Shown: positions 1 through 64,000 of the stretch, in pieces
Layout: each line of letters begins with the position of its first letter
Position numbering within the stretch: the stretch's first letter is position 1
Source of the DNA: Woeseiaceae bacterium
Lineage (GTDB): Bacteria > Pseudomonadota > Gammaproteobacteria > Steroidobacterales > Woeseiaceae
Length of the DNA stretch: 64,000 nt
Direction: 5' to 3'
NCBI GenBank assembly: GCA_021773135.1
Contig: JAJFKP010000018.1
Span: 62,001 to 126,000 of the forward strand
Position numbers and translations under genes: made by a program
Notes under the pieces: generated by a model
What the model was told of the DNA's origin: nothing
Databases searched by the model: none
The model's input: only the letters and a program-made list of their open reading frames with translations

Positions 1-1
1 T

Positions 2-892
2 CTTATTGGAGCAGCTTTCCTTAGCGGCGAGCTAAAGATTATTCAGGAGGTCGCGGAGGTGCAAAGTCCGATCTCGCGATTGCTCGGACCGGGCGGCCTG
101 ATCTGGATCACAACCTATTACAGCTGGCTTTTCTTTCTAACGCCAGTGTTGGTCGGTTGGTTTGCCATGCGCGCATGGCGATCTGGTGAGCCAACAGATC
201 GATATATTTCAATTTTCATTGTATTCGGATTGACGCTTTTGTTAGCGCAGTTTCGATTTCATCCGTTCGGGTCCTGGGCGATCTTGCTGGGTGGACTCCT
301 GCTCGTGCAGGAACACAGCGACAGGCTTAAATTAACTTCGTTGGCCTCTGTCGGCGCGGCAATAATGGTCGTGGCCCTGGCGTATCAGCCGGCGGTAAAA
401 AATCGCCTATTTCTGCGCTACCCGCCCGGTAACAATGTTGACTATGCGGCGACCCGATCGTTATACCCGGACCTCGCAGCTGCCTGCAGAGAGCAACCTG
501 GCCTTGCAATCTCATACAACGATGACGGCCACCACGTTCGCTATCACACCGATTGCAGCGTCGTAAGCAACAATTTCCTGATGACGCCGCAGCATGAACA
601 GAAAGTCGTCGAGCTCGACCGGCTGCTGCAGATGGACCCGGAGCAATTGCTGGTTGAGGCGCCGCACGTTGACTACATTTTTGCGCGCCTGTTTCAGATA
701 TTTTCGGCTGATCCGGATGGACGCGTGGCGCCCGCACCGATATCTCACATCGTTTCGGTTAATGCGCCGCTCTTCGTCGCCCTGATGTTCGCAGATGAGT
801 TGCCCGAAGAGTATGTGTTACTCGACGAGGTCAGGCTGGAAGACGAACGCGACTTTGCGTTCGGGCGTGTTTACAAGATCGTACGCGACTAG
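2..892 (+). CDS. GT-C-like membrane protein, 5' end cut by window edge
   Basis: The reading frame is open from the first complete codon of the window, so the gene very probably starts upstream. The GTG at 59 is only an internal valine. The visible 296 residues hold about three to four membrane spans (around residues 40-60, 70-90 and 115-135 of the visible part). A soluble C-terminal half follows, with a DDGHHVRY stretch and a conserved-looking NNFLMTPQHE segment. The shape (membrane body plus C-terminal periplasmic domain) and the loop before the first visible span recall GT-C enzymes of the STT3/ArnT type. I see no complete WWDxG motif, so the family is an inference. It ends at base 892, directly against the stop codon of the convergent gene at 893. 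Confidence 0.6.
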   Translation, partial: LIGAAFLSGELKIIQEVAEVQSPISRLLGPGGLIWITTYYSWLFFLTPVLVGWFAMRAWRSGEPTDRYISIFIVFGLTLLLAQFRFHPFGSWAILLGGLLLVQEHSDRLKLTSLASVGAAIMVVALAYQPAVKNRLFLRYPPGNNVDYAATRSLYPDLAAACREQPGLAISYNDDGHHVRYHTDCSVVSNNFLMTPQHEQKVVELDRLLQMDPEQLLVEAPHVDYIFARLFQIFSADPDGRVAPAPISHIVSVNAPLFVALMFADELPEEYVLLDEVRLEDERDFAFGRVYKIVRD

Positions 893-2818
893 TCACTGTT
901 GTTGGCTGCCTGCACCGAGCGAATTGGCAACTTCCACGAATTGAAGTTGATCGCCGACCAGGTTGATGCGAAAAAGGCCATCTCCCAGGCCCCGCCCTAT
1001 TAAGGCTTCGATGGCAGGTTGAAATTCCGGATTCTTATTTGCAACCCAGATGTACTCCCAGTTTCGCAATTCCTCTCGAAGTGAATCGGGATCGGTGAGC
1101 AACCTGACCGAAGTTTCCTCTACGTGCACGCGACCGGGCGACAGCTGATACTGCAGCATTTGTCCGAGGACGCCGTTTTCGACGTCATTCGGGAAGAAGA
1201 CCCACAAGGGCGAATTTCCCGTCAGTTCGCGCATGCGCTCTGTAATCGGTTCTGTTTGTACGCGAAATTCATGCGGCGGCTGTTCCGAATAGAGCGGCCG
1301 CAGATAGGGTGATTCGAACACGTACATCGCCAACAGAAGTATCGCGAATATGAAGAAACGTTTTTCAACGAAAAGTTTTTCACCTAATTTCACTGGTTTG
1401 GCTTGCGCACCTTCAAACAACGGCAGGAGCGGTGAAAAGCAGAACAGCGCAATGGGCAGCAACATCGAATGTGAGTAACGGACATACGAGGACAGCAACA
1501 GGTCGTAGTCTGATTTCGAAGCGTAGCGATAACCGAGATAAAGACCAGCTATATACACTACACCTGTGAGCCACGTGCTTAACGATGCAACCAGCCACCT
1601 GAGACGGATTTCCTTTGCAAGCAGCGCGTACCAGGCCAGGAAAATTGCAATCAGCGAGAAGCCGAGCATGGAAAATGTCGTTAGTCGAAAGCGTTCCGTA
1701 AAGGCACTCATGATCGGGTAGCTGAAGGCGTTGTACTGCGCGGATACTTCGTCTTTACTTATTTGTTGATGCATCAACACTTCGACGAAGCGTCGGGTCA
1801 ACTCCTGCTGCTGCCTGTCGGTCAGGACACTTTGGCCGGATACAATGCTGCCTAATAATGAGGCGGCTTCCCCCTCGCCTGCTTCAACCGCCAGCGAATC
1901 ACGATTCGAATTCCAGACGAACAAGATTGAAAGACACAAGACCAGTGTTACGCTCGGAAAAGCCGCGGCCCGCAACCAACGTCGAGACATACTTTCCTGC
2001 GGTTCATTGGTCTTTGGCACTAACAGCAAGAGCGCGATGATGCCCGCCACGGCCATAGCAAAAAATACGCCGGTCGTTTTTGTCAGAACGATTACCGCGA
2101 GCGGTAATAAATAGCTGCCGAGATGCACCAGGTTGCTGTTTTTCCGTTCTACCAGAAAATTCAGCAATATCCCGGCAAACCAGGCGCCCAGCAGATGGTC
2201 AACATAAAGACTGGTAAATCCATGTCCAAAGTTAAATAACAATACGATCAGGAGCGCCAGCAGACCGATATGCCACAACACCTGTCGCCAGGCTACCTTT
2301 TCCCAGAGCACCATCAGTGGCGTCATGAGCAGAACGAATTGGGCCAGGTAAGCTGCGCCTTCGGGCCTGCCAGAGTAAACGGCGAAGTAGTATTGCCACA
2401 GGGATGTTCCGGGGAGATAGCGAGGATGCATTGAGTTCGTATCGGCGCCCCATAGTGCCTTGCTTGCCAGCATCTCTCGCAGAAAAACACCCCAGTGAGA
2501 ATACTCATCGTAGTAATACAGTGAGGATCCGGAGTGCAACAGCCAGTACAGCACACCGAGCACAGCAAAAATGCCGAGCGGGACTGGAAATTGCTCGCCA
2601 TTTCGCAGGTGCCGATAACATTCATAGCACGCCAGAAACGATCCGGTTGCCAGCAGAATGACCACGGCAGACGAGAGCGTGTTTGCTAATGCAGCCAGGA
2701 AAAGCACAACGAGCGCGGCGGAGACAGCATGCAATATGGCTGACGAACCGGACGAGCCGCGCCAGCGTTGCCAACCCAACGCAAATCCGGTTATTGAAAG
2801 AAAACTAAGGAGTTCCAC
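893..2818 (-). CDS. Multispanning GT-C-like glycosyltransferase or polymerase
   Basis: A 641-residue protein with roughly eleven to thirteen hydrophobic spans and a soluble C-terminal domain of about 120 residues. The first large loop (around residues 100-115) carries YYYDEYSHW, an acidic motif in the position where GT-C enzymes keep their catalytic Asp/Glu. It is followed by LPGTSLWQYY, also typical of lipid-linked-sugar transferases. It lies downstream of a GT4 gene and a flippase-like gene on the same strand (90 bases after the GT4 stop). This suggests assembly or transfer of an envelope glycan. It starts with GTG, with an AAGGA about a dozen bases upstream. The exact family and substrate cannot be named from the sequence alone. 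Confidence 0.65.
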   Translation of the reverse strand: MELLSFLSITGFALGWQRWRGSSGSSAILHAVSAALVVLFLAALANTLSSAVVILLATGSFLACYECYRHLRNGEQFPVPLGIFAVLGVLYWLLHSGSSLYYYDEYSHWGVFLREMLASKALWGADTNSMHPRYLPGTSLWQYYFAVYSGRPEGAAYLAQFVLLMTPLMVLWEKVAWRQVLWHIGLLALLIVLLFNFGHGFTSLYVDHLLGAWFAGILLNFLVERKNSNLVHLGSYLLPLAVIVLTKTTGVFFAMAVAGIIALLLLVPKTNEPQESMSRRWLRAAAFPSVTLVLCLSILFVWNSNRDSLAVEAGEGEAASLLGSIVSGQSVLTDRQQQELTRRFVEVLMHQQISKDEVSAQYNAFSYPIMSAFTERFRLTTFSMLGFSLIAIFLAWYALLAKEIRLRWLVASLSTWLTGVVYIAGLYLGYRYASKSDYDLLLSSYVRYSHSMLLPIALFCFSPLLPLFEGAQAKPVKLGEKLFVEKRFFIFAILLLAMYVFESPYLRPLYSEQPPHEFRVQTEPITERMRELTGNSPLWVFFPNDVENGVLGQMLQYQLSPGRVHVEETSVRLLTDPDSLREELRNWEYIWVANKNPEFQPAIEALIGRGLGDGLFRINLVGDQLQFVEVANSLGAGSQQQ

Positions 2819-2908
2819 GCGCGAAAAAATTCCTTCTAGACCACGACCAGAATGAAAAAGCCAGCTTGCGCCTTTACTTTACGAAATCGAACTGGAAAAT
2901 TAGTGCAG

Positions 2909-4027
2909 CTATTGCGCATTTCTAATATTTTCGTAGATCACAACGGTATCCGCAGCTACCCGGGCCCAGGAATAGTGTTCACGAAGTGCCTTACCCGCGT
3001 TGGCCGCAAACTGGATTCGCTGTTCGGCCGACCAATTCAATAACTCTGTCAGCTTGGCAGCCCAGGCTTGCGCATCTTCGGCCGGCACTAGATATCCGGT
3101 TTCGCCGTCGCGCACCGCGTCACGAATCCCTTCCAGGTCTGCTGCGACCAAAGGCGCACCATGGTCCGCGGCCTCAAGCGCGGTTAAGCCAAAGCCTTCA
3201 ACGTCGTTGCCATCCTGGTTTCGCACGTTAGGCATTACCATTGCGACCGCCTTCCGCTTCATCGCGTCGAACTGATCCCTGTCGAAATCGACCGGGAATG
3301 CGCCAGGCATGTTCACGCGGGGGTTCTGGCTCAGGTACGTACCGTCATCTGCATCCCAAACAGTGCCCACAACAGTCAGTTTCAAGTCGGATGGTAGCAG
3401 TGGCAGGACATTCTCGGCGAACCAGCGCGGCCCTTTGCGGCGGAAAACGCGTCCAAAAAAGAGTACAAATCGATCTTCTGAAATGGGTTCGATTGGCAGC
3501 TGATTGACAGCGTCCTGCAGGCGCACGCCCAACGGCACAACGGCGACCGGGCTGAATCCCTGCTCTTCGAGCAATTTCGCTGTATTGCGGCTGTTCGCGA
3601 TAAAGCAGTCGATACAGCTGCGACGCCTGGCGAGGGCAAGGTAGGCGCGATAGATTCTCGGCAACAAACCCGAACGGCGACCGTAGATCACATCCAGCCC
3701 GTGCAGCGCGATAACTGTCCGCGTTTTTGGCGAGCGCCAGCGGCTGACGCAGGCCAGCCCGATTTGCACCATGTCACCGAAGTGCACGACATCATAACGA
3801 TTCCTGCTCACCAGCAGGTGGTGCGCGGTCTTGACAAAGAACCAGGCGATAGCAATCGGCGCTGGCGGGCGTCCGTCTTTTCTTCCAGGCAAAACGCGGG
3901 TGTGCAGCGCTATTCCGGGCATCTTTGCCAGTTCCTGGGAAATCTCCCAGCTGTAGGTTTCCATGCCACCTACGGCCGGTGGCCATTTCCGGGATATCAG
4001 GAGAACTTTGATCTGTCGGTCGTTCAT
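2909..4027 (-). CDS. Glycosyltransferase family 4 (GT-B fold)
   Basis: A 372-residue cytoplasmic glycosyltransferase. The N-terminal acceptor domain begins with a beta strand and the glycine-rich PPAVGGMETYS loop (16-26). The C-terminal nucleotide-sugar domain has VLFFGRVFRRKG (188-199) and the GT4 EGFGLTALE signature, with the two glutamates at 277 and 285 that contact the donor. The family transfers a sugar from a nucleotide-sugar to a lipid-linked or glycan acceptor with retention of configuration. It sits between a flippase-like gene (46 bases upstream) and a GT-C-like gene (90 bases downstream), in an apparent operon. The donor and acceptor cannot be told. Confidence 0.9.
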   Translation of the reverse strand: MNDRQIKVLLISRKWPPAVGGMETYSWEISQELAKMPGIALHTRVLPGRKDGRPPAPIAIAWFFVKTAHHLLVSRNRYDVVHFGDMVQIGLACVSRWRSPKTRTVIALHGLDVIYGRRSGLLPRIYRAYLALARRRSCIDCFIANSRNTAKLLEEQGFSPVAVVPLGVRLQDAVNQLPIEPISEDRFVLFFGRVFRRKGPRWFAENVLPLLPSDLKLTVVGTVWDADDGTYLSQNPRVNMPGAFPVDFDRDQFDAMKRKAVAMVMPNVRNQDGNDVEGFGLTALEAADHGAPLVAADLEGIRDAVRDGETGYLVPAEDAQAWAAKLTELLNWSAEQRIQFAANAGKALREHYSWARVAADTVVIYENIRNAQ

Positions 4028-4073
4028 GCCGGGTTGCTATGCATACGAAAAGATCGAATATTGTTGGCAGGCA

Positions 4074-5060
4074 TTAGCTGCGCCTGAGCCGGGCTAGCAC
4101 TGCCGCTTTTCCGTAAAGCGCACCTGCCAGCAAAATGATCGCTATTTCAACTACCCTGAGAATGCCAGTCACGATCAGCCCACTGCTGAATCCAACACCC
4201 ATTTGTTCCGACAATAAACCGCCAACCAATTCAGAAACGCCAAGATTGCCGGGGACTATGTTGACATAGCGTGTGAATACGAACGCGGTGGTGAAAACGC
4301 AGGCAGTTACGATATCGACCTCTGAACCAATCGCCCTGAACGTGAAGTAAATCATGCCAACCGAAAGACCGAAATGAACGGCACTCCAGAATGTGATGAC
4401 GGCAAATTGCCTTCGTTTGCCTACCGTGGTTACAAAAAACTCAGCGATATCTAGAAATGGCTTAAGTAGCCTGAATCTTGCCAGTCCTGACATCAGTTTT
4501 CGATCAGCGAACGGCAGCGCTAGCAGCGGCACGAGCATAAGTGCTGCAAAAAGCAGTAGAGACCAGTGCAACAGGCTAAGGCCACCCAGCTCGTAGTCCT
4601 GCTGCGAGCTCGAAAGTGCGATTACCGAGGCCAAAACGGCTGCTGTTGCGTTGCTCCATATCATGAAACCGGTAACGCCAACTGAATTCGTGTATGAAAA
4701 CCCATAGTTCTTCTTCAGCACAATCAACCGATACAGATTGCCGCCCTGTGTGATGAAGAAATTGACAAGTCGCGATACGAAATAGATTTTTAACCATGCG
4801 CCCAGCCCAAGTTTCTTAAGGCCCAGGTCGACCAATACTAGGTAGACGGCGTACGCGTAGGCTGTATACGAGGCCATTGACCAGGCGCCAATCATTGCCA
4901 TTTCGAGCAGAGAAAGTTCTCTTAGGTTTGAAATATCGGCCGAGTATTTGCGCATGAAATATGCAATTGCCAACAGCAGCAGCCCGATAGCAGTTATCTG
5001 CAAACCAAGCTTGAAATAGTTTGATCTTCGGGGCGACGCCGAGCGGATTTCTTCAAACAT
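4074..5060 (-). CDS. Lysylphosphatidylglycerol-synthase-TM-like / flippase-like membrane protein
   Basis: A 328-residue integral membrane protein with about eight spans. Near residues 265-280 it has VNIVPGNLGVSELVGG, the P-G-x-x-G-x-x-E signature of the transmembrane domain found in MprF N-terminal regions, AglD and related proteins (UPF0104). The soluble aminoacyltransferase domain of full MprF is absent. In proteobacteria these stand-alone proteins usually sit beside glycosyltransferases. They are thought to move or modify lipid-linked intermediates. Neighbours here are a GT4 gene and two GT-C-like genes, so a role in envelope-glycan export is plausible but inferred. Confidence 0.8.
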   Translation of the reverse strand: MFEEIRSASPRRSNYFKLGLQITAIGLLLLAIAYFMRKYSADISNLRELSLLEMAMIGAWSMASYTAYAYAVYLVLVDLGLKKLGLGAWLKIYFVSRLVNFFITQGGNLYRLIVLKKNYGFSYTNSVGVTGFMIWSNATAAVLASVIALSSSQQDYELGGLSLLHWSLLLFAALMLVPLLALPFADRKLMSGLARFRLLKPFLDIAEFFVTTVGKRRQFAVITFWSAVHFGLSVGMIYFTFRAIGSEVDIVTACVFTTAFVFTRYVNIVPGNLGVSELVGGLLSEQMGVGFSSGLIVTGILRVVEIAIILLAGALYGKAAVLARLRRS

Positions 5061-5173
5061 AGGTGCTGCCAGGATAGGCTTTTTTTTGCCGCAGCTTAGA
5101 ATTCCTAGTCGGCAAAGGGCCGATTACGTCAGGGCAGATTCTTGCTCGCAGCAACAATGCCTTTGGCTACGTT

Positions 5174-6082
5174 TTAGGCGTATGCGGGAGTAGCGTACGA
5201 AATCGGTGCTTTTTTAGGATCGTTAAAAGTGACTTCTTCCCAGGCTGCCTGCTCCGCAAGCAGTGCCCGCAATAACTTGTTATTCAGGTCATGCCCGGAT
5301 TTATGTGCGGAGAATTCCCCGATCAGGCTGTGCCCAAGCAGGTACACGTCGCCAATGGCATCAAGAATCTTGTGGATGACGAATTCGTTGGCGTAACGAA
5401 GGCCATCCTCATTGAGGATACGATAATCATCAAGGACGATGGCATTATCCATACTGCCGCCCAAAGTCAGATTCTGCGCTCGAAGTGCCTCAACATCTCG
5501 CAGGAAGCAGAACGTGCGGGCACGACTTACTTCCTTAAGAAATGACGTCGACGAAAAATCAATTGATGCATCCTGGCTAAGTTTGTTGAATACCGGGTGA
5601 TTGAACGAAATCTTGAAATTTACTTTGAATCCATTGAACGGTGTGAACTGCGCCCATTTGTCGCCGTCTTCGACGCGTACCTTCTGCTTGATACGAATAA
5701 ATTTTTTCGCCGCGTTCTGCTCTTCGATTCCTGCAGACTGCAGCAGGAATACGAACGGCCCGGCACTTCCATCCATGATCGGCACTTCGGGTGCCGACAG
5801 GTCGACATTCAGGTTGTCGATGCCGAGCCCGGCCGCGGCCGACATCAGATGCTCAACGGTAGCAACCTTTGCACCGTTGTGAATCAGGGTTGTGCCGAGC
5901 ATTGTTTCGCCAACCAGCGTCGCGTCGGCCGGAATATCGACCGGTTCGTCCAGGTCGACGCGACGAAAAGTAATGCCTGAATTTTCCGCTGCGGGCCGCA
6001 GGGTCATATAGACTTTTTCACCGGTGTGGAGACCTACACCCGTCGCCCGAATGGCCGTTTTCAGCGTCCGTTGTCTTAGCAT
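5174..6082 (-). CDS. lpxC: UDP-3-O-acyl-N-acetylglucosamine deacetylase
   Basis: This 302-residue zinc enzyme catalyses the committed step of lipid A synthesis, removing acetate from UDP-3-O-acyl-GlcNAc. Two similar domains are seen. Zinc ligands and catalytic residues are in place: E77 and H78 in VEHLMSA, H237 and D241 in HKILDAIGD, and H264 in the AHKSGHD stretch. Length is normal for the family. It is the last gene of the dcw cluster, as in E. coli, separated from ftsZ by 220 bases that contain a strong hairpin (6196-6234). The ATG at 6082 matches the usual MLRQRTLK N-terminus. The Shine-Dalgarno sequence is poor. Confidence 0.98.
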
Positions 6083-6195
6083 ATCTTAGAAACCCGCTCC
6101 AGATTCAAAGGCTTACGGGCTTATCGGAGAATGAATAGCGCGCAAGCCTAACATAAGGCCCCCAACCACACCAAAAGGGCCTGATCCGTGAAATT

Positions 6196-6234
6196 CGGAC
6201 CGGACAGCCGGTGCAGTACCCACTGTCCGGTCCG
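6196..6234 (-). terminator. Perfect 12-bp hairpin between ftsZ and lpxC
   Basis: CGGACCGGACAG (6196-6207) and CTGTCCGGTCCG (6223-6234) are exact inverted copies around a 15-base loop. On the minus strand the stem lies about 70 bases after the ftsZ stop codon and is followed by AATTT only, so there is no full U-tract. It could be a partial terminator, an mRNA-stabilising 3' structure for ftsZ, or a processing site. The structure is certain. The function is inferred. Confidence 0.55.
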
Positions 6235-6302
6235 GGCGGAGGTCCATGGCGCGTCAAATCGGCCGCGACGAGTGAGTAGGGCGCGGCCGCTGCGCCCTTC
6301 CC

Positions 6303-7445
6303 TCAGTCTGCCTGGCGTCGCAGAAACGCTGGAATATCCAGCAATTCTTCCTGCAAACCTGCTTCTTCCAGCCCATCTCCTACTGCACGTTTTCGTTGAA
6401 TGGCCGGCTTATCCAGCTGCTGATAGTTTGGCTCTGATACGGCTGAGTTGCGCTTCACGACCCGCATGGGTGCGCCCTCCTTGACCGCATTCTGACCAAG
6501 TCCGGTCGCCACAACGGTTACGCGAATACGATCGCTCATATCAGGATCGATCACAGTGCCGACCACAACGGTGGCATCGTCAGAAGCAAATTCCTTGATC
6601 GTATTGCCAACTTCCTGGAATTCGCCGATAGCCATGTCCATGCCGGCAGTAACGTTCACCAGAATACCATTTGCACCGGCCAAGTTGATGTCCTCGAGAA
6701 GCGGACTCGAAATTGCAGCCTCTGCCGCTTCCCGCGCCCGGTCGTCTCCAGAAGACGTGCCCGACCCCATCATCGCCATACCCATTTCGGCCATTACCGT
6801 TTTGACATCGGCGAAATCGACGTTGATCAGGCCAGGACGGGTAATCAGCTCGGCGATACCCTGCACTGCGCCCTGCAAGACCTGGTTTGCCGAACGAAAT
6901 GCATCCAGCAGGGTGGTCTCGCCGCCCAACACAGTCAGAAGTTTTTCGTTGGGAATCGTAATCAGCGAATCGACATACTTACCCAGTTCGCAGATACCGT
7001 GTTCGGCGATCATCATACGTTTGCCACCTTCCATGACGAACGGCTTGGTCACCACTGCAACGGTCAGAATTCCCAGCTCTTTGGCAACCTGTGCCACAAC
7101 CGGCGCTGCACCTGTTCCGGTACCGCCACCCATTCCGGCGGTGATGAAGAGCATGTCTGCACCTTCAATTACTTCCTGGATTCTGTCGCGATCTTCCATG
7201 CCGGCCTGCCTGCCAATATCGGGATCGGCGCCGGCGCCGAGACCCTTGGTTATGTTGCACCCTATCTGCAGGGCCGTTCGCACCCGGGCGCTGTTTAATG
7301 CCTGTGCGTCCGTATTGGCACAAATGAAATCGACGCCCTCTATTCCCGAATTGACCATATGGGCTACTGCGTTACCGCCGCCGCCGCCCACACCGATTAC
7401 CTTGATTACCGCGCTCTGGCTGTGCGCATCCATTAACTCAAACAT
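6303..7445 (-). CDS. ftsZ: Cell division GTPase FtsZ
   Basis: The tubulin homologue that polymerises into the Z ring. The 380-residue protein has the glycine loop VIGVGGGGGNAV near residue 17, the tubulin signature GGGTGTG at 106-112, a variable linker from about 320, and the conserved C-terminal peptide DIPAFLRRQAD that binds FtsA and ZipA. I place the start at the ATG at 7445, because GGAGG lies five bases upstream and the protein then begins MFELMD like other FtsZ proteins. An in-frame GTG 12 codons earlier would add a non-conserved extension. A terminator-like hairpin separates it from ftsA. Confidence 0.98.
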   Translation of the reverse strand: MFELMDAHSQSAVIKVIGVGGGGGNAVAHMVNSGIEGVDFICANTDAQALNSARVRTALQIGCNITKGLGAGADPDIGRQAGMEDRDRIQEVIEGADMLFITAGMGGGTGTGAAPVVAQVAKELGILTVAVVTKPFVMEGGKRMMIAEHGICELGKYVDSLITIPNEKLLTVLGGETTLLDAFRSANQVLQGAVQGIAELITRPGLINVDFADVKTVMAEMGMAMMGSGTSSGDDRAREAAEAAISSPLLEDINLAGANGILVNVTAGMDMAIGEFQEVGNTIKEFASDDATVVVGTVIDPDMSDRIRVTVVATGLGQNAVKEGAPMRVVKRNSAVSEPNYQQLDKPAIQRKRAVGDGLEEAGLQEELLDIPAFLRRQAD

Positions 7446-7486
7446 GTAAACCTCCGCTCTAACATTTCTGTTGTTACTCACTCGTT

Positions 7487-7512
7487 AAAAAACTGCTTCA
7501 GCAAGCTGAAGC
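7487..7512 (-). terminator. Intrinsic-terminator-like hairpin between ftsA and ftsZ
   Basis: On the minus strand GCTTCAG-CTTG-CTGAAGC forms a perfect 7-bp stem with a 4-base loop (7495-7512). After two bases it is followed by six T residues (7487-7492). It begins only six bases after the ftsA stop codon and ends about 40 bases before the ftsZ start. The features match a Rho-independent terminator or attenuator, although the stem is only moderately GC-rich. Confidence 0.65.
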
Positions 7513-7518
7513 CTTGAC

Positions 7519-8757
7519 TCAAAACTGTCTTTGAAACCACGATTTCATGCGTGCAAAAATTTCCCCGAGGCTGCCGCCGGTTGGCGGCGAGCGCAGCTCC
7601 CGTCGCACCATTGCCTCGTAGCCATACAGCAGCAGACCGACACCGGTTGCGTGAATCGGGTTGCGTACGACCTCCAGTAGCCCTTCTACGTACTGCGGTG
7701 CACCAAGCCGAACCGGCATATGAAAGACCTCCTCGGCAAGTTCTACTGCTCCCTCCATCTTGGCGCTGCCGCCGGTAATTACGACACCGGCGGCTATTAA
7801 TTCCTCAAAGCCACTACGCCGCAGTTCATCGCGGACAAGGCCAAATAATTCTTCAAATCGCGGTTCTACGATTTCTGCAAGCGTCTGCCTGGCCAACCGG
7901 CGCGGCGGACGTTCGCCAACGCTGGGTACTTCAATCGTTTCGTCCGGGTTGGCAAGCTGCGACAGCGCACACGCATACTTGATCTTTATTTCCTCGGCGT
8001 ACTGCAAAGGCGTGCGCATGGAAACCGCTATGTCGTTGGTGACCTGATCACCGGCAATGGGTATGACTGCCGTGTGTTGAATTGCGCCACCCAGAAAGAC
8101 CGCTATATCCGTCGTGCCGCCGCCAATATCAATGATGCAGGCGCCGAGTTCCTTTTCGTCCTCGGTAAGTACCGAATAGCTCGAAGCAAGCTGTTCGAGC
8201 ACGATGTCATCAACGTCCAGACCACAGCGTTGCACGCACTTGACGATGTTTTGTGCGGCACTGACGGCACCGGTAACCATGTGGACTTTGGCTTCCAGGC
8301 GCACACCCGACATGCTGATCGGATCGCGAATGCCTTCCTGGTTATCAATCAGAAATTCCTGCGGCAGGATGTGCAGAATTCTCTGGTCTGCCGGTATGGC
8401 AACGGCTCCGGCCGCGTCAATTACCCGCTCCAGATCGCCGTGGCTCACATCCTTGTCGCGGATCGCAACGATGCCGTGCGAATTCAGACTGCGTATATGG
8501 CTGCCTGCAATGCCCGCATAGACGGAGTGAATATCGCAACCTGCCATGAGCTCGGCCTCTTCCACCGCGCGCTGGATCGAGTGGACCGTGGATTCGATAT
8601 TGACGACAACCCCTTTTTTCAGTCCGCGGGAGGGGTGTGAACCGATGCCGATGACTTCGATTGTGCCGTCTTCACCAACCTCGCCAACGATTGCCACGAC
8701 TTTCGACGTACCGATGTCGAGGCCGACGATCATGTTCTTGTCACCTTTCTTATTCAC
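7519..8757 (-). CDS. ftsA: Cell division protein FtsA
   Basis: An actin-like ATPase that anchors FtsZ filaments to the inner membrane and recruits later divisome proteins. The 412 residues show the phosphate-1 loop VGLDIGTSKV near residue 11, a 1C domain around 90-170, the phosphate-2 loop IDIGGGTTDIAV near 210, and the adenosine motif AAGVVITGGSAKMEG near 340. The C-terminal MKSWFQRQF is an amphipathic membrane-targeting helix. The start is a GTG that overlaps the ftsQ stop as GTGA, so translation is probably coupled. A second candidate ATG eight codons in would remove a short lysine-rich tip. Confidence 0.97.
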   Translation of the reverse strand: MNKKGDKNMIVGLDIGTSKVVAIVGEVGEDGTIEVIGIGSHPSRGLKKGVVVNIESTVHSIQRAVEEAELMAGCDIHSVYAGIAGSHIRSLNSHGIVAIRDKDVSHGDLERVIDAAGAVAIPADQRILHILPQEFLIDNQEGIRDPISMSGVRLEAKVHMVTGAVSAAQNIVKCVQRCGLDVDDIVLEQLASSYSVLTEDEKELGACIIDIGGGTTDIAVFLGGAIQHTAVIPIAGDQVTNDIAVSMRTPLQYAEEIKIKYACALSQLANPDETIEVPSVGERPPRRLARQTLAEIVEPRFEELFGLVRDELRRSGFEELIAAGVVITGGSAKMEGAVELAEEVFHMPVRLGAPQYVEGLLEVVRNPIHATGVGLLLYGYEAMVRRELRSPPTGGSLGEIFARMKSWFQRQF

Positions 8758-9557
8758 AGGCCTGCGACCATCCCTGAATCGACCGAATCCGGATCTGCTA
8801 CCGGCGAGCGTGCCCCGGTCTTCCAGCCGATCGTGAATCCGTTGCTGTAACGCATGTCGACGAATTCGATCTCGCCTTCCCGGCTGGAAATTAAATTGGC
8901 GGCTACGTCAAGAAACAGTTTCGAGCGTACATCGACATCGCGGCGCCCGAGACGCACATCCACACCGTTGCTCAGTTTCAATGCCCACGCGCCCCGCGCG
9001 TCCAGTTTGACCTGTCTCAAGTCCAGTCCCAGCGCAATCAGTTTTTCACGCATCGACAGGTAGCGTTCGGCGACCACTGCTGATTGCCCGTCAGGTCCAC
9101 TTAGCCGCGGCAGCTCCGCAGGTACGTGGCGGGCATCGGTGACAAACAAATCGCCGCGCGTGTTGAGCAGACCGCTATCACCCCAGATCGCGGCAGGAAC
9201 CTGCTCTGTCACGCTGATCTCGAGCGTTCCCGGCCAGCGCCTGCCGACCGCGGCCTGGTCAATCCACGGAAGTGCCTTCACGCGGTCCTGAATCAGTTTC
9301 AGGTTGGCACTTAGGAAGCCGGTATTTAACTGGTCGCTGATTGCTTCTTCGATACTGAGCGCGCTGACGCGTTGAAACGGCCCCTCAATTGATATTGAAG
9401 TAATCGGCTGGTCGAGCATTTCCGCACTGAATCTATAGCTGAGCAGAATCACCGCTATGGCAATCGTAATGGCCGATATTCGCTTCAGCGGAAACTGCGG
9501 CAACTTGAGTTGCCTGGCCTTTTTCTGCTTGCGTCGTTTCGCCTGCTTACGCGTCAT
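8754..9557 (-). CDS. ftsQ: Cell division protein FtsQ
   Basis: A bitopic inner-membrane divisome protein that bridges early and late proteins through FtsL and FtsB. A very basic cytoplasmic N-terminus (RKQAKRRKQKKARQLK) precedes one membrane span (about 27-47). A POTRA domain beginning TSISIEG and a beta domain follow. I chose the ATG at 9557, which overlaps the ddl stop by 11 bases and gives 267 residues. A TTG nine codons upstream is possible but has no better ribosome site. It lies in the usual ddl-ftsQ-ftsA order. Confidence 0.94.
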   Translation of the reverse strand: MTRKQAKRRKQKKARQLKLPQFPLKRISAITIAIAVILLSYRFSAEMLDQPITSISIEGPFQRVSALSIEEAISDQLNTGFLSANLKLIQDRVKALPWIDQAAVGRRWPGTLEISVTEQVPAAIWGDSGLLNTRGDLFVTDARHVPAELPRLSGPDGQSAVVAERYLSMREKLIALGLDLRQVKLDARGAWALKLSNGVDVRLGRRDVDVRSKLFLDVAANLISSREGEIEFVDMRYSNGFTIGWKTGARSPVADPDSVDSGMVAGL

Positions 9558-10545
9558 TCGCTGCAACCCCGACTGCTTCGACAACCTGTTTGTCCGTCAC
9601 GCTCGTTTCAAGAACTCGCCAGCACAATTCGCAGAAATCGATGCCGGCTTCATGGGCCGCCATGGGCACAAGACTGTGGCTGGTCATGCCCGGTACGGTA
9701 TTGATTTCGAGCACCTGCGGCGCACCGTCGCTCGCCGTCATAAAGTCGACCCGCCCCCAACCGGTGCACCCGAGCACCGCAAACGCGGCCAGGGCCAGGT
9801 CGCGATACCGGGACTCAAGCTCCGCATCTTGGGTGCCCGGACAGTGATAGCGGGTTCGCTCTGATTCGTACTTCGCACGATAGTCGTAAAAAACACGTGG
9901 CGTCTCGATGCGAATACTCGGCAAGGCATCGCCTTGCAGAACCGCCACAGTGGACTCCGTACCAACGATGCAGCGCTCCGCCAGTGCAGGTGCGCCGAAC
10001 TCCAGCGCAAGACTCGCAGCGGCATTCAGGTCATCCGCGTCGAATACAATCGTCATGCCAACGCTTGAGCCCTGTCCCGCCGGCTTGATAACCAGCGGGT
10101 ACCCCAGTTTGTTTGCTGCCAGTTTGGCGTCCGCGACAGATTTAAGGAGCGCGTAGTCCGGTGTGCTGATGCCGGCTTCTACGAACAGTTGTTTGCTGCG
10201 TATTTTGTCCATGGCAATCGCCGATGCCATCACACCGCTGCCGGTATAGGGAACGTTTAGCCACTGCAGCGCACCCTGCAGTGCGCCGTCTTCGCCACCG
10301 GGACCGTGCAGTGCTATCCAGGCCCGATCAAAACCCGCTGCCGAAAAATCGACCAGGCTCCGCTCGGCGGGATCCCAGCCTACTGCGTCGACACCGCGCG
10401 ATTGCAATGCACCGAGGACAGCCTTACCACTGTCGAGTGATACCGCCCGTTCACTGGAACTACCGCCATACAGGACCGCGACACGACCGAATCGGGCGGC
10501 GTCTTCTACAGGCAACCTGGCTTCGTCAGGCAATACGCTCATCAC
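9547..10545 (-). CDS. ddl: D-alanine--D-alanine ligase
   Basis: An ATP-grasp enzyme that makes the D-Ala-D-Ala dipeptide used by MurF. The 332 residues include the N-terminal GRVAVLYGGSSSERAVSL, the HGPGGEDGALQG loop, the ATP-grasp KPAGQGSSVGM segment and the C-terminal VLEINTVPGMTSHSL that binds magnesium and substrate. Length is slightly above the usual 305-320 because of a C-terminal tail. The start overlaps the murB stop by four bases (ATGA). The gene order murB-ddl-ftsQ is typical of proteobacterial dcw clusters. Confidence 0.97.
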   Translation of the reverse strand: MMSVLPDEARLPVEDAARFGRVAVLYGGSSSERAVSLDSGKAVLGALQSRGVDAVGWDPAERSLVDFSAAGFDRAWIALHGPGGEDGALQGALQWLNVPYTGSGVMASAIAMDKIRSKQLFVEAGISTPDYALLKSVADAKLAANKLGYPLVIKPAGQGSSVGMTIVFDADDLNAAASLALEFGAPALAERCIVGTESTVAVLQGDALPSIRIETPRVFYDYRAKYESERTRYHCPGTQDAELESRYRDLALAAFAVLGCTGWGRVDFMTASDGAPQVLEINTVPGMTSHSLVPMAAHEAGIDFCELCWRVLETSVTDKQVVEAVGVAANDA

Positions 10546-11438
10546 AATTCTTCACCGACAATCCGAACCTCGGGAATGAGTTCGACCCCGGTTTGATCTG
10601 CTACCGTTTGCTGTACGTAGCGGATCAGATTCTCTATATCCAGCGCGCTGGCCTCGCCGAGATTCACGATAAAATTCGCATGTTTTTCAGACACTTCGGC
10701 ATCGCCTATGCGACAGGTCTTGAGGCCACTGGCTTCGATCAGGCGAGCGGCGAAGTCGCCCGGCGGATTGCGAAAAACCGATCCACAGGTCGGCTGGCCA
10801 AGCGGCTGGGTGTCTTTGCGGCGCGCCAACATTTCTTTCATCGTGTCCATGTTTGCAGCGACCGTCGGATCGAATTCCAGCTCTGCTTCAACAAACCATT
10901 CGTCCGCCGGGCCGCGTACGTTTCGATACGCAATTTCATACTCTTCAGGCAGGCGCCTGCGAACCTCTCCGAAGCGATCGATGGTTTGCACTGACCGCAC
11001 GCGCTCCCAGGTTTCGGCGCCGTGTGCGCCCGCATTCATTGCCAGCGCACCACCAAGCAACCCGGGAATACCGGCAAAGAATTCCGAAGGTCCGAATCCC
11101 CACCGAATACACTGACGTGCAAGCGTCGTACAGGCGACGCTTGCACCGGCCCGAACGCGATGGTCGCGCAATTTCTCGAGCACGTTAAATGTACCTGCAG
11201 CTGCAATGACAACAGCGTTAAGTCCGCCGTCGCGCACCAGCAAATTGCTGCCGAGACCGAACCAGAAAACCGGCACGTTTGCATCCAGCGAACCGAGAAA
11301 CTGAGACAGGTCATCCAGGCTATCGGGCTTGAAAAAAACTTTGGCGGGTCCGCCAACGCGCCAGGAAGTGTGTCGGCTCATCGGCTCGTCTTCCCTGATC
11401 TCGCCTGTCACTGCCGGAATCGTCAGGACCGCCATCAT
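10542..11438 (-). CDS. murB: UDP-N-acetylenolpyruvoylglucosamine reductase
   Basis: The FAD enzyme that reduces enolpyruvyl-UDP-GlcNAc to UDP-MurNAc. The 298 residues match the short type II form rather than the 342-residue E. coli type I. FAD-binding motifs [13 protein letters not shown] (23-35) and [12 protein letters not shown] (61-72) are clear, as is [17 protein letters not shown] (124-140). The catalytic serine is S220 in CGSVFRNP. Placement inside the dcw cluster between murC and ddl is itself a difference from E. coli, where murB lies elsewhere. It is linked to both neighbours by ATGA overlaps. Confidence 0.97.
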
Positions 11439-12859
11439 TTCCGCACCGTCAAATGCGGTCCATGCGCAAGCCGCTCCGGCAAGTCCTGGACAAATGAACC
11501 AATATCACCGGCACCCATGGTTAATACGAGATCGTCGTCTACAATCAATTCCTCGAGCACCGGTACCAGGTCAGCAAGCGTTTCGACGAAAACCGGCTCG
11601 ACGCCACCGCGCGTCCTGACGGCACGTGCAATTGCGCGACCATCGGCGCCCGCAATCGGATCTTCACCGGCCGCGAAAACTTCGAGGATCAACAACACAT
11701 CCGCATCGCTTAAGACCTGCGCGAAATCATCGAGAAGATCGCGGGTTCGTGAATACCGGTGCGGTTGAAAAACCAGGACCACGCGCTTGCCAGGCCAGCC
11801 GGCTCGCGCAGCAGCCAGCGTGGCCGCGATTTCGGTTGGGTGGTGGCCATAGTCGTCAACCAGCATCACCTGCCCGTTCTTGCTGCGTACGTTGCCAAGC
11901 ATCTGGAATCGCCGGTCAATACCTTCGAATTTTTCGAGCGCGTCAACCAGCGCCTGATCACTGATATGCAATTCGTTAGCGACTGCTATGGTCGCCAGGG
12001 CGTTTCTAACGTTGTGCATACCCGGCAGGTGCAAACGAATTTCCAATGGCTCGTCGCGCCCCACCCTGTGCACATCGAAGGCCGCGTTCTCGCCGTCGAA
12101 ACGGACGTTTTCTGCACGGATATCGGCGTCGCCGTGCACGCCATAGGTGACGACTGAGCGACCAATTTGACCCAGTATTTCCGTAACGCCCGGGTCGTCC
12201 GCGCACACGATCGCCAGGCCGTAAAAAGGCAAATTGTGCAGGAACTCGATGAACCCGCGGCGCAACTTCTCTATATCACCGTCGTAGGTCGACATGTGAT
12301 CGGCGTCAATATTAGTCACGATGGCAAGCATAGGTTTCAGATGCTTGAATGACGCGTCACTCTCATCCGCCTCTGCAACGAGATAGTCGCCCTGTCCGAG
12401 TCGGGCATTGGTGTCGGCACTTTTAAGTCGACCGCCGATAACGAACGTAGGATCCAGACCGCCCTCCGCCAGCACACTCGCCACCAGGCTGGTCGTCGTT
12501 GTTTTTCCATGTGTGCCGGCAACTGCAATTGAATAGCGGAAGCGCATGAGTTCAGCCAACATTTCGGCACGCGGCACAACCGGCAACAACGCAGATCTTG
12601 CGGCAGCAACTTCAGGATTTGTATCGTCAACCGCGCTCGAAACCACGACCGCATCCGCAGTCTGGATATTTTTCTCGTCGTGACCAATAAACACGGTCGC
12701 GCCCTGATTTTCCAGGCGCAGGACGGAAGCATTTCTCTTAAGATCCGATCCCTGCACTTCGTAACCAAGGCTCAACATAACCTCAGCAATACCGGACATG
12801 CCTGACCCGCCGATGCCCACAAAATGAACCGTGTTTATACGTCGCATGCGCTGGATCAT
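11435..12859 (-). CDS. murC: UDP-N-acetylmuramate--L-alanine ligase
   Basis: This ATP-dependent ligase adds L-alanine to UDP-MurNAc, the first amino acid of the stem peptide. The 474-residue protein has the N-terminal [16 protein letters not shown] Rossmann loop, the Mur-ligase P-loop [10 protein letters not shown] near residue 107, and the C-terminal YGHHPTEI motif. I use the ATG at 12859 because it overlaps the murG stop exactly as ATGA, like most junctions in this operon. A GTG nine codons further upstream would overlap murG by 31 bases and adds nothing conserved. Confidence 0.97.
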
Positions 12860-13944
12860 GTCGTCACGCCCGCGTACTGTAGACACAGATCGGTGATACG
12901 TTGGAGCGCATCGGGCCGGGCGAGCAGGCGCGCTTTCCCGGCCCGTTCTCCCAGCGCATCGCGACTGGAAAACCAGGATTTCAGCAAACTCGCAAGTGCT
13001 TCATCACTGAGTTCGCTCTGCTGCACGATGGTCGCGGCGCCGGCATCAACCATGGGTCGTGCATTAGCAGTTTGGTGATCGTCGACTGCGGCGGGAAAGG
13101 GTACAAAAATCGCTGGCAGACCGACTGCGGCTAATTCTGCGACGGTGAGTGCACCGGATCGACAAACCACCAGGTCAGCCCACGCGTAAGATTCCGCCAT
13201 GTCTTCAATGAAAGGCAACAGCTCAGCGTTAATACCAGATTGCGCGTAACTTGCACGCGCCTCGTCCAAGGTTTGTGGACCGGTTTGATGCCGGATGACC
13301 GGGCGGATTTCGGGCGGGAGTAATGCCAGCGCCGCCGGCACGACCTGATTCAGCGCGAGCGCTCCCTGGCTGCCACCGAGAACCAGTAGTCTGATCGGGC
13401 CTAAGCGGTCCGCGTAACGTGACGCCGGCTCGTCGATTGCAGCGATATCGGCCCGTACCGGATTGCCGACAGTTTCTGCCTTGTAACGGGCGTTAAAACT
13501 GCCCGGGAAGGCCTGCAGCACAACCCGGGCAAGACGCGCCAGAAGACGATTTGTTAATCCTGATATTGCGTTTTGTTCATGAATGATCAGCGGCCGCCGC
13601 GTTAGCCATGCAGCCAGCCCGCCGGGTCCGCTGACAAACCCCCCCATCCCCAGCACAGCTGCCGGTCGATGCTTGAACATTACGTAGATTGATTGCGACA
13701 GGGCGTAACACAGTTTGATCGGCGCCAGTAACAGCGCGGCCAGTCCTTTCCCACGCAGACCGCTGACGGCTACCCACTCAATTGGAATACCAGCCGCCGG
13801 AATGACGCGCGCTTCGAGACCGCGATGGGTACCGAGCCAAACAACCTCGCGAGATTGCTGTTGCAGCGACCTGGCGACAGCCAGCGCGGGATATACGTGC
13901 CCCCCGGTGCCCCCGGCCATGATAAGGATTGGACCGGTTTTCAT
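12856..13944 (-). CDS. murG: UDP-GlcNAc:lipid I GlcNAc transferase (MurG)
   Basis: The GT28 enzyme that converts lipid I to lipid II on the inner face of the cytoplasmic membrane. The 362 residues have the lipid-binding glycine loop [14 protein letters not shown] (9-22), a second G loop [11 protein letters not shown] near 99, and [10 protein letters not shown] plus the donor-site [17 protein letters not shown]. The ATG at 13944 overlaps the stop of an 18-codon mini-ORF (13941-13997) as ATGA. That mini-ORF repeats the first codons of murG. Confidence 0.97.
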
Positions 13945-13997
13945 CGCTCAGCCGTCCCGATCATATTGGCGACCACGAGGATTGGACCCGCCTTCAT
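13915..13997 (-). repeat. Imperfect direct repeat of the murG start region
   Basis: The 30 bases at 13997-13968 and those at 13944-13915 (minus strand, both beginning with ATG) agree at 22 positions, with an uninterrupted shared GGTCCAATCCT. The repeat spacing is 53 bases. Because 53 is not a multiple of three, the upstream copy leaves the murG frame and ends at the overlapping TGA. Confidence 0.75.
13941..13997 (-). CDS. 18-codon mini-ORF bridging ftsW and murG
   Basis: This small frame starts with an ATG that overlaps the ftsW stop (ATGA at 13994-13997). It ends in a TGA that overlaps the murG start (ATGA at 13941-13944). Its first residues MKAGPILVV mirror the murG start MKTGPILIM. It then continues out of the murG frame as ANMIGTAER and stops. 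I read it as a decayed tandem duplication of the murG 5' end that still allows a ribosome to pass from ftsW to murG without a gap. Whether the peptide is made is unknown. Confidence 0.5.
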   Translation of the reverse strand: MKAGPILVVANMIGTAER

Positions 13998-15187
13998 CGG
14001 GACGCCCTTTTCGGCGACCGGCGCTTGTTCAACGGCCGGGCGTTAGTCTGCAGTTCGTGATGAATGCGCAACAGAATGCCAATGCTGAACATGGCAACGA
14101 TCATGCTCGATCTGCCATAACTTACGAGCGGCAGGGTCAGTCCTTTTGTGGGCAGCAGCCCCATATTGACCCCGATATTGATAAAGGCCTGCAATCCCAG
14201 CCAGGTTCCAATACCGATGGCAAGGTAGGCCTCAAAAAATCGCTCCGCATTGGCTGCGCGCAAGCCGAGGCGAAAAACTCGCCACAACAATGCTGAGAAC
14301 AATGCGATCAGTAAAAATGTGCCCAGGAGTCCGAATTCCTCGGCAAAAACGGCAAACACAAAATCAGTATGTGCGTCAGGCAGGTAAAAAAGTTTCTGCA
14401 CACCATCGCCCAGGCCGACCCCAAACCATTCGCCGCGGCCGATCGCAATCAGCGATTGCGTCAGCTGAAAGCCCTTGTCAAAAGGATCAGCCCACGGGTC
14501 CATAAAGCCCATAAAACGATCCAGACGGTAGTCCTTGGTGACGACCAGCACGCCGGCCATGATTGACGCCAGCCCGGCAAAAACGAAGAAGTCACGAAAA
14601 CGCGCCCCCGCAATAAACATCATGGCAAACGCCGTCGCGATCAGGACGATCGCCGCACCGAGATCAGGCTCGATGACCAGCAGCGCACCTGCCAGCACCA
14701 GGACGATAATCGGCTTCAACGAACCGGTAAATTGCTCTCGCACCGACTTATTCTGTCGAACCAGGTAACCGGCGAGGTAAATCATCAGGCACAGACGAGC
14801 CGGATCCGACGCCTGTAAATTGATAAACCCGAGACGAATCCAGCGCGTACTGCCATTGGCGGTATGACCGACGCCGGGTACGAGCACCACGATCAATAGT
14901 ATGAACGCGAATAGCAGCATTAGCGGGCCGGTGTTAAACCAGAAACGCATCGGAATAAAAAGGCAGGCGAAGCCGGCTCCCGCGCCCAGCAGAGCTGCAA
15001 ACGCCTGTCGGCTGACGTAAAAAAACGGATCGTTGGACGCATTGTCGGCGATCGAGATAGACGCAGATGCCAGGACAATCAGCCCGCCAAGAATCAAGGT
15101 CATTACAATGGTCAGCAATACCGGATCGAGCCGAATCGGGGTCTTCAACCTGATTGGAAACGGCATCATTGCGCTTTCTGCAGTCAT
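13994..15187 (-). CDS. ftsW: Lipid II glycosyltransferase FtsW (SEDS family)
   Basis: A SEDS-family septal peptidoglycan polymerase working with FtsI. The 397 residues contain about ten membrane spans. The SEDS signatures ANGSTRWIRLGFINLQASDPARL (around 115-135) and, near the end, LTLPLVSYGRSSMIVAMFSIGILL are clear. The latter normally reads SYGGSS; here arginine replaces the second glycine. A hydrophilic basic C-terminal tail follows the last span. The start overlaps the murD stop (ATGA) and the stop overlaps the bridging mini-ORF before murG. Confidence 0.97.
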   Translation of the reverse strand: MTAESAMMPFPIRLKTPIRLDPVLLTIVMTLILGGLIVLASASISIADNASNDPFFYVSRQAFAALLGAGAGFACLFIPMRFWFNTGPLMLLFAFILLIVVLVPGVGHTANGSTRWIRLGFINLQASDPARLCLMIYLAGYLVRQNKSVREQFTGSLKPIIVLVLAGALLVIEPDLGAAIVLIATAFAMMFIAGARFRDFFVFAGLASIMAGVLVVTKDYRLDRFMGFMDPWADPFDKGFQLTQSLIAIGRGEWFGVGLGDGVQKLFYLPDAHTDFVFAVFAEEFGLLGTFLLIALFSALLWRVFRLGLRAANAERFFEAYLAIGIGTWLGLQAFINIGVNMGLLPTKGLTLPLVSYGRSSMIVAMFSIGILLRIHHELQTNARPLNKRRSPKRASR

Positions 15188-16539
15188 CGCGCCAATACCT
15201 CAACCTTGGCGCAAAAATCGTCACCGCGTGCGAGGTAATTCTGATACATGTCGAAACTGGCACAAGCCGGCGCAAACAAGACCGTGTCACCCGGTTGTGC
15301 AACTGCCGCGGCTTTGGCAACGGCAGATTCCATATTTCTTGCCAGGCTGGTTTGCACGTGGCCGGCGAAAGCCTCTTGCAGCAGCGCTGCATCCTCACCG
15401 AGCAGAACAACTGATCGCAAACGACTGCAAGTCGATTTGGCCAGCTTGTTGAAATCGCCGCCTTTGCCCTGACCGCCTGCGATCAGAACGACCTGACCGT
15501 CAACGGACTCAACTGATGCGATAGCGGCACCGACGTTGGTTGCTTTGGAGTCGTTGATGTAATGCACACCGTAAAATTCAGCGACCGATTGCATGCGATG
15601 CGGCAGCCCGGGAAATTCGTTCAGGACCTGCAACATCGGCGCCATATCGAGCCCCATGAGCTCGCCCGTTGCCAACGCAGCCAGCGCATTGGCGAGGTTA
15701 TGCTTGCCGACCATCGCCACATCAGTGGCCGCGAGCAAGAGCTGCTCACCGCGTGCCAGGAACGTCTCGCCATGGTCATCAAGCAACCCGAACTGATTTT
15801 GACGTGGCCTGTCGAGACCGAAACTTGTCGTGCGTATGTGCTGCGGAACGTGTTTGGCAGCTTCACTGTCCGCGCGATTGAAAACTGCCGCCTGCGCCTG
15901 TGTAAAGACGCGATATTTTGCTGCTCTGTATTCATCTTCACTGGCATGCCAGTCGAGATGATCCGGTGAAATGTTCAGGAGCACAGCCACGTGCGCTGGC
16001 AAATTAATGGTTCTTTGCAACTGGAAGCTGGACAATTCCAACAGGTAAAAATCCGGTTTGTCCCTCGCTAGCAAATCCAGCGCGGGAACGCCGAGATTGG
16101 CGCCTGCATACGCTGTTTTTCCTGCCGCATCACACATGAGTGCCAGCAGCGTGGTTACCGTGCTCTTGCCATTCGAACCGGTTACAGCGATGAATGGGGC
16201 TGTGGCCTCGCCGGTAAACAGTTCGATATCGCTGACGACCTCGACGTGGCTGGCGCGCGCCGATTTGAGGTATGCATCATTATCCGCAATCCCCGGCGAA
16301 ACGATGACTCGTGTCGTGTTTTCCAGTAATGATTCAGGCGTCTCACCAACTATCACTACGGCATCGGCGCAAATGTCGTTCAATTCCGCCATCCCGGGCG
16401 GCACAGCGCGGCTGTCGACGTAGTTCGCCCGCAGGCCCTGGCGCTGCAGAAAGCGGGCCACGGACAAACCGGTAGCGCCCAGCCCGTATACCAGGTCCTT
16501 TGCGTTGCTTGCAGCTTCGTTTTCAGTCGCCACATTCAC
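15184..16539 (-). CDS. murD: UDP-N-acetylmuramoyl-L-alanine--D-glutamate ligase
   Basis: This Mur ligase adds D-glutamate to UDP-MurNAc-L-Ala. The 451 residues have the N-terminal [14 protein letters not shown] loop, the P-loop [14 protein letters not shown] near 118-130, and the C-terminal GLPHRMQSV and NDSKATN motifs that mark MurD. The start is GTG, overlapping the mraY stop as GTGA. The first dozen residues are weakly conserved, so an internal start cannot be excluded. Confidence 0.97.
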
Positions 16540-17621
16540 CGTATCTTCAGACTCGCGAGTCCGATCAATACCAGGATCACCGTGATGATCCAGAAACGTA
16601 CTATCACTTTCGGCTCTGCCCAGCCCTTCAGTTCAAAATGGTGATGTAGCGGCGCCATCCGAAAAACGCGCTTGCCGGTCAACTTAAATGACGCCACCTG
16701 AATAATGACAGACACTGTTTCGACGACGAAAACTCCACCCATAATTGCGAGCACGATTTCTTGTCGAACGACGACCGCTACAACACCCAGAGCTGCACCA
16801 AGCGAAAGTGCACCTATATCGCCCATGAATACCTGCGCCGGATAGGTGTTGAACCAGAGAAAGCCCAATCCTGCTCCCGCAAGTGCGGCACAGAACACAA
16901 GGATTTCACCGGTACCCGCCACATACGGAATGCCAAGGTATTCAGAGAAATTCGTATTTCCGGTTACATAAGCGAACACGCCAAGCGCCCCGCCAACCAG
17001 CACGGTTGGCATGATGGCCAATCCGTCCAGTCCATCCGTGAGATTCACGGCGTTTGAAAAACCGACAATAAAAAGATAAGTAACAACGATCTGAAACATG
17101 CCCAGCGGCAGCCACAGATCTTTGAAATAGGGAATGAGCAAAGATGTACTGATTTCATCTGTTGCCATCAGGTACAGAGCAACTGCGGCAATGATCGCAG
17201 CCACCGATTGCCAGAACAGTTTTTTGCCAGCGGATAGTCCGGCCGGATCCTGCAGAATCAACTTCTTGTAATCGTCGATGTATCCGATCACACCGAAAGC
17301 AAGCGTCACGAATACGACAACCCAGATGAAGCGGTTCTCCAGGTCCGCCCACAGCACAGTGCTAACCACAATGGCTGTCAAGATCAGCGCGCCGCCCATC
17401 GTTGGCGTGCCGACTTTCAATAGGTGGGTATCGGGACCGTCAATGCGCACAGGCTGGCCGCCGCCCTGATTCATGCTTAGCCGGGAAATCATGCGCGGGC
17501 CGATGACAAACGACAGAACCAGAGCGGTAAGCGCGCCGAGAATCGCGCGCATTGTCAGGTAACTGAATACATTGAAACCAGACTGATACTGGGACAGATA
17601 CTCGGTGAGATAAAACAACAT
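16536..17621 (-). CDS. mraY: Phospho-N-acetylmuramoyl-pentapeptide transferase
   Basis: An integral membrane enzyme that joins phospho-MurNAc-pentapeptide to undecaprenyl phosphate, giving lipid I. The 361 residues have about ten spans, [11 protein letters not shown] near 71, the catalytic-loop [10 protein letters not shown] (D115 and D116 region), [10 protein letters not shown] near 190, and the C-terminal [13 protein letters not shown]. All of these are hallmark MraY segments, and the length matches E. coli (360). One base separates its ATG from the murF stop. Confidence 0.98.
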
Positions 17622-17622
17622 C

Positions 17623-18987
17623 TCAGTCGCCTCCTGCCGGCCTGGCGGCGCCGGTCAGGGCTTCGACGACACGCTCCATTCCCATTGAACGTGAGCCCTT
17701 GACGAGAATGACGTCGTCGGCGGAGACGGCTGGCTGCAGGTCGGCCAGCAACGCTTCGATGGACGCGTACCAGCGCCCGTTCTCCCCAAAGGATTCGACG
17801 ATGTGTTTGGCTAACGGCCCGGTTGCCAACAGGTTATCAACGCCGGCCTCTCTGACGACCCAACCGGTATGGGCGTGCAATAGTTTTCCGTCGTCGCCGA
17901 GTTCAGCCATGTCGCCGAGCACCAGCCAGCTTTCACCCTCCTGAGCCGCCAGGAATTCTGCCGCCGCCTGAACGCTGACAGGATTTGCGTTGTAACTATC
18001 GTCGTAAAGCACAGCGCCACTGGTGCTGCGCACCGTTTGCAGCCGCCCCTGCACAGGTTGCACTGCTTCCAGGCCCAACTTGATCTGTTGATCACTAACA
18101 CCAACTGCGCGTGCAATTGCGGCAGCTGCGCAGGCGTTGAGAACGTTGTGCTTGCCCTGCAGTGAGAGCGCGACAGGAAACTCGCTGTCGGGAGTATGTA
18201 GAATGAAATCAGACCCGGTGTGGGTTGCCTCGACGCCACTGGGATGCACGTCAGCCTCTGCGCTGAGCCCAAAACTGGTGACCTCTGTATCGCCGGTCAA
18301 CGATTTCCAATAGTCGAAATAGTCATCGTCAGCATTCAGAATGGCGCACTGCGGTTTTTCTGCACCCGATAAAATCTCGCCTTTCGCCCGCGCCACGCCC
18401 TCTACCGAGCCAAATCCTTCGAGATGGGCAGGCGCCGCGTTGGTGATGGCGACGACACTGGGGGCCGTCAGTGATGTCAGGTATGCGATCTCGCCAGCAT
18501 GATTCGCGCCCATTTCCATGATGGCAAACTGGTGCGCTTCACCAATTCTGAGCAACATCAGTGGCACGCCAATTTCATTATTGAGATTCCCATGCGTCGC
18601 TATCGTTTCCGCAGACAACGACAGACAGCTGGCAAGCAGTTCTTTCAGTGTGGTTTTGCCGTTACTCCCGGTGATGCCGATGACCGTTGCCTGTAACTGC
18701 CGCCGCCATCCGGCCGCAAGCCGGCCAAGTGCGTTCAGCGTATCGTCGACAACAATCGTTGGCAGGTCGGTATCGATCCTGCGTGGCACGACCGCTCCTG
18801 CCGCCTGGCTCGCCGCGGCTACGTCCACAAATTCCGTGCCGTCGAAATTGGGACCCTGTAGCGCAACAAACAATTCACCGGGATTAAGCGACCTTGAATC
18901 CGTGCTGACGCCGCGGAAACTGACGTCTTCCCCGTGCAGCTGACCGTGCATTGATTTCGCTGCGTGTGAGAGCGTGGCGGTCATCAT
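17623..18987 (-). CDS. murF: UDP-MurNAc-tripeptide--D-alanyl-D-alanine ligase
   Basis: The last cytoplasmic Mur ligase, attaching D-Ala-D-Ala from Ddl. The 454 residues show the N-terminal [17 protein letters not shown] domain and the P-loop [12 protein letters not shown] near 105-116. [12 protein letters not shown], the YNANPVS motif and the C-terminal [13 protein letters not shown], all specific to MurF, follow. The start ATG overlaps the murE stop as ATGA. A second ATG follows directly, so either could be used. Confidence 0.97.
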
Positions 18988-20513
18988 CTGCGGTCTGCAC
19001 CTGATTGAGCACGCTGCTCGAGATTGCGTGTCGCGACTTCTACGTCAGAAAAGTGCTGCTTTTCAGTACCGATTATCTGGTAGTCCTCGTGACCCTTGCC
19101 AGCAATCAGTATTGTGTCGCCGGCGTTGGCGGAATGCAGCGCATGCGCAATGGCATCACCACGATCCTCTATCGAAATCGTATCGGACTGCATTCCTTGG
19201 AGAATTTCTGCAATGATCTCTGCCGGATCTTCCCCTCGCGGATTGTCGTTAGTCACTATCGAGATGTCCGCCAAACGACTGGCGATTTTTCCCATCATTG
19301 ATCGCTTGCCGCGATCGCGATCGCCCCCGCAGCCAAACACACACCACAGCTGCCCGGCGCAATGTCCACGCAGCGCCATGAGAGCTGCCTCGAGGCTTGC
19401 TGGCGTATGTGAATAATCGACGTAAACATTTGGCAAGCTTGCATCAGCCGCAGCCAGCACTCGTTGCATCCTTCCTGGCGGAGCACTAACTGCCTGCAAC
19501 GCATCGCGCGCATCTTGTAGTGATATGTCGTGGCACAGCAGATATGCGAGCACCTCTGCGGCATTGGCCACATTGAATTCACCCGCTAACGGCAGCGAAA
19601 TTTTTGCATCGCCCCATGACGTCGTGAATGAAACGTTCGAACCTGTCGGTGTAGCAACGATCGACCGGGCAAAAACATGCGGACGCTCGTCGGTTATACG
19701 ATCCGACCGTGTCGAAACCGCGATGACATCCTGGCCACAGCGCTCTGCCAGCTCCGCGCCAAATTCGGTGTCGATGCTGACGATTCGATGGGGAACGTCG
19801 TAATCGAGGAATAAACCGGCCTTCGTCTCAAAGTAGCTACGCATGCCGCCGTGGTAGTCAATGTGATCGCGGCTCAGGTTGGTAAATATCGCGGTGTCGA
19901 ATGCGACCCCGTCAACCCGTTTTTGTTGCAGTGCATGTGAGGACACCTCCACTGCCGCGTAGCCTGCTCCGAGGTCACGAAATTCGGCAAGCTGCCCGTG
20001 CAGCTCAATGCACGGCGGCGTCGTCATCGAAGCTTCGCTCGTCGTCACGGTCAAGCCGCTGCCGAGCGTACCGATATAGCCGCACTTCTGTTGCAGCGAC
20101 TGCAGGCAGTGCTGGATCAGGAACGCGACCGTCGTCTTGCCGTTAGTGCCAGTGACGCCCGCTACCTGAAGAGCTTCTGACGGATTGTGATACCAGCGGT
20201 TTGCGATCTCTCCAAGCCGATCGGACAACCGGTCGACACCAATTAGCGGGACGATTGTGGTCGCGGCAGGATGCGAATCGGAGCGCGTTGACGAATCCCA
20301 CGCGACGGCGGACACTCCCGCGGCGATGGCCTGATCGAGAAAATCGAGCCCGTGCGAAGTCGCTCCCTGGCATGCCAGGAATAAGTTACCGGGCTGCAGT
20401 AGCCGACTGTCAGCGGTAATTCCGGAAATCGTTATTGACGGCGCAGCGGCCATCCCTGCCAGCAGATCCTGCAGCGTTACGTTTGTGGTCAGGGACTCAG
20501 CAGGCATGCTCAT
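18984..20513 (-). CDS. murE: UDP-MurNAc-L-Ala-D-Glu--meso-DAP ligase
   Basis: This ligase adds the third residue of the stem peptide. The 509 residues contain GITADSRLLQPGNLFLA at the N-terminus, the P-loop VTGTNGKTTVAF (about 118-130), the YSHTPASLEAAL motif, and TNDNPRGEDP near residue 425. The DNPR motif marks enzymes specific for meso-diaminopimelate, so the wall is of the Gram-negative type. The start overlaps the ftsI stop as ATGA. Confidence 0.97.
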   Translation of the reverse strand: MSMPAESLTTNVTLQDLLAGMAAAPSITISGITADSRLLQPGNLFLACQGATSHGLDFLDQAIAAGVSAVAWDSSTRSDSHPAATTIVPLIGVDRLSDRLGEIANRWYHNPSEALQVAGVTGTNGKTTVAFLIQHCLQSLQQKCGYIGTLGSGLTVTTSEASMTTPPCIELHGQLAEFRDLGAGYAAVEVSSHALQQKRVDGVAFDTAIFTNLSRDHIDYHGGMRSYFETKAGLFLDYDVPHRIVSIDTEFGAELAERCGQDVIAVSTRSDRITDERPHVFARSIVATPTGSNVSFTTSWGDAKISLPLAGEFNVANAAEVLAYLLCHDISLQDARDALQAVSAPPGRMQRVLAAADASLPNVYVDYSHTPASLEAALMALRGHCAGQLWCVFGCGGDRDRGKRSMMGKIASRLADISIVTNDNPRGEDPAEIIAEILQGMQSDTISIEDRGDAIAHALHSANAGDTILIAGKGHEDYQIIGTEKQHFSDVEVATRNLEQRAQSGADRR

Positions 20514-22237
20514 TGACTCATGGCCTGCACGAGACTGCCGTCGGCCGATGCCCCCAAGTCATCCGGTGGAATGGCGAGTAACCTCAGAGACTCTGACATG
20601 ACGCTCGAAAAGACCGGCGCGGCAACTTCGCCACCGTAGTATTGATCACCGGTCGGCTCGTCGATGATGACGACGGCCGCCAGCTGTGGATCGCTGGCCG
20701 GCGCAAGTCCTGCGAAAACTGAAAAATATTTATCTTCGGAGTATCCGCCGGGCGCGAATTTCCACGATGTTCCGGTTTTGCCGGCGATGCGGTAACCATC
20801 GACGCCCGCAGCGCTGCCGGTCGCCCCGGGTTGAACAACCTGCTCCATCATGTCGCGAACAGACTCGGCTGTCTCTGCACTCATTACACGCACGGCTTCG
20901 CCCGGCTGTTCCAGCCGCACCAGTGACACCGGACGAACCTCTCCGGCACCGCCCAGTGCTGCATAGGCCTGCGTCAACTGCAGCGGTGTGACAGAAACGC
21001 CGTAGCCGTATCCCAGTGTCGCCTGACTGATTTTTCGCCAGTCGTTGTAGTGCGTCAGCAGTCCCGCCGATTCGCCGGGAAAACCACTGGAGGTGAGCGT
21101 GCCGAGACCGAACTTTGTCATCGTCCGCCACAGCTGATCGGGTTCCAGCGACATCGCTACTTTCGTCGCACCAACGTTACTCGAGCGAGACAAAACGGTC
21201 GTCAGGCTGATGCGACCGAGATTGCGCGGATCCTCTATTTTTTTCGGTCCTACCACTACGTACCCGGGCGCAGTTTCCACCATGCTGCTCGCACGATACC
21301 GGCCGCTTTCCAGTGCGGCCGCCATAATTAGCGGCTTGATACTCGATCCGGGTTCGAAGATATCGGTGATGGCGCGATTGCGGTAGCGCTCTGCCGAGTA
21401 CTGCGAACGATCGTTGGGGTTATACGAAGGCTGATTGACCATTGCCAGGACTTCTCCTGACTTGATATCGAGAATTACGACTGAGCCTGACTCTGCCTTG
21501 TGCTGCTGTATCGACGCTTTCAATGTGCGGTAAGCAAGATACTGCAGGCGCAGATCAATACTGGAACGGAGATCTTTGCCATTACGCGACGGCTTGATGC
21601 TCGCAACGTTCTCCACGGATCGTCCCATCCGATCTTTCAGAACGCGCTTCGAACCGGACTCGCCGGCAAGCCAGTGGTTGAAGGCAAGTTCGAGGCCTTC
21701 CTGTCCGTCATCATCGATATTGGTGAAGCCAACCAGGTGTCCGGTTACTTCGCCCGCCGGATAGTAGCGGCGATATTCTCTCTGGGAATTGATGCCCGGT
21801 AGTTTGAGAGCCAGGATCTGGCTTGCCTGCTCAGGATTTAGGTGCCGTTTTAGATAGAGAAATTCCTTATCCATGCTGCGCGTGATGCGACGCATTAAAA
21901 GCTCAGCATCGAGATCAAGAAGCCGTGCAAGCTCAGGCACGCGATCCACCGCGGCCGCAAGCTCCTTAGGGTTAGCCCAGACGCTGTCTACTGGCGTGCT
22001 GATTGCCAGCGGTTCTCCGTTACGATCCGTTATTGCGCCGCGATTTGCAGAAATATTCTCTGTTCTGAGGTGGCGGCTATCTGCCTGCCGATTCAGGAAG
22101 TCCTTGTTGAATACCTGTAGATGCACGGCGCGCGCGCACAGAGTGCCGGCCGACAACACAAAGAACGCGATCACCAGCGTCGTTCTGCCAGTAAATCGTC
22201 GTACCGCCTGTTGCTTGGTTTTCCGGGCTCGACTCAT
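20510..22237 (-). CDS. ftsI: Septal transpeptidase FtsI (PBP3)
   Basis: A class B penicillin-binding protein that cross-links septal peptidoglycan with FtsW. The 575 residues have a basic cytoplasmic tip, one membrane span (about 17-37), a pedestal domain with RGAITDRNGEPLA, and the transpeptidase domain. The active-site motif is SSIK (EPGSSIKP, around residue 300), where STVK or SSVK is usual. SSN is in LSRSSNVGA and KTGT is in IAGKTGTSWKF. The start overlaps the ftsL stop by ATGA and the stop overlaps murE. Confidence 0.97.
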   Translation of the reverse strand: MSRARKTKQQAVRRFTGRTTLVIAFFVLSAGTLCARAVHLQVFNKDFLNRQADSRHLRTENISANRGAITDRNGEPLAISTPVDSVWANPKELAAAVDRVPELARLLDLDAELLMRRITRSMDKEFLYLKRHLNPEQASQILALKLPGINSQREYRRYYPAGEVTGHLVGFTNIDDDGQEGLELAFNHWLAGESGSKRVLKDRMGRSVENVASIKPSRNGKDLRSSIDLRLQYLAYRTLKASIQQHKAESGSVVILDIKSGEVLAMVNQPSYNPNDRSQYSAERYRNRAITDIFEPGSSIKPLIMAAALESGRYRASSMVETAPGYVVVGPKKIEDPRNLGRISLTTVLSRSSNVGATKVAMSLEPDQLWRTMTKFGLGTLTSSGFPGESAGLLTHYNDWRKISQATLGYGYGVSVTPLQLTQAYAALGGAGEVRPVSLVRLEQPGEAVRVMSAETAESVRDMMEQVVQPGATGSAAGVDGYRIAGKTGTSWKFAPGGYSEDKYFSVFAGLAPASDPQLAAVVIIDEPTGDQYYGGEVAAPVFSSVMSESLRLLAIPPDDLGASADGSLVQAMSQ

Positions 22238-22521
22238 GGTCGTTCAATAACGTTAATTTCTGTTGACGCAGGTCGCGCCAGGGACAATTCTTCAGCGGCC
22301 ACACGTTCGATACGCGCGTGATTAGCCCAGGTACTTTGCTCGATCTGCAGCTGCCCCCACTCGATATTGAGTTCGTCTCTTTCCGCGGAAAGGCTCTCAA
22401 GCTCGACAAACATCTTCCGAGATTCATGCTTGGTGTAAACCATTGTGATTGCGGCCATGACGCAGGCGACGGCGAAAATCGCAGTAAGTAGTAGCGGCTG
22501 AGCCGGCTGCTTCAGACGCAT
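22234..22521 (-). CDS. ftsL: Cell division protein FtsL
   Basis: A small (95-residue) bitopic protein. The N-terminus is short and cytoplasmic, one span covers about residues 9-28, and the periplasmic coiled-coil-like segment is rich in Leu, Glu and Arg. It forms a complex with FtsB and FtsQ that activates FtsWI. The family is weakly conserved. The call rests on size, topology and position between rsmH (10-base overlap) and ftsI (ATGA overlap). Confidence 0.92.
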   Translation of the reverse strand: MRLKQPAQPLLLTAIFAVACVMAAITMVYTKHESRKMFVELESLSAERDELNIEWGQLQIEQSTWANHARIERVAAEELSLARPASTEINVIERP

Positions 22522-23465
22522 GACATACGCTCCGCAATTCGCAGGCGTGAGCTCCGGGCACGAACATTATTCGCAATTTCTTCGTCGCTCGGGCTGATCG
22601 CTTTACCAATTAGTTTTAGCTTTGGTCTGTGTTCGGGAGGTACGTCCGGCATGCCGCGATACGGTTCTGCCTCACGCGCGTGGTCGCGCATGAATCGTTT
22701 GACGCGACGGTCTTCCAGCGAATGGAAACTGATGACGCACAATCTGCCTCCCGGGCGTAGCAGGTCCAGCGATACTTCCAGCGCGCGATCTAGTTCCGCC
22801 AGCTCGTTGTTAACGAAAATCCGAATGGCCTGGAATGTTTTCGTGGCGGGGTGACGTTTCTGACCGTGGGCAGGAACCGCCTGCTTGACGATTTCTGCAA
22901 GCTGCGCAGTGCCTGTAATGCGGGCCACGTCGCGTGCGACAACGATTGCGCGAGCAATGCGCCCCGAAAACCGTTCTTCACCGAATTGTTGCAGGATTCG
23001 CTTCAATTTGTGTTCTTCCACTGTTGCAAGCCACTCAGCTGCGCTTGCACCTCTTGATGGATCCATTCGCATGTCGAGCGGCCCATCGGATTGAAAACTG
23101 AAGCCACGCCCGGCGGTATCCAGTTGCGGTGATGAGACCCCCAGATCGAGTAGCAGGCCATCCACTTTTCCGAGCATTTTTCTGTCGATCGCATATCGCC
23201 TGATTTCCGAAAATTCGCCATGTACAAGTTCCAGTCGCGGGTCGTTTTGCAGGGATACGGACGCGGAGCTGATAGCCTGGGGATCACGGTCGATTGCCAG
23301 CAGGTAACCGTCGGGCCCCAGGTTGTTCAGAATCGCGCCAGAATGACCCCCTCGGCCAAACGTTCCGTCGATGTACCAGCCATCAACCTTCAGGTTCAGC
23401 CCGGCTATTGCCGGGCCCAGTAGAACCGGTACATGGTGACTGGCACCTTTTGTTTCTTTTTTCAC
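22512..23465 (-). CDS. rsmH: 16S rRNA (cytosine1402-N4)-methyltransferase
   Basis: A SAM-dependent methyltransferase (formerly MraW) that modifies C1402 in the ribosomal P site. The 317 residues include HHVPVLL, the SAM-binding DGTFGRGGHSGAIL (33-46), LLLDLGVSSPQLD, RGFSFQSDGPLDMRMD, and the C-terminal ISFHSLEDRRVKRFMR. The start is GTG at 23465, 15 bases after mraZ. It is the second gene of the MraZ-controlled operon. Confidence 0.98.
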   Translation of the reverse strand: MKKETKGASHHVPVLLGPAIAGLNLKVDGWYIDGTFGRGGHSGAILNNLGPDGYLLAIDRDPQAISSASVSLQNDPRLELVHGEFSEIRRYAIDRKMLGKVDGLLLDLGVSSPQLDTAGRGFSFQSDGPLDMRMDPSRGASAAEWLATVEEHKLKRILQQFGEERFSGRIARAIVVARDVARITGTAQLAEIVKQAVPAHGQKRHPATKTFQAIRIFVNNELAELDRALEVSLDLLRPGGRLCVISFHSLEDRRVKRFMRDHAREAEPYRGMPDVPPEHRPKLKLIGKAISPSDEEIANNVRARSSRLRIAERMSCV

Positions 23466-23480
23466 ACCGCCGGAACGGAA

Positions 23481-23930
23481 TCAGAGAGTGAGCGTCTCAA
23501 GTTGCGCTGATAAATCGGCGTCTTCGCCATCGTTCAGCCACCCGTCTCGAGTCTCGTTCCAGCGCGCTTCGTCCCAAAGCTCAAACCGATTGCCCTGGCC
23601 GAGCAGGACAGCCTGTCGATCGAGCCCGGCAAACTCGCGCAATTCCCGCGATAGCAGGATTCGTCCGTGTCCGTCGATTTCGACCTCGGTAGCATGTCCA
23701 ACCATTAGCCGCTGCAGGCGGCGGGCCTTTTGATCCAGGCTCGGCAGGCGCATCAGTTTTCGCTCGATTTCTTCCCATTCCGGGAATGGATAAATGAGTA
23801 GGCAGTAATCGCGGTCGACGGTGGCAACCAGCTGGCCCTCGCAACGCGCAGCAATCCGGTCCCGGTAACGGGTCGGGATGGCCAGGCGCCCTTTGGCATC
23901 CAGCGTGACTTTGGTGGCCCCACGAAACAC
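23481..23930 (-). CDS. mraZ: Transcriptional regulator MraZ
   Basis: A DNA-binding protein with two SpoVT/AbrB-like halves that represses the dcw operon in E. coli by binding repeated TGGG-type boxes in its own promoter. The 149 residues begin MFRGATKVTLDAKGRLAIPTR and carry the second-half counterpart HGRILLSRELREFAGL. The start is GTG at 23930, chosen because the MFRGAT N-terminus is highly conserved and an in-frame stop lies six codons upstream. Four phased boxes matching its binding pattern lie 63-97 bases upstream. Confidence 0.97.
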   Translation of the reverse strand: MFRGATKVTLDAKGRLAIPTRYRDRIAARCEGQLVATVDRDYCLLIYPFPEWEEIERKLMRLPSLDQKARRLQRLMVGHATEVEIDGHGRILLSRELREFAGLDRQAVLLGQGNRFELWDEARWNETRDGWLNDGEDADLSAQLETLTL

Positions 23931-23992
23931 GATTGTTATTAAGGGTCATCAACGACGCTTCCTATGCTCAATGAGCCCGGCACGCGTCATTT

Positions 23993-24027
23993 GCCCCTTT
24001 CCTCCCACTTTTCTCCACTCTTGGCCA
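23993..24027 (-). promoter_or_regulatory. MraZ operator: four pentamers with 10-bp phasing
   Basis: On the minus strand TGGCC (24027-24023), TGGAG (24017-24013), TGGGA (24007-24003) and GGGGC (23997-23993) each begin exactly ten bases apart. MraZ is known to bind TGGG-type pentamers separated by five-base spacers. The first pentamer overlaps the last base of the -10 element, so a bound MraZ ring would cover the transcription start. Confidence 0.8.
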
Positions 24028-24055
24028 CTATATTCGGGCCCTCGGGCATCGTCAA
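24027..24055 (-). promoter_or_regulatory. dcw operon promoter (Pmra)
   Basis: TTGACG (24055-24050) and TATAGT (24032-24027) are separated by 17 bases. Each hexamer matches the sigma-70 consensus at five of six positions. Transcription would start near 24020, giving a leader of about 90 bases to the mraZ GTG. The adjacent MraZ boxes support this as the main promoter of the 17-kb operon. Confidence 0.85.
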
Positions 24056-24317
24056 CCAGCAAATTCAATTATTTGTTGTTGTACAGGGACTTAGGGGCTA
24101 ATCGGTGGCCCAATTCGGGCGAATTGTGGCGCGGTTTAGGAACTATAAATCAACTAGTTAAGTGTAAATTCTCGATTTTTGGTAAGTCTCGGGTCGCCAG
24201 ACGGCGACAGCACAGGCTTTCAGCGAATTTTCGCTGACTTCAGCGCAATCACCGCAAAGCCTTCGGCCAGGATCGCGTGGAATTATTATAACTTATTGAT
24301 TAATAAAGAGAAAGAAA
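24056..24317. other. Gene-free interval between rnpB and the dcw promoter
   Basis: No coding frame of interest is seen. The interval is AT-rich near rnpB and contains two compact perfect hairpins: GTCGCC-agac-GGCGAC (24193-24208) and CAGCGAA-tt-TTCGCTG (24221-24236). A consensus TATAAT lies on the minus strand at 24285-24290, but without a good -35 (TTCTCT at 16 bases). A second candidate, TTTACA with TATAGT, has only a 15-base spacer. It may hold a secondary dcw promoter or the rnpB 3' processing region. Neither can be proven here. Confidence 0.5.
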
Positions 24318-24680
24318 GAGCCGGCCATAAGCCGGGTTCTGTCGTGGACAATCATTCATCTGGGACAGCTGTCGCCAACTGCCTCAAGCAACCTACCCGG
24401 GAGCCCGTTCAGGCCCGGTGTGAGCGGAATCCGCCCACGTACTCCCCTATTTGGTCTTGCTCCAGGCGGGGTTTGCCGTGCCGCGGCATGTTGCCAGCCG
24501 CGCGGTGCGCTCTTACCGCACCATTTCACCCTTACCGGCACTTAAAGTGCAGGCGGTATATTTTCTGTGGCACTTTCCATGGGTTCGCACCCTCCAGGCG
24601 TTACCTGGCGCCCTGCCTGACGGAGCCCGGACTTTCCTCCGGGATTCTCTGCAGAATCCCGGCGATTGCCTGGCCGACTC
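24318..24680 (-). ncRNA. rnpB: RNase P RNA (type A)
   Basis: The catalytic RNA that matures tRNA 5' ends. Read on the minus strand, the ends pair as P1 (GAGTCGGCC at 24680-24672 with GGCCGGCTC at 24326-24318). Conserved cores are present: GAGGAAAGTCCGGGCTCC near the 5' end, GGGTGCGAACCC, AAGGGTGAAATGGTGCGGTA, the GTAGGTTGCTTGAGG stretch, and ACAGAACCCGGCTTA at the 3' end. The length of about 363 bases fits gammaproteobacteria. Placement between rsmI and mraZ is as I recall from Pseudomonas. Mature ends are approximate. Confidence 0.96.
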
Positions 24681-24714
24681 TTACTTTCAAGTCCCGCGAT
24701 ACTGCGGGCCCGGC

Positions 24715-24744
24715 ATCATACGTCTTTTTTGGGCGATGAGTCAT
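24715..24744 (-). promoter_or_regulatory. Candidate rnpB promoter
   Basis: On the minus strand ATGACT (24744-24739) and TATGAT (24720-24715) are 18 bases apart. The -10 differs from consensus at one position and the -35 matches four of six. It lies about 35 bases upstream of the P1 helix, which would leave a short 5' leader for processing. A small hairpin CCCGC/GCGGG lies in that leader. Confidence 0.5.
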
Positions 24745-24864
24745 GGCCTGATTACGCTGGCTGGGACGCGCAACCTTAGCAGCGCTGACCGCAGGGCCAG
24801 GTTGTTCCCATGGCGCGGACAAACCGGCACTGCGGCTCGTACGGGTGTCGACCGCATGGCTGCG

Positions 24865-25719
24865 TCAGCTGTCGCTATCCTGCGCCTTAAGCGCCAGCAT
24901 GCGTCGGTATAATTCATTCTTGTTATGACCGGTGGCAGCCGCCGCAATTGCCACAGCCTGCTTTCCGGGCAACTCGTTGACCAGCGCGACAAGCAGGCGC
25001 TCGACACTAACCTCGTCCTGGTCTGCGGGACCATCCCCTGCGCCCGCGACGGCCAGCACGAACTCTCCTTTAGTAACGATGCTGCCATCCGCCAGCTTCG
25101 CCCGCAGATGTTCGAGGTCCCCGGAAACACACTGCTCATGCAATTTGGTGAGTTCGCGACCAATAAATGCCTGGCGAGTCGCGCCATGACTCTCAACCAG
25201 GTCCGCCAGGGTAGCCTCGATCCGGTGCACGGACTCATAAAACACGACCGTGCGCGATTCGCGGGCCAACGCTGTTAGCCGCTTTTGCCGGGCCGCTGTC
25301 TTCGCGGGAAGGAATCCCTCGAAAACGAACCGATCCGTCGGCAAACCGGATACGGAGAGCGCGCTGACAAACGCCGATGCCCCCGGAATCGGCACGACCC
25401 TGACACCAGCCAGATGCGCCGCACGCAGCAGGCGAAAACCCGGATCACTGATGAGCGGCGTGCCCGCATCGCTGACCAGCGCCACGGAACTGCCGTTGCA
25501 CAAATCCTCGATCAGGCGCGTCGCAAGTGACTCCTCATTGTGCTCGTGGAGCGCGATTTGTCGGCGTTTTATGCCGAAATGCGATAGCAATCGCCCCGTC
25601 ACGCGGGTATCCTCGGCGGCGATGAGGTCAACCGCGCCCAGCACCTGTCGAGCCCGCGGGGACAAATCGTCGAGATTGCCAATCGGAGTCGCGACGACGA
25701 ACAACGTGCCCTCAGTCAA
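24865..25719 (-). CDS. rsmI: 16S rRNA (cytidine1402-2'-O)-methyltransferase
   Basis: A tetrapyrrole-methylase-fold enzyme that 2'-O-methylates C1402, the same nucleotide N4-methylated by RsmH encoded nearby. The 284 residues have FVVATPIGNLDDLSPRA (8-24), AAEDTRVTGRLLSHFG, VSDAGTPLISDPGFRLL and the PGASAFVSALSVSGL motif. The start appears to be TTG at 25719. The N-terminal strand follows at once and no in-frame ATG or GTG lies close upstream. It is divergent from lpoA across 137 bases. Confidence 0.95.
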   Translation of the reverse strand: MTEGTLFVVATPIGNLDDLSPRARQVLGAVDLIAAEDTRVTGRLLSHFGIKRRQIALHEHNEESLATRLIEDLCNGSSVALVSDAGTPLISDPGFRLLRAAHLAGVRVVPIPGASAFVSALSVSGLPTDRFVFEGFLPAKTAARQKRLTALARESRTVVFYESVHRIEATLADLVESHGATRQAFIGRELTKLHEQCVSGDLEHLRAKLADGSIVTKGEFVLAVAGAGDGPADQDEVSVERLLVALVNELPGKQAVAIAAAATGHNKNELYRRMLALKAQDSDS

Positions 25720-25856
25720 TCGTGGATACTCACTTTGTTCAGGTCCTCTTCTACTGAAACGCGTCTGCGGTTCGATCGGCGTCGTATTAAGCTTACGCTT
25801 TGATGAGACTTATCGACCCACATCCTGCCCGCTAACTACCACCCCAGGCAAGCAAC

Positions 25857-27812
25857 ATGAATTACGTCCTTTCCAGTAAACGCATTGCATTTCTATTTAT
25901 CTGTGCACTGATTTTGAACGCTTGCGCGACTTCGAATTTTGGCGGTATCGGCAGCGGCTCAGACGAACAACGGGCCCGCGCTCTGGCTGCGAATGGACGC
26001 CATGACGACGCCGCGGGGGCGTTTATCGGTGCCGCGACGGACAGCGTTGGCACCGAACGAGATCGCCTGACCTTGCTGGCAGTCGAACAATGGCTTTTCG
26101 CAGGTGACGGCAGACGTGCCCGCAACGCGCTGCGGTCTGTGCCTACCCCGGCAGGGGGCGAATTGCTCTGGTTATGGAATGCCAACGCTGCAGCGCTTGC
26201 GCTATGGGAGGGCAAGCCGGACGAAGCGCTTGCCGTATTGGAACCCCTCAGTCAACAACCGCTGTTCGGTGACCATCGATCGAGGGTGGAAGCACTGCGC
26301 GCTGACGCATGGTTCCAGAAAGGGGATCCGCTGCGAGCCGTCGATCTTTATATTCAACGCGAGAACTGGTTGAACGACACGCGCTCGATTGAAGCCAATC
26401 GGCAGCGTCTGTGGGCCGGGCTCATGGTCGCCAACGTGCAGGATTTACGCGATGCTGCAAGCGTCACGATCGATACCACCGTGCGCGGCTGGCTAACCCT
26501 GGCGGCGCTGGCCAACTCGACCGGACAGCAGGGCATTGGCTGGGGCAACGGCCTGGTTCGCTGGCAGGACGAATACGTCGACCACCCGGCCATCGGTGTG
26601 CTGTCTGACCTGTCATTACCACAAGACAGCCTGCTTAACTATCCGCGGCAAATCGCGATTCTGCTGCCGTTGTCCGGGAATAGTGAGGCCGCAGGAAATG
26701 CCGTAAAGAACGGATTTCTGGGTGCCTATTTCGCAGCCGTCAGCGGCATCGACAGCGAGCAGCAGATTCGCATCTATGATGTTAACGCCGAAGGGGGTGT
26801 CGTTGGCGCCTATTCCGAGGCGATCCTGAATGGGGCAGAGTTTGTCGTGGGCCCACTGCTGCGACGCAATGTCGCCGAGCTTGCCAGTGAGCTGTTACTC
26901 CCCGTTCCCGTCCTTAGCCTGAACTATCTTGACGATAACCAGACGTCGCCGCCCGGCTTTTTTCAGTTCGCGTTGTCGCCGGAAGATGAAGCCGCGTCCG
27001 CAGCCCAACGAGCCGTAGAGAACGACGGTGTGCGCGCGGTTGCGCTGGTTCCCGCGAACGACTGGGGACGCCGCATGGTGACCAGTTTCGCCACGGAATT
27101 CGAAGGCCTCGGCGGCGAGCTGCTCGAATATCGCAGCTACGAACCGAACAGCCAGGACTTTTCATTTGAAATCGAAAACGTAATGGCGTTGTCTCAGAGC
27201 GTGCAGCGTTATCAGCGTCTGCGCGCCAACATCGGCGGACCTCTGCAGTTCGATCCGCGCCGCAGGCAAGACGTCGACCTGATTTTCCTGGCTGCCGACG
27301 CTAAAGCAGGCCGACTCATTAAATCGCAGTTGAAGTTTCACTATGCGGGCGACCTCCCGGTTTATTCAACGTCATTTATCTACGCGATGGATGGACGATC
27401 TGATGCTGATCTCAATGGCGTGCAGTTTGCGGACGCGCCCTGGGTTATTGCGCCTCCCGCCTGGATTGCTGATTACCCGGACGTTTACGGCGAATACTGG
27501 CCGTCTGAAAAACGCCTTACCCGCCTGCACGCGATGGGTTATGACGCCTACCATCTTGTCGGCGAATTATTTAATTCCCGGGACCACCGTATGAATGAAA
27601 TTGTCGGCGCAACCGGCCGGCTATTCCTTTCCGCCGACGGTCGCATTCATCGCCGACTCGCCTGGGCTCAATTTGAGCGCGGCCAGCCCGTTGCCCTGCC
27701 GGACATGAGTGGTTTTCCGGGAAGGCTCGAAGAACAGGTCCCCGAGGACAGTGAGGAAGAACCGATGTACTGGCCTGAAGATTCGCGTGACAACAGCACC
27801 GGCGGCAATTGA
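25857..27812 (+). CDS. lpoA: Outer-membrane lipoprotein LpoA/LppC, PBP activator
   Basis: An outer-membrane lipoprotein that reaches through peptidoglycan to stimulate PBP1A in E. coli. The 651 residues begin with a lipoprotein signal peptide whose lipobox LNAC puts the acylated cysteine at C23. An N-terminal helical, TPR-like region follows (about 35-250). A C-terminal domain with a periplasmic-binding-protein fold begins near IAILLPLSGNSEAAGNAVKNG. The C-terminus is acidic. It overlaps yraN by four bases (TTGA) in the conserved rsmI/lpoA-yraN-diaA arrangement. Confidence 0.93.
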   Translation: MNYVLSSKRIAFLFICALILNACATSNFGGIGSGSDEQRARALAANGRHDDAAGAFIGAATDSVGTERDRLTLLAVEQWLFAGDGRRARNALRSVPTPAGGELLWLWNANAAALALWEGKPDEALAVLEPLSQQPLFGDHRSRVEALRADAWFQKGDPLRAVDLYIQRENWLNDTRSIEANRQRLWAGLMVANVQDLRDAASVTIDTTVRGWLTLAALANSTGQQGIGWGNGLVRWQDEYVDHPAIGVLSDLSLPQDSLLNYPRQIAILLPLSGNSEAAGNAVKNGFLGAYFAAVSGIDSEQQIRIYDVNAEGGVVGAYSEAILNGAEFVVGPLLRRNVAELASELLLPVPVLSLNYLDDNQTSPPGFFQFALSPEDEAASAAQRAVENDGVRAVALVPANDWGRRMVTSFATEFEGLGGELLEYRSYEPNSQDFSFEIENVMALSQSVQRYQRLRANIGGPLQFDPRRRQDVDLIFLAADAKAGRLIKSQLKFHYAGDLPVYSTSFIYAMDGRSDADLNGVQFADAPWVIAPPAWIADYPDVYGEYWPSEKRLTRLHAMGYDAYHLVGELFNSRDHRMNEIVGATGRLFLSADGRIHRRLAWAQFERGQPVALPDMSGFPGRLEEQVPEDSEEEPMYWPEDSRDNSTGGN

Positions 27813-28168
27813 AGCGCGATATAGGCTCACGATTTGAACGAAAAGCGCTACGCCATCTCCAATCACAGGGCCTAAAGCTTATAGAGTGCAATTTTCGGTG
27901 CCGACATGGCGAGATCGATCTGATCATGCGACATGGAAAATGCCTGGCGTTTATCGAGGTGCGCTACCGGATGCGGAATCGTTTTGCTTCGGCATCCAGG
28001 TCGATCGATAGTCGAAAACAACACAGAATTATTAATACCGCGTCAGTCTTTCTCGCCGGGCATCCGCAGTACACAAGCGATCCGGTGAGATTCGATGTTA
28101 TTGCCTTCGATGCCACAGGAGACGGTCGAGGCAGGATACAATGGCTGCAGGATGCGTTTCGCCCCTAG
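27809..28168 (+). CDS. yraN: YraN family (UPF0102) nuclease-like protein
   Basis: A 119-residue protein with the UPF0102 pattern: GSRFERKALRHLQSQGLKLIECNFRCRHGEIDLI, then FIEVRYR. The E-x(n)-GEIDLI-x(n)-EVR arrangement resembles Holliday-junction-resolvase and restriction-endonuclease folds. The cellular role is not established. The start TTG overlaps the lpoA stop as TTGA, so coupling is likely. No closer ATG is available. Confidence 0.92.
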   Translation: MKRDIGSRFERKALRHLQSQGLKLIECNFRCRHGEIDLIMRHGKCLAFIEVRYRMRNRFASASRSIDSRKQHRIINTASVFLAGHPQYTSDPVRFDVIAFDATGDGRGRIQWLQDAFRP

Positions 28169-28789
<621 letters not shown>

Positions 28790-28921
28790 CGCACACGGCG
28801 AGGCCTCAGGCGACCGGACCACGCATCACTTGCGGTACGACGGACGGTCCGATGGTCGGCGTGTTTTGCTGGTCACCGACAACCCTCGCCGCGAACGACT
28901 CCAGGGCAGCGCGTTTACGCC

Positions 28922-29323
28922 TTATTTGACGACAGTCAGGTGACTGCGATTACTTTTTGGTCGCTCTGAATCTTCGGAACCGTCTGGCGGCTCCGGCTGC
29001 TCAGAGCCATGTGAAAAGATCATCCCCTGGCCCGTTTCCTTTGCGTATATCCCCATTACGGATGACGTCGGTACCCAGACATCAAAAGGCACGCCCGAGA
29101 ATCGTGCGCGGAAGCTGACGCCGCCGTTATTGAGTTTCAGATTGTGCGCAGCAGAATGGCTGATATTGAGAATTATCTTGCCGTCTTTGACGTGTTCAGT
29201 CGGCACCGTTACGCCGTCGACGGCGGCGTCGACCACGATGTGCGGCGTGTGACCGTTGTCGCCCATCCACTCGTGCATTGCGCGCAGAAGATAGGGACGC
29301 TTTGACCGGGACGGGTTACTCAT
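28922..29323 (-). CDS. sspB: ClpXP adaptor protein SspB
   Basis: An adaptor that brings ssrA-tagged proteins to ClpXP. The 133 residues begin MSNPSRSKRPYLLRAMHEWMGDNG, matching the family start, with ILNISHSAAHNLKLNN and FDVWVPTSSVMGIYAKETGQGM in the substrate-binding core. The acidic, proline-rich linker ends in HLTVVK, the short ClpX-docking tail (PALRVVK in E. coli). The frame is open upstream to 29494 but that part is not conserved, so I place the start at the ATG at 29323. It follows sspA with a 148-base gap. Confidence 0.94.
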   Translation of the reverse strand: MSNPSRSKRPYLLRAMHEWMGDNGHTPHIVVDAAVDGVTVPTEHVKDGKIILNISHSAAHNLKLNNGGVSFRARFSGVPFDVWVPTSSVMGIYAKETGQGMIFSHGSEQPEPPDGSEDSERPKSNRSHLTVVK

Positions 29324-29471
29324 GCGCCAATCGTCGCGATCATTGATTTTTGGTTCGACTGGTAATTCGTCATGGCTACACCGCAGGATACCATTACTGC
29401 TTCGAAGAAACCGCCCACGAGCGCCACTGGCGAAGGGAACTGAGCACCTCTGATCCTGTCGCGGGGGACTG

Positions 29472-30101
29472 CTACAGATGCATTTCCTGCTCAAGTTCCG
29501 TCAGGCTTTCCTGGAATGAGCGTCTCTCAAACACTCGCTTCATGTAGGCTTCGATCGCCTCGGATTGGGAGCCAAGATCAATGCCGTAGACCGGCAGACG
29601 CCAAAGAATCGGCGCGATGCTGCAGTCAACCAGGGAAAATTCGTCACTCAGGAAATACTGTTTGGCGGCAAACAATTCAACGCTGGCGAGAATGCTCTCA
29701 CGCAGCAGCTTACGAGACTTGGCAGGAAGCTTGCGTTCGCCGTCGGTATCGAACTGTTCGGCGAATTGATACCAGTCTGTTTCGATACGGAATAGTGCCA
29801 GGCGGAATTGCGCACGCGTGACGGGATCTACCGGCATGAGCGGCGGATGCGGAAAACGCTCGTCCAGATACTCGATGATTACACGCGAGTCGTAGAGAAC
29901 GAGGTCGCGGTCAACGAGAGTCGGCACCGTATGGTAGGGATTCAAATCCATCAGGTCTTCGGGCAATTCGGGCCCGTCCACGCTGACAATTTCAATATTG
30001 ATGTTTTTTTCTGCGAGTACCAGGCGCGTGCGATGACTGTGAATGCACGTTGGCTTGGAAAACAGAGTCATTACGGATCGTCGGTTGGCAATTACTGCCA
30101 T
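29472..30101 (-). CDS. sspA: Stringent starvation protein A
   Basis: A glutathione-S-transferase-fold protein that binds RNA polymerase and affects stationary-phase and acid-stress transcription in E. coli. The 209 residues begin MAVIANRRSVMTLFSKPTCI and contain DLNPYHTVPTLVDRDLVLYDSR, EYLDERFPHPPLMPV and YFLSDEFSLVDCSIAP. All are very close to E. coli SspA, including the PHP surface motif (84-86). A residue usual in active GSTs is missing, as in other SspA proteins. It is encoded just downstream of the cytochrome c1 gene, as I recall from Pseudomonas. Confidence 0.97.
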   Translation of the reverse strand: MAVIANRRSVMTLFSKPTCIHSHRTRLVLAEKNINIEIVSVDGPELPEDLMDLNPYHTVPTLVDRDLVLYDSRVIIEYLDERFPHPPLMPVDPVTRAQFRLALFRIETDWYQFAEQFDTDGERKLPAKSRKLLRESILASVELFAAKQYFLSDEFSLVDCSIAPILWRLPVYGIDLGSQSEAIEAYMKRVFERRSFQESLTELEQEMHL

Positions 30102-30195
30102 GATGCGGTCCCCTTTGGAATGTTAGTGGATCTGGCTATTATTCTTATTAGTATTGCTATGGAAGGGCTGGAGAAGCTACCTGCACAGTAAGATC

Positions 30196-30948
30196 TCAGG
30201 TTACGTCTTTCCAGACCTGCTTCTTCAGCATAGACGCGATGATCCAAAATACGATCAGGAACATCAGCACCCACACACCCAAAACTCGCCGCGTCGAGCG
30301 AACAGGCTCGCTGATATACTCAAGGAAATTTACGGTGTCACGAGCAAATTCATCGAACTCTTCTGCAGATAGTGAACCCTCTGTCACCTGTTCGAATCCC
30401 TCGAAGTGCTCAGTACCATTCTCGTCGATGGAATAGTCAGCGGTTTGATAGCCCTGCAATTCCCATAACACGTGCGGCATGCTGGTGCCTGCGAGAACGC
30501 GGTTATCAACGCCCGTCGGGCTATCCGGATCGAGATAAAATCCCTTTATGAAATTGAAAACGTAGTCGGTACCGCGAGCCCTGGCTATTAGCGACATGTC
30601 GGGCGGTGGCTGCCCAAACCAACGTGCGGCATCATTCATGGGCATGGCTGCCTGAATCGTCTCGAAAGTCTTCTCGGCATTGAACATCAGGTTTTCAACC
30701 AGCTGATCTTCACTAAGTTCGAGCCCGCGGCCAAGCGTATTGAAGCGCACATACTTGGCTGAATGACAGCCGGAACAATAATTCATGAAGTTACGCGCGC
30801 CGCGCTGCAGGGAATTGATGTTGTCGGGATCGTTACCCGCCGGTTCGAGCTCGACCTCCGTCGCCGCATGTGCGCCGCAAGTCAGAATAAACGCCAGTAC
30901 TGTTGCCGCAGCAGTCCTGTGCAAGCCCGCTAACGACAATCTACGCAT
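30196..30948 (-). CDS. petC: Cytochrome c1 subunit of the bc1 complex
   Basis: A membrane-anchored c-type cytochrome that passes electrons from the Rieske protein to a soluble cytochrome c. The 250-residue precursor has a signal peptide (about 1-28, ending GAHA), heme-binding CSGCH at 58-62, the axial methionine M157 in GTSMPHV, and a C-terminal membrane anchor (about 225-243). The frame is open 35 codons further upstream, through a tandem repeat that overlaps petB. I choose the ATG at 30948 because only this start gives a normal signal peptide. Confidence 0.93.
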   Translation of the reverse strand: MRRLSLAGLHRTAAATVLAFILTCGAHAATEVELEPAGNDPDNINSLQRGARNFMNYCSGCHSAKYVRFNTLGRGLELSEDQLVENLMFNAEKTFETIQAAMPMNDAARWFGQPPPDMSLIARARGTDYVFNFIKGFYLDPDSPTGVDNRVLAGTSMPHVLWELQGYQTADYSIDENGTEHFEGFEQVTEGSLSAEEFDEFARDTVNFLEYISEPVRSTRRVLGVWVLMFLIVFWIIASMLKKQVWKDVT

Positions 30949-31064
30949 GATAATCGACCCCGTGCGGCCTAACCTGGCAAGCATTGAACTATCCATGATT
31001 GACAACCCTCTCCGGGCTAACCCGGCAAACCTCGTGCTAACCATGGTAGACAACCCTCTCCGGG
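30921..31064 (-). repeat. Three tandem 48-bp units at the petB-petC junction
   Basis: Minus-strand units 31064-31017, 31016-30969 and 30968-30921 each carry an ATG exactly 20 bases from the unit start. The first two agree at 39 of 48 positions and share an uninterrupted 16-base block with GGAGAGGG. The third is more diverged. Unit 1 includes the petB stop codon and unit 3 the likely petC start. The 48-base period keeps the frame, so the petC frame stays open through all units. Confidence 0.75.
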
Positions 31065-32287
31065 ACGGGCTTCGTCTTATCGATCGTCGTGTAATAAGGC
31101 ATGGTCAGGAAGAATGCGAAATAAATAACCGAGAAAATTCGGGCCATCAAGACATATAGTCCCTCAGCCGGCTGCATGCCAAGCCAGCCGAGCGTGCAGA
31201 AACTAATCACAAAAGCACCCAGAGCCATCTTGTAAATCCAGCCTCGATACCGAATGGATTTAACTCGTGCCCGGTCAAGCCAGGGCAGGAATGCCGGTAG
31301 CAAAACGGATCCCGCCATCAAGACCGCGCCCCATAATTTATCCGGGACTGCGCGCAGAATTGCGTAAAAAGGCGTGAAATACCATACAGGCGCGATATGT
31401 TCCGGTGTTGCCATTACATTGGCAGGCTCGAAGTTTGCGTGCTCAAGAAAATAACCACCCATATCGGGCGCAAAAAACATGACCGCCGAAAACAACATGA
31501 GGAAAACGATGATTCCGACCAGGTCTTTGGTCGTGTGATAGGGATGAAACGCGATGCCGTCAAGCGGTATACCGTCAGGACCTTTATGTTCCTTAATTTC
31601 AACACCGTCAGGATTGTTCGATCCGACATGGTGGAGTGCCACGATATGCACGAATACCAGCGCAATTAATGCGAGCGGCAAGACAATGACGTGCAGAGCA
31701 AAAAAACGATTGAGCGTAATGTCGGTGATTGCATAGTCGCCGCGGATAATCTCAACCAGGGCTTCACCCACCACTGGGATCGCCCCGAACAGCGAGATGA
31801 TGACCTGGGCGCCCCAGTAGGACATTTGCCCCCACGGCAGCAGGTAACCGGCAAAAGCCTCTGCAAAGAGCACAAAGAAGATCAACATTCCGATGACCCA
31901 GATCAGCTCTCGCGGCTTCTTGTATGAGCCGTACAGCATTGCCCTGTACATGTGCAGATAGACGACGATAAAGAAAAAAGAGGCGCCTGTGGAATGCATG
32001 TAACGAATCAGCCAACCCCACTCGACATCACGCATGATGTATTCGACCGAGGCGAAAGCGTCGGTCGCTGATGGTTTGTAATTCATCGTCAGGAAAATGC
32101 CTGACAGGATCTGAATGACCAGCACGACCATGGCGAGCACGCCAAAGATGTACCACCAGTTGAAATTCTTGGAGGCGTAGTATTCGGTGATGTGATATTT
32201 CATCGTTTCCGTGAACGGGAAACGATCGTCTATCCACTTCATCACTGCGCCCGTGCGGGTACCGACTTCCGACTCAATTCGCGCCAT
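31037..32287 (-). CDS. petB: Cytochrome b subunit of the bc1 complex
   Basis: The di-heme membrane core of ubiquinol-cytochrome c reductase, with both quinone sites. The 416 residues have eight spans. The heme ligands are H98 and H112 in one helix and H199 and H214 in another. The Qo-site motif reads PVWY (300-303) rather than the mitochondrial PEWY. The gene shares one base with the Rieske stop (TAATG). Its 3' end lies inside a tandem repeat that extends into the petC start region. Confidence 0.97.
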   Translation of the reverse strand: MARIESEVGTRTGAVMKWIDDRFPFTETMKYHITEYYASKNFNWWYIFGVLAMVVLVIQILSGIFLTMNYKPSATDAFASVEYIMRDVEWGWLIRYMHSTGASFFFIVVYLHMYRAMLYGSYKKPRELIWVIGMLIFFVLFAEAFAGYLLPWGQMSYWGAQVIISLFGAIPVVGEALVEIIRGDYAITDITLNRFFALHVIVLPLALIALVFVHIVALHHVGSNNPDGVEIKEHKGPDGIPLDGIAFHPYHTTKDLVGIIVFLMLFSAVMFFAPDMGGYFLEHANFEPANVMATPEHIAPVWYFTPFYAILRAVPDKLWGAVLMAGSVLLPAFLPWLDRARVKSIRYRGWIYKMALGAFVISFCTLGWLGMQPAEGLYVLMARIFSVIYFAFFLTMPYYTTIDKTKPVPERVVYHG

Positions 32288-32871
32288 TATGCTGCCCCCG
32301 AATCAACACCGATCATGATGATGTCCTCACGGATAAACCGGTATGGAGGCACTCGGAGATTAGTGGGTGCGGGCACGCCTTTGTAGACGCGGCCGGACAG
32401 ATCGAACCGGGATCCGTGGCACGGGCAGAAAAACCCGCCCTGCCAGTCATCGGCAGGACCGACCTGGAACTCCGCGAGAGGTGCACAGCCAAGGTGCGTA
32501 CATGAACCCTCGACAACCAGGAATTCCGGTTTGACCGAGCGGTACTCATTCACAGCATACTCCGGCTGCTGCTCCACATTGGCGGAATCGGGATCGTCGA
32601 GATACCCGGTTACGCTACCAAGACGTGACAACATTTCCTCGGTTCTGCGCAGCACGTACACCAGTTTTCCGCGCCACATAACGCGAATCATTTCCCCCGG
32701 TTCGAGCGAGCCGACCGGCACCTCGACGGGCGCGCCCAGAGCCTGGGCCCGTGCACTGGGCTTTAATGAAGACAGGAACGGAATAGTGGCCGCCACCAGT
32801 CCGGCACCGCCGGTTACTGCAGTAGCAACAGTCAGGAAATGACGCCTGTTGCGATCAACGTCATCAGTCAT
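32287..32871 (-). CDS. petA: Rieske iron-sulfur subunit of the bc1 complex
   Basis: This subunit carries the 2Fe-2S cluster that oxidises ubiquinol at the Qo site. The 194 residues start with a twin-arginine-type segment (NRRHFL, 8-13) and a hydrophobic anchor (14-35). Cluster ligands are C124 and H126 in CTHLGC and C149 and H152 in CPCHGS, with the disulfide cysteines C129 and C151. It is the first gene of the petABC operon. Its ATG lies at the start of a 376-base divergent intergenic region. Confidence 0.97.
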   Translation of the reverse strand: MTDDVDRNRRHFLTVATAVTGGAGLVAATIPFLSSLKPSARAQALGAPVEVPVGSLEPGEMIRVMWRGKLVYVLRRTEEMLSRLGSVTGYLDDPDSANVEQQPEYAVNEYRSVKPEFLVVEGSCTHLGCAPLAEFQVGPADDWQGGFFCPCHGSRFDLSGRVYKGVPAPTNLRVPPYRFIREDIIMIGVDSGAA

Positions 32872-33247
32872 GTAGCACTCCCATACACCATCCGGACAGA
32901 GTCGAAGTCAAAATCAATACCTAAGTTTCAGCTGAGTCAATACCGCTCCAACAGTCAGGCCTGAACGCTTTTCAATCGCGCAAAGTCTGCGTTTTCACTG
33001 GGTTTTGTCTAACCTAGGCACTCACTCCGACTTGACACGACTAATACCTAGACGGTTTATCGCTTTAATTCGAAAACTTAAAGATTTGCAGCAGACCCGT
33101 TTCGCCGTCAGGATGACGAGGAATTCGAGGCTGGGTGCGGAACCCGACGCGCATTATACACAGGGCCATTCGACATTGGCTAGGCGTCAGGACATAAGTG
33201 CACCGCAATTTTGGATATATTTCGAGGGAGCCTGAACGGAATCCTGA
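32872..33247. other. Divergent intergenic region, petA and degS-like gene
   Basis: No gene is seen in these 376 bases. A consensus TTGACA lies on the plus strand at 33032-33037, but the sequence 17-18 bases downstream is a poor -10. On the minus strand TTGACT is followed by TATTGA at 15 bases, also a weak pair. A short inverted repeat CTTTAA/TTAAAG lies near 33062. The region must hold at least the petABC promoter and probably one for the protease gene, but I cannot place either with confidence. Confidence 0.4.
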
Positions 33248-34333
33248 ATGGCACGACTCAAACCAGTTCTGATTTTCCTGATCCAGTCCGTTGTCGTCGG
33301 CCTGGCTGCCGCATTTGTGGTCGTTTTGGTTCGGCCGCAATTGTTGCCGGCGATCGACCTGGGTCGTGGCACGGACGCTGTGCAGCCCGCCAGTTACGCC
33401 GACGCCGTGGATATCGCGGCCCCGTCTGTGGCCAATGTCTACACCAGGCGCCTGATGGCGAATACGGCGCCGGGCGGATCGGGTCGCTTTCGCGTGAATA
33501 CGAGCGTTGGCTCAGCGGTCATTATTGATGCGGAGGGCTATCTGGTCACCAATTTCCATGTCGTGAGCCTTGCCAACGAAATCAGGCTGCAGCTCGCGGA
33601 CGGCAGAATCGCGAATCCGGAATTAATTGGCGTTGACGCAGAGACGGATCTGGCGCTACTTAAAGTCGATTTAGGTCCCCTGCCCGCGATACCTCTGGGA
33701 CGCTCGGATCAATTGCGTATCGGTGACGTGGTTTTGGCCATCGGCAATCCGTATGGGCTGACGAAGACGGTCACGCAGGGCATCGTCAGCGCAACCGGTC
33801 GCGGGGTTCTGGGCATGCTGACGTTCGAAAACTTTATTCAAACCGATGCCGCAATTAACGAGGGTAATTCGGGTGGCGCGCTCATCGATACGAGCGGTCA
33901 GCTGGTCGGTATCAATACGGCGGTACTCATGCAGGATGCCAGCACGGAGGGTATCGGGTTTGCCATTCCAATCGATCTTGTGCGCGGCGTGGTCGACGAA
34001 ATCCAGAGAAATGGCCGGGTAATTCGCGGCTGGGTTGGCATCGTGCCGGACGAACTCAGTCGGGTGGAATCCGAGGCGCTTGGCATCAATTCCAACACCG
34101 GTATTCTACTGAACACGATCGTCGCCGGGAGTCCGGCGGAAACTGCCGGTTTACGTCCTGGTGACGTAATTCTGAGCATCAATGGAGAAACCATCAGCTC
34201 ACGCCAGCAGGCACTCTTGATTGTCGCCCGATTGAATCCGGACGATCGTGTGGCAATGGAGGGTTTGCGCGACGGACAGCGATTCCGGGTGACCTTGATT
34301 GCTGCCGAGAGACCGTCAACGCAGTCTCGCTAG
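33248..34333 (+). CDS. DegS/AlgW-type periplasmic serine protease
   Basis: An inner-membrane-anchored HtrA-family protease. In this family DegS/AlgW senses misfolded outer-membrane proteins through its PDZ domain and cleaves the anti-sigma factor of sigma-E. The 361 residues have one N-terminal span (about 7-28), a trypsin-like domain with the triad H104, D134 and S208 (GNSGGAL), and a single C-terminal PDZ domain (about 255-350). One PDZ domain plus an anchor rather than a cleaved signal argues for DegS/AlgW over DegP. It lies near petABC and murA, as I recall for algW in Pseudomonas. Confidence 0.92.
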   Translation: MARLKPVLIFLIQSVVVGLAAAFVVVLVRPQLLPAIDLGRGTDAVQPASYADAVDIAAPSVANVYTRRLMANTAPGGSGRFRVNTSVGSAVIIDAEGYLVTNFHVVSLANEIRLQLADGRIANPELIGVDAETDLALLKVDLGPLPAIPLGRSDQLRIGDVVLAIGNPYGLTKTVTQGIVSATGRGVLGMLTFENFIQTDAAINEGNSGGALIDTSGQLVGINTAVLMQDASTEGIGFAIPIDLVRGVVDEIQRNGRVIRGWVGIVPDELSRVESEALGINSNTGILLNTIVAGSPAETAGLRPGDVILSINGETISSRQQALLIVARLNPDDRVAMEGLRDGQRFRVTLIAAERPSTQSR

Positions 34334-34342
34334 ACCTGGCAC

Positions 34343-35608
<1,266 letters not shown>

Positions 35609-35863
35609 CTAAGTGTCCGCGGCCTGGTTGAGGTCATGCCACTCCTCAGGCGTGTGCGCGCGAATAGACAGGGCGTGAATCTCGTTACCCATCAGTTCCC
35701 CCAGGCACTTATAAACAAGTTGATGGCGGGCGAGCGCTCGTTTTCCCTCAAATTCGGTGCAAATCACAACGGCGGCATAGTGGGTATTGTCGTCACTGAC
35801 GACGTCGACCTGAGCACCCGGCAGTCCGTTTTCAATTAATGTCTTGATTTCTTTCGGATCCAT
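35609..35863 (-). CDS. ibaG: BolA-family protein IbaG
   Basis: A small BolA-like protein (84 residues) that works with monothiol glutaredoxins in iron-sulfur handling. It is linked to acid stress in E. coli. The BolA core HYAAVVICTEFEGKRALARH with the helix-turn region LVYKCLGELMGNEIHALSIRAHTPEEW is clear. The frame is open upstream to 36112, but only the ATG at 35863 gives the family N-terminus MDPKEIKTLIENGLPGA. It precedes murA, as in E. coli. The mla genes that lie next to it there are absent. Confidence 0.93.
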   Translation of the reverse strand: MDPKEIKTLIENGLPGAQVDVVSDDNTHYAAVVICTEFEGKRALARHQLVYKCLGELMGNEIHALSIRAHTPEEWHDLNQAADT

Positions 35864-36040
35864 CACTAAAAGTGCCTGATATATGAAGAAACGGCGCGCA
35901 GTGTAACAAAACACGCCTGGAGACCATTGTGTATTATCCGCGCATAATCCTGAATAACTGGATCGGACGCTGCAACCAACTAGGCCAGCGAACTTAAACC
36001 ATGAAAATCCGGCATCCCGGCACTCAACGTCATTGATTCC

Positions 36041-37018
36041 ATGCTTGTCGATATAGCGAAAGTTACGGTCGGCCTGCTTCTGTTGATATGGGGCGCAGAT
36101 CGATTCGTTCACGGTGCGGCCGCTGTAGCCCGTAACCTGGGCGTTGCGCCGTTGATGATCGGCCTGACTATCGTTTCATTTGCGACCTCGGCGCCTGAAA
36201 TCCTGGTGTCAGTGGTTGCCGCCCTGCGCAACGATCCCGACCTGGCAATCGGCAATGCGATCGGCTCCAACATTGCTAATATCGGGCTGGTCCTGGGCGT
36301 CGTGGCACTCTTCAGGCCGATCGAACTCAAATCAGCCACGCTGAGACGTGAGATGCCGGCGCTGCTTGCGGTGACGTTGCTCACCGTATCGCTGTTCCTC
36401 GATTCGCATGTTGGGCGAATCGATGGCTTCGTCCTCTTGACAGGCATGGTTATTGTCATTATCTGGCTGGTACGCTTGGGCATCAGGTCCTCTGCGACGG
36501 ACCCCCTGCAGACGGATTTCGAAGCCGAAATACCAACGGGTACCAGCATGCGAATGGCCTTTGTGTGGCTGATCGTCGGCATTATCGCGCTATTAATCGG
36601 TGCGGAGTTGCTGGTGGATGGGGCGATTTCAATTGCTACCCGCATTGGTGTTTCCGATATCGTCATTGGCATTACGCTGGTTGCTCTGGCAACCAGTCTG
36701 CCAGAGCTTGCCGTTTCATTGATCAGCGTGATCAAGGGCGAATACGGCATCGCTATCGGCAACATTGTCGGCTCGAACATATTTAACCTGCTGGCCGTTA
36801 TCGGTGTCGCCGCCGCGATCCAGCCGGCCTCACTACCCCCTTCTGTTCTGTCGCTGCACCTGTTCGTCATGGTCGCATTTACATTGGTGCTGTTTGCCAT
36901 GACCTATGAATACGATGGCCGCGGTGTAATTACCCGCTACGAGGGATTTGCGCTGGTCGGCGCTTTTCTGGCCTATGACACGTATGTCGTCTTGCAAAAC
37001 GTTAGAATCGGCTCCTGA
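36041..37018 (+). CDS. yrbG: YrbG family calcium/sodium:proton antiporter
   Basis: A CaCA-superfamily membrane exchanger of 325 residues with about ten spans. It has the two internal alpha-repeats expected of the family. The first has FATSAPEILVSVVAAL and GNAIGSNIANIGLVLG (about 45-90). The second has LATSLPELAVSLISVI and GNIVGSNIFNLLAVIG (about 215-260). The conserved acidic residues within PE motifs bind the cation. It leads the yrbG-kdsDC-lptCAB run, as in E. coli, and is divergent from ibaG. Confidence 0.94.
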   Translation: MLVDIAKVTVGLLLLIWGADRFVHGAAAVARNLGVAPLMIGLTIVSFATSAPEILVSVVAALRNDPDLAIGNAIGSNIANIGLVLGVVALFRPIELKSATLRREMPALLAVTLLTVSLFLDSHVGRIDGFVLLTGMVIVIIWLVRLGIRSSATDPLQTDFEAEIPTGTSMRMAFVWLIVGIIALLIGAELLVDGAISIATRIGVSDIVIGITLVALATSLPELAVSLISVIKGEYGIAIGNIVGSNIFNLLAVIGVAAAIQPASLPPSVLSLHLFVMVAFTLVLFAMTYEYDGRGVITRYEGFALVGAFLAYDTYVVLQNVRIGS

Positions 37019-37056
37019 CCAGTCATTCAGACCAGGCGCTACCCGGAGAACAGTTT

Positions 37057-38037
37057 TTGACGGACCCCGCGAGCAAAGACCTTATTGAATTAGCCGCCAA
37101 AGTTCTCGACATCGAGTCGCGGGCGGTGAACGAGCTCGTCGCCGGTCTTGACGAGTCCTTCGCTGCGGCCTGCAGGCTTTGCCTGGCAACGGAAGGCCGC
37201 ATTGTCGTCACCGGCATGGGCAAGTCCGGGCATATTGGTGGCAAGATCGCCGCTACGCTTGCCAGTACCGGTACTCCGGCATTCTTCGTGCACCCGGGGG
37301 AAGCCAGCCACGGTGACATGGGAATGATCACGCCGCACGATCTGGTGCTGGCAGTGTCTTACTCCGGTGAGACCGATGAGGTAGTCACAATTTTGCCGCT
37401 GGTAAAGCGGCTGGGCGCAAAACTGATCTCCATGACGGGTAAGCCACAATCCACGCTGGCCAGGGCGGCCGATGCCCATCTGAACGTGCATGTCAGTGAA
37501 GAGGCCTGCCCGCTCAACCTCGCCCCCACCGCGAGCACTACGGCGACACTGGCGATGGGCGACGCGCTGGCGGTAGCACTGCTCGAAAGCCGCGGTTTTA
37601 CAGCCGAGGACTTCGCCCGATCACATCCGAGTGGCAGCCTTGGAAAACGCCTGCTATTGCACGTAGAGGACGTGATGCATTCGGGGCCTGCGGTGCCCGC
37701 CGTCAGTGCCGACGTCAGCGTTCGCGATGCACTCCTTGAAATGAGCGAAAAGGGTCTGGGTATGACCGCGATAGTCGACGACGACAATCGCATCTTGGGC
37801 GTATTTACTGACGGGGACCTGCGCCGCGCCCTGGACGACGAAATCAATGTGCACAAAACGACCCTGCGTTCCGTCATGCACAACGGTTGCATCACCGTAG
37901 GATCGAAAACGCTGGCTGCCGAGGCCGTGTACATTCTTGAGGAAAACAAGATCACCTCTTTACTGGTAGCTGATGAAGACAATCGCCTTGTCGGCGCCCT
38001 CAATGTGCACGACCTGTTTCGCGCCGGAATAATGTAG
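37057..38037 (+). CDS. kdsD: D-arabinose-5-phosphate isomerase
   Basis: This enzyme converts ribulose-5-phosphate to arabinose-5-phosphate, the first step toward Kdo. The 326 residues hold an N-terminal SIS domain (GMGKSGHIGGKIAATLASTG, SYSGETDEV) and two C-terminal CBS domains (about 205-325) with GVFTDGDLRR. The start is a TTG at 37057, with GGAG about a dozen bases upstream. No in-frame ATG or GTG lies nearby, and the N-terminus aligns well with E. coli KdsD. Confidence 0.96.
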   Translation: MTDPASKDLIELAAKVLDIESRAVNELVAGLDESFAAACRLCLATEGRIVVTGMGKSGHIGGKIAATLASTGTPAFFVHPGEASHGDMGMITPHDLVLAVSYSGETDEVVTILPLVKRLGAKLISMTGKPQSTLARAADAHLNVHVSEEACPLNLAPTASTTATLAMGDALAVALLESRGFTAEDFARSHPSGSLGKRLLLHVEDVMHSGPAVPAVSADVSVRDALLEMSEKGLGMTAIVDDDNRILGVFTDGDLRRALDDEINVHKTTLRSVMHNGCITVGSKTLAAEAVYILEENKITSLLVADEDNRLVGALNVHDLFRAGIM

Positions 38038-38082
38038 TGATGAAAACGCAATGCTTCGATCAGACGAACCAAGGGTAGTTGC

Positions 38083-38592
38083 GTGAAGGTGCCAGGCGAG
38101 CGGTCCTGTCCGCCGGGCGTAAGGCTGGTCGGTTTCGACGTGGACGGTGTATTTACGGACGGCCGATTTTACCTGTCAGACGACGGGGTGGAAACGAAGG
38201 CATTTAACACTCAGGATGGGTTTGGCATTCGCCAGCTCCTGAATGCAGGGATTAGCGTTGCGGCTATCAGCGGCAGGCATTCGGCAGCGGTCGAAAAACG
38301 GATGCAGGAGCTGGGAGTTAAGCACGTTTTCCAGGGCTGCAAAGACAAAGTCGCGGCGTTTGACGGGGTCGTCGCCGAACTCGGAATCGAACTGGATCGC
38401 TGCGTTTTCGTTGGCGACGATATTCCGGACCTGCCTTTATTGCGACACGTTGGCTTTTCAATTGCTGTCGCCAATGCTGTCCCAACTGTGAAAGACGCCT
38501 GCGACCATGTAACTGTTGCGTGCGGCGGCGGCGGCGCTGTGCGCGAAGTATGCGAATACGTATTGCGAAACGGCAATGCCGGTCGCGGTTAA
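38083..38592 (+). CDS. kdsC: 3-deoxy-D-manno-octulosonate 8-phosphate phosphatase
   Basis: A HAD-superfamily phosphatase that releases Kdo from Kdo-8-phosphate. The 169 residues lack a cap domain, as in KdsC. Motif I is DVDGVFTDG with nucleophile D19 and acid D21. SGRH is motif II, K87 in the GCKDKV stretch is motif III, and VGDDIPDLPLL is motif IV. The start is GTG with AAGGG eight bases upstream. It is six bases before lptC, within the Kdo/Lpt operon. Confidence 0.95.
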   Translation: MKVPGERSCPPGVRLVGFDVDGVFTDGRFYLSDDGVETKAFNTQDGFGIRQLLNAGISVAAISGRHSAAVEKRMQELGVKHVFQGCKDKVAAFDGVVAELGIELDRCVFVGDDIPDLPLLRHVGFSIAVANAVPTVKDACDHVTVACGGGGAVREVCEYVLRNGNAGRG

Positions 38593-38598
38593 CAGGCA

Positions 38599-39156
38599 AT
38601 GAGTGCGCGCTATGTCCTGGCCGTGCTTGTGCTTTCGATTGCCGCTATCGGCAGCTGGTATCTTACGGGCGTCCAGCGGACGCAGGAAGTGACCCAGACC
38701 ATCAGCGATACGGATCTAGGTGGGTTTTACCTGCGCACGGCACGGATACTCGGCACCGACGACAGTGGCCAGCTACTTTATGAGATTGAGGCAGATTTTG
38801 CGCAGCAAACGGAAAACAGTGAGATTGAATTACAGAACGTGCGGATCAAATACACTTCTGCGGCGAACGTGCCGTGGGTGATCAAATCGGATCTCGCAAC
38901 GATTAGTGACAGCATGAGTTTGCTGCGATTAAGTGGCAACGTGCAGGCGATCAGCAATGAAGGATTTTCTGGCCAGGAAACAGAGATTCGCACGCCCATG
39001 CTTGAAATCGACCCTGAGAGTTACCAGGCTGAGACGGACAGTCGCGTGCAGATTCGAATTGGCTCACGCAGCCTGACGGCGACCGGCATGCTAGCATTGC
39101 TGCAGGAAAACCGCCTGAAACTTAAATCCAATGTCAGCGGAAAATTTGTTCCCTGA
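38599..39156 (+). CDS. lptC: LPS transport protein LptC
   Basis: A bitopic inner-membrane component that receives LPS from LptBFG and passes it to LptA. The 185 residues have one N-terminal span (about 5-23) and a periplasmic beta-jellyroll domain beginning GGFYLRTARILGTDDSGQLLYEIEA. Sequence conservation in this family is low, so the call relies on topology, length and the kdsC-lptC-lptA-lptB order. Confidence 0.93.
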   Translation: MSARYVLAVLVLSIAAIGSWYLTGVQRTQEVTQTISDTDLGGFYLRTARILGTDDSGQLLYEIEADFAQQTENSEIELQNVRIKYTSAANVPWVIKSDLATISDSMSLLRLSGNVQAISNEGFSGQETEIRTPMLEIDPESYQAETDSRVQIRIGSRSLTATGMLALLQENRLKLKSNVSGKFVP

Positions 39157-39157
39157 A

Positions 39158-39892
39158 ATGAGCCGATTCATTTTGATTTTGAAACCCATCATGCACCGCT
39201 GTTACCTGACTGCTCGGCAAAACTTAACGGCGCTGCTGTCCCTGTTGCCGCCACTCCTGCTGGCGCAATACGTATTCGCACAAACCGATGAACTGCTGCG
39301 TCTGCCCATGCAACTGGATGCGGACTCGACCGATTACGACGGCAAGAGCTCGATGCTGATGTTTCGTGGTTTGCGTTTATCGCAGGGCACGCTCGGTATT
39401 TCCGCTGAAGAAGGCCGGGCAACGCAAATGGATTTTGAAGACAGCGTTTGGCAATTTAATGGCGGCGTCGTGATCGACGTTGACGGCGGGCACATTGAAA
39501 GCGACTCCGCTGAAATGCAGTTTTCCGGATACCAGCTGCGCCTCGCAACCATCGTCGGTTCGCCTGCCACGTTCCGACTTACCCGGCCAGGCAGCGAGCA
39601 GGACACGTATGCCGAGGCAGGGCGACTGAAATATGATTTCGAGGCGGGCGTCATCGAATTTTCAGACCAGGCAAGAATTACTGAAGGTGGTAATCAGATT
39701 GCCAGTAATTTCCTGGTATACAACATTCGCGAACAACGCATTAATGCCTCGTCGGGCGGTGATGGCGAACCGAAAGTCAGAATCACCTACACGCCAGGCG
39801 AGGTCAGCTCCGACACGCCGGATGAATCAGGTGAAAACCCGGCGCCGCCGAAACCCGACTCTGCTGAGGAAGGCGGAGAAAGCGGCGAATGA
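39158..39892 (+). CDS. lptA: LPS transport protein LptA
   Basis: The periplasmic bridge protein of the Lpt machine. A signal peptide ending near VFAQ is followed by a beta-jellyroll domain with [20 protein letters not shown] and ALMOST-regular strand repeats. It ends in an unusual acidic, proline-rich tail of about 35 residues ([15 protein letters not shown]). Three in-frame ATGs are possible: 39131 inside lptC, 39158 two bases after the lptC stop, and 39191 just before the likely signal peptide. None has a strong ribosome site. I list the middle one. Confidence 0.9.
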
Positions 39893-40614
39893 GTATTCTG
39901 AGTGTTCAGGATATTGCCAAGCGTTACAAATTCCGCGAAGTCGTTAAGGGAATTTCGCTTGAGATAACAAGCGGGGAAGTCGTTGGGCTCCTGGGACCGA
40001 ATGGCGCCGGCAAGACCACCGCCTTTTATATGATTGTAGGCCTGATCGCGTCAGATCGCGGCCAGATACTGCTCGATGGACAGGACCTGACCGCCCTGCC
40101 AATGCACAAGAGAGCGTCGCTGGGGCTGGGTTACCTGCCGCAGGAAGCCTCCATATTCAGGAAACTGACCGTCGAGCAAAACATTCTCGCTATTCTCGAA
40201 AATCGCAGGGAACTGGATCGGGCCGGTCGTGAAATGGAGCTCGATAAGCTGCTGGACGAACTGCATGTTGGCCACGTGCGTACCAGCCTCGGCATTAGCT
40301 TGTCCGGAGGCGAGAGAAGACGCGTCGAAATCGCGCGTGCGCTTGCGGCGAACCCGCGCTTCGTGTTGCTGGACGAACCGTTTGCCGGTGTCGATCCAAT
40401 ATCCGTGCTGGATATCCAGCGCATTATCAGGCACCTGTCGGACCGCGAGATCGGCGTTCTAATTACTGACCATAATGTGCGGGAAACACTCGGAATCTGC
40501 TCGCGAGCCTATATACTGAGTGACGGTAGCCTGATCGCATCGGGTTCTCCGGATGACATACTGGAAAATCAGCATGTTCGGGAAGTGTATCTCGGACAGG
40601 AGTTCAAACTCTGA
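39889..40614 (+). CDS. lptB: LPS export ABC transporter ATPase LptB
   Basis: The cytoplasmic ATPase that drives LPS extraction with LptF and LptG, whose genes are not in this window. The 241 residues have Walker [10 protein letters not shown] (36-44), the Q-loop [12 protein letters not shown], signature LSGGERRR, Walker [13 protein letters not shown] and the switch histidine in ITDHNVRET. It overlaps the lptA stop by four bases (ATGA). Confidence 0.98.
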
Positions 40615-40696
40615 GTCACTATTGCGCAATTAAACGAGCAAGGGCAGTCGTCATGTTTGGCATCAACCCAATGACGGCATCGAAAATTATCTGGCA

Positions 40697-42091
40697 ATGC
40701 TGAAACCGACGCTGCAATTAAAACTCGGCCAGTCGCTAACAATGACGCCGCAGTTACAGCAAGCCATTCGCCTGCTGCAGTTACCCGTGCTTGATTTGAG
40801 TGCGCAGATCCAGGAAGCGCTCGAAGAAAATATCATGCTGGAAATGGAGGACCTCCCCGATGTCCCCAAAACTTCGGCAGAGACCACTGCGGAAATAGAG
40901 ACAATTCGCGCCGAAGACAGCTGGCAGTCAAGTTCGATGGAGCGCATACAGGACGGGGGCTGGAATGGTGAAGGTCGGCCTATTAGTGAATTTGCCGATG
41001 AATCGGGTCAGTCATTGCGTGAACATCTGCTATGGCAGTTGGAACTGGAGGATTTTTCGCCGCGAGAGGCGTTGATCGGCGAAGCGCTGATTGATTCGAT
41101 CAACGACGACGGATATCTGACTGCCGACCCCGAGGAAATTACTGATTCCATAGCCGCCGAAACCGGCGTTACCATTGATGAAATCGAGGAGGCTCTGCGC
41201 AAGGTGCAGCGCCTTGACCCGGTTGGCGTAGGCGCGCGCTCTTTATCCGAGTGTATCGTGCTGCAGCTGCAACAACTGGCGGCTGCGACGCCTGAACGCG
41301 ACCTGGCAATTGCAATGGCCACTGAACACCTGCCGCAGATTGCCGCAAAAGAATACGGAGAGATCCGACGATCTCTGCGCACATCGGAGGAAGCATTTGA
41401 AGTTGCGCTTGCGCTGGTCAAGAGCTGCAATCCCAAGCCAGGTCTGGCGGTCAGCCCTGCGTCCGCTGAATACGTTATACCCGACGTCTTTGTGCGCAAG
41501 ATTGACGGCCGTTGGCAGGTTGAAGTGAGCGCATCCGGAATACCCCGCCTGTCGGTGAATCAGCAGTACGCGAAACTGCTGCGTGGCAGCGGTGATCACG
41601 CTGTGTTGCGTACGCAGCTGCAGGAGGCACGATGGCTGGTGCGCAGCCTGGAGATTCGAAACGAAACGCTGATGAAAGTGGCAACCTGTATTGTCACTCG
41701 GCAGCGCGAATTTCTGGAACAGGGTGATGAGGCGATGAAACCGCTGGTGTTGCGCGATGTCGCCGAGAGCATAGGCATGCATGAATCCACGATCTCACGT
41801 GTGACGACGAACAAATATATGCACACGCCGCGTGGCGTATTTGAATTCAAATATTTCTTTTCGAGCCACCTCGCCACTGTTGGTGGAGAGGACCAGTCTT
41901 CAACGTCGGTGCGCGCCAAGATTCGCAAGCTGATTGGTGCGGAAAACCCCGCCAAGCCGTTGAGTGACAACAAGATTGCAAGCCTGCTCGCCGACGAAGG
42001 CATTACTGTCGCGCGCCGCACCGTAGCGAAATATCGGGAAGCGATGAAAATCCAGTCATCAAGCGATCGCAAAGTACGCAAGCCAAAATAG
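40697..42091 (+). CDS. rpoN: RNA polymerase sigma-54 factor
   Basis: An alternative sigma factor that needs enhancer-binding activators and recognises -24/-12 promoters. The 464 residues have the glutamine/leucine-rich region I (LGQSLTMTPQLQQAIRLLQLP), an acidic region II (about 50-110), the core-binding domain, a helix-turn-helix (ESTISRVTTNKYMHTPRGVFEFKYFF) and the RpoN box ARRTVAKYRE near 445-454. It follows lptB by 82 bases, in the conserved lptB-rpoN-hpf-ptsN order. Confidence 0.98.
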   Translation: MLKPTLQLKLGQSLTMTPQLQQAIRLLQLPVLDLSAQIQEALEENIMLEMEDLPDVPKTSAETTAEIETIRAEDSWQSSSMERIQDGGWNGEGRPISEFADESGQSLREHLLWQLELEDFSPREALIGEALIDSINDDGYLTADPEEITDSIAAETGVTIDEIEEALRKVQRLDPVGVGARSLSECIVLQLQQLAAATPERDLAIAMATEHLPQIAAKEYGEIRRSLRTSEEAFEVALALVKSCNPKPGLAVSPASAEYVIPDVFVRKIDGRWQVEVSASGIPRLSVNQQYAKLLRGSGDHAVLRTQLQEARWLVRSLEIRNETLMKVATCIVTRQREFLEQGDEAMKPLVLRDVAESIGMHESTISRVTTNKYMHTPRGVFEFKYFFSSHLATVGGEDQSSTSVRAKIRKLIGAENPAKPLSDNKIASLLADEGITVARRTVAKYREAMKIQSSSDRKVRKPK

Positions 42092-42222
42092 ATGACGGAA
42101 ACGGTTGGAATATTCAGGAGGAACACAAGATACTTTAATACTGGCGCTGGATACCAGGGACACCCCGGAAAGCAGCATGTTCGACTGGTACCAGCCGATA
42201 GGAACCAACGCAGGAGAAAATT

Positions 42223-42543
42223 ATGCAACTAGACATAACGGGACATCACGTCGAAGTAACTGATCCGTTGAAAGAATATGTAGCGAGTAAATTGCAGAAG
42301 ACACAGCGACATTTCGACCTGGTAACCGACATGCATTGTATTTTGACTGTGGAAAAATTACGGCATAAAGCCGAAGCGACGGTCAGCGTCAATGGTGCAA
42401 AAATATACGCAGATGCAACCGAATCCGACATGTACGCTGCCATCGACAGTCTGGCAGACAAACTTGAACGCAGGGTCCGCAAACACAAGGAAAAACTGGT
42501 CGATCACCACGCCAGGGATTCAATGAAGAGAAAGATTGTCTGA
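42223..42543 (+). CDS. hpf: Ribosome hibernation promoting factor (short form)
   Basis: A 106-residue protein of the HPF/YfiA family that binds the decoding centre of idle ribosomes and favours 100S dimers. It has the family start MQLDITGHHVEVTDPLKEYV and the basic helix SLADKLERRVRKHKEKLVDHH. It lacks the long C-terminal domain, so it is the short form found with RMF or YfiA systems. AGGAG lies six bases before the ATG. The 131-base leader after rpoN contains two CTGG-TACCAG palindromes. Confidence 0.95.
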   Translation: MQLDITGHHVEVTDPLKEYVASKLQKTQRHFDLVTDMHCILTVEKLRHKAEATVSVNGAKIYADATESDMYAAIDSLADKLERRVRKHKEKLVDHHARDSMKRKIV

Positions 42544-42615
42544 ATAGTTGCACTCCGGATCGGCGAGGAGTATTTTCGCGCCGATCCGGCGGCCAACAAA
42601 ACAACAATAACAGCC

Positions 42616-43107
42616 ATGAACCTAGAAGATCTCGTCAAGCCTGACAGCGTGCTTTGTAACGTTTCCGCCCGCAGCAAGAAGCACTGCCTGGAAATACTCA
42701 GTGAGCTTCTGACGCGCTCGAATCCGGACATCGCCAATGAAGAAGTATTCGCAAGACTCATCGAACGAGAGCGATTGGGGTGTACCGGTCTGGACCGTGG
42801 CGTGGCATTTCCGCGTTGTCGCGTCAGTGGACTTCGGCATAGCTGCGCGGCATTGATGAAGCTCGCTGAGCCGGTCGATTTTGACACGATCAACGGCGAA
42901 TCTGTGGATCTGGTGTTCGGACTCATGGTGCCGGAAGATCTGAGCGACCAGGACTGCGCCGACATTAAAGAATTGACGCAATTATTCCGCGACCCGACCC
43001 TGTGTACTCGATTGCGATCTGCAACCAGTAGTAAAGAACTTAGTGATGCGCTGCTGGCCGGCCGGGTCGAACCGGTACCAAAAATACAAAGTGCACAGGT
43101 TCAATAG
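42616..43107 (+). CDS. ptsN: EIIA-Ntr-like protein PtsN, phosphorylation-site His replaced
   Basis: The gene has the position and length (163 residues) of PtsN, the EIIA component of the nitrogen-related phosphotransferase system that regulates potassium transport and stress responses. The fold motifs are intact: SKKHCLEILSELL, ERERLGCTGLDRGVAFP, DLVFGLMVPED and the C-terminal helix. But the phosphorylated histidine that normally follows this proline (PHGKL or PHARL, E. coli H73) is R67 here, in FPRCRV. The CGT codon at 42814-42816 is one base from CAT. The protein should be locked in the unphosphorylated state. No NPr gene follows rapZ. Confidence 0.93.
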   Translation: MNLEDLVKPDSVLCNVSARSKKHCLEILSELLTRSNPDIANEEVFARLIERERLGCTGLDRGVAFPRCRVSGLRHSCAALMKLAEPVDFDTINGESVDLVFGLMVPEDLSDQDCADIKELTQLFRDPTLCTRLRSATSSKELSDALLAGRVEPVPKIQSAQVQ

Positions 43108-43120
43108 AGGTAATTCAGCT

Positions 43121-44011
43121 ATGGCCACCGACAATCGCCTGATTATCGTCAGCGGGCTGTCAGGTTCCGGCAAGAGCATAGCGTTGCACGCGTTGGAAGA
43201 CCTTGGCTACTACTGCATCGATAACATGCCGGCCGCACTGCTTTCGTCACTGATTGAGGAAGTCACAAAACCTGGCGAAAGCGCGGCGCACAGAATCGCA
43301 GTTGGCGTAGACGCGCGCAATCGCCGCGAAAACCTGGTCGCGCTTCCCGAAAAAATTGACGCGCTTCAGGCGTCGGGATTACAAACAGACTTGCTGTTTT
43401 TGCAAGCAAGCGATGACGTACTTCTCAAGCGCTATGGCGAAACCCGACGCCGCCATCCGCTGGCCAGCGGCGATGACGATTTGCGCGCCGCAATTGAACG
43501 CGAACGCGACTTGCTGGGGCCCGTTATCAATGCCGCGGATCTGGTCATTGACACCTCCCGTTCCAGCATCTATGAGCTGGCCGACGCCATTAGAGACCGT
43601 GTGGATCGCCGTGAATCGCGTTCTCTGTCGATACTGCTGCAATCCTTCGGTTTCAAGCACGGCATACCCGCAGACGCCGATTTCGTGTTCGACCTCCGCT
43701 GCCTGCCAAATCCCTACTGGCGTGCCGGGCTCCGCAGCCTGAACGGTCTCGACCAGAAAGTGGGAGAATTCCTTGACGCTCAGGATGCCTTTGTCAACAT
43801 GTACGGTGATATCCTGCGTTTCCTGCAAACCTGGATTCCGGAATACATAAAGGTCAATCGCAGCTATCTCACCGTTGCGCTGGGCTGTACCGGCGGTCAA
43901 CACCGCTCGGTCTATATGACCAGAAAGCTGGCCGAAGCGCTGAGTCAATCTCATGACAAGATTCATACACGGCACAATGAACTAACCAGCCATTCCGCAA
44001 ATTCTTCCTGA
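43121..44011 (+). CDS. rapZ: RNase adapter / nucleotide-binding protein RapZ
   Basis: In E. coli RapZ binds the small RNA GlmZ and guides RNase E, thereby controlling glucosamine-6-phosphate synthase and envelope precursor supply. The 296 residues have Walker A GLSGSGKS near 13-20, a central QASDDVLLKRYGETRRRHPL segment, and the conserved C-terminal domain FDLRCLPNPYW and VALGCTGGQHRSVYM. I place the start at the ATG at 43121, 13 bases after ptsN, with GAGG upstream. Earlier in-frame ATGs lie within ptsN. Confidence 0.95.
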   Translation: MATDNRLIIVSGLSGSGKSIALHALEDLGYYCIDNMPAALLSSLIEEVTKPGESAAHRIAVGVDARNRRENLVALPEKIDALQASGLQTDLLFLQASDDVLLKRYGETRRRHPLASGDDDLRAAIERERDLLGPVINAADLVIDTSRSSIYELADAIRDRVDRRESRSLSILLQSFGFKHGIPADADFVFDLRCLPNPYWRAGLRSLNGLDQKVGEFLDAQDAFVNMYGDILRFLQTWIPEYIKVNRSYLTVALGCTGGQHRSVYMTRKLAEALSQSHDKIHTRHNELTSHSANSS

Positions 44012-44108
44012 AACTCCGAGCCAAGATAGCTACACTCTTGCACGACTTTTGATCGCGCAGAGTCGCGTATTGCAATGCCGTTGCACTCACTGACCGGAGA
44101 CCACACTC

Positions 44109-45458
44109 ATGGAGGCGAGAGAGCACACTCTGGCTAATCTGTCGCTGCTACGCGAGCGGCTTGGCGCGGGCAGACTGCGCTCTGCGAAGATGCTGGTCGG
44201 CAGCTTGCATCCGTCCGAAATAGCGCGCCTGCTTGAATCATTGCCGCTCGCAGAGCGTGCCGTCCTGTGGGAAATGATTGCGACGGACAGCGAGGGAGAT
44301 GTCCTCGTAGAACTGGCCGATGAGGTGCGAGATGGCCTGATCGAAAGCATGCAGACGGAAGAAATCGTCGCGGCGCTCGATGGTATGGAGCCTGACGATC
44401 TTGCCGATGTCGTTGCAGATCTCCCGGAAGCGCTGACCCGGGAAGTCCTGCGCTCTTTGGGCGAGCAGGAACGCAAACGCCTGGATACGGTGCTGTCTTA
44501 TGACGAGGACAGCGCCGGCGGCCTCATGAACCTTGATGTCATCACGGTGCGTCCGGATGTCACGATTGAGGTGGTATTACGCTATCTGCGACTGCGCGGG
44601 GATATCCCGGACGGCACTGACACCGTTTACGTCGTTAATCGCGACAACGAATATTTCGGCTCCGTATTTCTGTCGCGCCTGATAACGCTCGACCCGAATC
44701 AATCGGTCGCCGAAATTTTGTCACCAGATATACAGCCTATACCCGCGGACACACCGTCCGAGGAAGTGGTTTGGGAATTCGAGAATCGGGACCTGCTGTC
44801 AGCACCCGTCGTCGACGATCGAAATCGCCTCGTAGGCCGCATAACGATCGACGACATCGTCGACATCATTCGCGACGAGGCGGAACATTCGCTGATGAGT
44901 GCCGCCGGACTCGACGAAGAGGACGACATGTTCGCACCTGTCGTGCGCAGCGCACAACGGCGGGCTTTATGGCTGGGCATCAACCTGGCAACGGCATTTC
45001 TGGCCGCCTCCGTCGTCGATATTTTCCAGACGACGCTGGACAAGGTGGTGCTGCTTGCAGTGCTGATGCCCGTGGTTCCCAGTATGGGCGGCGTCGCAGG
45101 CAGCCAGTCGCTGGTCGTCATAACGCGTGCTCTCGCACTTGGCCAGATAGACCGTAATAACGCCAAAAGAATTCTGCGCAAGGAGTTCCTGGTCGGGATG
45201 CTCAACGGCCTCGGGTGGTCTGTTGTCGTGGCGCTGGCAACCTACCTCTGGTTTGGCGATTGGCGCATTGGCGCTGTCATTGCCGGTGCAATGGCCGTAA
45301 ACATGGCAGTGGCGGCTCTGGCCGGCTTCGCTATCCCGCTGCTCTTGAGGCGCATGCGTATCGATCCGGCATTGGCGGGCGGCGTCGTGCTGACGACGAT
45401 TACGGATGTTGTCGGGTACATGGCTTTTTTGGGATTGGGTGCCACGTTCTTGCTTTGA
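44109..45458 (+). CDS. mgtE: Magnesium transporter MgtE
   Basis: A magnesium channel of the inner membrane that closes when cytoplasmic magnesium binds its sensor domains. The 449 residues comprise the N-terminal helical superhelix (about 15-120), two CBS domains (about 130-255), and a pore domain of five spans (about 280-449). The pore has LMPVVPSMGGVAGSQSL and the selectivity region around AGGVVLTTITDVVGYMAFLG. It occupies the place after rapZ where npr is found in many relatives. It begins 97 bases after the rapZ stop. Confidence 0.96.
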   Translation: MEAREHTLANLSLLRERLGAGRLRSAKMLVGSLHPSEIARLLESLPLAERAVLWEMIATDSEGDVLVELADEVRDGLIESMQTEEIVAALDGMEPDDLADVVADLPEALTREVLRSLGEQERKRLDTVLSYDEDSAGGLMNLDVITVRPDVTIEVVLRYLRLRGDIPDGTDTVYVVNRDNEYFGSVFLSRLITLDPNQSVAEILSPDIQPIPADTPSEEVVWEFENRDLLSAPVVDDRNRLVGRITIDDIVDIIRDEAEHSLMSAAGLDEEDDMFAPVVRSAQRRALWLGINLATAFLAASVVDIFQTTLDKVVLLAVLMPVVPSMGGVAGSQSLVVITRALALGQIDRNNAKRILRKEFLVGMLNGLGWSVVVALATYLWFGDWRIGAVIAGAMAVNMAVAALAGFAIPLLLRRMRIDPALAGGVVLTTITDVVGYMAFLGLGATFLL

Positions 45459-45703
45459 ATCATTTGTTTTACGTTAGAGTCGGCGACAGTACGTCTGGAG
45501 TTACCCACTCAGGATCACAAATTTTTGGGCAACGAATTTAAACACACATGTGTTCTTGCGAAGCTAAGGGCGCGACAAGTGGCAATCGCGATCGATTTGC
45601 ATCAATCAATTCTCAGCCCTTGGCACTGCGGGCGAACTGGATGCCGCAACATGGGGCGGGAACCAGCGACTGACGAGGAAATGATCTGCCCGGGCTTATT
45701 GTC

Positions 45704-46921
45704 CTACTTGTGCTCGAGTCCCCGCAGGTCCTCGCTGACCCAACTGGGCGCAAACAATCTCGGCACTTCCTGACCAGTGATAAACCGGGTTAACTGCTCC
45801 TTGACCTGCAATGCGTCGTTGTAACCCAACTTGATCAACTCACGCGTATAGGCTTGTTCGAACAGGAGGAAACTCAAAAGCCGACCTTCGTTCGCATTGC
45901 GCCCGGCAACGCCGCGGAGCAGTGCTCTTACGGGTCGTGGCATTTCTTCACGACAATCAACCGCAATTTCCCGCAAATCGCGGCTGGGCAGGACGACCAT
46001 CGTGTCAATCGGTCTCACTTTCGGAAACAACCCCGTATTCTGATCGTACACCGCTGAATCGATCAGTAGATTCATCCTGGTCATCCGCTCAAGGTCCGAA
46101 TAGAGACCATCCATAAAAAGCGTATCGAGCATGTAACCGGCTATGTGCGCGAAACTCGGATAAGGCTGAGGTGTGCTGGTATCTGTATCTTCGCCAGCCT
46201 TCTCATCGCGCACGCCAATGACCAGAATTCGATCGGCGCCCAGGTGAATTGCAGGACTTAGCGGTGTCGCCTGGCGCATGGCGCCGTCACCGAAAAATTC
46301 GCCATGCAGCATGACCGGTTCGAAAATCATCGGCACGGCAATGCTGGCCATTAGATGATCCAGATGGATTTCCTCACGAATTCCCTGGCGTCGGGTCCTG
46401 GACCAGGCTTGGCAATCCGGCGCCGCCTGAAAGAAAGACTTGGACTTTGCGGATCGGTAACCCGCTGCCGTAATGGCGACCGCATGCAGATGTCCTCTGT
46501 CGATCGATTCCTGGATTCTTGGAAAATGAATGTTGTGACTAAGCAATTCCCGCAGCGGCGCGTTGTCCAGTAATGATTTGGGCATATCGACAAGCGTGCC
46601 GCCAGTAACGATCGCACCCAGCCATCGCAGGCTGCTTTTTAACATTGTCAGGCTGTCAGAACGGAATACCTGGTCGCTGTGAAAATGTGCCCAGACGCGC
46701 TCCAGCTCAGTGACCGCCACCCGGAAACGTCGCGCTTTGCTCGCCAACACGACCGAGTTAATGGCGCCCGCAGATGTCCCACTTATAATGGGGAACGGGT
46801 TCTCACATCCGTGCGGACACATTTCAGCGATAGCCCGAAGTACGCCGACCTGGAATGCCCCGCGAGCGCCGCCGCCGGGCAGAACCAGCGCTGACCTTAT
46901 GTTTTCCGGGTGAATTTTCAT
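45704..46921 (-). CDS. Patatin-like phospholipase / RssA-like hydrolase
   Basis: A patatin-fold serine hydrolase of 405 residues. The oxyanion loop GGGARG is at 16-21, the nucleophile S50 is in GTSAG (48-52), and the catalytic Asp is in the DGA of EFFGDGAMRQATPL near residue 210. The patatin domain covers about 10-290. The remaining C-terminus is not recognised. No signal peptide is seen, so it probably acts at the cytoplasmic side on membrane lipids. It is convergent with mgtE across 245 bases that hold no gene. Confidence 0.9.
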   Translation of the reverse strand: MKIHPENIRSALVLPGGGARGAFQVGVLRAIAEMCPHGCENPFPIISGTSAGAINSVVLASKARRFRVAVTELERVWAHFHSDQVFRSDSLTMLKSSLRWLGAIVTGGTLVDMPKSLLDNAPLRELLSHNIHFPRIQESIDRGHLHAVAITAAGYRSAKSKSFFQAAPDCQAWSRTRRQGIREEIHLDHLMASIAVPMIFEPVMLHGEFFGDGAMRQATPLSPAIHLGADRILVIGVRDEKAGEDTDTSTPQPYPSFAHIAGYMLDTLFMDGLYSDLERMTRMNLLIDSAVYDQNTGLFPKVRPIDTMVVLPSRDLREIAVDCREEMPRPVRALLRGVAGRNANEGRLLSFLLFEQAYTRELIKLGYNDALQVKEQLTRFITGQEVPRLFAPSWVSEDLRGLEHK

Positions 46922-47023
46922 AACTAAGGCGTATTATAGTCCGAGTGGAACCACTGCCAATTGCGGTTGTCCGAATTACACGAATTGGTCACAACTGAAA
47001 GGTGGTCAATTGAGGGTTGCGTC

Positions 47024-47554
47024 GTGAAAAAATTAATCAGCCTGTTATGCATGGCGCCTGTATTGCTTTTTGGCAGCACGCTCTCCCTGGCGGAGCAGGT
47101 GTCCGCTGGAGATGCTGCGCCGGATTTCGAACTCGTCGACCAGAACGGAACCATGCACTCGATAGAAGATTATCGTGGCAAATGGGTTGCGCTTTACTTC
47201 TATCCGAAAGATAACACGCCAGGCTGCACTACCGAGGCATGCGAATTTCGGGACAATATTTTCGCGTTCAAGCGTGCCAACTGCGAAATCCTTGGCGTAA
47301 GCCTGGACGACGCCGAGTCACATAAAGGCTTCGCCGAAAAACACGGACTGCCGTTTCCATTGCTGGCCGACACCGAAGGTACGACAGCTGACGCGTACGG
47401 CGTGAAATCAAAAATTTTTGGTATGACATTAGCGAAGCGCCAGACGTTCCTTATCGATCCAGATGGCAATATCGCCAGGCATTACGAGAAAGTTGACCCG
47501 GAATCACACACGGTGGAACTACTGGCAGACCTTGCCGCGCTCCAGTCAAACTAG
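47024..47554 (+). CDS. Exported thiol peroxidase, Bcp/PrxQ type
   Basis: A peroxiredoxin of 176 residues that reduces hydroperoxides. The peroxidatic cysteine is C68 in YPKDNTPGCTTEAC and the probable resolving cysteine is C73, the five-residue spacing of the PrxQ group. Unlike cytosolic Bcp it has a clear signal peptide (MKKLISLLCMAPVLLFGSTLSLA), so it should act in the periplasm. The start is GTG at 47024 with GAGG upstream. A longer frame from 46961 would bury the signal peptide. Confidence 0.9.
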   Translation: MKKLISLLCMAPVLLFGSTLSLAEQVSAGDAAPDFELVDQNGTMHSIEDYRGKWVALYFYPKDNTPGCTTEACEFRDNIFAFKRANCEILGVSLDDAESHKGFAEKHGLPFPLLADTEGTTADAYGVKSKIFGMTLAKRQTFLIDPDGNIARHYEKVDPESHTVELLADLAALQSN

Positions 47555-47603
47555 ATCCAATCACTACAGAGCAGCGGGGCACGATTGCACATTGCTAGTC
47601 GAT

Positions 47604-48779
47604 TCAGTGTAATGACTTGATGCCAAGATCCAGGCCTGCAAGTGTCAGCGGAAACATTCGATCGTCCATCAAGTCGCGCGTCAGTTTGACCGAGGGCGTG
47701 AAATCCCAGCGCCGTTCCGGCTCGGGGTTGAGCCAGATCGCTTTCGGATACGCGTCAAGCAGGCGTTTGATCCAGACGGCACCCGGTTCCTCGTTCCAGT
47801 GTTCGACGCTGCCGCCGGCATAGACAATCTCATACGGACTCATGGTCGCATCCCCGACAAATACCAATTTGTAGTCCGGACCGTACTTATGCGTAATTTC
47901 CGCGGTAGGAATTCGCTCCGCTTGTCGACGTCGATTGTCTTTCCAAAGGCTTTCATAAATAAAGTTGTGAAAATAGAAGTACTCCAGGTGCTTGAACTCA
48001 GTCCTGCTGGCGGAAAACAACTCTTCACAAACCCTGACGTGATCGTCCATCGAGCCGCCGATGTCGAGCACGAGCAGGACCTTAACGGCGTTGTGTCTTT
48101 CGGGGATCATGCGAATATCGAGCAGCCCGGCATTCCGGGCCGTTTTATCTATTGTGTCGTCCAGATCCAGCTGATCCGCGGCGCCCTCACGCGCAAATTT
48201 GCGCAGCTTTCTTAAGGCGATCTTGATATTTCGGGTGCCGAGCTCGAGGCTGTCATCAAGATTTTTGTATTCGCGCCTGTCCCAGACCTTGGTCGCCCGC
48301 CGATGTCGGGATCCGTCCTGGCCGATTCGCACGCCTTCCGGGTTGTAACCGTATGCACCAAATGGAGACGTGCCTGCAGTGCCGATCCATTTGCTGCCAC
48401 CTTCATGTCGCTCATCCTGTTCCTGGAGCCTCTCCTGCAAGGCCTTCATTAATTCCTCAAATCCACCCATGGCCTCGATTTGTGCTCGTTCTTCGTCTGA
48501 GAGGTAGAGCTCGGCCTGCTTTTGCAGCCAGTCGTCGGGCACTTCACCTGCAAGAGACTTGAAAGCATCCTCGATGCCATGGAAGTGCGCTGCAAAGATG
48601 CGATCAAACCGATCGAATTTGGTCTCATCTTTAACCAGACACGAACGCGAAAGAAAATAAAAGTCTTCGACGCTATATCCCGCGAGGCCTTGTTTCATCG
48701 CATCCAGCAGCGTCAGGAGTTCAGTGATAGACGGTTTCAGTCCGCCTTCCCGCAGCATGAAGAAAAAACCGGTCAACAT
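47604..48779 (-). CDS. VWA-domain protein of the CoxE/MoxR-partner type
   Basis: A 391-residue soluble protein. The N-terminal half is rich in charged helices (about 10-130). A C-terminal von Willebrand A domain follows, with VLLVLDIGGSMDDHV (235-248). The metal-site motif reads DIGGSM (239-244), a relaxed form of DxSxS. It is encoded 12 bases after a MoxR-type AAA ATPase. Such pairs act together as chaperones that insert metals or remodel target complexes (as CoxD/CoxE do for CO dehydrogenase). No metalloenzyme target gene is adjacent, so the client is unknown. Confidence 0.82.
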   Translation of the reverse strand: MLTGFFFMLREGGLKPSITELLTLLDAMKQGLAGYSVEDFYFLSRSCLVKDETKFDRFDRIFAAHFHGIEDAFKSLAGEVPDDWLQKQAELYLSDEERAQIEAMGGFEELMKALQERLQEQDERHEGGSKWIGTAGTSPFGAYGYNPEGVRIGQDGSRHRRATKVWDRREYKNLDDSLELGTRNIKIALRKLRKFAREGAADQLDLDDTIDKTARNAGLLDIRMIPERHNAVKVLLVLDIGGSMDDHVRVCEELFSASRTEFKHLEYFYFHNFIYESLWKDNRRRQAERIPTAEITHKYGPDYKLVFVGDATMSPYEIVYAGGSVEHWNEEPGAVWIKRLLDAYPKAIWLNPEPERRWDFTPSVKLTRDLMDDRMFPLTLAGLDLGIKSLH

Positions 48780-48791
48780 GACGTTGCAATA

Positions 48792-49646
48792 CTATTGGTT
48801 TGAGCGCCGATCAAGAAACACCAGCTGCTCGAACAGGTGCACATCCTGCTCGTTCTTGAGCAACGCGCCGTACAACGGCGGTATCGCTTTTCGCGCGTCG
48901 CCGGGTCGCAGTGCCTCAGGAGGAATATCCTCGGCAACCAGCAGCTTGATCCAGTCAAGCAGCTCGGATGTCGACGGCTTCTTCTTAAGGCCGCGCACGT
49001 CTCTGACTTTATAGAATGCGTTCAATGCCTCCGCGAGCAGGTTCTGCTTCAGCTTCGGATAGTGCACGGAGACAATTTGTTGCATGGTCTCGCGATCAGG
49101 AAACTTGATGTAGTGAAAGAAGCAGCGGCGCAGGAATGCATCTGGCAGTTCTTTCTCGTTGTTGCTGGTGATGATTACGATTGGCCGATTGCGCGCCTTG
49201 ACCAGCTCCTTGGTCTCGTAAACAAAGAATTCCATGCGGTCCAGTTCCTGCAGCAGGTCGTTCGGGAATTCAATATCGGCTTTATCAATTTCGTCGATGA
49301 GCAAGATTGGTTGCTCTTCATTCGCGAAGGCGTCCCAGATCTTGCCACGCACAATGTAATTGCCGATGTCATGAACCCGGTCGTCGCCGAGCTGCGAGTC
49401 GCGCAGGCGCGCCACGGCGTCGTAGTCATACAGGCCCTGTTGCGCTTTGGTCGTTGACTTGATGTGCCACTCGAACAGTGGCTTGCCTAGCGATTTGGCC
49501 ACTTCAATGGCCAGCTGGGTTTTTCCGGTGCCTGGCTCGCCCTTGATCAATATCGGTCGTTCCAGGGTAACGGCGGCATTCATCGCCATTTTCAGATCGT
49601 CGGTGGCAATATAGGAGTCTGTGCCGGTAAATTTTCTTTCTGTCAT
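48792..49646 (-). CDS. MoxR-family AAA+ ATPase
   Basis: A 284-residue ATPase with Walker A GEPGTGKT at 36-43, Walker B ILLIDEID at 114-121, sensor 1 VIITSNNEKELPDAF and an arginine finger in LRRCFF. The C-terminal lid ends around 275. MoxR proteins work with VWA partners to assemble or activate enzyme complexes. The VWA gene follows directly. I choose the ATG at 49646 with AGGA close upstream, because the 20 residues before it are not typical of the family. Confidence 0.92.
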   Translation of the reverse strand: MTERKFTGTDSYIATDDLKMAMNAAVTLERPILIKGEPGTGKTQLAIEVAKSLGKPLFEWHIKSTTKAQQGLYDYDAVARLRDSQLGDDRVHDIGNYIVRGKIWDAFANEEQPILLIDEIDKADIEFPNDLLQELDRMEFFVYETKELVKARNRPIVIITSNNEKELPDAFLRRCFFHYIKFPDRETMQQIVSVHYPKLKQNLLAEALNAFYKVRDVRGLKKKPSTSELLDWIKLLVAEDIPPEALRPGDARKAIPPLYGALLKNEQDVHLFEQLVFLDRRSNQ

Positions 49647-49721
49647 ATCCTCGTTCCGGACGGGCCATGCGGATACTGGCAAGTATCGGTGCATGTCAGG
49701 GTGCACACAAGCGCTGTCTTT

Positions 49722-52097
49722 TTACGGTACGGCTTTGAGCGTCAGTAGATGCGCAGCTTCACCGGGGAGAAACTGACTCGGCCGACCGGCTACCCAGTCG
49801 TCATGCCCGGCTGAGTAGAAACCCGATAATGGATGTCCACTCTGCCCCGAGGGCATGTGCAGAAAACCCGACTTTTCGTCGCCGGGCGATACCGCAAATC
49901 TTTCCGAGGCCCCGAATCCGGGCGACTGAACACGCGGCATGTTGGTGTCGCCCGCGAGTGGTACTGCCGGCATATCCAACAAGTGCCCGAGAAGTGGCAC
50001 AGATGGCGACAACGGATGACGAATCGCCGCCGTATTGATTTCTCCCCAGGTTCTGTTTTCCAGGCCGTCCGTATAGTTTCGCGTAAGGTATTCGATCTGC
50101 GCATCAATTGAACGCAACAACAGGTCGTTCCAGCTGGAGTAGTCGCTGGTCAGCAGGTGTGCGGGTTTGACACTTACCAGGGTCCACAGCGGTTGTTCAA
50201 AATGCTTGCTAATCAAAAGCTCTGTGTCTGCACCGTTCTTTTCGAGAACAGGGAGCATAACCATACTGATTACGCGCTCTCCGACCTCCGTTCTGAATGC
50301 ATCAACGAGTCGATATCCCACCGAGCCCTGCGATGCACGGGCATCCCAGCGCTCCACGAATTGTCGAACACGGGCCCGCTCGCTGTTGCCATCCACCACA
50401 TCGGTATTGAGCGTCTGTAGCAACAATTCACGCCAGCGAGTTAGAAAAATGGCGCGGTCGTCCAGCTGCACCGATAACATGTCTTCGGGCGTAAATCGGT
50501 CAAGCGCAAACAACGCATCGCGGATCTGTTGTCCCCGTGCACCGAGCGCGTAGTCTCCGTTGGTAATGCTGTGCGGAAGTTCACCGTTGACCACCCGGGA
50601 ATTTGCCGTCCAGATCCGGCCAGAATCGGGATTGATAATCCGCGGGTATTGGTTCGGCGGCAGCCAGCCGGACCAACCTTCGGCAATACTCCAGTCTATG
50701 GGAATCTGTGAATCGCCGGCACGACGTGCCGGAATTCTGCCGGCAATCGTCCAACCGATATTGCCCTCGGCGTCGCCAACGACAAAATTTTGTGGCGGCA
50801 TGCCGATTGTGTTGGCTACCGCCAGTGCCTGAGCCACGTTCGTGACAGCTTCCAGGCGCAAGTGGTCAAGTGATACACCCTCAACGTGATGGGCGATCCA
50901 GCTGACGGCAAAACGGCGAGTGGGATCATCACTGGACTCGAGGATCGGTCCCCAGACGGTTTCGCTGATTTCAAGCGTCTCTGGTTGCTGGTCTTTTATC
51001 AATATGGTTTCGCTGATTTTCGCGATGGATTTTTGCCCGGCAGGCGTGACGTAGGTGCCGGGGCGGTCACCGTCAACAACAATGACAGCATCCGACCAGT
51101 CACCATTGCTGTTCGTATTGGCCCACGCGATGTGACCATTACTGCCTGCCACCAGTATTGGCGCTCCGGGCAGGGTCAAGCCAATGAGATCGATTTCCGA
51201 TGCGCCGCTGACGCGCATCCGCGCGCGGTAAAATACATTCGGCACCGTGATGCCCAAATGCATGTCATTGGCGACGATGGCGCGACCATTCGCAGTTAGG
51301 CTACCCGCAACCGCCCAGTTGTTGCTGCCGGGTGCCGGCAAATCCCGCCAACGCTGCGCGGCGCTGGCTACGGCTGGCATACTTTGTGAATCGAGAGAAT
51401 ATTCGCGCGGACCGGGCATGCGCTGAGGCTGGTCAACTTCTCCGGTCAGCGGCGCGTCCCATTGCGTCCCGCGCGGGAATAGCCAGGAAAAAGCAGCTGC
51501 CGGCAAGGCACCGCGAGCCACGCCGCGACCGATATCGCGATAGGCAGTTTCGTCGTTGAGCTCAAAGAACATCGAATAGACGGCCAGCAGCGAGTCCGAC
51601 ATTTCCCATGGTCGCGGCTCGACGCCAAGCAGGTAATATTCAAACAGCTTTGCGTCGAGGCTTGCAAGACCTGCATTTACGCCTATTGCATAAGCGCTGA
51701 GAATCGCTTTGTCATGATCTGGCAGCTGCTCGAGAACACGGTCAGCCCGATATCGAAATCGGTGTAGTCGACTGCGCCGGTCGATGTCAAGCGTAGCGGC
51801 TCCTACGATCTCGGATAGTTCGCCGGCGGCTTTGCGACGCGTCAGATCCATTTGGAAGAATCGATCCTGGCCGTGTACAAAGCCGGTCGCATAGGCCAGG
51901 TCCGCACGGTTGCCAGCAACGATTGTCGGGACGCCGTTGCTGTCGCGCGAGATCGACACGTCGGCACGTAGGCCATTCACGGCAATTTCGCCATCAAGCT
52001 GAGGCAGGCTGTTGCGGAACACGGCATACCCGACCATCGACAAGAGCAGCGACAGTGCAAGAATAGCCAGGAAAGACCGGACCAGGATTTTCTTCAT
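49722..52097 (-). CDS. Penicillin-acylase-family (S45) Ntn-hydrolase
   Basis: A periplasmic amidase precursor of 791 residues. An N-terminal hydrophobic segment (about 5-27) exports or anchors it. An alpha chain (TGFVHGQDRFFQMDLTRR near 71-88) precedes a spacer. The beta chain begins at the catalytic S258 in GSNNWAVAG, where self-cleavage occurs. Relatives hydrolyse penicillin G, acyl-homoserine lactones or other N-acyl amides. The substrate cannot be told here. The start ATG at 52097 gives the signal segment. An upstream extension overlaps pyk. Confidence 0.9.
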   Translation of the reverse strand: MKKILVRSFLAILALSLLLSMVGYAVFRNSLPQLDGEIAVNGLRADVSISRDSNGVPTIVAGNRADLAYATGFVHGQDRFFQMDLTRRKAAGELSEIVGAATLDIDRRSRLHRFRYRADRVLEQLPDHDKAILSAYAIGVNAGLASLDAKLFEYYLLGVEPRPWEMSDSLLAVYSMFFELNDETAYRDIGRGVARGALPAAAFSWLFPRGTQWDAPLTGEVDQPQRMPGPREYSLDSQSMPAVASAAQRWRDLPAPGSNNWAVAGSLTANGRAIVANDMHLGITVPNVFYRARMRVSGASEIDLIGLTLPGAPILVAGSNGHIAWANTNSNGDWSDAVIVVDGDRPGTYVTPAGQKSIAKISETILIKDQQPETLEISETVWGPILESSDDPTRRFAVSWIAHHVEGVSLDHLRLEAVTNVAQALAVANTIGMPPQNFVVGDAEGNIGWTIAGRIPARRAGDSQIPIDWSIAEGWSGWLPPNQYPRIINPDSGRIWTANSRVVNGELPHSITNGDYALGARGQQIRDALFALDRFTPEDMLSVQLDDRAIFLTRWRELLLQTLNTDVVDGNSERARVRQFVERWDARASQGSVGYRLVDAFRTEVGERVISMVMLPVLEKNGADTELLISKHFEQPLWTLVSVKPAHLLTSDYSSWNDLLLRSIDAQIEYLTRNYTDGLENRTWGEINTAAIRHPLSPSVPLLGHLLDMPAVPLAGDTNMPRVQSPGFGASERFAVSPGDEKSGFLHMPSGQSGHPLSGFYSAGHDDWVAGRPSQFLPGEAAHLLTLKAVP

Positions 52098-52119
52098 CGC
52101 ATATCTCGCTACAAACCCA

Positions 52120-53556
52120 TCAGTCGCTGGCGCTGACCTCGACAATCTGCATGGAGTTGGTACCACCGGCCACGCCGCTTAAGTCTCCTTTCGTGAAAAT
52201 CACGCGATCACCCTCTTCGACGAGCTGATTGGACAGCAACGTTGAAAAGATATCTCTGAATAACAATTTCTGATCAGATCGCTCGATCTTGAATGACACC
52301 GGATAAACGCCGCGATAGAGCGTGACTCGCCGGCTCGTCGTATCGTGCGGCGTAAAAGCATAGATTGGGATGTCGGAGCGAATGCGCGACATCCACAGCG
52401 TGGTGGTACCAGACTCGGTCAGGGCGATAATTGCTTTAACCCTCAAATGATTGGCGGTGTACATCACTGCCATGGCGATGGCTTCATCGACCTCGTGAAA
52501 CCGGTCATCCATTCGATGGGTAGTGCGGCCCCGCGACAGCGAATGCTTCTCAGCACCGATACAGACATCACTCATGGCCGAAATGACTGCAACAGGATAC
52601 TTGCCAACTGCAGTTTCGGCGGACAGCATCACGGCATCGGTCCCGTCCATGACCGCATTTGCGACGTCGGAAACTTCTGCGCGAGTCGGAATCGGGTTAT
52701 TAATCATGGACTCCATCATTTGCGTCGCCGTAATGACAACCTTGTTGTTGCGACGTGTGCGGCGAATGATGCTCTTCTGCATTCCCGTGAGCTCGGCGTA
52801 GCCCATCTCGACGCCGAGATCTCCTCGCGCAACCATGATGGCGTCAGACGCATCGATGATTTCTTTTATACAGTCAAGTGCTTCGGTTCTTTCAATTTTT
52901 GCGATTATCTTGCCGCTACCGCCTGCCTCTTCGAGTAACTTGCGTGCCTCATGGATATCTGCCGCACTGCGCACGAAAGATACTGCTAAATAGTCCATCC
53001 CCTGATCAGCGGCGAACTTGATGTCCGAGCGATCCTTGTCGGTCAGAGCCGGCGCGGACAGGCCGCCGCCTTCACGATTGATACCCTTGTGATCTGACAG
53101 TACGCCGCCGATGATAACGGTCGTATTAATGCGCGTACCGTCTACACTGTCCACTTTCAGCGTCATTTGTCCGTCATTGAGCAACAGGATGTCGTCCGTT
53201 TCAACATCGTCGTGCAGATTTTCGTAGGCGACGCCGACTCCCTCTTGATTTCCGGCGCATTCCGCAAGCGCCGCGTCGATAAAAAACGAATCGCCGGCAT
53301 CCAGTTTCACGCTGCTGTTTTCGAAACAGCGAATGCGAATTTTCGGCCCTTGCAGATCGCCAATCACACCGATAAAGCGGCTGTTCTTCGTTGCAACCTG
53401 TCTGAGCAGGGACAGGCGTTCTTTTTGCTGTTCCTGATTGCCGTGCGAAAAATTGAAACGCGCCAGGTCGAGTCCGGCATCCATCATTTCGCCCAGCGTC
53501 TGCGGGTCATCCGTCGACGGCCCCAGGGTGGCAACGATCTTCGTTCTTTTTCTCAT
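52120..53556 (-). CDS. pyk: Pyruvate kinase
   Basis: The enzyme for the last glycolytic step, making pyruvate and ATP from phosphoenolpyruvate. The 478 residues have the N-terminal RTKIVATLGPST, the catalytic IIAKIERTEALD (lysine and glutamate that bind magnesium, near 205-216), MVARGDLGVEM, and the TQMMESM segment. A C-terminal allosteric domain follows from about 350. The ATG at 53556 gives the family start MRKRTKIV. An upstream extension of 17 codons is not conserved. It is separated from pgk-gap-tkt by the PhoX-like gene on the other strand. Confidence 0.97.
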   Translation of the reverse strand: MRKRTKIVATLGPSTDDPQTLGEMMDAGLDLARFNFSHGNQEQQKERLSLLRQVATKNSRFIGVIGDLQGPKIRIRCFENSSVKLDAGDSFFIDAALAECAGNQEGVGVAYENLHDDVETDDILLLNDGQMTLKVDSVDGTRINTTVIIGGVLSDHKGINREGGGLSAPALTDKDRSDIKFAADQGMDYLAVSFVRSAADIHEARKLLEEAGGSGKIIAKIERTEALDCIKEIIDASDAIMVARGDLGVEMGYAELTGMQKSIIRRTRRNNKVVITATQMMESMINNPIPTRAEVSDVANAVMDGTDAVMLSAETAVGKYPVAVISAMSDVCIGAEKHSLSRGRTTHRMDDRFHEVDEAIAMAVMYTANHLRVKAIIALTESGTTTLWMSRIRSDIPIYAFTPHDTTSRRVTLYRGVYPVSFKIERSDQKLLFRDIFSTLLSNQLVEEGDRVIFTKGDLSGVAGGTNSMQIVEVSASD

Positions 53557-53673
53557 AGGCGCGATTATTGCACACGTCAAATAACGCTGCTGTAGCGAAT
53601 CCGGCATGCTACGCGCGCTGAAAAGCGCTATGCTGAACCTCTTTGGCTGGCAGATTTCCGATCACTTGATTTG

Positions 53674-55038
53674 ATGATAAACCGTCGCCGATTTATGCAA
53701 GCCCTCGCCGTCGCCAGCGCGACGCCAATCAAATCCGTGGCACAGCGGTCCGATGGTCTCCTGAAGCCGGACCCGGCTGAAGTCATCGATCTTCCCGAAG
53801 GCTGGAACTATTCGATAGTCTCCGAGACCGGAGAGGAGATGGACGATGGATTGCTGGTCCCCGGCGCCCAGGACGGCATGTCCGCTTTTGCGGGGGAAGA
53901 TGGCAAAATTATTCTCGTTTGTAATCACGAAATCCGACCCTACCCGACCACGCTGAGTGCCTTCGGACCGGCGGCGGAGAGGCTGGGTGAAACGCGTTCG
54001 CGGCCGCTGTATGACTTCGGTGCAGACAAGACGCCCGGTCTTGGAGGTACAACGACCATCCACTATGACCCCGCGAGCCGCAGCAAGACACATATGCACA
54101 TGAGCTTGCTGGGCACCGAAATCAATTGTGCGGGAGGTCCGACTCCGTGGCGCAGCTGGCTGAGCTGCGAGGAGTGTTTCTCTGATCCTGGCACGGCCTT
54201 CGAGCGCGGTCGTGTTGTACATCGCGAGAAGAAACACGGCTATATTTTTGAGGTTGCGGCAGATGATATGCAGGCGGCCAATCCTGAACCACTGACTCAA
54301 ATGGGACGCTTCGAACATGAAGCAGCAGCGATTGATCCGGCAACCGGCCTTGTTTATCTCACAGAAGACCGCCATCGCAGCCTCCTCTATCGCTTCATTC
54401 CCAACGTACCGGGTCGATTACGCGAGGGCGGACGCCTGCAGGCCATGGGGATCAGGAAACAGCCCGGATTCGATACCCGCAACTGGAGCAATCCGAGAGG
54501 CATGCCGGTCGACCAGTGGTATGAGACTACCTGGGTCGATCTGGAGCAACCCGATGCGATAGAGAACGATCTGCGTTTCCAGGGCGCCGAAAAAGGCGCG
54601 GCGATGTTTTCGCGGGGCGAGGGAATCTGTTTTGCGGATGGCGAGATCATGCTCGCCGCAACCATTGGCGGGCCGGAAAGACTTGGCCAGATATTTAACT
54701 ATGTTCCCAGTCCAGCCGAAGGCACGGACGAGGAAACCCTGAACCCGGGCAAAATTCGATTATTCGCCGAATCGACGTCTGACTCGATCCTTCGCCATGC
54801 CGACAACCTCACGATGAGTCCATGGGGCGACCTGATCGTTTGCGAAGACACTGCGGAACACTGCGGTCTTGTCGGCATACGCCCGGACGGCACTCAGTAC
54901 GCGATCGCGGACAATGCCTATACCCCGTCAGAGCTCGCGGGGATCTGCTTTTCGCCTGACGGGAACGTGATGTTTGTCAATATCCAGTTGCGCGGAATGA
55001 CCCTGGCGATTACCGGCCCCTGGTCGTCATTTAGCTAA
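53674..55038 (+). CDS. PhoX-like (DUF839) Tat-exported protein
   Basis: A 454-residue protein with a twin-arginine signal (INRRRFMQALAVASA, 2-16) and the beta-propeller-like pattern of the DUF839/PhoX family. Visible landmarks are LVCNHEIRPYP, LSCEECFSDPG, GRFEHEAAAIDPATGLVYLTED, SRGEGICFADG and LTMSPWGDLIVCEDT. Family members PhoX are calcium- and iron-dependent alkaline phosphatases. This protein is shorter than classic PhoX, so enzymatic identity is inferred. The ATG at 53674 is preferred over the TTG one codon earlier. It lies alone, divergent from pyk. Confidence 0.85.
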   Translation: MINRRRFMQALAVASATPIKSVAQRSDGLLKPDPAEVIDLPEGWNYSIVSETGEEMDDGLLVPGAQDGMSAFAGEDGKIILVCNHEIRPYPTTLSAFGPAAERLGETRSRPLYDFGADKTPGLGGTTTIHYDPASRSKTHMHMSLLGTEINCAGGPTPWRSWLSCEECFSDPGTAFERGRVVHREKKHGYIFEVAADDMQAANPEPLTQMGRFEHEAAAIDPATGLVYLTEDRHRSLLYRFIPNVPGRLREGGRLQAMGIRKQPGFDTRNWSNPRGMPVDQWYETTWVDLEQPDAIENDLRFQGAEKGAAMFSRGEGICFADGEIMLAATIGGPERLGQIFNYVPSPAEGTDEETLNPGKIRLFAESTSDSILRHADNLTMSPWGDLIVCEDTAEHCGLVGIRPDGTQYAIADNAYTPSELAGICFSPDGNVMFVNIQLRGMTLAITGPWSSFS

Positions 55039-55045
55039 TTGAATC

Positions 55046-55073
55046 TGGCGGCAGCCGTCAATTTGAGTTTTTT
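55046..55073 (+). terminator. Probable terminator after the PhoX-like gene
   Basis: TGGCGG-CAG-CCGTCA (55046-55060) forms a 6-bp stem with one G-T pair and a 3-base loop. It begins seven bases after the stop codon and is followed by ATTTGAG and then six T residues (55068-55073). The T-run is a little far from the stem, so termination may be partial. It lies in the 108-base convergent gap with pgk. Confidence 0.5.
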
Positions 55074-55146
55074 GGCCCACTTCATTCGGATAGACCCTAC
55101 GACAGAACTGCTATGTCCGCCTCAGCGGGAACCGCTCAAAGACTAT

Positions 55147-56325
55147 TCAGCGGGCAGTAGCTCGCGATTCCAGAATCTCGACTGCCGGCAGCTTCTTGCC
55201 CTCGACGAACTCGAGAAAGGCACCGCCACCGGTGGAAATATACGAAATGTCTTCGGTGACTCCGTATTTGTCTATTGCCGCCAGCGTATCGCCCCCACCC
55301 GCAACCGAAAACGCGCCGCTACTCGCGATCGCATGAGCAACCGTTTCCGTGCCGGCGCCGAACTGATCGAACTCGAAAACGCCAACCGGTCCATTCCAGA
55401 TAATGGTCCCGGCTTGTTGCAGAATCGCCGCGAAGCGTTCGGCCGTCTCCGGACCTATGTCCAGGATCAGTTCGTCATCGTCGACGTCGGCCACGTTACG
55501 AACCGATGCGGCCGCGTCTTTGGAAAATTCAGCGGCGACCACAACATCGGAAGGCACGGGGATCTCGGCCCGATCCTTATCGTTTGACGACAATGCTAAC
55601 GCCGTATCCAGCATGTCAGGCTCATACAGAGACTGACCGACCGGATGGCCGGCCGCAGCAATAAAGGTATTTGCGATGCCGCCGCCGACAATGAGTTGGT
55701 CGACGATGCTCGCCAGCGCGTCGAGCACGGACAGCTTGGTGGAAACCTTCGAACCGCCAACAATTGCGACCATGGGGCGGGCAGGATTGTCCAGGGCTTT
55801 TGCGAGCGCCGCCAACTCGCCCGACAGTAGTGGTCCGGCGCAGGCAATCGGGGCAAATTTCGCGACACCGTAGGTGCTTGCCTGCGCTCGATGCGCCGTA
55901 CCAAAGGCATCCATAACAAATACGTCACACAAAGACGCCATGCGTTTCGACAGTGCGTCATCACAGGCTTTTTCGCCAGGCAGAAAGCGCACGTTTTCGA
56001 GCAACACCACCTGCCCGGGCTCGACATGCACGCCGTCGATCCAGTCAGTAACGAGGGGCACGGACTGGTCGAGGAGCGCCGACAGCTGCTTCGCCACCGG
56101 CGCCAGCGAGTACTTTTCCTCGGGTTCGCCCTCAGTCGGGCGTCCCAGGTGCGACATCAGCATGATCGCCGCGCCCGCCTCCTGCGCTGCGCGAATCGTC
56201 GGGATCGCCGCACGAATTCGCGCGTCGCTGGTGACCTGACCGGCATCCACAGGCACGTTCAGGTCCTCACGAATCAGAACGCGTTTTCCAGCGAGATCGA
56301 TCTCGCTCATGTTGAGCACAGTCAT
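55147..56325 (-). CDS. pgk: Phosphoglycerate kinase
   Basis: This glycolytic kinase transfers phosphate between 1,3-bisphosphoglycerate and ADP. The 392 residues contain [13 protein letters not shown] (14-27), [22 protein letters not shown], the nucleotide-binding [13 protein letters not shown] and the C-terminal [12 protein letters not shown] and [17 protein letters not shown]. All substrate-binding segments are intact. It is 28 bases after gap and the last gene of the tkt-gap-pgk run. Confidence 0.98.
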
Positions 56326-56353
56326 TCAGGTTTCGCCCAGAGCCTGCAAACCG

Positions 56354-57364
56354 TCAGGCGTTGTGCAGAGCGATTGCGGTGTCGAGCATGCGGTTCGAGA
56401 AGCCCCATTCGTTGTCGTACCACGAAATCACTTTCACTAGGTTGCCCTGCATGACCTTGGTCAGGCCGGCGTCGAATGTCGACGATGCCGGATCGTGATT
56501 GAAGTCAACCGAAACGAGTGGTTCGTCGTTATAGGCCAGGACACCCTTAAGTGCGCCGTCAGCGGCTTCCTTCATGATGCCATTAACCTCGTCGACGCTC
56601 GTGTCGCGAGCGGCGAGAAAAGTCAAATCGACGGCGGATACGTTGATTGTCGGCACGCGCATCGAAAACCCGTCCAGCTTGCCATTCAGTTCCGGCAGTA
56701 CCAGGCCCACCGCGGCGGCTGCGCCGGTCTTGGTCGGAATCTGGGACATCGTCGCCGATCGGGCACGACGCAGGTCCTTGTGGTAGACGTCAGTAAGCAC
56801 CTGATCATTCGTATACGCGTGAATCGTCGTCATGATGCCATGCTGCAAACCGATTTTTTCATGCAGCGGCTTAACGAGCGGCGCAAGACAGTTGGTTGTA
56901 CAGGAAGCATTGGAAATTATCGTATCGCTGGACTTGAGCGTGTCGTGATTGACGCCATAGACCACCGTTGCGTCAATATCAGGGCCACCCGGAGCCGAAA
57001 TAATTACTTTCTTGGCACCGGCTTCAAGGTGCTTGCCTGCGGTATCCCGCGTGCGGAAAAAGCCGGTGGATTCAAAGACAATGTCGACGCCAAGTTCGCC
57101 CCACGGCAGTTTGGCAGGATCTCGCTCCGCGAGAACGCGAATTCGGTCGCCATTGACGATCATGTAGTCGCCGTCGACATCAACAGTTCCGGGAAATCGT
57201 CCATGCGCCGTATCGCGTCGCGTCAGCAGCGCGTTGGTATAAGTGTCACCGAGATCATTAACGGCAACTATTTCGATTTCCGAACGCTTGTCGCCTTCAT
57301 AGAGTGCACGCAATACATTGCGCCCGATACGCCCATAACCGTTAATACCGACCTTGATAGTCAT
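56354..57364 (-). CDS. gap: Glyceraldehyde-3-phosphate dehydrogenase family
   Basis: A 336-residue NAD-binding dehydrogenase. The Rossmann start is [17 protein letters not shown] and the catalytic cysteine is in [12 protein letters not shown] near residue 155. The catalytic histidine lies in [11 protein letters not shown], and [13 protein letters not shown] marks the C-terminus. The tkt-gap-pgk setting is shared by gapB and by erythrose-4-phosphate dehydrogenase (epd) genes, so the preferred substrate cannot be fixed by sequence alone. Glycolysis/gluconeogenesis is most likely, given that no other gap is in view. Confidence 0.95.
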
Positions 57365-57404
57365 TGTAATCTCCTGCTTCCTTTTCCGGCAGTCGCCGGA
57401 CTAT

Positions 57405-59441
57405 TCATCCCGCCAGGATCGCCCTGGCATTTTTCAGTATGTTGTCAACAGTGAAGCCGAAGTGCTCAAACAACACTTCGGCAGGCGCCGATGCGCCGAA
57501 CCGGTCCAGGCCGACCACGCGTCCGCATGGGCCTGTGTATCGCCACCAGCCGTCCGTCACGCCCGCTTCAATCGCTATTCGCCTGCTAATGGCAGACGGC
57601 AGGACTGATTCGCGATAGGCATCACTTTGAGCGTCGAATGCATCGGTGCTTGGCATGGAAACCACGCGCACCTGCACGCCGTCTTCGGCCAGTTTGCTGG
57701 CGGCGTCGACTGCAAGCGTCACTTCCGAACCGGTCGCGATCAATATGATGTCGGCCTGACTGTCGCAATCCATGAGCACGTATCCACCGCGACCAATCGA
57801 ATCAACCTGCGCCGACGTCCTGTGATGATGCTTGAGCCCCTGCCGGCTTAAAATCAGGCTTGTCGGGCCAGTCTTTCTTTCCAGCGCAGAGCGCCACGCG
57901 ACCATCGTCTCGACCCCGTCGCAGGGTCGCCACACGCTCATGTTTGGCATGATGCGCAGGCTGGCCGTGTGCTCAACCGGCTGGTGAGTGGGCCCATCTT
58001 CGCCCAACCCGATCGAATCATGGGTAAATACGAAAATATTCTGCAGCTTCATTAAGGCTGCCATGCGCAGCGCATTTCTCGAGTAATCCGAAAATGTCAG
58101 AAACGTCCCCGAATAAGGGATTACGCCACCGTGCAATCCGAGTCCGTTGCCAGTTGCGGACATGCCGAATTCGCGCACGCCGAAATAGATGTAGTTGCCG
58201 CCGGCATTGCTGGCCGTAATCACGGTTGATCCGTCGTGTTTGGTCAGGTTCGATCCCGTCAGGTCAGCAGAACCGCCGATCATCTCGGGCAGCGCCGGCG
58301 CAAGCGCGTTTAAAGCGACCAGTGATGCCTTGCGCGTCGCCATGGTTGCAGCGGCCTCGTCAACGGCAGCGATAGCGCGATCTGCGGTTTCAGTCCAGTT
58401 TTCGGGCAGGTCGCCCCGCATGCGCCGCTGAAGTTCGGCGCTGAGTTCCGGATAGGCGGCCTGGTAGGCTGCATAATTCTCCTGCCAGGCCCGCTCCATC
58501 GCATTGCCTCGTTCAACGCCATTCCAGGCTTCAGCCACGTCGGCCGGTATCTCGAAAGGCGGAAAATTCCAGTCGAGTGCCTTCCTGGCAGCGGCGATCT
58601 CATCGTCACCCAGCGGCGCGCCGTGCGTGCCGGCAGTACCCTGCTTATTCGGGGCGCCAAAGCCAATCACCGTTTTGCAACAAATCAGCGATGGCCGATT
58701 CGTGTCCGCGGTGGCCTGTTCAATGGCGGCAGCAATCGCCGCGCTGTCGTGGCCATCGACATCGCGAATGACCTGCCAGCCGTAGGCCGAGAAACGCTGC
58801 GCTGTATCGTCGGTAAACCAGCCCTCAATGCCACCGTCGATGGAGATGCCATTTTCATCATAGATACAAATGAGCTTGCCGAGTTTAAGCGTTCCGGCCA
58901 GCGAGCAGGCCTCGTGTGAAATGCCTTCCATCAGGCAGCCGTCGCCGGTGAACACCCAGGTGCGATGATCGATAATATTGAATCCGTCGCGGTTGAACGT
59001 CGCAGCGAGATGCTTTTCCGCCAGCGCCATACCAACAGCATTGGCTATTCCCTGCCCCAACGGACCTGTCGTCGTCTCGATGGACAGCTCGACCTCGCGC
59101 TCCGGATGACCGGCGGTGCGGTATCCGAACTGGCGAAAATTCCTAATTTCGTCCAGTGACAGTGGATAGCCGGTGAGATGCAGCAGGCTGTAAAGCAACA
59201 TCGACCCATGCCCGTTCGACAGGACGAAGCGATCCCTGTTCAGCCACTCTGGATTGCCCGGATTGTGCTGCAGGTAGTCATTCCACAGGACCTCCGCGAT
59301 ATCGGCCATGCCCATGGGGGCGCCGGGATGTCCCGAATTTGCGGCTTGCACGGCATCCATACTCAGGGCACGAATTGCGTTGGCGAGATGGCGCCGTCCG
59401 GCCTTGCTGTCGGCCGTTGCACTGGTGATTTCTGCTGACAT
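57405..59441 (-). CDS. tkt: Transketolase
   Basis: A thiamine-diphosphate enzyme that moves two-carbon units between sugar phosphates in the pentose pathway. The 678 residues have the N-terminal [20 protein letters not shown], the cofactor motif [24 protein letters not shown], and in the second domain [20 protein letters not shown]. The C-terminal domain covers about 540-678. It is the first gene of the tkt-gap-pgk group and is divergent from metK across 225 bases. Confidence 0.98.
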
Positions 59442-59553
59442 TATGTAAGGGACCTTTGCGGTCTGCGTTTAGCGTTTGATTGAGAGAAAACACGGGGCAG
59501 GTGTCACCCCTGACGCCGCGCATTTTCCCTGTTTAAGTGGAGCGCCGCAAGCA

Positions 59554-59583
59554 TTTGTGTGACGGGTTAACGTCTGTCACAAA
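59554..59583. promoter_or_regulatory. Nested inverted repeat between tkt and metK
   Basis: TTTGTG (59554-59559) and CACAAA (59578-59583) are exact inverted copies. Inside them GACG (59561-59564) and CGTC (59571-59574) also pair around GGTTAA. The element lies about 40 bases upstream of the likely metK -10, so it is more likely an operator or a tkt leader structure than part of the metK mRNA. No known regulator site is matched with confidence. Confidence 0.5.
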
Positions 59584-59624
59584 TGGATACAAAAACCGCG
59601 TGGTGTAGAGCGTGTGCATTACGG

Positions 59625-59630
59625 TACAAT
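59625..59630 (+). promoter_or_regulatory. Candidate metK -10 element
   Basis: TACAAT differs from the consensus TATAAT by one base and lies 36 bases before the metK ATG. No convincing -35 hexamer is found at 16-18 bases upstream, so an activator may be needed or the assignment may be wrong. Confidence 0.35.
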
Positions 59631-59666
59631 CCCGGCCTCTTAATGTCTTGAGAAGTCGACATCTCC

Positions 59667-60827
59667 ATGAGTAATTCTTACCTGTTCACATCGGAATCAG
59701 TATCCGAGGGGCATCCTGACAAGATCTCCGACCAGATCTCGGATGCAGTTCTGGATGCCATTCTCGCCCAGGACACCAAAGCCAGGGTCGCTTGCGAAAC
59801 CATGGTCAAGACCGGCATGGTCATCGTCGCTGGCGAGGTCACGACCAGCGCCTGGGTAGATATCGAAGAGCTGGCACGGAAAACCATCCTCGATATCGGC
59901 TATAGCGATTCGTATATGGGTTTCGACGGGGCTTCCTGTGCCGTTCTCAACGCGCTGGGTAAACAGTCGCCGGATATCGCCCAGGGTGTGGATCGCGATG
60001 ATCCGGAAAGCCAGGGTGCAGGTGACCAGGGCCTGATGTTCGGTTACGCCACCAATGAGACCGAGGTGCTGATGCCGGCGCCGATTACCTATTCGCACCA
60101 GCTGGTCAAACGCCAGGCCGAGGTCCGCAAGACCGGAGTACTGCCGTGGCTACGCCCTGACGCGAAAAGCCAGGTAACGTTCAAGTACGAAGACGGCAAG
60201 CCGGTGGGTATCGACGCTGTCGTACTCTCGTCGCAGCACCATGCCGATGTGAAGATGTCGGATCTGCGCGAGGGGGTGATGGAGGAAATCATCAAACCAA
60301 CGCTGCCGCAGGAATGGATCTCGAAAGATACGCAGTACCACATCAATCCTACTGGCCGGTTTGAAATCGGCGGTCCCATGGGCGATTGCGGCCTGACCGG
60401 TCGCAAGATTATTGTTGATACTTACGGTGGCGCAGCGCGCCATGGTGGAGGGGCATTTTCCGGCAAGGATCCTTCCAAGGTTGACCGTTCAGCAGCCTAT
60501 GCGTGCCGCTATGTTGCCAAAAACATCGTCGCCGCCGCACTGGCGGAGCGCTGTGAAATCCAGGTTTCCTATGCCATCGGTGTGGCCGAACCCACGTCGA
60601 TCAGCGTGCAAACCTTCGGCACGGGCAAGGTTGGCGAAGCGGAGCTCACCGCACTTGTTCGCGAGCATTTCGATCTGCGTCCTTACGGCATACTGAAAAT
60701 GCTTGATTTGTTACGGCCGATTTACCAACCAACCGCAGCTTATGGTGCCTTCGGTCGCGAAGACTTGGACCTCAGCTGGGAAAACACAGACAAGGCTGAT
60801 GCGCTGCGCGGATCCGTCGCAGCCTGA
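59667..60827 (+). CDS. metK: S-adenosylmethionine synthetase
   Basis: This enzyme makes S-adenosylmethionine from methionine and ATP. The 386 residues have [20 protein letters not shown] at the N-terminus, the hexapeptide GAGDQG (120s), the phosphate-binding [19 protein letters not shown], and DLSWENTD near the end. Length equals E. coli MetK. It is followed by ahcY after 28 bases, so both steps of the methyl-donor cycle are co-expressed. Confidence 0.98.
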
Positions 60828-60855
60828 AAACGATTTATTCTTTAAGGAGAACAAC

Positions 60856-62169
60856 ATGAGCAACGAAGCCGTTGCCCTGGATACACCTGATTACAAAGTC
60901 GCCGACATTTCGCTGGCGGACTGGGGTCGTAAGGAAATTGCGATCGCGGAAACGGAAATGCCCGGCCTGATTGCGTTGCGTGAAGAGTATGGCGATGAAA
61001 AGCCCCTGGCTGGCGTGCGCCTGGTCGGCTGTCTGCACATGACAATCCAGACCGCCGTCCTCATTGAAACACTTGCAGACCTCGGCGCGGAAATACGCTG
61101 GTCCTCATGCAATATTTTCTCGACGCAAGACCATGCGGCAGCCGCCATAGCGGCCACCGGCGTACCGGTTTTCGCCTGGAAGGGTGAAACCGAAGACGAA
61201 TACTGGTGGTGTGTCGAGCAGACCATAACCGGGCCAGATGGCTGGACCCCGAACATGATCCTGGACGATGGCGGCGACTTAACGCAGGTGATGCACGACA
61301 AGTATCCCGAATTGATGAAAGAGGTGAAGGGTCTCTCTGAAGAAACAACCACCGGCGTAAAACGACTTTACGACATGATGAAAGAGGGCAGCCTGCTTTG
61401 CCCGGCATTCAACGTAAATGACTCAGTGACGAAATCGAAATTCGACAACCTGTATGGCTGTCGGGAATCGCTGGTGGACGGCATCAAGCGAGCGACGGAT
61501 GTCATGATCGCCGGCAAGATTGCTATCGTTTGCGGCTTCGGCGACGTTGGCAAGGGATCGGCACAATCGCTTCGCGGACTGGGCGCAACCGTCTGGATAA
61601 CGGAAATCGATCCAATCAATGCCCTGCAGGCCGCGATGGAAGGCTACCGGGTGGTTAATTTTGACGAAGTCTGCGACCAGGCGGACATCGTTGTGACCGC
61701 CACCGGGAATTATCACGTAGTGTCCGGGCCGCAGATGGAGCGCATGAAAAATCAGGCCATACTCTGCAACATTGGACACTTCGACAACGAAATTGATGTC
61801 GCGTATTTACAGAAATTCGAATGGGAAAACATCAAGCCCCAGGTCGATCACATCATCTTCCCGGATGGCAAGCGCATCATATTGCTTGCAGAGGGCAGGC
61901 TCGTGAATCTCGGCTGCGGCACCGGCCATCCGAGTTTTGTAATGTCAAACTCATTCACCAACCAGGTGCTGGCGCAGATCGAGCTGTGGCAAAACGGCGA
62001 CAAATACGGGCGTGAAGTCTACGTTTTGCCCAAACATCTTGACGAGAAAGTTGCGCGATTACATCTCGACCGCATCGGCGCGAAGATCACCGAGTTAACT
62101 GACGAACAGGCCGAGTACATTGGTGTCGACAAGATGGGTCCCTACAAGCCCGACCACTATCGTTACTGA
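60856..62169 (+). CDS. ahcY: Adenosylhomocysteinase
   Basis: An NAD-dependent enzyme that hydrolyses S-adenosylhomocysteine to adenosine and homocysteine, removing the product inhibitor of methyltransferases. The 437 residues show [33 protein letters not shown], the NAD loop [16 protein letters not shown], and the C-terminal [18 protein letters not shown] and DHYRY end. AAGGAG lies six bases before the ATG at 60856. A longer in-frame extension runs back into metK and is not used. Confidence 0.98.
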
Positions 62170-62184
62170 ATAGCTTGTTTTTGG

Positions 62185-62209
62185 CCGGCTGACCTGACAG
62201 GGCAGCCGG
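62185..62209 (+). terminator. Hairpin after ahcY
   Basis: CCGGCTG (62185-62191) and CAGCCGG (62203-62209) form a perfect 7-bp GC-rich stem about 15 bases after the ahcY stop. No U-tract follows on either strand. It may protect the metK-ahcY mRNA 3' end or act with Rho. Its stem ends 16 bases before the ribosome site of the next gene. Confidence 0.4.
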
Positions 62210-62239
62210 TCATTACCTGACGGGCAAGGAGACGAGAAT

Positions 62240-63013
62240 ATTCCAGTACTGTCCGACCCGATCAGGGTCTTGCATCTGACAGACCCGCATCTTTTTGCCG
62301 ACCCGGACGGCAATCTGCGCGGCGCCAATACGCGTGAAACTCTTGCCGCGGTTCTCGATCAATATAATTCTTCCACCTGGCGCGCCGACCTGATTGTAAT
62401 GACCGGCGATGTGGTCCAGGACGATTCGGCGGCCGCCTACCAGCGATTTCGCGATCTTCTCGGCCCGCTCGGGCTACCGGTGCACTGCGTACCTGGAAAT
62501 CATGATGTTCGACCAGTGATGCAACAGACACTTGCGACCCCGCCGTTTTATTACTGCGCAGCCGAAGAAGTCGGAGAGTGGCTGATCATCGGCATTGATA
62601 GCTGTGTGGACAATGGTGCCGGTGGCCGGGTGGCCGATGCCGAACTGGACCGACTGAACCGGAAGATCGACGCCACGACGGCGCAGCACGTCGCAGTGTG
62701 CCTGCACCATCCACCAATGCCGATGCACAGCCGCTGGCTGGATCAGGTAGGACTGCAGAACGGCGAGGAATTTCTGCAACAGCTTTCATCGTCGGGCAAG
62801 GTACGAGTGGCGCTCTTCGGCCACGTTCACCAGGAATTTCTTGCGGAGCGTGACGGCGTAAAGATTATTGGTACGCCCTCGACCTGCCGACAGTTCAAGC
62901 CGGGAAGCGACGAATTTGCACTTGACGATATGCCCCCGGCGTATCGCGAGGTTGAACTGTTCGCGGATGGCAGCGTCTTAACCAAACTCAACTGGATATC
63001 GAGCAACGTATGA
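62240..63013 (+). CDS. cpdA: CpdA-like metallophosphoesterase with apparent ATT start
   Basis: A calcineurin-like phosphoesterase related to the 3',5'-cyclic-AMP phosphodiesterase CpdA. Metal-binding motifs are complete: RVLHLTDPHLF (D-x-H), TGDVVQDDS (G-D), PGNHDVRP (G-N-H-D), CLHHPPMP and FGHVHQE. The final TPSTCRQFKPGS is typical of CpdA. No ATG or GTG lies in frame upstream of the first beta strand. A TTG at 62270 would cut into that strand. AAGGAG (62226-62231) stands eight bases before an in-frame ATT at 62240, which I take as the start, giving 257 residues. Confidence 0.85.
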   Translation: MPVLSDPIRVLHLTDPHLFADPDGNLRGANTRETLAAVLDQYNSSTWRADLIVMTGDVVQDDSAAAYQRFRDLLGPLGLPVHCVPGNHDVRPVMQQTLATPPFYYCAAEEVGEWLIIGIDSCVDNGAGGRVADAELDRLNRKIDATTAQHVAVCLHHPPMPMHSRWLDQVGLQNGEEFLQQLSSSGKVRVALFGHVHQEFLAERDGVKIIGTPSTCRQFKPGSDEFALDDMPPAYREVELFADGSVLTKLNWISSNV

Positions 63014-63915
63014 AGAATTTCTGGCGAGACATATTTGGCGGCGTTCTTTGCGGCGTTTTCGCCCTGGCGGGCCCGGTTGCAGTAGCTGACGACGAACAGC
63101 GACTCCCTATCTGGCAGATGGACGGCCAGCAAAACCAGATATTTCTGCTGGGCTCGATTCATTTGCTGCGCGAACAGGACCATCCGCTGCCGGGTGCAAT
63201 CTATGCGGCCTACGAAGAAGCGGAGACGCTGATCATGGAACTCGACATGGACGATATTGATCCTGTCGCAACACAGGCGATGACGAACGAGCTTGGCCTT
63301 ATTGAGAATGGCGGTACACTGACGGATTTATTGGGCCCTAAGGTTTACGCCGAAGCGGAGGCACTCGCTGCAACAGCTGAAATCCCGCTAAACCTTCTTG
63401 ACCGGGCGGAACCGTGGTACGCGGCGATGAACGTCGAGATGATGTTGCTGATGCGCATGGGCTTTAATCCGGCCTTTGGTATCGAGTCGCACATAATGGA
63501 GCGCGCTGTCGCTGACAAAAAGGAGATCAGGGGATTCGAAACAATGCGTCAGCAGCTTGGATTTCTCGATGGTCTTTCGCAGGAAGCGCAGCAGGAGATG
63601 TTTCTGCAGGCGCTTGCCGAGGGACCGGAGATGCGCGACCTGATGGATTCGCTGATCCAAGCCTGGCGTATTGGTGACACGGCTTTCCTCGAAGAAAGCA
63701 TGCTCCGGGACATGCAGGATTATCCCGAACTCAACCAGGTCATCGTTGTCAATCGCAACAAAGACTGGGTCGCGCAGATCGAGGAGTTACTGGACGACGA
63801 GGACGATTACCTGATTATCGTTGGTGCCCTGCATCTGATAGGGGAAGAAGGTGTCCCGAGACTGCTGCTTTCCCGCGGCCATAAGGTTTCGCAGCTGCAC
63901 CAGACGGTCAACTGA
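63010..63915 (+). CDS. TraB/GumN-family protein
   Basis: A 301-residue protein with a signal peptide (about 1-26, ending AVADD) and the two GxxH motifs of the TraB/PrgY/GumN superfamily: FLLGSIHLLRE near 45 and VGALHLIGEEGV near 275. Between them lies a helical region with conserved ELD and EPW segments. The superfamily is thought to include metal-dependent proteases or pheromone-shutdown proteins, but the activity is not established for this branch. It overlaps the cpdA stop by four bases (ATGA). Confidence 0.9.
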   Translation: MKNFWRDIFGGVLCGVFALAGPVAVADDEQRLPIWQMDGQQNQIFLLGSIHLLREQDHPLPGAIYAAYEEAETLIMELDMDDIDPVATQAMTNELGLIENGGTLTDLLGPKVYAEAEALAATAEIPLNLLDRAEPWYAAMNVEMMLLMRMGFNPAFGIESHIMERAVADKKEIRGFETMRQQLGFLDGLSQEAQQEMFLQALAEGPEMRDLMDSLIQAWRIGDTAFLEESMLRDMQDYPELNQVIVVNRNKDWVAQIEELLDDEDDYLIIVGALHLIGEEGVPRLLLSRGHKVSQLHQTVN

Positions 63916-63948
63916 CACGCAGAGACCTGCCGCGGTTGTCAAATGACT

Positions 63949-64000
63949 TCAAATTTCAGTCATTTGGAAATCTTCTTTGCCCGCTCCACAGTCGGGACAG
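63949..64000 (-). CDS. Rubredoxin, C-terminal end only
   Basis: Seventeen codons including the stop run from the right edge on the minus strand and read CPDCGAGKEDFQMTEI. The CPxCG with KEDF is the second iron-binding knuckle of rubredoxin, a small one-iron electron carrier. In aerobic gammaproteobacteria it feeds alkane hydroxylases or helps with oxidative stress. The rest of the gene, including the first CxxC, lies outside the window. Confidence 0.88.
   Translation of the reverse strand, partial: CPDCGAGKEDFQMTEI

Follow-up and report, generated by a model that had tools for sequence, protein, structure and literature searches.

Studies of PtsN, the EIIA-Ntr protein, usually approach it as a phosphorelay output. 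The Woeseiaceae, common and widespread marine (sediment) bacteria, mostly have PtsN and no such relay, and they therefore bear on the question of what share of PtsN work needs phosphate. The phospho-acceptor histidine of EIIA-Ntr is numbered H73 in the relevant passages of PMC5024086, in which Salmonella EIIA-Ntr is described as binding GlmS better when phosphorylated and its H73A variant as inhibiting less. In the known cases covered by parts of PMC13104625 and PMC11808508, unphosphorylated PtsN acts by binding. A portion of PMC2405797 reports that a few species have only part of the phosphotransferase system (PTS) chain or none of it, with HPr occurring without Enzyme I (EI) in Bartonella and Ureaplasma, and describes a Xanthomonadales-type cluster of rpoN genes, ptsN, ptsK, IIAMan, ptsH and ptsI. 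Section 9 of a 2026 review (PMC13104625) names genera without PtsN, and Legionella species that differ in which parts of the system they have; the reverse case, PtsN without its relay, is not among the examples in that section. A literature search covering titles and the beginnings of abstracts, with subscription papers outside its scope, returned no account of PtsN persisting where PtsP and PtsO are gone; in a Woeseiaceae genomics paper (PMC12175321), phosphotransferase, PTS, ptsN and rpoN do not occur as whole words in the main text.

Here we analysed a window of 64,000 nucleotides from a Woeseiaceae bacterium (assembly GCA_021773135.1, contig JAJFKP010000018.1), in which ptsN lies 3' of rpoN-hpf and 5' of rapZ, as expected for PtsN/EIIA-Ntr (Table 1).

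Results

The translations of the genes 5' of rpoN resemble yrbG, kdsD, kdsC, lptC, lptA and lptB, which we take to be the usual order. The start of rapZ in Table 1 was set by reading the sequence, the mechanical open reading frame beginning at 43043.

Table 1 Features of the ptsN locus, in positions of the window
Feature	Position	Strand	Evidence or remark
rpoN, sigma-54	40697..42091	+	TIGR02395 E 6.2e-144
hpf, ribosome hibernation factor	42223..42543	+	PF02482, TIGR00741
ptsN (EIIA-Ntr-like, 163 aa)	42616..43107	+	PF00359 E 6.5e-23, 81.7 bits vs cut-off 27
ptsN codon 67, CGT = Arg, at PTS phospho-acceptor His position	42814..42816	+	motif FPRCRV
ptsN codon 113, GAC = Asp, at second conserved PTS His	42952..42954	+	
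rapZ	43121..44011	+	NF003828 E 1.8e-104
rapZ-mgtE gap, 97 bases	44012..44108	.	site of npr-ptsI in relay-keeping relatives (L241, L243, L253)
mgtE, Mg transporter	44109..45458	+	TIGR00400 E 9.8e-91

Among six models, TIGR01419 gave the best match to the encoded PtsN at 107.8 bits, which is below its curated cut-off of 138.7, and a profile of the family PtsN matched the solved E. coli IIA-Ntr (1a6j) with an E value of 2.3e-35. In the profile alignment, residue 67 falls on the histidine of the PH motif of 1a6j, and the original prediction that the PTS acceptor histidine is arginine here was borne out (R67). An AlphaFold2 model of the protein had a mean pLDDT of 89.4, with residues 152-163 at low confidence. 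The second PTS histidine, presumably H120 in E. coli and equivalent to residue 113 here, is replaced by aspartate, and aspartate occupies this site in all nine same-genus PtsN examined. A second genome of the same genus (G024), whose PtsN is 77-79% identical, also carries Arg67, encoded by a different codon, CGC, so that a sequencing error at codon 67 is very unlikely.

The source assembly comprises 4.55 Mb in 64 contigs, is 99.67% complete and encodes one PtsN. Across the whole genome, the best match to HPr (PF00381) had an E value of 0.18 and 14.1 bits against a cut-off of 23, and the two sub-cut-off matches (E 0.18 and 0.90) contained stops inside their frames. A search for EI by its N-domain (PF05524) gave at best an E value of 0.18 and 13.7 bits against a cut-off of 24.4, and HprK (PF07475) gave no match at E 0.001. 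As controls, the HPr and EI N-domain searches, run at a tighter threshold, exceeded the cut-off in 7 of 14 genomes, E. coli included, and the HprK search did so in 2 of 14. Since none of the three proteins was found over threshold in a near-complete genome, the phosphorelay was taken as absent. Accordingly, with the relay enzymes missing and PtsN itself intact, PtsN can hardly be phosphorylated via the PTS route here. The failure of both ptsP and npr to exceed the threshold genome-wide supports the predicted loss of the relay, and the possibility of relay genes elsewhere in the genome was rejected, all three domain searches remaining below threshold.

As had also been predicted, npr is missing after rapZ, and mgtE comes next. 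By tblastn, neither npr nor ptsI was detected in the fetched family stretches that hold ptsN. The rapZ-mgtE arrangement is the usual continuation after ptsN in the family, with some stretches showing no mgtE match after rapZ; in G045 and G072 (1.5 and 1.4 Mb; loci L080 and L107), no rapZ match lies between ptsN and mgtE, and at the G072 locus no hpf match was seen. In G031, a 94% complete genome of the same genus, rapZ adjoins rpoN, hpf and ptsN being gone from between them (L351, G031:C6, 448-2886), and no ptsN match was obtained in the whole genome.

The cluster rapZ-npr-ptsI-mgtE was seen entire at three loci of the order (G148, G149 and G172; L241, L243 and L253). A cluster of hprK-rapZ-manX-npr-ptsI was present in G131 as far as the stretch end and, outside the order, at L229 and L231; in L228 the order is hprK-rapZ-manX-npr-mgtE. 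Because relay-keeping relatives hold npr-ptsI between rapZ and mgtE, the most likely reading of the junction in the window is the fuller cluster without npr-ptsI, so that it resembles a deletion scar. The suggestion that mgtE stands in the place of npr did not hold, as mgtE lies 3' of npr-ptsI in the relatives with the whole cluster in view (L241, L243 and L253), which rules out mgtE as an insertion replacing npr.

We extended the survey to 107 Woeseiaceae genomes, mostly metagenome-assembled and many 60-90% complete, and found ptsN in 94 of them, in 95 copies (one genome has two). HPr exceeded the cut-off in 4 of the 107 genomes and the EI domain in 3, six more EI matches with E values up to 0.01 all falling under the cut-off. 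HPr was thus missing from 103 genomes, and from 42 of the 45 with at least 90% completeness and at most 5% contamination, and 90 of the 94 ptsN-bearing genomes had neither HPr nor EI over the cut-off. In G065, G070 and G104 (loci L123, L124 and L125), the HPr and EI domains share one long frame, and on reading, these fusions look like sugar-PTS proteins. G105, assembled as one contig of 4,059,891 bases, carries an HPr-like frame of 104 codons on its own, with the motif GIHARPS (L126, about 2694-3005), and the EI N-domain search found no EI domain in this genome. All four HPr-bearing genomes carry ptsN with His67. Ten of the 13 family genomes without ptsN have no rpoN match either, and three have one (two cut by contig ends); in genus g10 (G012-G020; 1.1-2.0 Mb, 52-99% complete), all nine genomes are without ptsN and rpoN matches.

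Orphan PtsN is common in the order, because, among genomes at least 90% complete, 19 of the 27 ptsN-bearing order genomes outside Woeseiaceae have neither HPr nor EI. The other eight have HPr, and seven of them EI as well, with G171 stopping at a contig edge. Across the 247 order genomes at least 90% complete, ptsN was found in 72, HPr in 59 and EI in 57. Family f12 of the order (for example, G194 and G274) presents the reverse of Woeseiaceae, in that many of its genomes have HPr-EI frames and no ptsN match.

At site 67, the 95 Woeseiaceae PtsN have either His (89) or Arg (6), and no other residue. The Arg67 genomes are G000 (this window), G024, G009, G005, G069 and G072, which are 99.67, 84, 99, 90, 96 and 88% complete, respectively; HPr and EI were not found over the cut-off in any of them. 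Arg is encoded by CGT or CGC, and His by CAT or CAC. Site 113 is less uniform, with the second histidine in 66 of the 95 PtsN, another residue in 28 and a gap in one. Elsewhere in the order, all 19 relay-less genomes with ptsN have His67, and 7 of 19 have the second histidine (two gaps), whereas the eight npr-linked loci of the order have both histidines throughout.

As a control at class level, we used 87 of 262 genomes with a match (3 of the 262 being Woeseiaceae), made up of 27 loci returned by the search and 60 obtained by taking alternate entries among 120 additional listed places. In this sample from outside the order, drawn from the better-scoring matches listed, with divergent PtsN outside it, His67 was present in 87 of 87 and the second histidine in 86. 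The fetched stretch contained npr at 55 of the 87 loci, 55 of which have His67 and 54 the second histidine. Among the other 32 stretches, 27 end within 1.5 kb past ptsN; L310, L324, L326, L333 and L340 run about 3.4 kb past ptsN with no npr there and both histidines kept. In these samples, relay loss accompanies erosion of the second histidine, and the first site stays His or turns to Arg.

The loss of the acceptor histidine had been tied to relay loss as one event. This was not borne out, as relay-less sisters keep the histidine: His67 is present in sister orthologues, namely in 7 of 9 same-genus PtsN and across most of the family. Since 89 of 95 PtsN keep His67 yet 90 of 94 genomes are without HPr and EI, the relay was lost first and Arg came later, five times. 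These five independent changes, always to Arg, were counted on a tree built by a quick search from rpoN, hpf, rapZ and ptsN alignment columns, leaving out sites 67 and 113. Several of its branches are weak, and it does not settle the number of relay losses; G000 and G024 are sisters on it with 99% SH-aLRT. Site 113 underwent nine changes within the family, and 12 changes between His and non-His on the whole tree. Arg67 as a partner of the lost second histidine was unsupported, the second histidine being kept in three of the five Arg lineages.

An LG+G simulation on the family tree yielded 221 His-majority sites with five changes, none of which changed solely to Arg, and two of which had a single alternative residue, Gln both times; these counts are at the amino-acid level and take no account of the fact that a single transition (CAY to CGY) turns His into Arg. 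The five changes at site 67 compare with a median of 10 and a mean of 13.8 over 146 sites, 60 of which, site 67 included, changed as seldom or less, placing site 67 outside the most constrained. The neighbouring P66 and R69 are unchanged in 94 of 94, and many PtsN domain sites never change within the family.

We also compared divergence between PtsN and RapZ. The median log-identity ratio was 0.97 for same-genus pairs with an Arg member, 1.09 for other same-genus pairs and 1.11 for other family pairs, so faster evolution relative to RapZ was not seen in the same-genus Arg lineage, the one of the five that this comparison covered. Between the ptsN genes of G000 and G024, pN was 0.14 (14% of nonsynonymous sites) and synonymous sites were saturated, which precluded a codon-level dN/dS. 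Judged from these sequences, Arg67 PtsN does not appear to be visibly decaying. Slow decay is possible, because G031 has no ptsN and none of the nine PtsN of the genus retains the second histidine.

Comparison of 94 Woeseiaceae PtsN (the divergent G001 copy left out) with 70 npr-linked PtsN revealed that R19, H23, C24, I27, C56, F65 and C68 are nearly fixed in the former and rare in the latter, and that C14 is fixed in Woeseiaceae and common elsewhere too. Cysteines 14, 24, 56 and 68 of Woeseiaceae PtsN are thus nearly fixed, and three of these four are rare in npr-linked PtsN. R19, H23 and, in part, C56 are frequent also in relay-less order genomes outside Woeseiaceae. Such family-specific residues fit a changed job of PtsN, although they prove none.

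Discussion

Collectively, we think it probable that orphan PtsN binds its partners in a permanently unphosphorylated state, and that its old active site needs a basic residue rather than phosphate. The gene order of relatives suggests that the Woeseiaceae ancestor carried ptsN-rapZ-npr-ptsI-mgtE behind rpoN, and that npr and ptsI would then have been lost, once or more within the order. PtsN would have remained as an orphan whose phosphorylation by the PTS route should be impossible with the enzymes missing, and it may bind and modulate partner proteins like the known unphosphorylated form, without an on/off switch. From the pattern of changes, the old active-site surface could still be engaged in binding, with position 67 needing a basic residue and no phosphate, which would be why most PtsN keep His and the only replacement seen is Arg. 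In G000 and its nearest sampled relative, Arg would make the unphosphorylated state permanent. Of the original prediction that the relay was lost and PtsN kept as a permanently unphosphorylated regulator, putatively of potassium transport or sigma-54-linked control, the relay loss and the retention of PtsN stand and the function is perhaps right in direction; the joint loss of histidine and relay is the part that falls.

Several points count against this reading. Site 67 lies outside the most constrained sites, ptsN is gone from G031 and the second histidine from the whole genus, two of the six Arg67 genomes are no more than 84 and 88% complete, and the change from His to Arg takes a single transition. 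Most species keep His and not Arg, and any explanation for this is a guess if phosphorylation is unimportant. In addition, a purely unphosphorylated mode fits poorly with Salmonella EIIA-Ntr, since its binding to GlmS is stronger when phosphorylated, according to the relevant passages of PMC5024086.

It is a speculative possibility, to which we give limited credence, that Woeseiaceae PtsN is a phosphorylation-independent regulator in which site 67 is selected for positive charge and the new fixed residues (R19, H23, C24, C56, F65 and C68, plus C14) form a ligand, metal or redox sensing site replacing the phosphate signal.

The main rival of the orphan-regulator reading is decay, in which selection weakens after relay loss, the second histidine, the first histidine and then the gene are lost, and Arg67 is nearly neutral. 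The gene is indeed absent from G031, where rapZ adjoins rpoN, yet it is retained in 94 of 107 genomes, and 10 of the 13 without it are also without an rpoN match. Of the 94 family PtsN without a gap at site 113, 28 have replaced the second histidine, as have 9 of 9 in the genus, and the class sample of 87 shows neither histidine change save one at the second site; against this, many PtsN domain sites are invariant in the family. Arg67 arose five times, yet His67 was replaced solely by Arg, and the same-genus Arg pairs diverge no faster relative to RapZ. We consider decay rather unlikely.

Less probable still is another phosphodonor, a non-PTS kinase or small molecule that phosphorylates His67 and whose circuit the Arg species have left. 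Such a donor would explain why His67 persists in most family PtsN (89 of 95) and in every PtsN (19 of 19) from the other order genomes without HPr and EI, and the lone HPr of G105, with its intact-looking histidine motif and no EI found, indicates that relay parts can outlive EI. However, no candidate kinase emerged among the EI, HPr and HprK searched, HprK having no match in the Woeseiaceae genomes searched, and the five independent histidine losses, always to a basic residue, together with the eroded second histidine, speak against a site that still receives phosphate. Finally, although the source is a draft genome of 64 contigs, an error of sequencing or assembly at codon 67, or relay genes hidden in gaps between contigs, can be dismissed for practical purposes, as five other genomes encode Arg67, by CGT or CGC, and HPr is missing so widely, even among the good-quality family genomes.

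Returning to PtsN as an orphan regulator, Woeseiaceae represent a natural experiment in which the relay was lost and PtsN kept, and the features conserved in their PtsN should reflect what the protein does independently of phosphate. With five natural changes from His to Arg, one residue stands out as directly testable.

With regard to known systems, the hprK-rapZ-manX-npr-ptsI arrangement of L250, L229 and L231 matches the Xanthomonadales-type cluster as described in part of PMC2405797, unlike the Woeseiaceae loci, which have no hprK, manX, npr or ptsI at the site. The incomplete PTS chains of the same source are alike in showing partial loss; Woeseiaceae differ in that the terminal acceptor stands alone in most sampled genomes. 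The E. coli nitrogen PTS (PtsP-PtsO-PtsN; 1a6j) shares with the locus studied here the domain family and the rpoN-hpf-ptsN-rapZ place, and the PH-motif region of E. coli EIIA-Ntr is kept here apart from the histidine. By contrast, the genome here has no EI, NPr or HprK that our searches could find, and its acceptor histidine is Arg and its second histidine Asp. A further parallel is offered by non-phosphorylatable PtsN mutants such as the Salmonella H73A variant of PMC5024086, as far as the relevant passages describe it, which is likewise locked in the unphosphorylated state; here, the lock would be a natural, recurrent Arg rather than a laboratory Ala.
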